DNA of 23,557 bases from a virus. The stretch lies in IMG/VR virus record IMGVR_UViG_3300030380_000952, positions 1,909 through 25,465 of that record. One strand, given 5' to 3'. Below, one piece after another: positions 1 through 23,557 of this stretch. How positions within the stretch are numbered: position 1 is the first letter of the stretch; every line of letters begins with the position of its first letter. Under the pieces are notes generated by a model that did no database searches, had not been told where the DNA came from, and saw nothing but the letters and a program-made list of their open reading frames with translations. A program made the position numbers and the translations under genes.

Positions 1-1054
1 GATGTAGTGGGTCAAACTCTACAAATGCAGCTCCTTCGGCTACATCCCAGTTGCCTTCAAGCAATTGTCTACGTTGAATTGGTGGTAAAGATTTAAGCAT
101 TTGCTCATAGACACCATCTTCTGCAAGATATGGGTTATCAGCTAACTTAGCCGGGATAAACTTACGTGTTAAACCATCAGTACCGGCAAAAGACTTATTA
201 TGCTCTGACGGTTCTATGTATCTTTTTTTAACCCAGTGCGAACCAACACCACCGGGGTTAGCGGTACAGCGAAGATATGTTTCTATTTCTGGGTCAGTTG
301 TTCTAAGTCGTGAAGCAAGATAGTTCCAACTAAACTCTGTCGGTAAGTGAGTAATCTCATCAAAGCCTATCCAACTATATGCTTGTCCTTGATATCTGTA
401 AACATCCGCATCTCTTTCAAGGAATCCAAACTCAACCTTTGCACCGCTTGGAAAGTTCCAAAGCTTTTCAACTTCTCTAAACTTAGCACCGGGAAAAGCT
501 TGTGGATATAACTCACGAGACTTGTCAATCATTTCTCTTAGTTCTGGCATAGAACGTCTAAGGATTAAAGCACGATGAGCTTTCTTGTGACAATACCTTA
601 GTGGGTCTACAATCATAGCAAAAGATTTACCACCACCGGCAGCTCCACCATACAACACATCTTTTTCACCAGCAGCAAGGAAGTCTGTCTGTGGACCTTC
701 GTTAGCGTGAAACAAGACTGTATGGTTGTCTAAATTTTCTTGTACAGCTTTTGGAAGATTGTCAAGTTCATCTTCAGTGACAGGACCTTCTACAGTCTTG
801 TCAAGTTTTTGGATTGTTTCTTTTTGTTTTTTAAAAGATTGTCTAGCGTTGTTTAACTTTTGTTCAAGCTTTTCAATGTTTCTTTTTTTACGACCTACCG
901 TAGCACGTGCAGCCTTGATAGCTTTTTCGGTGCTGGTCTTAGGTCGACCTGCTTTCTTTTTAGGAGTTCCGTCTTTCTTTAAGACAAAGTTACCATCATC
1001 ATCTTGCAAGTAGAGATGAGGATTCCTCTCCCAGTCTTTCGTTTCGTTTTCCAT
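1..1054 (-). CDS. terL: Terminase large subunit, 3' part beyond window
   Basis: The DNA-packaging motor ATPase/nuclease, which loads phage DNA into proheads. Reading leftward from an ATG at 1054, about 351 residues are open to the edge, so the C-terminal nuclease domain is outside. Residues 1-~115 are charged and Lys-rich with a predicted coiled-coil stretch. A Walker A motif GGAAGGGKS is at about residues 136-144 and a Walker B-like segment WIGFDEITHLP at about 228-238, followed by TANPGG, which fits the coupling motif of terminases. The first 56 nt overlap the end of the upstream gene in another frame, and no strong Shine-Dalgarno precedes the ATG, so translational coupling is likely. It is the last visible gene of the leftward operon that starts with the small subunit. 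Confidence 0.93.
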   Translation of the reverse strand, partial: MENETKDWERNPHLYLQDDDGNFVLKKDGTPKKKAGRPKTSTEKAIKAARATVGRKKRNIEKLEQKLNNARQSFKKQKETIQKLDKTVEGPVTEDELDNLPKAVQENLDNHTVLFHANEGPQTDFLAAGEKDVLYGGAAGGGKSFAMIVDPLRYCHKKAHRALILRRSMPELREMIDKSRELYPQAFPGAKFREVEKLWNFPSGAKVEFGFLERDADVYRYQGQAYSWIGFDEITHLPTEFSWNYLASRLRTTDPEIETYLRCTANPGGVGSHWVKKRYIEPSEHNKSFAGTDGLTRKFIPAKLADNPYLAEDGVYEQMLKSLPPIQRRQLLEGNWDVAEGAAFVEFDPLH

Positions 1055-1295
1055 ATTTTTTATCTACGTGTTTCTTGAGACCGGGAGTAGAAATTCTTCT
1101 GTCGGTTTTATATTCTAACCAATCACATGCAGCCTGAAGTGATACTTCTTCGTTGACTATCATGTTCTCAGCAATTTGTAACGCTTCTAGTTCCTCTTCT
1201 ATAGGTTTAAGAAATCCAGTAACCTCATCGAACTCATACCCGAATGGTATGGTAGAGGTGTTTCTTTTAATATAACCTTCGGGAACTAAACGCAT
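999..1295 (-). CDS. Hypothetical protein, 98 aa, recombinase-domain-like
   Basis: Function unknown. The N-terminal half reads IPFGYEFDEVTGFLKPIEEE and then has helical segments with VSLQAACDWLEYKTDRRIS. This layout (a PFGY stretch, an acidic PxEEE, a helix, then a 'sL..aa.wL' helix with an R-x-IS turn) resembles the DNA-binding 'recombinase' domain of large serine recombinases, but no catalytic resolvase domain is present and the protein is too short to be one. A small DNA-binding protein is the best guess. The ATG lies one base after the previous gene's stop and the 3' end overlaps terL by 56 nt, so it is packed inside the packaging operon. A second, non-canonical packaging factor is possible. 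Confidence 0.8.
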   Translation of the reverse strand: MRLVPEGYIKRNTSTIPFGYEFDEVTGFLKPIEEELEALQIAENMIVNEEVSLQAACDWLEYKTDRRISTPGLKKHVDKKYGKRNERLGEESSSLLAR

Positions 1296-1296
1296 C

Positions 1297-1428
1297 TTAA
1301 ATAATCCACATAATTATTAAAGCTAATATAAAGCCTATACCACACATAACACCCCAGACTTGCATGTCTGTAAGTTCATTTGTATTAATAAGACTATTTA
1401 CTCTTTTTTCTAGTAGTTCTTTTAACAT
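1297..1428 (-). CDS. Small membrane protein, 43 aa
   Basis: A short gene with start 1428 and stop 1299-1297. The protein begins MLKELLEKRVNSLINTNELT, a charged N-terminal helix, and ends in a single hydrophobic segment of about 20 residues (VWGVMCGIGFILALIIMWII) that runs to the C-terminus. A GAGGAAAAC stretch just upstream can serve as the ribosome-binding site. It overlaps the preceding gene by 35 nt and is followed after one base by the 98-aa gene. A tail-anchored inner-membrane protein such as a holin or an accessory lysis factor is possible, but nothing specific identifies it. Confidence 0.7.
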   Translation of the reverse strand: MLKELLEKRVNSLINTNELTDMQVWGVMCGIGFILALIIMWII

Positions 1429-1507
1429 TTGTTTTCCTCTTAGTTGTTTGTTTTTTTGGAGCTAGAAAGTTTTTTATTTTTTCTAACCATCTCTTAATCA
1501 TTGTCAT
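1394..1507 (-). CDS. Small basic protein, 37 aa
   Basis: Unrecognised. The ATG at 1507 follows a GAGGAG site with good spacing; a longer upstream reading is possible but has no such site. The protein begins MTMIKRWLEKIKNFLAPKKQ and continues as a run of Lys, Arg and Thr to the end, giving a very strong positive charge. An N-terminal amphipathic helix followed by a basic tail suggests nucleic-acid or membrane-surface binding. The start overlaps the 60-aa gene and the end overlaps the 43-aa membrane-protein gene, in keeping with the compressed operon. Confidence 0.6.
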   Translation of the reverse strand: MTMIKRWLEKIKNFLAPKKQTTKRKTNVKRTTRKKSK

Positions 1508-1676
1508 TGTTGTTCTCCTCGGTTTTCTTTTTACCGAATATTCTATCCCAGTTATCTCTATAGTCTTGCGTATAGAATCCGGGTCTAGGATTAGCACCTT
1601 TACTTCCGTGCGTATTTTTGTAGATCGGTGATCTAAATGTTATTGGTTTTTCGTCACTGCCTATTTGTTTTCCCAT
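1494..1676 (-). CDS. Hypothetical protein, 60 aa
   Basis: Function unknown. The core FRSPIYKNTHGSKGANPRPG is Gly/Pro/Lys-rich and looks conserved; I recall similar short proteins in uncultured marine phages next to the terminase, but cannot check this here. The C-terminus is a charged tail KKKTEENNNDND. The ATG is one base after the stop of the upstream 184-aa gene, so translation is probably coupled. The late-operon position suggests a minor virion or assembly role (inference). Confidence 0.75.
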   Translation of the reverse strand: MGKQIGSDEKPITFRSPIYKNTHGSKGANPRPGFYTQDYRDNWDRIFGKKKTEENNNDND

Positions 1677-1677
1677 C

Positions 1678-2232
1678 TTACCACTTTACCTTGTTAGCCC
1701 AATACGCTGCAGACAATACACCTTTGGCAATGTTCTTAGCGTGACGAGCTTTAAAAGATTTTCTTTTCATTTTAGTTTTACGAGACTCACCTGCTTTAGG
1801 TTTACCTGCAGTCTTAGCACCCTGCTGTCCAAATCTAATAGTTTTAATTGTACTACCTGATTTAGCTACAACAATATGTGATTTAGTAGGATGATTAGGA
1901 GTCCGCTTGGGTCTATTGTAACCACTTACTCCTGCTCGTTTTAGTCTACCGTCTACTTTTTTCTTTTTAGATTTACCGCCCTTTTTAAAATCGTCTCTAT
2001 AGTTTGCTGTTTTTTTAGCAATCTTTTTAGGTTGGGGTGAGTGTTGTTTACCGGCAGCTTTATCTTTACGTTTAGCTGCTGTGGTAGCTGCATATTCTGA
2101 ATCACTTAAAGCTTCTCGAGCTTTTTTAGGTAAATATCTTTCTCCAGTCTCACTAGACTTCTTACCAGACTTAGTACCCCAGTCTTGTTTACTCCAAGCT
2201 TTTAAAGACTTTTGAGATTTTGCAAGTGCCAT
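1678..2232 (-). CDS. Basic protein, 184 aa, DUF5872/DUF6321-like
   Basis: A strongly basic protein (Lys and Arg in most windows, few acidic residues). The N-terminal part (residues ~7-70) has SLKAWSKQDWGTKSGKKSSE followed by TGERYLPKKAREALSDSEYA, matching what I remember of DUF5872. The C-terminal part (~100-184) has SGYNRPKRTPNHPTKSHIVV, IRFGQQGAKTAGKPKAGES, then KSFKARHAKNIAKG and AAYWANKVKW at the end, matching what I remember as DUF6321. Both are of unknown function. The charge suggests DNA binding or an internal virion/packaging protein. The start uses a TAATG overlap with the upstream gene, whose last codons contain the GGAGG ribosome-binding site. Confidence 0.85.
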   Translation of the reverse strand: MALAKSQKSLKAWSKQDWGTKSGKKSSETGERYLPKKAREALSDSEYAATTAAKRKDKAAGKQHSPQPKKIAKKTANYRDDFKKGGKSKKKKVDGRLKRAGVSGYNRPKRTPNHPTKSHIVVAKSGSTIKTIRFGQQGAKTAGKPKAGESRKTKMKRKSFKARHAKNIAKGVLSAAYWANKVKW

Positions 2233-2444
2233 TACTTGTATCCTCCACCTTTAGCTTTGTATTGTTTTGCTAAAGCTTGGGCTTTACGAGCAGACCATTG
2301 TCCAGCTCCTGTACCATGAGATGCTTGAGCCTTTATCCGATTGAAAAGTTTCTTTCTCATTCCCGGCTGTGTATAGTTTCCGGCTGCATTAACTTTTGAT
2401 TTAGCTTTACCGCCACTTCTAAATTGTAATCTTTCTAATAACAT
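2232..2444 (-). CDS. Small basic protein, 70 aa
   Basis: Function unknown. The sequence MLLERLQFRSGGKAKSKVNA, then YTQPGMRKKLFNRIKAQA and GQWSARKAQALAKQYKAKGG, is Gly/Lys/Arg-rich and looks like a family common in marine phages (recollection). Several short basic helices separated by glycines suggest DNA contact. It starts in a TAATG overlap with the gene upstream and ends in a TAATG overlap with the 184-aa gene, so these genes are translated as one coupled string. A joint role of the two basic proteins in packaging is an inference from position and charge only. Confidence 0.82.
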   Translation of the reverse strand: MLLERLQFRSGGKAKSKVNAAGNYTQPGMRKKLFNRIKAQASHGTGAGQWSARKAQALAKQYKAKGGGYK

Positions 2445-2653
2445 TAGTGTAGTATCCTATCTTCTTCTTTTGGTATAGTGTTTAAGTGTTCTTTTTCTAG
2501 CTCATCATCCACATAGATGCTGTCTAACTCTCCTACAACCACTAAATGATTCTGGGCTGCAGCTAGTTCTGCTTGTTCATATGTTGAAGCTACAATGTTA
2601 GGACCTGCAAAGGTTGTACCGTAGGCTTCTATCTCAGTCAGAAATATCTTCAT
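2444..2653 (-). CDS. Hypothetical protein, 69 aa
   Basis: Unrecognised. I chose the ATG at 2653 because an AAGGAG site lies just upstream; a start 25 codons earlier has none. The protein begins MKIFLTEIEAYGTTFAGPNI and contains ASTYEQAELAAAQNHLVVVG, a helix followed by a beta strand, and an acidic C-terminal half. The alternation of strand, helix and strand suggests a small alpha/beta fold. The first 20 nt overlap the 3' end of the terminase small subunit gene, and the stop overlaps the next ATG (TAATG). Confidence 0.78.
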   Translation of the reverse strand: MKIFLTEIEAYGTTFAGPNIVASTYEQAELAAAQNHLVVVGELDSIYVDDELEKEHLNTIPKEEDRILH

Positions 2654-3059
2654 AGTCTCCTTCTGTAATATCAATCGCCTTTTTCTCTGGGAGAATAAAT
2701 ATACCTCCTCCTGTATTATGATTAACATCTATTCTATCAGTCTTTGAAACTCCTACACGATCTAATATGGTCTGTGCAGCTTGTAACTTATAATTAGCTT
2801 GAGGTATCGGCTTGTTAGACTTCAAAACCTCTATAATTTTAAACGCTGCTGTAGGGGCTTCCCTTGCAAGTACATTAGAGGCTAAATCTACTACTTCTTC
2901 TTTTAAACTTTTTAGTACTTGATAGTGATTGCCGGAGTATCCTGCAAGTTCGGCTGACTTTTTAAAGTCTCCTCCTGTATCCACGAGGTGACCTAGAAAT
3001 GCTTCTTGTTTCTCAGTAAGTTGTCTATCCTTTGTTTCAGGTAGATAATTAGTGGTCAT
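2634..3059 (-). CDS. terS: Terminase small subunit
   Basis: Predicted DNA-recognition subunit of the packaging terminase. The N-terminal region, residues ~16-45, reads TEKQEAFLGHLVDTGGDFKK followed by SAELAGYS, the usual 'tekQ..Fl..l...G....Aa..AGYs' helix-turn-helix opening of small terminases. A helical middle with REAPTAAFKIIEVLKS and a long QAAQTILDRVGV helix fits the oligomerisation core, and the acidic C-terminus (ITEGDYEDISD) could contact the large subunit. It is the first gene of the leftward operon. Its ATG is only 6 nt downstream of a consensus -10 box, so the transcript would start at or within a base of the ATG and be essentially leaderless. Confidence 0.85.
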   Translation of the reverse strand: MTTNYLPETKDRQLTEKQEAFLGHLVDTGGDFKKSAELAGYSGNHYQVLKSLKEEVVDLASNVLAREAPTAAFKIIEVLKSNKPIPQANYKLQAAQTILDRVGVSKTDRIDVNHNTGGGIFILPEKKAIDITEGDYEDISD

Positions 3060-3065
3060 GTAGGT

Positions 3066-3094
3066 ATTATAGTGATATTTGTAAAGTTTGTCAA
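3066..3094 (-). promoter_or_regulatory. Sigma70-type promoter of the packaging operon
   Basis: On the minus strand a perfect TTGACA (3094-3089) and a perfect TATAAT (3071-3066) are separated by 17 bp. The predicted start is at about 3060-3059, the first base of the terS ATG. Confidence 0.82.
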
Positions 3095-3132
3095 GTGTTA
3101 TAGAGTTTTTTTAAGTTATTTCATAAAAGGTC

Positions 3133-3161
3133 TTGACAAATGCGAAATAAATGTGTACAAT
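3133..3161 (+). promoter_or_regulatory. Sigma70-type rightward promoter
   Basis: TTGACA (3133-3138), 17 bp, TACAAT (3156-3161). It diverges from the terS promoter 40 bp away. The predicted start is near 3168, with no gene for about 750 bp, so it may make a leader or non-coding RNA across the origin region or prime replication (inference). Confidence 0.7.
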
Positions 3162-3421
3162 GGAATTGTTAGGTTCCCCCGGGTTACATATACATATAAC
3201 ACCCACCCTAACTAACCCTAACATCCAAACTATCTACCACCTATTAGAGAGAAACTATATCGCTTATAGGGCTTTTAAAGTTTATTCAATATTATATATC
3301 AGTTCCTTATAAAACTTTGTAAAGTTAGGGGGCTGGTTAATGTTCTAAAATCCCTAGAAATGTATATGTTTTATATATATATGGGGGTACCACCCCTGTA
3401 CCTCCTGCCTACCCCTAACAT

Positions 3422-3691
3422 ACTCTATAACCTCTACAACTATTCTATAACTCTTCACTACGTTCAGTTATTTAAACGCGATTTCAGAGTCTTATCTAAT
3501 GGGACAGATGCCCCGTTTAAACGTACTCTATAACTGGGAAAGCGATTTCAAAGTAACTCTATAAATGCAACAGTTGTTCTATAATTACCACGCCTTTTCA
3601 AAGTCATTTTCTAGTTAATATAACCAAAAGTTATGTATATTGAATAATAATTATAATTAATCTACTCTAAAAAACTCTTAAATCTCTATAA
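3422..3691. repeat. CTCTATAA repeats (iteron-like) with CGATTTCAAAGT repeats
   Basis: ACTCTATAA occurs exactly at 3422-3430, 3525-3533 and 3556-3564, with near copies TTCTATAA (3443-3450), GTTCTATAA (3576-3584) and TCTCTATAA (3683-3691); an inverted exact copy lies at 3098-3106. Interleaved are GCGATTTCAGAGT (about 3477), GCGATTTCAAAGT (about 3542) and CGCCTTTTCAAAGT (about 3590). The non-random spacing beside DnaA boxes suggests initiator-binding iterons. Confidence 0.55.
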
Positions 3692-3709
3692 CCTCTCAGA
3701 GCCTCTCAG
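3692..3709. repeat. Tandem CCTCTCAG repeat, 10-bp period
   Basis: CCTCTCAG occurs at 3692-3699 and 3702-3709, one helical turn apart, between the AT-rich stretch and the DnaA boxes. It could be a second protein-binding site in the origin region. Confidence 0.4.
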
Positions 3710-3734
3710 CTCGTCTCTAAGGCATTATTGTCTC

Positions 3735-3760
3735 TAGGTATGGTTTAGTACCTATTTTCT
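3735..3760 (+). terminator. Hairpin followed by T-rich tract
   Basis: TAGGTA (3735-3740), an 8-nt loop and TACCTA (3749-3754) form a perfect 6-bp stem followed by TTTTCT. It has the shape of a weak intrinsic terminator that could end a transcript from the 3133 promoter; the stem is A/T-rich, so confidence is low. Confidence 0.35.
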
Positions 3761-3783
3761 CCAAGCTCGATTTTAGCCTATAG

Positions 3784-3803
3784 TTATCCACAACTTATCC
3801 ACA
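3784..3803 (+). other. Two tandem DnaA boxes
   Basis: TTATCCACA at 3784-3792 and again at 3795-3803, both perfect consensus DnaA boxes in the same orientation with an 11-bp period. They lie just downstream of AT-rich DNA and the CTCTATAA repeats, in the gene-free divergence region. This suggests that host DnaA takes part in initiation of phage replication. Confidence 0.7.
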
Positions 3804-3808
3804 GGTAA

Positions 3809-3832
3809 ATTAATGCAATTATTTGCACTAAT
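3809..3832. repeat. Inverted repeat beside the DnaA boxes
   Basis: ATTAATGCAA (3809-3818) and TTGCACTAAT (3823-3832) are complementary except for one mismatch, around a 4-nt centre. It lies between the DnaA boxes and the -35 of the next promoter and could be an operator. Confidence 0.45.
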
Positions 3833-3836
3833 TCGC

Positions 3837-3865
3837 TTGACATCAGCCTTAGAATTTCAGAAAAT
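3837..3865 (+). promoter_or_regulatory. Probable promoter of the SprT-like gene
   Basis: TTGACA (3837-3842), 17 bp, GAAAAT (3860-3865, 4 of 6 matches). The leader would contain the hairpin GCCCTT-TATT-AGGGGC at 3881-3896 before the AAGGTG ribosome-binding site. Confidence 0.5.
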
Positions 3866-3880
3866 ACGAAGTAATTAACA

Positions 3881-3896
3881 GCCCTTTATTAGGGGC
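3881..3896 (+). other. Leader hairpin before the SprT-like gene
   Basis: GCCCTT (3881-3886), loop TATT, AGGGGC (3891-3896), with one T-G pair. It resembles the inner stems of the hairpins at 4658-4696 and 4920-4960 (GCCCC/GGGGC type) and sits 20 nt before the start codon. Confidence 0.45.
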
Positions 3897-3915
3897 ATAA
3901 CCAAAAGGTGAAAAT

Positions 3916-4524
3916 ATGAAAAATGAAAATAACAAATTAGCTGAAGTATGGTTGAATAAACTTTCAACCCGTTTAAACCCTCTATTTGAGAAAGCTGGTT
4001 TTGAGATTCCTAATGATGTTCGTATACATTGTGGCTGGACATCTAACGGAGCTGGTAGAAATTCAGCCAAGCATGTTGTATTGGGTGAGTGCTTTAATAG
4101 GGCATCAAGTGTTGATGGTGTAAATGAGATATTTATATCACCAGTAAAAGCTGACTCATTACGGGTGGCTGATGTTCTAGTGCATGAACTATGCCACGCA
4201 ATAGACAACAATGTAAGTGGACACGGTGCAGGATTTCGCAAGATTGCAACAGGTGTGGGGCTTACTGGAAAAATGACTCAAACTGTAGCTAGTCCTGAAC
4301 TAGAGGAACAGTTAAAAGAAATCATTTCAGATATTGGAGAATATCCACAAAGTGAGATCACTTATAAAAAGAAATCTCAAGGAACAAGAATGATCAAGCA
4401 TGTTTGTTCAAATGAATGTGGAGCATCTTTCTACCAATCTCGTACTCAGTCAGAAGAGAATCCAATGCTCTGTTCTAACTGCACAAGGAATGATGGAGCT
4501 AACGTCTACATGGTACAGGCTTAA
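3916..4524 (+). CDS. SprT-like zinc metallopeptidase
   Basis: The first rightward gene, 202 aa. The zinc-peptidase motif HELCH is at residues 90-94, with a likely third ligand in SGHGAGF (H103), the spacing seen in SprT/Spartan-like proteases. The C-terminal part holds two cysteine pairs, C164/C168 and C186/C189, as in SprT zinc-ribbon tails. Cellular relatives cut DNA-protein crosslinks; phage copies may clear proteins from DNA or act on host proteins (inference). Start: an AAGGTG site lies 5-10 nt before the ATG. It contains one GTTTAAAC (3971-3978, read Arg-Leu-Asn) and is followed at once by a terminator-like hairpin containing another. Confidence 0.85.
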   Translation: MKNENNKLAEVWLNKLSTRLNPLFEKAGFEIPNDVRIHCGWTSNGAGRNSAKHVVLGECFNRASSVDGVNEIFISPVKADSLRVADVLVHELCHAIDNNVSGHGAGFRKIATGVGLTGKMTQTVASPELEEQLKEIISDIGEYPQSEITYKKKSQGTRMIKHVCSNECGASFYQSRTQSEENPMLCSNCTRNDGANVYMVQA

Positions 4525-4534
4525 TTAATTAACA

Positions 4535-4561
4535 GGGGGTGTTTAAACGCCCCCATTTTAT
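4535..4561 (+). terminator. GC hairpin with GTTTAAAC in the loop, then U-rich
   Basis: GGGGGT (4535-4540) and GCCCCC (4549-4554) pair (one T-G pair), with the palindrome GTTTAAAC (4541-4548) as the loop/upper stem, followed by ATTTTAT. This looks like an intrinsic terminator, or attenuator, after the SprT-like gene. The palindrome can itself fold or pair between molecules. Confidence 0.6.
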
Positions 4562-4573
4562 AGGAAAAATATT

Positions 4574-4651
4574 ATGAATATAAAAGATACTTTAACTGAA
4601 ACGCTAGAAGAGTTAGACATATTCGAGGGCGAGGAAGTAGAACTCAGCTAG
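4574..4651 (+). CDS. Possible 25-aa acidic peptide
   Basis: A short open frame MNIKDTLTETLEELDIFEGE ending EVELS, with a weak AGGA site upstream. It is acidic and probably one amphipathic helix. It lies between the terminator-like hairpin and a second hairpin, where a real gene or a leader peptide would fit. Function unknown; the short length leaves real doubt. Confidence 0.4.
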   Translation: MNIKDTLTETLEELDIFEGEEVELS

Positions 4652-4657
4652 ACTAAC

Positions 4658-4696
4658 ACCACCAAGACAAGCTCCTTAACTGGGGCTTTAGGTGGT
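4658..4696 (+). ncRNA. Two-tier hairpin, copy 1
   Basis: Outer stem ACCACC (4658-4663) with GGTGGT (4691-4696); inner stem AAGCTCC (4669-4675) with GGGGCTT (4682-4688), loop TTAACT. The 3' flank is AGAAAC. The same architecture and flank recur at 4920-4960, with different stem bases. Each copy follows one small gene and precedes the next, so it is either a processing or termination element or a small structured RNA. Confidence 0.5.
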
Positions 4697-4725
4697 AGAA
4701 ACATATACAAATTAAAGGAGATATT

Positions 4726-4914
4726 ATGTTAGAACTAATAAACAGAGCTAAAAAAGAAATAGAATTATTAAATGTGATTTGTTCATCTGACAATTTAGAG
4801 CCTAACCCATCAGATATAAGCATGGCACAAGATGAGATTATACTTTTAGAAACTTACATTAAAAAAGAAAACTTTACCGATCTAAAAGAATACTTTGATA
4901 TTATAGACGGATAA
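4726..4914 (+). CDS. Hypothetical protein, 62 aa
   Basis: Unrecognised. Clear AAAGGAG site before the ATG. The protein is acidic and mostly helical: MLELINRAKKEIELLNVICS, then SMAQDEIILLETYIKKENFT and a final DLKEYFDIIDG, suggesting two or three helices. It is flanked on both sides by the paralogous hairpins at 4658-4696 and 4920-4960, an arrangement that suggests the gene-plus-hairpin unit could move or be regulated as a cassette. Confidence 0.72.
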   Translation: MLELINRAKKEIELLNVICSSDNLEPNPSDISMAQDEIILLETYIKKENFTDLKEYFDIIDG

Positions 4915-4919
4915 AAGAC

Positions 4920-4960
4920 ACCACGTTTAAACGCCCCGATTTATTTGGGGCTTTCGTGGT
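4920..4960 (+). ncRNA. Two-tier hairpin, copy 2, containing GTTTAAAC
   Basis: Outer stem ACCACG (4920-4925) with CGTGGT (4955-4960); inner stem GCCCC (4933-4937) with GGGGC (4947-4951), extended by AAA/TTT with a bulged C. GTTTAAAC (4925-4932) spans the junction of the two stems. The 3' flank AGAAAC-TAT matches copy 1. Compensated differences between the copies (ACCACC/GGTGGT versus ACCACG/CGTGGT) support a real RNA structure. Confidence 0.55.
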
Positions 4961-4968
4961 AGAAACTA

Positions 4969-4997
4969 TTGACAATCATTTAATATTATGATTCAAT
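4969..4997 (+). promoter_or_regulatory. Extended -10 promoter
   Basis: TTGACA (4969-4974), 17 bp, TTCAAT (4992-4997) with TGA directly before the -10 (extended -10). It would start transcription near 5004 and serve the genes from 5033 on. Confidence 0.6.
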
Positions 4998-5032
4998 ATA
5001 CAAACTAATAAAACCTTAAGGAGGTTACAAAA

Positions 5033-5326
5033 ATGAAAGTAGAAAATTTATTCAACCCTGACACAGGCAACGATGTTGCAAATCAGTTTAGAATTTATAC
5101 AGGTAAAGGAGTTATATTTCAATCATATGAAACAACTATTTGCATAAAAGAAAACGGAAAAGTATTTTTAAATAATGCAAAGTTAAAAGACTTGCAGAAT
5201 AAACAGGCTTGGAAATCCTCGAGGACTACTAGCAAATGGTTAAGAATATTTTTAAATGAAGATAAAGAAACCATTGATAATAAAATAGCAAGTGGCGAGT
5301 ACATATTAACAGACTTAAACAAATAG
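5033..5326 (+). CDS. Phage protein of unknown function, 97 aa
   Basis: Start preceded by AAGGAGG. The pattern VANQFRIYTGKGVIFQSYET, then a beta-rich middle, then SSRTTSKWLRIFL and an acidic KETIDNKIASGEYILTDLN, matches a short phage protein family I have seen in unrelated phages ('ANQF...G..FQSY...RTT.K...FL...T...I..G.Y...dLN'); I do not know its function. It is probably a small beta-rich fold. It ends in TAGGAGGAC, so its stop overlaps the ribosome-binding site of the next gene, followed by a GTTTAAAC copy. Confidence 0.8.
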   Translation: MKVENLFNPDTGNDVANQFRIYTGKGVIFQSYETTICIKENGKVFLNNAKLKDLQNKQAWKSSRTTSKWLRIFLNEDKETIDNKIASGEYILTDLNK

Positions 5327-5340
5327 GAGGACGTTTAAAC

Positions 5341-5511
5341 ATGACGACTAAAAAAATATTTGGTGTACCTTTCAGAGGTTGGAGAGAAGAGACAAGACTA
5401 TTCAAGCAGGACTTGGCAAGGATGCAAGGGCTTGAATGGGTGAGTTGGTTTATCCTCAAACCTCTAGCAGTACTTATATTAATAGCATTACTAATCAATG
5501 GAGGTGTTTAA
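5341..5511 (+). CDS. Small membrane protein, 56 aa
   Basis: Begins MTTKKIFGVPFRGWREETRL, a basic, partly amphipathic N-terminus, and ends in a hydrophobic segment WFILKPLAVLILIALLING of about 20 residues, so a single C-terminal membrane span with the N-terminus in the cytoplasm is likely. The start is set by the composite GGAGGAC-GTTTAAAC-ATG. The last codons are GGA GGT GTT TAA, so the C-terminus, the next ribosome-binding site (GGAGG) and a GTTTAAAC copy are all the same bases. No function assigned; early phage membrane proteins often act on host processes. Confidence 0.7.
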   Translation: MTTKKIFGVPFRGWREETRLFKQDLARMQGLEWVSWFILKPLAVLILIALLINGGV

Positions 5512-5516
5512 ACGCT

Positions 5517-5771
5517 ATGAAAACTTTACAACTTACAAACGGAGAGATTGTTTATCTAATAAAGGCAACTAATACAAGGTGGTCAAAGGTTGATAAACGT
5601 TTAAGAATTTTAGACAGCATGACGGAGCAAGAGATTGCAAACCATGATGCAGAGCTAGAGGGCTTAGAGTTTTTTAAGCATGGTGAGGAGGTAGCCTTTC
5701 ACAGTAAAGAGAGACGAGAGCTTGAGCAATTGGAAACTTATTTAGAAACTAAATTATCGGAGGTAGTTTAA
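5517..5771 (+). CDS. Hypothetical protein, 84 aa
   Basis: Unrecognised. The ATG at 5517 follows GGAGGT-GTTTAAAC-GCT. The N-terminal half MKTLQLTNGEIVYLIKATNT looks like a small beta-strand pair (a type often seen in short phage early proteins), and the C-terminal half is a charged helix (SKERRELEQLETYLETKLSE). It ends ...GTA GTT TAA, with the stop inside the GTTTAAAC copy at 5766-5773, and its last codons contain the GGAGG for the next gene. Confidence 0.72.
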   Translation: MKTLQLTNGEIVYLIKATNTRWSKVDKRLRILDSMTEQEIANHDAELEGLEFFKHGEEVAFHSKERRELEQLETYLETKLSEVV

Positions 5772-5773
5772 AC

Positions 5774-5929
5774 ATGATGTATATAAAAATATTATATCTA
5801 ATTATATTTAAAATGTTAGGTATCAAAGTTCCTTACCCTGTAAATATGACAGTCGTTGAGGTCAGTAAAATAAATTGTAAGCCAAACTATAAATTAGTTA
5901 GGAAGATTTTAAAATGGGAGGACGTTTAA
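5774..5929 (+). CDS. Hypothetical protein, 51 aa
   Basis: Start ATGATG directly after GGAGGTA-GTTTAAAC. The N-terminal part MMYIKILYLIIFKMLGIKVP is hydrophobic and may bind or insert in the membrane; the rest (VVEVSKINCKPNYKLVRKIL) is polar. It ends TGGGAGGAC-GTT-TAA, with the next ribosome-binding site and palindrome inside its 3' end. Unrecognised. Confidence 0.62.
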   Translation: MMYIKILYLIIFKMLGIKVPYPVNMTVVEVSKINCKPNYKLVRKILKWEDV

Positions 5930-5931
5930 AC

Positions 5932-6000
5932 ATGATGCCTTGTATTATCACTGGAATTTATATTATAATTGGAACAGGTGTTGCGATATGGTTTGATTAA
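5932..6000 (+). CDS. Possible 22-aa membrane peptide
   Basis: The frame MMPCIITGIYIIIGTGVAIW-FD is almost wholly hydrophobic. Despite its length it has the full junction GGAGGAC-GTTTAAAC-ATG used by its neighbours, which argues that it is translated. A single-span membrane micropeptide is the likely product. Confidence 0.5.
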   Translation: MMPCIITGIYIIIGTGVAIWFD

Positions 6001-6269
6001 CTCTAAAACTTTGATAGCTTCTAAGCCTTTGATAACTGTGTCAAGGGCTGAAGTCGTTTAAATATTTACAAGCTCTTAGAGTGGACGAGAGGAGACGAGA
6101 GAGGGTGTTTAAACGCAGTCATTTAATTACAATTTAAGAGGGTAAAAATTGGTAGTGTTTAAACGCTTGTCAATAGAAAAAAAATTAATTTAATTATTTT
6201 TAATTTAGTTATTGACAGACGATTAAAAGTATGGCTTAATTACAAAATAAAAAATTGAGGACTATTAAT
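6001..6269 (+). other. Gene-free stretch with two GTTTAAAC copies
   Basis: No gene is seen. It holds two CTTTGATA repeats (about 6009 and 6027), a purine-rich GAGACGAGAG run, GTTTAAAC at 6107 and 6157, a very A/T-rich block (6177-6210) and, at its right end, a promoter. It reads as a control region between two blocks of small genes. Confidence 0.55.
6212..6240 (+). promoter_or_regulatory. Extended -10 promoter
   Basis: TTGACA (6212-6217), 17 bp, CTTAAT (6235-6240) with TGG before it. The AAAAGTATG before the -10 matches the promoters at 8940 and 11228. An A/T block just upstream may act as an UP element. Confidence 0.6.
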
Positions 6270-6440
6270 ATGAAAATAAAAAGAGTAAGCAGATATACAT
6301 TCGACAAGGACGGACACCCTATTAATAAGAGAGGGAAAAGATTGACGAATAAAATTACAGCTACGTTTAAACACTCTCCGTATAATGCAGGGGCTAGGGT
6401 AATGTGGGATACATTTGCAAAGGAGGAGGTTGTAAAATGA
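6270..6440 (+). CDS. Small basic protein, 56 aa
   Basis: Unrecognised. ATG at 6270 after a GAGG site; an earlier TTG at 6255 is possible but less likely. The protein MKIKRVSRYTFDKDGHPINK continues with RGKRLTNKITATFKHSPYN and is strongly basic, suggesting nucleic-acid contact. A GTTTAAAC copy (6365-6372) is read as Phe-Lys inside it. The stop TGA overlaps the next ATG (ATGA), so the two are coupled. Confidence 0.68.
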   Translation: MKIKRVSRYTFDKDGHPINKRGKRLTNKITATFKHSPYNAGARVMWDTFAKEEVVK

Positions 6441-6625
6441 AAGTTAAAATGATTTGGTATGAATTGGTTAAGCGAGAAGATATATTAGAAGTTGATTCGT
6501 TAGATGAAGCATACGATACCGAAATAGTTTTTGGTAATGGAGAAGAAGTATCTACTTCTTTACATTGGTCAGATCAAATACAACACATAGTTATAGATGA
6601 GGAGAACGAAGATGAAAAAATTTAA
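6437..6625 (+). CDS. Acidic hypothetical protein, 62 aa
   Basis: Start ATG 6437 after GGAGGAGG. The sequence MKVKMIWYELVKREDILEVD goes on to a beta-strand-like middle and ends HIVIDEENEDEKI. The acidic tail is produced by the next gene's ribosome-binding cassette (GGAGAACGAAGATGA) being read in this frame. Function unknown; it overlaps the next gene by 14 nt. Confidence 0.7.
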   Translation: MKVKMIWYELVKREDILEVDSLDEAYDTEIVFGNGEEVSTSLHWSDQIQHIVIDEENEDEKI

Positions 6626-7049
6626 AACTCAAGCAGAAGATCATTCTATTACAACAACGCTTAATGTTGTTGCAAGTCCATCTTCTATATGGGCAGTTGA
6701 TTATGATATGTTTAAAGAATTCTTTGTAAAAGAAGGATTTGATACAAAAGCAGACTGGGAAGATTATCTTAATTATTTTGAAGATTGTGATTCAGACTGG
6801 ATTAATGATATAGCAGAATTTTATAACTTAGGTTGGGATTATATAGACCCAGACAATGGACGTTGCAAAGGCAACGATTATTTTGTTTTATATTTAAAGG
6901 AGAACGAAGATGAATAAATCAGAAATGATTGCAGAGATTGAAAGTCTTTGCAAAGCAAATAAAAATAATCCTTACTGCTCTGTATATTGGTTAGCAGATA
7001 TGATTAAGGAAGTTGTTGATAGTACAGATTTAAAGGAGAACGAAGATGA
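6601..7049 (+). repeat. Repeated ribosome-binding cassette GGAGAACGAAGATGA
   Basis: The 15-mer GGAGAACGAAGATGA is at 6601-6615, 6899-6913 and 7035-7049, each containing the ribosome-binding site and ATG of a gene. The last two share 21 identical bases starting with TTTAAAG. A shortened form GGAGAACAAATGA is at 7349-7361. Each full copy also encodes the ENEDE tail of the gene upstream. Confidence 0.8.
6612..6917 (+). CDS. Acidic hypothetical protein, 101 aa
   Basis: Unrecognised. The ATG at 6612 follows the GGAGAACGAAG cassette. Very acidic and aromatic (WAVDYDMFKEFF, ADWEDYLNYFEDCDSDW, YNLGWDYIDPDNG), which could make it a DNA mimic or a protein binder, though nothing more specific can be said. 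It ends LKENEDE, again encoded by the following gene's ribosome-binding cassette, and overlaps that gene by 8 nt. Confidence 0.7.
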   Translation: MKKFKTQAEDHSITTTLNVVASPSSIWAVDYDMFKEFFVKEGFDTKADWEDYLNYFEDCDSDWINDIAEFYNLGWDYIDPDNGRCKGNDYFVLYLKENEDE

Positions 7050-7053
7050 GTAG
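6910..7053 (+). CDS. Hypothetical protein, 47 aa
   Basis: The frame MNKSEMIAEIESLCKANKNN continues PYCSVYWLADMIKEVVDST and ends DLKENEDE, the same C-terminus as the previous protein because the same ribosome-binding cassette is read through. Probably two helices. It overlaps both neighbours by 8 nt. Function unknown. Confidence 0.65.
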   Translation: MNKSEMIAEIESLCKANKNNPYCSVYWLADMIKEVVDSTDLKENEDE

Positions 7054-7276
7054 AACAAATTTAAATTATAAGAACGCTAGTCACACAGATTTAATCTATG
7101 GCTTGATGCTGATATGGAAACAGAGAGTGGATGCAGGGCTTGATGATAGTGAGATAGTAGATGATTGTGTAGACGAGAGCTACATTAAAGATTTATTATT
7201 TGACTTGAGTCATTTATGTGATGAGTATGCTATTGATTTAGAGCAACTCTTTGACCAAGTAAAGGGTAGTGTTTAA
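7046..7276 (+). CDS. Acidic hypothetical protein, 76 aa
   Basis: Unrecognised. Begins MSRTNLNYKNASHTDLIYGL and is then acidic and helical (DDSEIVDDCVDESYIKDLLF, DLSHLCDEYAIDLEQLFDQV). It ends KGSV with the stop inside the GTTTAAAC copy at 7271-7278. The start lies in the third copy of the ribosome-binding cassette. A small helical bundle is likely; the high acidity matches its neighbours. Confidence 0.7.
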   Translation: MSRTNLNYKNASHTDLIYGLMLIWKQRVDAGLDDSEIVDDCVDESYIKDLLFDLSHLCDEYAIDLEQLFDQVKGSV

Positions 7277-7305
7277 ACGCTATGAAAAATAATTTAAAAA
7301 AGTGC

Positions 7306-7333
7306 TTGACATTTTTTTGGATTCGTGTATATT
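7306..7333 (+). promoter_or_regulatory. Sigma70-type promoter
   Basis: TTGACA (7306-7311), 16 bp, TATATT (7328-7333). Predicted start near 7340, with an AAAGGAG site at 7347-7352 and ATG at 7358. It follows the GTTTAAAC copy at 7271 by about 28 bp. Confidence 0.7.
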
Positions 7334-7357
7334 GAAACAATAAATAAAGGAGAACAA

Positions 7358-7789
7358 ATGAAATCATTATTAAAAAGAATAACAGATAAAGCAACAGAAA
7401 AGGGATACGGATTTAGAATAGATGCGTATGAGATGTGGAATTATGGGTGTGAAGATTACATATCGGAATACCATAACAGCTATGACACATTGGTTGAGGA
7501 CTTGAAAGGTGTTGAGTGTGAGACGATACACTTTGCAAAGCTTGATGAGGTTGAACCTTTGGAGGAACAATTAAAGGAGTTCGACTTAGAAAGCGTTGAA
7601 GATATTGACGATTCTGATATAGCTTTTGGTATACTAGCAGGAGACTATGCTATCAGGTGGATAAACTATGGTGGCAATACAGGAACAGACTGTTTAAACG
7701 ATGGCTCTAGTTCGCTTTGGGATATCTTAGAAATCAGTAAGATTACCGAAGAGTATGAGAAAGAGCTAGAAGACTTTGAAAGATTTTAA
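7358..7789 (+). CDS. Acidic hypothetical protein, 143 aa
   Basis: I chose the ATG at 7358 because it follows AAAGGAG and lies 18 nt after the predicted transcription start; an in-frame ATG at 7325 lies inside the -10 region. The sequence opens MKSLLKRITDKATEKGYGFR and is acidic after that (LEEQLKEFDLESVEDIDDSD), with a later FGILAGDYAIRWINYGGNTG segment. A GTTTAAAC copy (7692-7699) is read as Leu-Asn. Unrecognised; a strong promoter of its own suggests an early function against or for host machinery. Confidence 0.75.
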   Translation: MKSLLKRITDKATEKGYGFRIDAYEMWNYGCEDYISEYHNSYDTLVEDLKGVECETIHFAKLDEVEPLEEQLKEFDLESVEDIDDSDIAFGILAGDYAIRWINYGGNTGTDCLNDGSSSLWDILEISKITEEYEKELEDFERF

Positions 7790-7801
7790 TAAGGAGGAAG
7801 T

Positions 7802-7903
7802 ATGATAACACTAGAAGATATCTATGATATCGTAAGGGACAACGAGAAAAAGTTAGAAGAGATATTAGAATTATTAGAAGATAAAAAAAATGAGAACGTT
7901 TAA
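7802..7903 (+). CDS. Helical peptide, 33 aa
   Basis: AAGGAGG lies just before the ATG. The product MITLEDIYDIVRDNEKKLEE continues ILELLEDKKNENV, a single charged helix with heptad-like leucine/isoleucine spacing, probably a short coiled coil. The stop is inside the GTTTAAAC copy at 7898-7905 (GTT TAA). Function unknown. Confidence 0.62.
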   Translation: MITLEDIYDIVRDNEKKLEEILELLEDKKNENV

Positions 7904-7915
7904 ACGGAGTAAGAT

Positions 7916-8182
7916 ATGCAGAACGATATAACAAATATAAGATACGTTGAGATGACCTACGATCACACGATCACCTTTGATATAGATGAGATAGCTAACG
8001 CTAATAACTTTATACCGAGTGATATCGAAGAGGTAGAGTGTGGTAAATGGGCAAAACTAAACATCACTTTGAAAGATGGCAGGGTTATAGAAGAGGACGG
8101 ATGTTTCTATACTGCTATCCCCGATTTAAAGTGGGCAGAGAGAGAAGCTTTTTATGACGGAAGTTATAATGAACTTATTTAA
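7916..8182 (+). CDS. Hypothetical protein, 88 aa
   Basis: Unrecognised. Start preceded by CGGAG directly after a GTTTAAAC copy. The protein opens MQNDITNIRYVEMTYDHTIT, has FDIDEIANANNFIPSDIEEV and then a beta-hairpin-like LNITLKDGRVIEEDGC and ends AFYDGSYNELI. It is acidic and likely alpha/beta. Its stop codon lies one base before the phased heptamer array. Confidence 0.7.
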   Translation: MQNDITNIRYVEMTYDHTITFDIDEIANANNFIPSDIEEVECGKWAKLNITLKDGRVIEEDGCFYTAIPDLKWAEREAFYDGSYNELI

Positions 8183-8223
8183 TTGTTACACAATTGTTAC
8201 ATAACTGTAACACAAATGTAACA
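8183..8223. promoter_or_regulatory. Four-site operator array, 11-bp period
   Basis: TGTTACA at 8184-8190 and 8195-8201, and its reverse complement TGTAACA at 8206-8212 and 8217-8223. Start positions step by exactly 11 bp, so all four sites face the same side of the helix, in a two-right, two-left arrangement centred near 8203. It lies directly upstream of a -10 element with no recognisable -35, which is where an activator would bind. Confidence 0.75.
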
Positions 8224-8229
8224 TTCGTA

Positions 8230-8238
8230 TGGTTAAAT
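8230..8238 (+). promoter_or_regulatory. Extended -10 element, no clear -35
   Basis: TGG followed by TTAAAT (8233-8238), like the TGG-CTTAAT at 6232. No TTGACA-like box is at the right distance; the heptamer array occupies that place. Predicted start about 8245, at the base of the first RNA helix. Confidence 0.4.
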
Positions 8239-8242
8239 AGAT

Positions 8243-8461
8243 TTTGTAGTTAGGAGTGAGCCTTTGTAAAATCCCTACCCTCTATTAAATTAGAGTAGAC
8301 AAGAGATAGGGTTAAGGATAAAAGTAAATGAGAACTAAACCACCATGCACTAACTACAAATTTGTCCGAGGAAAGAAGGACAAAACTCTTGAGAGCCTAG
8401 AGCAAGAGTATAATTCCGAGATAGGCAGTAGTTGGTAGACCTGCTTAAAAAAACTACCACC
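8243..8461 (+). ncRNA. Candidate structured RNA with pseudoknot, about 219 nt
   Basis: No gene fits in this stretch, but the RNA folds well by eye. Closing helix: 8243-8253 (TTTGTAGTTAG) with 8350-8360, 11 perfect pairs. Inside: 8261-8264 with 8314-8317, 8273-8277 (CCCTA) with 8307-8311, 8280-8284 (CTCTA) with 8291-8295. Stacked directly after the closing helix: 8361-8367 (TTTGTCC) with 8378-8384, 7 pairs, loop GAGGAAAGAA. Next: 8385-8391 (ACTCTTG) with 8403-8409, 7 pairs, whose loop has GCCTA (8395-8399) complementary to TAGGC (8422-8426), a pseudoknot. Last: 8433-8438 (TGGTAG) with 8454-8459. I recognise no known RNA family. It could be an independent RNA or a 5' leader controlling the gene at 8483. 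Confidence 0.6.
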
Positions 8462-8482
8462 TAATTTTAAAGGAGGAACGAT

Positions 8483-8701
8483 ATGAGTAGAGTGTATAAT
8501 ACTTATTGTGATACAAGAGACGATATCTATATTGCAATGGGAGATGCAGGATTAAGTGAGGGACTGTTTAAACAACTTCACAATGAGCAGGGCAGAGATG
8601 CTGTTGCTTATATTATTAGAGGACAACTAAACAAAGAGCCAATCTTTTTTGACGAAGCTCTTGACCAAATAATAAAGGAGGTAAATGATGAGTACAAATA
8701 A
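8483..8701 (+). CDS. Hypothetical protein, 72 aa
   Basis: Unrecognised. AAGGAGGAACG before the ATG, which starts 22 nt after the structured RNA candidate. The sequence MSRVYNTYCDTRDDIYIAMG continues DAGLSEGLFKQLHNEQGRDA and QLNKEPIFFDEALDQIIKEV: mainly helical. GTTTAAAC (8566-8573) is read as Phe-Lys within it. If the upstream RNA is a riboswitch-like leader, this gene and the next are its targets (inference). Its 3' end overlaps the next gene. Confidence 0.7.
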   Translation: MSRVYNTYCDTRDDIYIAMGDAGLSEGLFKQLHNEQGRDAVAYIIRGQLNKEPIFFDEALDQIIKEVNDEYK

Positions 8702-8933
8702 TATGCCAAGCATCTATCAGATTGTTGATGATGTATGTGCAAGAGACTTTGAAATTCTTGCAAGGTTATCAACCAATCAACGTGATAAGTTTGTTAATAT
8801 AATTTATGAAGACGTGTTAGCAGGTGATAGCCCTGAAGAAATAACAGAGGATAGAATCTATGATTACGTTGAAGAGTTTATTACTAAGGCTATCAGCGTG
8901 TCGATTGATGACGTTGTTGATTTTAATTTGTAA
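8688..8933 (+). CDS. Hypothetical protein, 81 aa
   Basis: AAAGGAGG at 8674-8681 suits the second ATG (8688) better than the first (8685). The product MSTNNMPSIYQIVDDVCARD continues FEILARLSTNQRDKFVNIIY and an acidic helical half ending SIDDVVDFNL. It looks like an all-helical protein and shares the acidic style of its neighbours. The last codon and stop (TTG TAA CA) form a TGTAACA heptamer (8929-8935) like those at 8183, just before the next promoter. Confidence 0.68.
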   Translation: MSTNNMPSIYQIVDDVCARDFEILARLSTNQRDKFVNIIYEDVLAGDSPEEITEDRIYDYVEEFITKAISVSIDDVVDFNL

Positions 8934-8939
8934 CATGAT

Positions 8940-8968
8940 TTGCTTTTTAATTAAAAGTATGTTATACT
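8940..8968 (+). promoter_or_regulatory. Extended -10 promoter
   Basis: TTGCTT (8940-8945), 17 bp, TATACT (8963-8968) with TGT before it; AAAAGTATG precedes, as at 6212 and 11228. A TGTAACA heptamer lies 4 bp upstream of the -35 (8929-8935). Confidence 0.68.
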
Positions 8969-9038
8969 CTACTAAAATTAACAAAGCAAATAACAAAATA
9001 TATTTATTAATTATTATTTAAATAAAAGGAGAAAAGAA

Positions 9039-9194
9039 TTGAGAGATTATATTAAAGAAGCTATAGATAATCATTATAATAATCAACCTTTAAAAGGTAC
9101 AAGACCTAATGAGTTTGATTATCTAGTGGATAAAGATGTTAAAAAAATGGAGGAAGAATATGATTCAATATCAAAATCAAAAAGTAACAGCTAA
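9039..9194 (+). CDS. Hypothetical protein, 51 aa, TTG start
   Basis: AAAAGGAG (9025-9031) is spaced correctly for a TTG at 9039, and the frame runs 51 codons: (M)RDYIKEAIDNHYNNQPLKG, then TRPNEFDYLVDKDVKKMEEE and YDSISKSKSNS. No ATG is available near the ribosome-binding site. It is the first gene after the 8940 promoter and overlaps the next gene by 35 nt. Function unknown. Confidence 0.58.
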   Translation: MRDYIKEAIDNHYNNQPLKGTRPNEFDYLVDKDVKKMEEEYDSISKSKSNS

Positions 9195-9405
9195 GACTTA
9201 TGCTAAACATCAGGTATCAGATTACCTAATGAGGTTATTTGATAAACCTAATGTTCATATGGATGAAGACTTTGAAAACTTTACACCTAAAGAACAAGAA
9301 GAAATACTTAGGCACGTTAGTTTGTTTGAGGACAGGATTCATAAACTATTAGGGGTATCGTTTAAACAGATCATAAGCTCTAGTAATTTTACAAAAGCTA
9401 TATAA
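9160..9405 (+). CDS. Hypothetical protein, 81 aa
   Basis: ATG at 9160 after GGAGGAAG; an ATG eight codons upstream has no such site. MIQYQNQKVTAKTYAKHQVS, then DYLMRLFDKPNVHMDEDFEN and PKEQEEILRHVSLFEDRIHK, ends FKQIISSSNFTKAI. Helical. GTTTAAAC (9360-9367) is read as Phe-Lys. No family recognised. Confidence 0.7.
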   Translation: MIQYQNQKVTAKTYAKHQVSDYLMRLFDKPNVHMDEDFENFTPKEQEEILRHVSLFEDRIHKLLGVSFKQIISSSNFTKAI

Positions 9406-9418
9406 CAGGAGGTTAGTT

Positions 9419-9628
9419 ATGGAATTTATGTTAGCAGTAGTGGGTGTAGTTTTAGTTTTATCAATGACAACTTTGTATATGTACTTGGTTGAAGATGAAA
9501 AGATAGAACCTCACATACCAAGACCTGTTGAAAGAGATCAAGTCTATCGTGGAAACTTTTGGGATGCAGAGACACAGAAGTATTACAAGTGGGATGAGTT
9601 AATGGAACTTAAAAAAGAGAGGGAGTAA
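9419..9628 (+). CDS. Membrane-anchored protein, 69 aa
   Basis: The start follows CAGGAGGTT. Residues ~3-24 (FMLAVVGVVLVLSMTTLYMY) form one membrane span; the remaining ~45 residues are polar (DEKIEPHIPRPVERDQVYRG, NFWDAETQKYYKWDELMELK). There is no signal-peptidase motif, so it is probably an N-terminal anchor with a soluble domain. Unrecognised. Confidence 0.7.
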   Translation: MEFMLAVVGVVLVLSMTTLYMYLVEDEKIEPHIPRPVERDQVYRGNFWDAETQKYYKWDELMELKKERE

Positions 9629-9629
9629 A

Positions 9630-9830
9630 ATGACACAACATGATGAAGCTGTTGAGAAACAAAGAGAGTTTCTTGAAATGGAAAAGAAAGCCAAATCTAT
9701 TATAGCTATTGACACGAGGTTCAAAGATGGGTTATGGTATAAACAAACAGTTGACTATGCAGATGGTCGAAGGGTTACAGAGTACAGAGACAAACGCAGA
9801 GCAACAATAGAGGAACATTATGAAAGGTAA
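9630..9830 (+). CDS. Hypothetical protein, 66 aa
   Basis: Starts one base after the previous stop, with GAGGGAG upstream. MTQHDEAVEKQREFLEMEKK is a charged helix, followed by DTRFKDGLWYKQTVDYADGR and RVTEYRDKRRATIEEHYER, probably a beta hairpin and a helix. Unrecognised. Its end contains the GAGG for the next gene, which overlaps by 11 nt. Confidence 0.68.
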   Translation: MTQHDEAVEKQREFLEMEKKAKSIIAIDTRFKDGLWYKQTVDYADGRRVTEYRDKRRATIEEHYER

Positions 9831-10008
9831 AATATTTGGATTTGTAATTGGATTAATGATAGCTTTAACATTAATTAATGTAGTCTTTGTAGTGGAAGAA
9901 GTTAAAGAACAAAGAGGACAAAGCTATAAAGTTTGTCGAGATAAACTGTTCAAAGCTTATCCACAAGAAGTAGATTACAAAGAGTGGAGGACATGTATTA
10001 ATGGCTAA
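9820..10008 (+). CDS. Membrane or secreted protein, 62 aa
   Basis: MKGKIFGFVIGLMIALTLIN followed by VVFVVEEV is a basic start and a hydrophobic stretch of ~22 residues, either a membrane anchor or a signal peptide. The rest (KEQRGQSYKVCRDKLFKAYP, QEVDYKEWRTCING) has two cysteines that could form a disulfide if exported. Function unknown. Confidence 0.66.
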   Translation: MKGKIFGFVIGLMIALTLINVVFVVEEVKEQRGQSYKVCRDKLFKAYPQEVDYKEWRTCING

Positions 10009-10150
10009 GACATGGAACAAAACTGCTCATGTATCTGCTACACAAGGCAGGGGTAAAAAGACAAGTCAAGGTAGAGGTAATGTTGCCTTCTCTACCATGA
10101 ATAAAAATAAGAAGGCATCGTTTAAACAATATCGAGGGCAAGGTAAATGA
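10001..10150 (+). CDS. Small Gly/Lys/Arg-rich protein, 49 aa
   Basis: ATG at 10001, overlapping the previous gene's end, after GTGGAGGAC. MAKTWNKTAHVSATQGRGKK, then TSQGRGNVAFSTMNKNKKAS and FKQYRGQGK. I recall a similar short protein in marine phages, function unknown. The low complexity, RG repeats and basic charge suggest RNA or DNA binding and disorder. GTTTAAAC (10120-10127) is read as Phe-Lys. The stop overlaps the next start (ATGA). Confidence 0.7.
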   Translation: MAKTWNKTAHVSATQGRGKKTSQGRGNVAFSTMNKNKKASFKQYRGQGK

Positions 10151-10335
10151 AAGAGAAGATGATAACAATTAAAGTTCCTGAGTCTAGACTTAAATGGATT
10201 AAGGAAGAATACAAACTAGCCAAGTGGGGAGTCAATGGTTTGTTTGAGTATGGTGGTATGGATATCAAAGAAGCACATGCATTAGCAGATATTCTTTGTC
10301 ATGTTAGTGAAGTGTTTCAACTTGAGGATGAATGA
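10147..10335 (+). CDS. Hypothetical protein, 62 aa
   Basis: Coupled to the upstream gene through ATGA. MKEKMITIKVPESRLKWIKE begins with a short strand and is followed by helices (YKLAKWGVNGLFEYGGMDIK, EAHALADILCHVSEVFQLED). No motif recognised. The stop overlaps the next start by one base. Confidence 0.68.
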   Translation: MKEKMITIKVPESRLKWIKEEYKLAKWGVNGLFEYGGMDIKEAHALADILCHVSEVFQLEDE

Positions 10336-10832
10336 TGAACATATTTTATTTTGATGAGTGTCCGACTATATCAGCAGAAGCACAGCCTGATAAGATGCTA
10401 GTAAAGATGCCACTTGAAACAGCACAGATGTTATGCACAGCACACCGAGAACTAGATGGTGATAAGTACGCAGATGCTAATGGACTTTACAAACGTGCAT
10501 ACTGGAATCACCCATGTACTATATGGGCTAGAGAATCTAGCTCTAATTACTCGTGGTTGTATCGACACTTCCTAGCACTAGGCTTAGAGTATGAGTATAG
10601 GTATGGTAGGAAACATGCAAGTGTTGTCAAGCTAGAAGAACCATTGAGTAAGATGCCTGACAACATTACACATACAAGTCTTACACCACTAGCACAGGCT
10701 ATGCCTGAGGAGTATAAGAATGAGGATGCTATCATTGCTTATCGTGATTACTGCATTAACGAAAAACACTATGCCAAATGGGAACGCAATAGAACTAAGC
10801 CTATATGGTGGACAGCACAGGAAGCTGTTTAA
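10335..10832 (+). CDS. Conserved viral protein, 165 aa
   Basis: Belongs to a family I recall in many phages and large viruses, function not known to me. Conserved-looking blocks in order: MNIFYFDECP at the start, DKMLVKMPLETAQMLCTAHR (~20-40), NHPCTIWARESSSNYSWLYR (~55-75), YEYRYGRKHASV (~85-97) and YRDYCINEKHYAKWERNR near the end. Histidines, aspartates and arginines in these blocks suggest an enzyme active site. The ATG at 10335 is better spaced from GAGG than the one at 10332. The stop lies in GTTTAAAC (10827-10834). It is the last gene before a strong promoter. Confidence 0.75.
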   Translation: MNIFYFDECPTISAEAQPDKMLVKMPLETAQMLCTAHRELDGDKYADANGLYKRAYWNHPCTIWARESSSNYSWLYRHFLALGLEYEYRYGRKHASVVKLEEPLSKMPDNITHTSLTPLAQAMPEEYKNEDAIIAYRDYCINEKHYAKWERNRTKPIWWTAQEAV

Positions 10833-10850
10833 ACATTTTGAAATTAAGTA

Positions 10851-10879
10851 TTGACAAGAGTTTCTATTCATGTTATAAT
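10851..10879 (+). promoter_or_regulatory. Strong extended -10 promoter
   Basis: Perfect TTGACA (10851-10856), 17 bp, perfect TATAAT (10874-10879), with TGT before the -10. Predicted start at about 10886, two bases before the ATG of the next gene. Confidence 0.85.
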
Positions 10880-10887
10880 GGCACCTT

Positions 10888-11091
10888 ATGTATTTAAAAG
10901 AAAGAGAACAGTACTATACAGAGATTCTAACTCGTGATGAGTATAGAAAATTTGGTGAGTACCTAACAACAAACAACCTAAACATTGGGCACGTTGTTGA
11001 AAAGTTAGATGATACATTCAAGGTGACATTATCTAGTACACCTCTTACCTTTTGGGAGGAGATACTAGAATCAATTAGAACTCTTGATTAA
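10888..11091 (+). CDS. Hypothetical protein, 67 aa, probably leaderless
   Basis: MYLKEREQYYTEILTRDEYR continues KFGEYLTTNNLNIGHVVEKL and ends WEEILESIRTLD; small, acidic, alpha/beta-like. Only 8 nt separate the -10 box from the ATG and there is no ribosome-binding site, so translation of a leaderless or near-leaderless mRNA is expected. No later in-frame start has a good site. Function unknown. Confidence 0.65.
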   Translation: MYLKEREQYYTEILTRDEYRKFGEYLTTNNLNIGHVVEKLDDTFKVTLSSTPLTFWEEILESIRTLD

Positions 11092-11098
11092 GTATACT

Positions 11099-11296
11099 AT
11101 GGGACAGCCCTCAAATGTAACTTCCTTTAGTCCGTGGTATTCGACTTTGGTTGAGCAAGTTTTCGGTGCTTTGTGCAACAAGAACCGACCCCGTTTAAAC
11201 ACACTCAAAATTAATTTAAAAAACTACTGTACTTTTTTATTAAAGTATGTTATAATGCACACACTTAATACAACAAAGGAGGAAACTTATGTATGA
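11099..11296 (+). CDS. Doubtful ORF, 65 aa
   Basis: An open frame beginning MGQPSNVTSFSPWYSTLVEQ and continuing VFGALCNKNRP has protein-like composition for about 31 residues; after the GTTTAAAC copy (11193) it becomes low-quality and runs through the next gene's promoter and ribosome-binding site. No Shine-Dalgarno is seen. It could be the remnant of a real gene, or the bases may act as RNA: TCGGT (11163-11167) and ACCGA (11184-11188) can pair. If it is not a gene, this 197-bp gap holds only that hairpin, a GTTTAAAC copy and the ssb promoter. Confidence 0.25.
   Translation: MGQPSNVTSFSPWYSTLVEQVFGALCNKNRPRLNTLKINLKNYCTFLLKYVIMHTLNTTKEETYV
11228..11256 (+). promoter_or_regulatory. Extended -10 promoter of the replication genes
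   Basis: Perfect TATAAT (11251-11256) preceded by TGT; the -35 at 17 bp is TGTACT, a weak match. AAAGTATG lies before the -10 as in the 6212 and 8940 promoters. Start near 11263, 26 nt before the ATG of the ssDNA-binding protein. Confidence 0.75.
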
Positions 11297-11699
11297 GTAT
11301 GTAGAAGGAAAGGCTATGTGGGCTAACGTCACTACGCCTAACACTAGGTTCGGTGACCCTAAATATCAAATCACCGTGTTGACTGATAAAGAAACAGCAG
11401 AGAGGTTAGAATCTGTTGGACTTTCTCAAGTAAAGGATAGAGCTGGTAACTTCAAGTATGAAGAACCTGCGTTCTCTTTTAGTAGAAAAGTTGAGGTTGC
11501 TGGTAGAACAAACACTGCACCTAAGTTAGTTGATGTTGATGGCAACCCAATGGATGTTTCTGTTGGTAATGGTTCTGATGTTAAGGTAAAGATTAAACCT
11601 TATACAGGAAAGTATGGTACGTTTGCTGAGTTGATAGCTGTGAAAGTTAATAACTTAGTAGAATATACTGAGGCTGATACAGATAACGAGGAGTTTTAA
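11289..11699 (+). CDS. Single-stranded DNA-binding protein
   Basis: 136 aa, start after AAAGGAGGAAAC. The OB-fold-like sequence begins GKAMWANVTTPNTRFGDPKY, then ITVLTDKETAERLESVGL, VGNGSDVKVKIKPYTGKYG and ELIAVKVNNLVEY, a pattern of the SSB proteins found beside phage T7-like replication genes. The acidic tail ending DTDNEEF is typical of SSBs and of T7 gp2.5, where it contacts polymerase and helicase. It is the first gene of the replication operon behind its own promoter, which suits a protein needed in quantity. The family assignment rests on pattern and position. Confidence 0.82.
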   Translation: MYEYVEGKAMWANVTTPNTRFGDPKYQITVLTDKETAERLESVGLSQVKDRAGNFKYEEPAFSFSRKVEVAGRTNTAPKLVDVDGNPMDVSVGNGSDVKVKIKPYTGKYGTFAELIAVKVNNLVEYTEADTDNEEF

Positions 11700-11701
11700 T
11701 T

Positions 11702-11962
11702 ATGATTATTACAATTAATAATGATGATGGAACTACTGCTTATGATGTTAACAATATCAGTGATGATAAAACAAAGCAAGAGGCTACTGTTATCGTACAG
11801 AAAGTGGGTAACTTACAAGTTATCATAGAAGCTTTAGACTTTGCAAGTCGTACACATCGAGCTAACTTAGAAGAGTTACTTAAAGATAGAGACGAAGCTG
11901 TTGTTAAATCAGAAGAACCTGAAGTGGAGGTTGAAGAACCTACTGAAACAGAAGATAAATAA
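11702..11962 (+). CDS. Acidic hypothetical protein, 86 aa
   Basis: Follows the SSB gene by two bases; GAGGAG is in the SSB gene's last codons. MIITINNDDGTTAYDVNNIS, then QEATVIVQKVGNLQVIIEAL and FASRTHRANLEELLKDRDEA, ending in a long acidic tail EEPEVEVEEPTETEDK. The tail resembles those of SSB-interacting proteins. Being between the SSB and the primase-helicase it is probably a replication accessory protein (inference). Confidence 0.72.
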   Translation: MIITINNDDGTTAYDVNNISDDKTKQEATVIVQKVGNLQVIIEALDFASRTHRANLEELLKDRDEAVVKSEEPEVEVEEPTETEDK

Positions 11963-11983
11963 TAACCATTAGTGAGGGCTAAT

Positions 11984-13663
11984 ATGGAAAACAAAACTTG
12001 GGATAAGTTACATCAACCATGTCCACTTTGTAATAGTAGCGATGCTGTAGGAATAAATGCAGATGGCTCGGCAAAGTGTTTCAGTTGTGGAGAATTTATG
12101 CCTAACTATAATAATTCATGTGAAGGAAAAGATATGGTACAACAAACAACAACAAATCAAACAACGTTTAAACAACCTGATAACTTAGATACAGGTACTT
12201 TCTCTGCACTAACTGATAGACGTATCTCTCAAGGTACTGCTACAAAGTATGGTGTAAAGGTTGTACATGATCTACAAGGTAAGGTTACTAAACACATGTA
12301 TCCATATTATAATGGACACGAGATTTCTGCTACAAAAATTAGAAACGTTGAGAAGAAAGATTTCTTTGTCAATGGTTCTTACAATGAGACAGGATTGTTT
12401 GGTCAGCAGTTGTTTAAGAGTGGCAAGTATGTCACCATAACCGAAGGGGAGTGTGATGCTATGGCAGCTTACGAACTACTTGGTAGTAAGTGGGCTGTGG
12501 TATCCATCAAGCGTGGTGCACAAGGAGCAGTCAGAGATATTAAAGAAAGCCTAGAGTTCTTTGATGACTTTGAAAATGTTATCGTTGCTTTTGATAATGA
12601 TAAGGCAGGTAAAGAAGCATCAGTTAAAGTTGCGAGGTTGTTTAAACCCGGCAAGGCTAGGATACTCACACTTCCTAATGGGTTCAAAGACCCTAATGAA
12701 ATGTTACGTGACAACAGACATAAAGATTTTGTTGAAGCGTGGTGGGCTAGTAAAGTTTATACACCATCAGGTGTCATAAATGTTACAGAACAACGTGAGA
12801 AGTTTCATAATCGTGAGAAGAAACAAAGCATCCCATATCCTTATGAAGGACTAAACAAAAAGCTGTATGGCTTAAGACAGGGTGAGCTTGTAACTCTTAC
12901 AGGTGGTACAGGACTAGGTAAGTCTAGTGTAACCAGAGAGATAGAGCATTGGCTTGTAAAACAAACACAGGACAACGTAGGCATCATAGCATTAGAAGAA
13001 GACTGGAGACGTACCATTGATGGTATACTTTCTATTGAAGCTAACGCTAGGTTATACATTGACCAAGAACGTGAGAAGTTTTCTAAAGAAGAACTTGATA
13101 AGATGTTTGACATCTTGTATGATGGTGAGAATAAAAACAGAGTATGGGTTCATTCCCACTTTGGCACCAACGACATTGATGATATCTTTACTAAGCTTCG
13201 CTTTATGATTATTGGATGTGACTGTAAGTGGGTGGTAGTAGATCATTTACATATGTTAGTCAGTGCAGTACATGAAGGTGATGAGAGACGAGCCATTGAT
13301 TCTATTATGACTAGACTTAGAAGTTTAGTTGAAGAGACAGGTGCAGGTATTATACTTGTATCACATCTTAGACGTGTCGATGGAAACAAAGGACATGAGA
13401 ATGGTATTGAAGTAAGTCTCTCTCATCTACGTGGCTCTAATAGTATTGGTCAGTTATCAGATTGTGTTATTGCATTAGAACGCAACCAACAATCAGATGA
13501 CCCCGATGAAGCTAGAACTACAAGACTGCGTATTCTTAAATCAAGATACACAGGTGATGTAGGTATGGCAGCTAGAGTTATCTATGATGCAGATACAGGT
13601 AGATTAACAGAGCTAACGGATGAGGACATAGAGTTTGACCCGTCAGCAGATGAGGCATTTTAA
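11984..13663 (+). CDS. T7 gp4-like primase-helicase
   Basis: 559 aa; start ATG 11984 after GAGGG. N-terminal zinc motif C13-x2-C16 and C32-x2-C35; TOPRIM primase with ITEGECD (E154) and FDNDKAG (D204, D206); C-terminal RecA-like helicase with Walker A GGTGLGKSS (~307-315), Walker B VVVDHLHML, and SHLRR and LRGSNSIGQLSD motifs as in DnaB-family helicases. The acidic end EDIEFDPSADEAF corresponds to the tail through which T7 gp4 contacts its polymerase. It unwinds the fork and makes primers for the polymerase encoded next. Two GTTTAAAC copies (12166, 12640) are read as Phe-Lys. Confidence 0.96.
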   Translation: MENKTWDKLHQPCPLCNSSDAVGINADGSAKCFSCGEFMPNYNNSCEGKDMVQQTTTNQTTFKQPDNLDTGTFSALTDRRISQGTATKYGVKVVHDLQGKVTKHMYPYYNGHEISATKIRNVEKKDFFVNGSYNETGLFGQQLFKSGKYVTITEGECDAMAAYELLGSKWAVVSIKRGAQGAVRDIKESLEFFDDFENVIVAFDNDKAGKEASVKVARLFKPGKARILTLPNGFKDPNEMLRDNRHKDFVEAWWASKVYTPSGVINVTEQREKFHNREKKQSIPYPYEGLNKKLYGLRQGELVTLTGGTGLGKSSVTREIEHWLVKQTQDNVGIIALEEDWRRTIDGILSIEANARLYIDQEREKFSKEELDKMFDILYDGENKNRVWVHSHFGTNDIDDIFTKLRFMIIGCDCKWVVVDHLHMLVSAVHEGDERRAIDSIMTRLRSLVEETGAGIILVSHLRRVDGNKGHENGIEVSLSHLRGSNSIGQLSDCVIALERNQQSDDPDEARTTRLRILKSRYTGDVGMAARVIYDADTGRLTELTDEDIEFDPSADEAF

Positions 13664-13665
13664 TT

Positions 13666-15399
13666 ATGGATTTAGTATTTGATATTGAGACAGACGATTT
13701 ACAAGCGACACTTGTACATTGTATTGTAGCTCAAGATGCAGAGACAGGTGAGATATTTAAATTCCCTCCTCATAAATTAGAAGAAGGGTATAAGTTTCTT
13801 GCAACAGCAGACAGGCTCATTGGACATAACATCATTGGTTTTGATATTCCAATGGTTCAAAAGTTTGGAGGTGTTGATCTCAGCAATAAAGAAGTAATAG
13901 ATACTCTTGTATTATCAAGGCTGTTCAATCCTAACAGAGATGGAGGTCATAGCCTAGAAAGCTGGGGCTTTAGACTTGGACTATCTAAGATTGAGTTTGA
14001 AGATTACTTAAATTATTCTACTGAAATGTTAGACTACTGTGTTCGTGACGTTACTTTAAATACTTTAGTATATAAAAACTTACGTAATGAATCCAAAGGA
14101 TTTAGTAAAGGTTGCATTGAACTAGAACAGTCTATAGCTGGTATTATAAAACAGCAAGAAGTAAATGGATTTAAGTTTGACATGCAATCTGCACTAGTTC
14201 TTTTGGCAGAACTAAGAGAAAAGAAACAACAGATTGAAGACGAAGTTCACGATACGTTTAAACCTAAGTGGGTAGATACTAAATTAGTTACGCCTTACAT
14301 TAGGACGACAGATGGTAAGCTTTCTAAACGTGGTCTTACCGATGATGAATATGCAAGGTGTTTAAACACTATGAACTATGAACCATTTATGAGACAAACG
14401 TTACAAGACTTTAATCTTGGTTCTCGTAAACAGATAGGAGAATATCTTATCGACTTTGGTTGGAAGCCTGAAAGGTTTACACCTACTGGTCAGCCGATTG
14501 TCGATGAGAAAACTTTATCAGAGGTTACACATATACGTGAAGCTAAACTTATAGCAGACTTCTTATTGATACAGAAACGAATAGCACAGGTTGATTCATG
14601 GGTTAGTTCTGTTAGAGATGATGGTAGAGTTCATGGCTTTGTTATACCTAACGGTGCTATCACAGGTCGGATGACCCATAGGAATCCTAACATGGCTCAA
14701 GTCCCATCGGTTCACAGTCCTTATGGTAAAGAGTGTAGGTCTTGTTGGGTTGTTGATGATGGCAATGTTTTATTAGGTGTAGATGCTAGTGGTCTAGAAC
14801 TTAGAATGTTAGCACACTATATGGATGATAAAGATTATATCAAGGAGATATTAGATGGAGATATACACACAGCTAATCAAAAAGCTGCAAAACTTAAATC
14901 AAGAAATCAGGCAAAAACATTCATCTATGCACTCATGTACGGTGCGGGAGATGAAAAGCTTGGCAAAGTGGTCGAAGGAAATACGACAGATGGTAGACGA
15001 GCTAGAGAATATTTCTTCGATAATAACCCTGCATTTAAATCTCTTAGAGATAGAGTTACAAGAGCAGCAGGGAAAAAATTCCTTAAAGGATTAGATGGTA
15101 GAAAGCTTTACATAAGAAATAATCATGCAGCTCTGAACACTTTATTACAGGGAGCAGGTGCTATTGTTATGAAGAAAGCTTTAACTATACTTGATGGATT
15201 ACTTAAGTTAAATACTATAGACTATAAGTTTGTAGCTAACATCCATGATGAGTGGCAGATAGAAGTAAAAGAATCTCAAGCAGATTTTGTTGGAGAGATG
15301 GCAGTTAAAAGTTTTAAACAAGCAGGTGAATTTTATAATCTTCGTTGTCCTTTAGATGGCGAGTACAAAATAGGGAGGGACTGGAGTGAAACACATTGA
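13666..15399 (+). CDS. polA: DNA polymerase, family A, with proofreading
   Basis: 577 aa, two bases after the helicase. The 3'-5' exonuclease looks active: FDIET (D6, E8), IGHNIIGFDIP, and DYCVRDV near residue 130. Polymerase motif A DASGLELRMLAHYM (D373), motif B R413-x3-K417-x3-Y421-x3-YG, and motif C HDEW (D528, E529) are intact. The position equivalent to E. coli Phe762 is Tyr421, as in T7 polymerase. At 577 aa it is shorter than T7 polymerase (about 700), and I see no counterpart of the thioredoxin-binding insertion. GTTTAAAC copies at 14256 and 14360. It overlaps the next gene by 14 nt. Confidence 0.97.
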   Translation: MDLVFDIETDDLQATLVHCIVAQDAETGEIFKFPPHKLEEGYKFLATADRLIGHNIIGFDIPMVQKFGGVDLSNKEVIDTLVLSRLFNPNRDGGHSLESWGFRLGLSKIEFEDYLNYSTEMLDYCVRDVTLNTLVYKNLRNESKGFSKGCIELEQSIAGIIKQQEVNGFKFDMQSALVLLAELREKKQQIEDEVHDTFKPKWVDTKLVTPYIRTTDGKLSKRGLTDDEYARCLNTMNYEPFMRQTLQDFNLGSRKQIGEYLIDFGWKPERFTPTGQPIVDEKTLSEVTHIREAKLIADFLLIQKRIAQVDSWVSSVRDDGRVHGFVIPNGAITGRMTHRNPNMAQVPSVHSPYGKECRSCWVVDDGNVLLGVDASGLELRMLAHYMDDKDYIKEILDGDIHTANQKAAKLKSRNQAKTFIYALMYGAGDEKLGKVVEGNTTDGRRAREYFFDNNPAFKSLRDRVTRAAGKKFLKGLDGRKLYIRNNHAALNTLLQGAGAIVMKKALTILDGLLKLNTIDYKFVANIHDEWQIEVKESQADFVGEMAVKSFKQAGEFYNLRCPLDGEYKIGRDWSETH

Positions 15400-15907
15400 T
15401 AAACATTGTATAGACTGTTCTACATTATTAGTATTAGAAGAAAACTGGACACAGGCTAGATTAGAACAAGGAAAATATGTTTGTAAACCTTGTTGGCATG
15501 TAAGAGATTCTCACCGAATGTATGTTAACGGTAAACATATATCAGTAAAACATCCATTACATAAGCCGGGAAAATTTAAAACTTTTGAAGATGCAGCCTT
15601 TAGTTCATTGTCTAGATACACTACGTCTTCAGAAGGAGAAGTGTATATCATAACTAATCCTGCTTGGAAAGGCTGGATTAAAGTTGGTATGGCTATTGAT
15701 TCTGAAGATAGATGTAAAGGTTACCAAACATCTAGCCCCTTACGAGATTTTAAATTAAAGTTTAAAAAATACTTTGATGATAGACGAACTGCTGAACAAA
15801 CAGCCCATACTTTATGTGCTAAGAAAGCAGACAAACGTAAAGGCGAATGGTTTAAGTTAGATATAAAGATAGCAAAAGATATAATAAATAACATGGAGGT
15901 CGTTTAA
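15386..15907 (+). CDS. GIY-YIG (T5orf172/Mug113-like) protein with zinc motif
   Basis: 173 aa, GTG start at 15386 after GGGAGGGA. Two CxxC pairs (C8/C11, C33/C36) form a probable zinc finger. Residues ~84-160 have the T5orf172-type GIY-YIG pattern: GEVYIIT, then GWIKVG, a conserved Arg (R109 in SEDRCKGYQ), TAEQTAH (E127) and the final GEWFKL. Such proteins are putative nucleases; this one sits between polymerase and exonuclease genes, a usual place for free-standing homing-type nucleases but also for replication nucleases. Its frame ends GGAGGTC-GTTTAAAC, giving ...Val-Val-stop and the next gene's start block. Confidence 0.8.
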   Translation: MKHIDKHCIDCSTLLVLEENWTQARLEQGKYVCKPCWHVRDSHRMYVNGKHISVKHPLHKPGKFKTFEDAAFSSLSRYTTSSEGEVYIITNPAWKGWIKVGMAIDSEDRCKGYQTSSPLRDFKLKFKKYFDDRRTAEQTAHTLCAKKADKRKGEWFKLDIKIAKDIINNMEVV

Positions 15908-15909
15908 AC

Positions 15910-16782
15910 ATGGCTAAATCAAAGAAAACTCTTGACACACTGGTCGAAGATATATATAATAAGATAGGTGTACTTGCTGATGGTGAGCATATTGACTTAG
16001 ACGAGGACACCATTGAACAGTTTGGAGAATCCATGAAAGAGATTCTTTACAGTTGGTCACACCCTGAACCACGTGGTAAGTCTACTCTTCGTATGTCTAA
16101 CATAGGGAAGAAAGAAAGACAGCTATGGTTTGACATGAAGACTGAAGGTACGCCTGAAAGGATGCCACCCTCTTTATTTATTAAGTTCTTATACGGGCAC
16201 TTGCTTGAAGAGATTGTGTTGTTTTTAATAAAGCTATCAGGACATACAGTTACTAGTGAACAAAAAGAAGTTACAGTATCAGGCATCAAAGGACACATGG
16301 ACTGTGTTATTGATGGTGAGGTAGTAGATATCAAGACAGCTTCAGGCTTTGCCTTCAAGAAGTTTAAAGATGGAACACTAGCAGAGAATGATATCTTTGG
16401 ATACATGGCTCAACTTGCAGGATACGAATCAGCAGAAGGTACAAGCAATGGTGGGTTCTTAGCTTTAAATAAAGAGTCAGGTGAGTTAGCTTTATACAAG
16501 CCAGATAACTTTGACAAGCCTAACATCAAGAAGAAAATAAGGGATGTTAAAGCAGCAGTAAAGCTGGACAAGCCACCTAATTTATGTTATAATCCTATAC
16601 CTGATGGCAAGTCTGGTAACATGCAACTACCTAGAGAGTGTGTATATTGCAGACATAAGTTTGAATGTCATAAAGATTCTAATGAAGGTAAAGGTTTAAG
16701 AGTATTTAAATATTCTAATGGACTAAGATACTTAACTCAAGTACCTAAAGTTCCTAATGTCATAGAGGTGACACAAGTATGA
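15910..16782 (+). CDS. PD-(D/E)XK exonuclease, Cas4/RecB-like, Fe-S type
   Basis: 290 aa. Start block GGAGGTC-GTTTAAAC-ATG. The nuclease core is GHLLEE (~96-101), GHMDCVIDGEVVDIKTAS (D131, D140, K142) and QLAGY (Q168, Y172), the RecB-family motifs. The C-terminus has C236, then C254-x2-C257-x5-C263; the last three match the C-x2-C-x5-C of AddB/Cas4-type Fe-S nucleases, so a 4Fe-4S cluster is probable. It likely degrades host DNA or processes replication and recombination ends, the role of gp6 in T7. The next gene overlaps through ATGA. Confidence 0.87.
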   Translation: MAKSKKTLDTLVEDIYNKIGVLADGEHIDLDEDTIEQFGESMKEILYSWSHPEPRGKSTLRMSNIGKKERQLWFDMKTEGTPERMPPSLFIKFLYGHLLEEIVLFLIKLSGHTVTSEQKEVTVSGIKGHMDCVIDGEVVDIKTASGFAFKKFKDGTLAENDIFGYMAQLAGYESAEGTSNGGFLALNKESGELALYKPDNFDKPNIKKKIRDVKAAVKLDKPPNLCYNPIPDGKSGNMQLPRECVYCRHKFECHKDSNEGKGLRVFKYSNGLRYLTQVPKVPNVIEVTQV

Positions 16783-17027
16783 GTGGTAAAAGATCAAAGA
16801 AGTTAAGAAGAAAAGCAAAAGACTTACTCATTGAATGGATTAGAACTATGGTTCCTGATGGAGAAGACCCTAATAGAATCAATAGACAAAACCTAGACGA
16901 GTTCTTGCCTACGCAAACACATATCTTTGCAGGTGGACAATTTAGAATGAGTGCCTATACTTTAAAATGGTTTTATAAAAAAGTAAAACGTAACCCCGAT
17001 GTAACACTGGAGAACATCAATGCCTAA
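16779..17027 (+). CDS. Hypothetical protein, 82 aa
   Basis: Coupled to the exonuclease by a 4-nt overlap. MSGKRSKKLRRKAKDLLIEW, then a middle with FLPTQTHIFAGGQFRMSAYT and LKWFYKKVKRNP. I recall similar proteins in marine phages without known function. Basic N-terminus and small size, between two nucleases, suggest a DNA-related accessory role (inference). It overlaps the endonuclease gene by 8 nt. Confidence 0.78.
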   Translation: MSGKRSKKLRRKAKDLLIEWIRTMVPDGEDPNRINRQNLDEFLPTQTHIFAGGQFRMSAYTLKWFYKKVKRNPDVTLENINA

Positions 17028-17457
17028 AAGAGTACCTCGTAAACCGAGACCAAAGAAGATAGGAATACCTAAAGGATATGATAGCATGTGGGAAGTTACC
17101 TTACATGAAACTATATTACAAGACTGGAAACATCACTATGAGTCTATAAAGTATATCATTAAGAAAGATTACGAAGTAGACTTTGCTAAAACAATAGAAG
17201 ATAAAACTATATTGTTAGAAGCAAAGGGTAGATTTTGGGACCACGCTGAGTACAGTAAGTATCTTTGGATAAGAGAAGCACTACCTTCGAACATGGAGTT
17301 AGTCTTCTTATTTCAAAAACCTTTCTCTCCTATGCCGGGAGCAAAGGTTAGGAAGAATGGAACCAAACGAACCCACGCTGAGTGGGCTGAAACTAATAAC
17401 TTTAGATGGTTTAGTGAAGACACTTTACCTGATGACTGGAGAAATGATGGAGTATAA
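17020..17457 (+). CDS. Endonuclease I (T7 gp3-like Holliday-junction resolvase)
   Basis: 145 aa. The arrangement matches T7 endonuclease I: a basic N-terminus, an early Glu in MWEVTLHE (E25 or E30), D54 in YEVDFAK, and E67-x-K69 in LLEAKGRF, followed by YLWIREALP (compare T7 'LLIREQHPE') and a C-terminal FRWFSEDTLPDDW. It resolves branched DNA before packaging and helps to break down host DNA. It lies next to the exonuclease as a functional pair. The C-terminal end overlaps the DUF3310-like gene by 11 nt. Confidence 0.87.
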   Translation: MPKRVPRKPRPKKIGIPKGYDSMWEVTLHETILQDWKHHYESIKYIIKKDYEVDFAKTIEDKTILLEAKGRFWDHAEYSKYLWIREALPSNMELVFLFQKPFSPMPGAKVRKNGTKRTHAEWAETNNFRWFSEDTLPDDWRNDGV

Positions 17458-17719
17458 ATTTAACGAAAGAAGATATATAGTTGAGTTAAAAGAATATATT
17501 GACAATACTTATGGCGAACACTATGCTTCCGATAAGTATCAAGCAACTGATATCATTATTGATTCTGGTCATGGCGAAGGCTTTTGCATTGGAAACATTA
17601 TGAAGTATGCTAAACGTTACGGAAACAAAGATGGTAAGAATAGAAAAGATTTGTTAAAGATACTACACTATTGTATAATTATGTTGAACATACTTGATAA
17701 GGAAACAAACAATGATTGA
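17447..17719 (+). CDS. DUF3310-like protein, 90 aa
   Basis: ATG 17447 follows CTGGAG with 5-nt spacing; 17444 is an alternative. Pattern GEHYASDKYQATDIIIDSGH, then IGNIMKYAKRYGNKDGKNRK and DLLKILHYCI, matches DUF3310, whose phage T7 member gp1.7 is a nucleotide kinase. Here it is followed directly by the ribonucleotide reductase, which supports a role in nucleotide supply. It overlaps the next gene by 8 nt. Confidence 0.82.
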   Translation: MEYKFNERRYIVELKEYIDNTYGEHYASDKYQATDIIIDSGHGEGFCIGNIMKYAKRYGNKDGKNRKDLLKILHYCIIMLNILDKETNND

Positions 17720-19607
17720 GGATAAAGTAGGAATAAAAGAATACTTAGGTATAAAAATTAATTACAGTAATGAGAAACTATTAGATAAGTTTAGTCTTGA
17801 TACATTAAAAGACAGATACTTATGGGAGAATGAAACACATGCACAAGAAGCGTTTGCCCGTGCCTCGGTCTTCGGGGCAACCTACAAAGGTCACACGGAT
17901 TTTGAATTGGCTCAAAGGCTTTATCACTACAGTTCCAGTTGTTGGTTCATGTTTAGCACTCCTATACTTAGTAACGGGGGAACAAGTCGTGGTCTTCCTA
18001 TTAGCTGTTTTCTCAATTATGTACCTGATAGTCGCACTGGGTTATCAGATCATTATGACGAGAATATTTGGTTGGCATCTTCAGGTGGAGGTATTGGTGG
18101 ATATTGGGGAGACATTAGGAGTAACGGTATTTCTACTACTCACGGTAGTAAGTCTACTGGTTCAATTCCTTTCATGCATGTAGTTGATTCTCAGATGTTA
18201 GCCTTCAACCAAGGCACTACAAGACGTGGTTCTTATGCTGCATACATGGACATATCTCATCCAGAGATTGAAGAGTTCATTAACATGCGTAAAGAATCTG
18301 GTGGGGATATCAATAGGAAGAATCTTAATCTTCACAATGGTATCAACATTACCAATGAGTTTTTAAAAGCTGTACAAGAAGATGCAGACTTTAGATTAAT
18401 TGACCCTAAAACTCACGAGCCTACCAAGATTGTAAATGCTAGAGACTTGTGGTGGCAGATCATTAATGCTAGAGCAGAGACAGGTGAGCCATACATGGTC
18501 AATATAGATACATGTAACGAAGCATTACCTAAAGAACAAAAAGATTTAGGATTAGAAATCAAACAGAGCAATTTATGTTCCGAGATTACTTTACCTACTA
18601 ATGAAGAACGAACAGCAGTGTGTTGTTTGTCTTCAGTAAACTTAGAATACTTTGATGAGTGGAGTGAGAACCCTTTGTTCATTGATGATTTAATTACTAT
18701 GCTTGACAATGTATTACAACATTACATTGATAATGCTGTCGACACGAATAACTTAGGAGAATATAATGCAAATTTTAAAAGGTTTCAAAAACATATTAAG
18801 CCGGGCAAAGAGGGGTTTCTTAAATCTGCCTACTCTGCTTATAGAGAAAGGTCGTTGGGTCTTGGTGCGATGGGATTCCATTCGTATCTCCAATCACGCA
18901 ACATTCCTTTTGAAGGTATATTCGCTACGGGATTTAATTACAAGTCGTTTAAACACATTAAGAGACATTCAATTAGAGCAACTGAAAGACTTGCTGATGA
19001 ACGTGGTGAGTCACCTGATATCAGTGGTAGTGGTAGGCGTAATGCTCATCTACTCGCTGTTGCTCCTAATGCTTCTTCTAGCATCATATGTGGTGGGACA
19101 TCTCCTTCGATTGAGCCATACAGGGCTAATGTTTATACGCACAAAACTCTCTCAGGCTCGTTCCAAGTTAAGAACAAATACCTAGAAGAAATTCTAAAGG
19201 ATAAAGGATTAAAGAAAGATGAGTTGACTGCAGTCTGGAAAGACATTGCAGGTAAAGAGGGTTCAGTACAGCATCTTGATGTTCTTACAGATGATGAGAA
19301 AGAAATATTTAAGACTGCTAATGAGATAGATCAGATATGGATTATTGAACATGCTGCTAAACGACAAGAGTTTATTTGTCAAGCACAGTCAGTTAATCTT
19401 TTCTTTACTATACCTACAGCTACAGAGCCACAAGAAGTACACGATGAGTATATGCAGTATGTTAACGATGTGCACTGGTATGGTATGAACAAACTTAAAT
19501 CTTTATATTACTTTAGAACTAATGCTGCTCGTAATGCAGAAAATGTAAACACTAAAGTTCAACGTATAAAATTAGACGATGCTGAATGTATCGCATGTGA
19601 GGGATAA
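17712..19607 (+). CDS. nrdA: Ribonucleotide reductase class I, alpha subunit
   Basis: 631 aa; start 17712 after AAGGAAA. Makes deoxyribonucleotides with the NrdB radical subunit encoded downstream. Key residues are present: C99 in ISCFLN, N287/C289/E291 in SNLCSEI, C304 in AVCCLSSVNL, the radical-transfer tyrosines Y599-Y600 in KSLYYFRTN, and a C-terminal redox pair C626-x2-C629 (ECIACEG). The protein begins close to the catalytic domain: no room for the ~90-residue N-terminal ATP-cone, so dATP inhibition through that domain is probably absent, as in several phage enzymes. One GTTTAAAC copy at 18947. Confidence 0.97.
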   Translation: MIEDKVGIKEYLGIKINYSNEKLLDKFSLDTLKDRYLWENETHAQEAFARASVFGATYKGHTDFELAQRLYHYSSSCWFMFSTPILSNGGTSRGLPISCFLNYVPDSRTGLSDHYDENIWLASSGGGIGGYWGDIRSNGISTTHGSKSTGSIPFMHVVDSQMLAFNQGTTRRGSYAAYMDISHPEIEEFINMRKESGGDINRKNLNLHNGINITNEFLKAVQEDADFRLIDPKTHEPTKIVNARDLWWQIINARAETGEPYMVNIDTCNEALPKEQKDLGLEIKQSNLCSEITLPTNEERTAVCCLSSVNLEYFDEWSENPLFIDDLITMLDNVLQHYIDNAVDTNNLGEYNANFKRFQKHIKPGKEGFLKSAYSAYRERSLGLGAMGFHSYLQSRNIPFEGIFATGFNYKSFKHIKRHSIRATERLADERGESPDISGSGRRNAHLLAVAPNASSSIICGGTSPSIEPYRANVYTHKTLSGSFQVKNKYLEEILKDKGLKKDELTAVWKDIAGKEGSVQHLDVLTDDEKEIFKTANEIDQIWIIEHAAKRQEFICQAQSVNLFFTIPTATEPQEVHDEYMQYVNDVHWYGMNKLKSLYYFRTNAARNAENVNTKVQRIKLDDAECIACEG

Positions 19608-19608
19608 T

Positions 19609-19752
19609 ATGGATTGTTGGCATTGTGGAACACAATTAATATGGGGTGGAGATCACGACATAGAAGATGAGAACGATGAATACATTATGGAAACTAATTT
19701 AAGTTGTCCTAAATGTAACTCGGCTGTAATAATTTATTTACCGAAGGATTAA
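19609..19752 (+). CDS. Zinc-ribbon protein, 47 aa
   Basis: MDCWHCGTQLIWGGDHDIED continues ENDEYIMETNLSCPKCNSAV and ends IIYLPKD. The CxxC pairs (C3/C6, C33/C36) form a zinc ribbon. Similar proteins recur in marine phages (recollection). Its place between nrdA and nrdB raises the question of a role in reductase assembly or redox, but this is only position. It starts one base after the nrdA stop. Confidence 0.75.
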   Translation: MDCWHCGTQLIWGGDHDIEDENDEYIMETNLSCPKCNSAVIIYLPKD

Positions 19753-19753
19753 T

Positions 19754-19933
19754 ATGAAACAATCAGAATTTAAAAATATATTTAGACCTGAGTTTGAGGG
19801 GTTTACAATTAGAATGTGGCTAGATTATTGTGATGAACATAGAGACCCATTCTCAAAAACAAAAGATTACGCAGGATACGTAATTGAAAATTTAAAATAT
19901 TTAGTTAAGAGATTTAACAAGGAGAAAAAATGA
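19754..19933 (+). CDS. Hypothetical protein, 59 aa
   Basis: MKQSEFKNIFRPEFEGFTIR, then MWLDYCDEHRDPFSKTKDYA and GYVIENLKYLVKRFNKEKK. Helical, basic C-terminus, unrecognised. Starts one base after the zinc-ribbon stop; TAATATGA spacing and an ATGA overlap with the following gene show a coupled chain. Confidence 0.7.
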   Translation: MKQSEFKNIFRPEFEGFTIRMWLDYCDEHRDPFSKTKDYAGYVIENLKYLVKRFNKEKK

Positions 19934-20127
19934 GTTGCTTATTATACCAAGCTTTAGAAATAAAATATCAAGCAGAAAAAGCTGAAGCAAAAGCCAACCT
20001 AGAAGTATACTTTCAAAATAAAGTAGGTGTTGCAGAGCACCCTAATGTTATTGAGTCTATGGATAAACTTATAGAACAATATGCAAACGCTGACGAAAAA
20101 TTAAAAACACTACAAGAGGAATTTTAA
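19930..20127 (+). CDS. Coiled-coil protein, 65 aa
   Basis: MSCLLYQALEIKYQAEKAEA, then KANLEVYFQNKVGVAEHPNV and IESMDKLIEQYANADEKLKT: two long Ala/Glu/Lys-rich helices around a short GVAEHPN turn, a probable helical hairpin. AAGGAG precedes the start. Function unknown; lies directly before nrdB. Confidence 0.7.
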   Translation: MSCLLYQALEIKYQAEKAEAKANLEVYFQNKVGVAEHPNVIESMDKLIEQYANADEKLKTLQEEF

Positions 20128-20128
20128 A

Positions 20129-21112
20129 ATGAGTTTATTAGATACAAGAGATTATTACAAACCTTTCGATAACCCTTGGATGTTTGACTACTATGTCTTA
20201 CAAAACCAAATGCACTGGATGCCGGAGTCAGTACCGCTACATACAGACGTAAAGGATTGGCAAGAGTTAGACCCCAAAGAAAAGAACTTGCTTACACAAA
20301 TATTTAGGTTGTTTACTCAATCTGATGTAGATGTAGGTGCAGGATATGTTGATAGATACATGCGTATCTTTAGAAAGCCTGAAGCTAGAATGATGATGGG
20401 TTCTTTTGCTAACATGGAGTCTATTCATCAACATGCTTATAGCTTGTTACTTGATACAGTTGGTATGCCTGAGATAGAGTACAAAGCTTTTGCCGAATAT
20501 GAGGAGATGTCAGATAAACATGAGTACGTTCATAAGATTAAAACAACTAAGTCAGATAAGAAAAGTATTGCAAAAACTTTAGCAGTCTATTCAGCATTTA
20601 CTGAGGGTCTACAGTTGTTTAGTAGCTTTGCAATCTTGTTAAACTTCCCACGCTTTGGTCGTATGAAAGGTATGGGACAGATAGTTACTTACTCTATACG
20701 TGATGAGTCTATGCACGTTGAAGCTATGACTAAATTGTTTAGAGAGTTTATTCAAGAGAACCTTGATATCTGGACAGATGATTTTAAGAAAGAGTTATAT
20801 GAAATCTGTAGACAGATGGTAGAACTAGAAGATAAGTTTTTAGACCTAGTGTTTGATATGGGAGACCTTGAAGGACTTACCAAGAAAGATATGTATGCTT
20901 ACAATAGATACATAGCTGATAGAAGATTACTACAACTAGGATTAAAAACAAACTATGACCAAAGAGAGAATCCTCTTGGTTGGTTGGATGAAGTGATGGG
21001 TGTTGAACATCAAAACTTCTTTGAAGGTCGTGCTACTTCTTACATGAAAGCAGGACTACGTGGTAGACAAGATAAGATAACCTTTGCAAATTTGGAGAGT
21101 GATAATGGTTAA
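20129..21112 (+). CDS. nrdB: Ribonucleotide reductase class I, beta subunit
   Basis: 327 aa, starts one base after the coiled-coil gene. It houses the di-iron centre and tyrosyl radical needed by NrdA. Ligands by alignment to E. coli: D66 or D68 in TQSDVD, E97-x2-H100 in MESIHQHAYS, E159 in AFTEG, and E193-x2-H196 in DESMHVEA. The radical tyrosine is Y104 (E-x2-H-x3-Y). All are present, so the enzyme should be active with iron. The 8-nt overlap at its end couples it to the last rightward gene. Confidence 0.96.
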   Translation: MSLLDTRDYYKPFDNPWMFDYYVLQNQMHWMPESVPLHTDVKDWQELDPKEKNLLTQIFRLFTQSDVDVGAGYVDRYMRIFRKPEARMMMGSFANMESIHQHAYSLLLDTVGMPEIEYKAFAEYEEMSDKHEYVHKIKTTKSDKKSIAKTLAVYSAFTEGLQLFSSFAILLNFPRFGRMKGMGQIVTYSIRDESMHVEAMTKLFREFIQENLDIWTDDFKKELYEICRQMVELEDKFLDLVFDMGDLEGLTKKDMYAYNRYIADRRLLQLGLKTNYDQRENPLGWLDEVMGVEHQNFFEGRATSYMKAGLRGRQDKITFANLESDNG

Positions 21113-21323
21113 TAAGAACGAAGCAAACTTAGTAAGTTTTAAAGTGCTTCTTACACGTAACAATGATATAGTTACAGAGTTTAGTATGTTACCGGAGGAA
21201 ATGGTTGATGAGATATTCCCTCTTGATGAGAGAGACCTAATCAAAACAATCCTCCGTAACGGTAAGACAAAGATGGGAGACTTACATAACTTCTTTCAAA
21301 GAGAGTTAAATGTTTTAAAGTAA
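21105..21323 (+). CDS. Hypothetical protein, 72 aa
   Basis: ATG 21105 after TTGGAGAG. MVNKNEANLVSFKVLLTRNN is strand-like, followed by DIVTEFSMLPEEMVDEIFPL and a C-terminal helix (HNFFQRELNVLK). Unrecognised. It is the last rightward gene. Its TAA ends at 21323 and the stop of the opposing gene begins at 21324, with no gap for a separate terminator. Confidence 0.72.
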   Translation: MVNKNEANLVSFKVLLTRNNDIVTEFSMLPEEMVDEIFPLDERDLIKTILRNGKTKMGDLHNFFQRELNVLK

Positions 21324-21665
21324 CTATCCTGCTAAAGGATTACCAGTTTCTAGTTTAGATATATCTCTATCTAAAGTCTCAAGGTCTGCTTTAATGGTAG
21401 CAATGTCGGTTTTAATTTCAGTGACATCAGGAATAGATATGTTGTCTATTTCTTTTTCTAGAAATTGAACCGATGTTTCTATCTTACCAAACCTTTCTTC
21501 AATTATCTTTTGAGCATCTTCGGTATCTGCAATACCACCAACAGCAGCTTCAAGATTTTCTAATCTATTAACGTACTCTGCTCCTTGATAACCAAATCCG
21601 GCTAGTGTTCCTACTATACCTACCAAAGCAATAAGTTGTGTAGTTTTGTTTTCAAACCAATTCAT
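21324..21665 (-). CDS. Membrane protein with coiled coil, 113 aa
   Basis: Start 21665 after AAGGAGAAT. MNWFENKTTQLIALVGIVGT then LAGFGYQGAEYV gives one N-terminal membrane segment, and the rest (RLENLEAAVGG, then FGKIETSVQFLEKEIDNISI and IKTDIATIKADLETLDRDIS) is a long coiled coil. A spanin- or holin-like lysis accessory, or a virion-associated membrane protein, would fit. No signal-peptidase site is seen. It lies in the leftward late-type operon. Confidence 0.78.
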   Translation of the reverse strand: MNWFENKTTQLIALVGIVGTLAGFGYQGAEYVNRLENLEAAVGGIADTEDAQKIIEERFGKIETSVQFLEKEIDNISIPDVTEIKTDIATIKADLETLDRDISKLETGNPLAG

Positions 21666-21676
21666 AATATTCTCCT

Positions 21677-22078
21677 TTATTTATTTTGCCAATCTTCAAT
21701 GGCTTTTTTTATACTTTCTTCTGCTAACACACTACAATGTAATTTTATAGGTGGTAGCTCTAGTGAATCTGCTATGTCTTTATCTTTAATTGCCATAGCT
21801 TCTTCGATTGTTTTGCCTTTTAACATATCAACAAACATGGTGCTTGATGCAATGGCTGAACCACAACCATAAGTTTTAAACTTAACATCATCAATAATAT
21901 GTCTGTTGCCTTGAAGCTTACATTTAATTTGTAACTTCATAACATCACCACAAGCTGGTGCACCTACAAGACCAGTACCCACATCTAAATCTTTAGGGTC
22001 AAACCTACCCACTGAATATTTATCAGGGTTATTTAAAACTCCTTCAAACCTATCTACAACTTTACTTGAGTATGCCAT
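21677..22078 (-). CDS. iscU: IscU-type iron-sulfur cluster scaffold
   Basis: 133 aa, full length for the family (about 128 aa). The scaffold cysteines are C43 in GAPACGDVM, C72 in KTYGCGSAIAS and C115 in LHCSVLAE, with D45 and H114 also kept, so all known cluster-binding residues are present. The LPPIK motif (108-112), which the HscA/HscB chaperones recognise in IscU, is intact. Two short insertions distinguish it from bacterial IscU, after residue ~12 and before residue ~60. It is the only visible Fe-S gene; no iscS or iscA lies near. A host-derived auxiliary gene is the obvious reading. It lies in the leftward late-type operon, its start overlapping the upstream stop (TAATG). Confidence 0.94.
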   Translation of the reverse strand: MAYSSKVVDRFEGVLNNPDKYSVGRFDPKDLDVGTGLVGAPACGDVMKLQIKCKLQGNRHIIDDVKFKTYGCGSAIASSTMFVDMLKGKTIEEAMAIKDKDIADSLELPPIKLHCSVLAEESIKKAIEDWQNK

Positions 22079-22278
22079 TAGAATACTTTTGAATTGATAT
22101 AAAAAACTAATAACATTAAACCAAAGACTACAACTTGTACCACAGACATAATAGCTACAATATTCATTTGTCTATCTGCCCACCAGTTTAGTTCAGTTTC
22201 TTGCCACTTTAAAAACTCTTCAGGCGATGCTTCATTTGGTTTGTTTAATAATAAACTTTGTTGTTGTGGTATTTTCAT
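22078..22278 (-). CDS. Small membrane protein, 66 aa
   Basis: MKIPQQQSLLLNKPNEASPE, then EFLKWQETELNWWADRQMN, then a single span IVAIMSVVQVVVFGLMLLVF ending YINSKVF. A soluble N-terminus with a C-terminal membrane anchor could be a holin or a membrane-bound virion or lysis factor. Its start is one base after the stop of the acidic protein, and its end overlaps iscU. Confidence 0.75.
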   Translation of the reverse strand: MKIPQQQSLLLNKPNEASPEEFLKWQETELNWWADRQMNIVAIMSVVQVVVFGLMLLVFYINSKVF

Positions 22279-22279
22279 T

Positions 22280-23557
22280 TTATAGTGGTGGTTGTAGTTG
22301 TTTCATTTCAGTTAGAGTTTCTAAACTTTGTCCTGCCATCTGATAAAACCCTTCTATGTTATCTGATAATATACTATCTGTATAAATAGATGTAGGTTCA
22401 TACCACACATCTTGGTCCGGCATTGTAACTAACCTATAGTTATTAAAGTTAGGAACAAACCCCATGTAAGCTATGATAGTATTCTCTGACCCATACTGTC
22501 CTGTTTCTTCTTGTTTAGCTTCAACATCATCTTGAGCAGCTTGTAGGTTTTGTGCTATAATATTTTCTACTAACTGTTCAGCATCCGTATCTCCACTGTT
22601 AGAAACAGACACATCAATTTGATTTTGAATACTATTATTTGTATTAGTATTAGAACTAAATGTTGTGCTTGTTACAGAACTCATATTAGAATCTACTGAG
22701 TTTGTTGAAGTTGCAGTAGCTGTAACCGTTGTACTCATGTCTAATAATTGATTTGTTTGTGCAGTCGAAGATGAAAACTGGTCAGATATACTAGGTGAAT
22801 TACTAATACTTCCTGTTGCACTAGCTGATGTTGAACCGGATGTCGATAAGTTTGAGCTAGAGTTTGTTGATGTATTACCACCTGTTGTCGTGTATATGCT
22901 TTCTCTTGCTGCTTTAATTGTAGATGCAACAACAGCTAACGACTTTTCTTTTGTTAAACTAGAACCTTTTTCTTCAGCAACAAGTTCTTCTTCCTCTATC
23001 TCTTCTTCTATAACTTCTTCTTCTTCAACAAGTTCTTCAATAAGTTCTTCCTCCTGTTCCTCTGCATACGCAAGTTCTTCTTCCACAATTGTCTCTTCCT
23101 CAAACCACTCCTCCATTTCTTCAATAAATGTTTCTTGAAATACAAACTCTTCAATCATTAAATCTTCAATAGGTATAAAGACTTCTTCGTCACGTATGAA
23201 TGGTAGAGGTTCTATAAATTCTTCTAGTGGTTGTAGTTGTTCAAAGATTATTTCTTCTACAAATATTAACTCAGGCTCTTCAAAAATGTCATACTCAGGT
23301 TCAAAGATATACTCTTCAAATATTTCTGGCTCTTCAAAAGTGTCATACATGTCATACTCTTCATAACCATAATCAAACAGTTCTTCTTCGTATCCGTAGT
23401 CAAAGTATTCTTCTTCTTGGTAGTATCCTATATCTTCTTCTTGTCTGTAGCCTTGACAGAATGGTCCATACTGTGGGTCTAGGTCACATTGAAAATCATC
23501 ATAGGCTTCCCAGTACCCTGCACAGCTTAAATCATTTAAAGGATTACTACAGTCAAT
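22280..23557 (-). CDS. Acidic low-complexity protein, 5' end beyond window
   Basis: The frame is open through the right edge (425 codons visible), so the ATG at 23350 is not the real start. The first visible part is Cys/aromatic-rich (IDCSNPLNDLSCAGYWEAYD, then QCDLDPQYGPFCQGY), then comes about 150 residues of Glu-rich sequence with repeated FEEPEIF-like units, then ~120 residues rich in Ser, Thr and Asn, and a C-terminal conserved-looking part (IIAYMGFVPNF, MPDQDVWYEPTSIYTDS, FYQMAGQSLETLTEMKQLQP). I recall related marine phage proteins and assume a virion protein. Strong negative charge may counter basic DNA-binding proteins or interact with divalent ions. Confidence 0.85.
   Translation of the reverse strand: MDCSNPLNDLSCAGYWEAYDDFQCDLDPQYGPFCQGYRQEEDIGYYQEEEYFDYGYEEELFDYGYEEYDMYDTFEEPEIFEEYIFEPEYDIFEEPELIFVEEIIFEQLQPLEEFIEPLPFIRDEEVFIPIEDLMIEEFVFQETFIEEMEEWFEEETIVEEELAYAEEQEEELIEELVEEEEVIEEEIEEEELVAEEKGSSLTKEKSLAVVASTIKAARESIYTTTGGNTSTNSSSNLSTSGSTSASATGSISNSPSISDQFSSSTAQTNQLLDMSTTVTATATSTNSVDSNMSSVTSTTFSSNTNTNNSIQNQIDVSVSNSGDTDAEQLVENIIAQNLQAAQDDVEAKQEETGQYGSENTIIAYMGFVPNFNNYRLVTMPDQDVWYEPTSIYTDSILSDNIEGFYQMAGQSLETLTEMKQLQPPL

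Follow-up and report, generated by a model that had tools for sequence, protein, structure and literature searches.

Positions 8243–8461 of the window, that is, of the whole 23,557-nucleotide stretch of viral DNA analysed here (positions 1,909 to 25,465 of IMG/VR record IMGVR_UViG_3300030380_000952), carry a phage structured RNA of unusual mosaic build that belongs to none of the Rfam families tested. It consists of a three-way-junction core of ~118 nt (8243–8360) followed by a hairpin and two H-type pseudoknots. An earlier note on this DNA had proposed a new structured RNA at this site, and the proposal is borne out by covariation in helices P1, P2 and P4, by the lack of any Rfam match and by its absence from the named phages searched; the RNA is real and probably functions as an independent molecule. 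Uncultured marine phages thereby gain an RNA family absent from Rfam, one whose arms are swapped while its core stays fixed, an uncommon trait among structured RNAs, and whose covariance model makes it searchable in metatranscriptomes at once.

The core, delimited on the + strand by a match to our covariance model R1 (8232–8367, 133.9 bits) and by covariation, is a junction of P1, P2/P3 and P4. P1 is an 11-bp helix between UUUGUAGUUAG (8243–8253) and CUAACUACAAA (8350–8360). In P2 the strand AGCCUU (8259–8264) pairs with 8314–8319, with one G–A mismatch in the window, and the exchangeable arm P3 (8273–8311), predicted from the sequence, has an outer stem CCCUA/UAGGG (8273–8277/8307–8311) and an inner hairpin (8280–8284/8291–8295). 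P4 (8324–8348) is a short stem (8324–8326/8346–8348) carrying a 19-nt loop, AAUGAGAACUAAACCACCA (8327–8345). This loop is near-invariant across the members, as is the unpaired part of the core as a whole, whereas the arms change fast. The region had been described as free of genes, and indeed no likely gene lies within 8183–8482.

Three modules follow on the + strand. M1 (8361–8384; stem 8361–8367/8378–8384) is the 7-bp hairpin that had been read as stacked on the long helix; it begins immediately 3′ of P1 and is optional in relatives. M2 (8385–8426) is the second 7-bp hairpin (8385–8391/8403–8409), the loop of which pairs downstream as proposed, GCCUA (8395–8399) with UAGGC (8422–8426). M3 (8428–8459) includes the terminal 6-bp stem (8433–8438/8454–8459); this stem is present, but what had been taken for a plain hairpin is half of an H-type pseudoknot, which has a further stem (8428–8431/8441–8444) and an A-rich loop (8445–8453). 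Thus every helix proposed earlier (the 11-bp P1, two 7-bp hairpins and the 6-bp stem) is where it had been placed, while P2, the variable P3 arm and P4 of the core had been overlooked.

In both M2 and M3, two interlocked stems are maintained by compensatory change. The first pair of the M2 pseudoknot stem occurs across relatives as C–G, U–A, A–U, G–C and G–U, and the second stem of M2 as GCCUA/UAGGC, CCCUA/UAGGG, ACCUA/UAGGU and UCCUA/UAGGA. Both M3 stems vary together, the first in many forms (e.g. ACAG/CUGU, CAAG/CUUG, CCAC/GUGG, GUAG/CUAC), with none of 2000 shuffles as good; these stems were parsed by script, the first being misaligned in MAFFT alignment A4. Other members carry different modules behind the core, or none. 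The 63 distinct elements compared combine a near-invariant core with 20 P3 types and 19 module strings; one of the P3 types is joined to ten of these strings, and another to four P1 types. Simple pattern matching in the loci retrieved places the modules other than M3 almost exclusively in the vicinity of the core. M3-type pseudoknots also stand alone, away from the core and before other genes (L060:3212, L087:5131, L096:7439, L104:1211, L129:4367), and may represent a small RNA element distinct from the present one.

Relatives were gathered through primase-helicase homologues and motif scans of IMG/VR, which placed the element in over 100 contigs. An iterated profile gave 133 loci fit for use, among them 73 distinct cores, and R1, a covariance model as the earlier note had called for, recovered these and 49 further loci; some loci are the same contig seen twice, so that locus counts exceed contig counts. 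The final set comprises 121 aligned members with 108 distinct cores, leaving out two chance matches (second matches in L107 and L060; E about 0.5).

Folding alone is unconvincing, as the energy of 8243–8461 stands out little from shuffles (z −1.96; 8 of 200 equally good), and it is covariation that settles the reality of the structure. The compensatory-change comparison suggested earlier gave a clear answer: the covariation score exceeded all 500 shuffles and all slid versions in a 60-sequence MAFFT alignment, in a 74-sequence covariance-model alignment and in 36 held-out members. These 36, which lay outside model building, scored 0.343, where shuffles gave 0.141 and slid versions no more than 0.053; their alignment was fitted to the model and hence leans towards the structure, but the unfitted MAFFT alignment also beats all shuffles. 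Since the shuffles disregard the relatedness of the sequences, shuffle counts are not to be read as probabilities. In the 74-sequence alignment, two-sided changes occur at 9 of the 11 P1 pairs (one pair is UA in 50 members, GC in 15, CG in 5 and AU in 1) and at five of six P2 pairs. P2 takes forms such as AGCC/GGCU, AGUC/GACU and AGCUUU/AAAGUU; its second pair is, in the window as in most members, a G–A mismatch. P4 varies likewise, from GUA/UGC in the window to GUA/UAC, CACG/CGUG, CAUG/CAUG and CACA/UGUG. G–U pairs outnumber A–C mismatches by 115 to 2, an asymmetry which shows that the + strand is the folded RNA and is under selection.

The element occurs exactly once per contig in all 37 contigs scanned whole, yet in many surroundings: 45 upstream context classes, and 30 first-downstream-gene families among 80 distinct proteins behind it. 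Its carriers belong to at least two unrelated families with few genes in common. Family A consists of podoviruses whose replication module is T7-like; among named phages they stand closest to Pelagibacter phages HTVC103P/104P/115P (helicase 45–48% identical). Here the RNA lies either 3–5 kb ahead of the helicase or in the gap separating it from SSB. Members of family B share a terminase that closely resembles the ones in Pelagibacter phages HTVC023P/027P and phage 023Pt_psg01. Relatives of both families infect Pelagibacter. The P3 arm of the window is nearly identical to that of L105, whose shared genes put it in family B, and this indicates transfer between families. No protein family is common to all nine core-bearing contigs compared, several of which are fragments, so that a shared protein may have been missed. 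That families almost devoid of common genes nevertheless share this RNA suggests that its target lies in the host, and offers a testable route to a new phage–host interaction. Searches of HTVC103P, 104P, 115P, 023P, 027P, 023Pt_psg01 and DSL-LC04 gave no match better than E 0.8. As for cellular copies, 59 loci among the matches listed for an unspecific 17-base motif in a genome collection yielded nothing convincing to the covariance model (best E 0.09), and a search of 32 genomes of one order, run without a positive control, found no DNA match, so that cellular copies may still occur. The window itself encodes a complete NifU/IscU-like iron-sulphur scaffold protein (21677–22078, − strand; PF01592, E 4.5e-37), up to 67% identical to many alphaproteobacterial proteins; this similarity is not decisive for the identity of the host.

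The reader of the sequence had recognised no known RNA class, and the suggested Rfam scan agrees: at Rfam 15 gathering thresholds there is no match in the window or in ten relatives, nor on the core in nine further relatives, and a permissive search of the region returned a lone chance snoRNA match (E 2.4). RNase P, riboswitches and ornate RNAs are set aside for want of an Rfam match, tmRNA and tRNA because ARAGORN found no tRNA-like domain in the window, and membership in GOLLD or ROOL because the covariance models of those families do not match. A gene-specific riboswitch or leader is at odds with the 30 downstream gene families, which tie the element to no one gene or pathway. The literature covered, mainly papers outside subscription, contains no description of this RNA.

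GOLLD and ROOL are large ornate RNAs of phages and prophages; GOLLD has a conserved and a less conserved part, many examples being at least 800 nt long (PMC12286853). Like GOLLD and ROOL, our RNA is phage-encoded with an elaborate fold that includes pseudoknots (PMC12286853); unlike them, it spans about 110–500 nt, as against at least 800 for many GOLLD RNAs, has another conserved core and is accompanied by no tRNA gene in the window. By analogy, it may work like such ornate RNAs, though it is not one of them. M3 shares with the T4/T2 gene 32 leader pseudoknot (PMC3014915) its H-type topology and the AU-rich leader with a ribosome-binding site that follows, but is an optional module behind a larger core, before many unrelated genes. 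Promoter–stem-loop cassettes (PeSL), in which a promoter and a structured element are shuffled among gene contexts, are reportedly found in T4-type phages. The present element resembles them in coupling a promoter to a structured element in shuffled contexts, and differs in its single copy per genome, its complex covarying core and the phages concerned.

Upstream of the window's RNA, four tandem TGTNACA boxes at an exact 11-bp spacing (8184, 8195, 8206 and 8217; array 8184–8223) account for four of the nine such boxes in the window. They resemble an operator array or iterons, and similar TGTCACA arrays precede the RNA in window-type relatives; we regard them as the probable operator of the promoter. 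A −10-like TATGGT (8228–8233, + strand; TATGAT in relatives), the promoter role of which is inferred, makes a transcript start near 8240–8243 plausible. Other members have quite different sigma70-like promoters, which end a few bases 5′ of P1, and a −10 match is present in 33 of 92 distinct flanks against a 17% background. In six loci (L053, L083, L084, L150, L161, L190) a Shine-Dalgarno sequence and a four-codon frame (ATG TTA ATA TAG or similar) end just 5′ of P1; this may be a mini-ORF or simply a −10-like sequence. On the 3′ side, L175 and L180 show the order terminator and promoter, core, terminator, and in L099 and L149 the core is flanked by promoter and terminator. In the window, as in most other members, no terminator separates the RNA from the next gene. 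A T-run after P1 is enriched (24 of 77 distinct flanks against an 8% background) yet is not a general terminator, and terminators in the window show no excess over shuffles. Most members have the ribosome-binding site of the next gene directly 3′ of the element, the last element lying ~10–15 nt 5′ of the Shine-Dalgarno sequence in the window and most relatives. In the window that sequence is AGGAGG (8471–8476, + strand), and the frame it serves (8483–8701, + strand; 72 aa) has no Pfam or PHROG match and is not conserved behind the RNA in relatives.

Of the two readings offered in the earlier note, an independent RNA of the phage is favoured over a leader of the genes from 8483 by gene contexts, copy number and the promoter–core–terminator arrangements in L175/L180 and L099/L149. 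Our preferred reading, to which we give somewhat less than even confidence on sequence evidence, is a single-copy phage-encoded RNA that acts in trans on a host factor, with the core junction and P4 loop as the putative binding part. It draws on the covariation, the G–U/A–C asymmetry, the invariant core against fast-changing arms, the one copy, the many contexts and the two families. A self-contained, gene-independent, single-copy RNA with a conserved unpaired core suggests that the target is not the adjacent gene but, in the simplest case, some component of the host, as the phages share little else; that the nine contigs compared have no protein family in common is likewise what leads us to a host partner. 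The folded unit is bounded by P1 and combines the near-invariant junction with exchangeable arms (P3, M1, M2, M3 and others). It would be transcribed from the promoter ending just 5′ of P1; the conserved junction and P4 loop would bind a host protein, RNA or small molecule, the pseudoknot arms might stabilise the RNA or adapt it to changing targets, and where a terminator is absent, processing or decay would part it from the downstream mRNA. A search of the window for an antisense target of the P4 loop matched the loop itself alone. A bolder version, which we consider unlikely, is a new class of mosaic phage RNAs whose constant core acts on a conserved host component and whose shuffled pseudoknot arms are swapped between unrelated phages; such an RNA would counter the machinery or the defences of the host, either as an effector or as a decoy.

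The independent reading is weakened by the position of most copies, which stand right in front of a ribosome-binding site with no terminator in between, and for the same reason a leader role for the genes from 8483 retains an appreciable minority share of our confidence. In this main rival, a cis-acting leader, the core would serve as sensor of a ligand or of a protein, and M3 or P1, whichever comes last, would control how the following gene or operon is translated, or its stability, somewhat like the T4 gene 32 pseudoknot. The usual adjacency to the ribosome-binding site (~10–15 nt to the Shine-Dalgarno sequence), the promoters ending just before P1 and the likeness of M3 with its AU-rich leader to the gene 32 operator all recommend it. 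It sits poorly with 30 different downstream gene families, with L175 and L099, where the element runs into terminators and not a gene, and with the single copy per genome; moreover, phage intergenic regions are short, so proximity to a Shine-Dalgarno sequence is expected anyway.

It is improbable that these are mobile regulatory cassettes, comparable to those reported for T4-type phages, which would serve mainly as recombination substrates for gene exchange. Element boundaries that coincide with P1, the many contexts, the shuffled arms and the M3-like elements elsewhere in the genomes would fit, but each contig has exactly one core, and a near-invariant unpaired core together with the G–U/A–C asymmetry bespeaks selection on RNA that a DNA recombination site would not need.

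HK022 put RNA, ~70 nt with two stem-loops, needs no phage protein (PMC9378689). Our element resembles put (PMC9378689) as a structured RNA shortly behind a phage promoter, independent of the following genes, and in family A it stands ahead of long operons; an analogous role in cis, in which the RNA would bind host RNA polymerase and allow passage through the terminators of the following operon, is nevertheless very unlikely. The core is a three-way junction with modules, a terminator lies immediately behind it in L175 and L099, the window has no excess of terminators, and in L086 one small gene follows and then convergent genes. Least probable of all is a replication origin transcript or primer: one element per genome, four 11-bp repeats just upstream and, in part of family A, an adjoining primase-helicase gene would suit a single-copy origin of iterons, promoter and structured RNA, but the iterons occur in one subgroup only, the two families share few genes and differ in their replication genes, and the shift in the window's GC skew goes with gene strand and falls near 4 kb instead of at 8.2 kb.

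Some further features of these contigs deserve mention. The palindrome GTTTAAAC recurs in intergenic stretches of the window (4534–7281 and 15885–15912), often between Shine-Dalgarno sequence and start codon (GGAGGACGTTTAAACATG) or within a terminator-like hairpin. In the phage contig L099, the Rfam Trp operon leader matches 2064–2163 (− strand) with a score below the threshold (31.3 bits, E 0.0069). Finally, the window encodes at 22280–23350 (− strand) a 356-aa protein, matched by no Pfam or PHROG family, in which a long Glu-rich stretch is followed by one rich in Ser, Thr and Asn.
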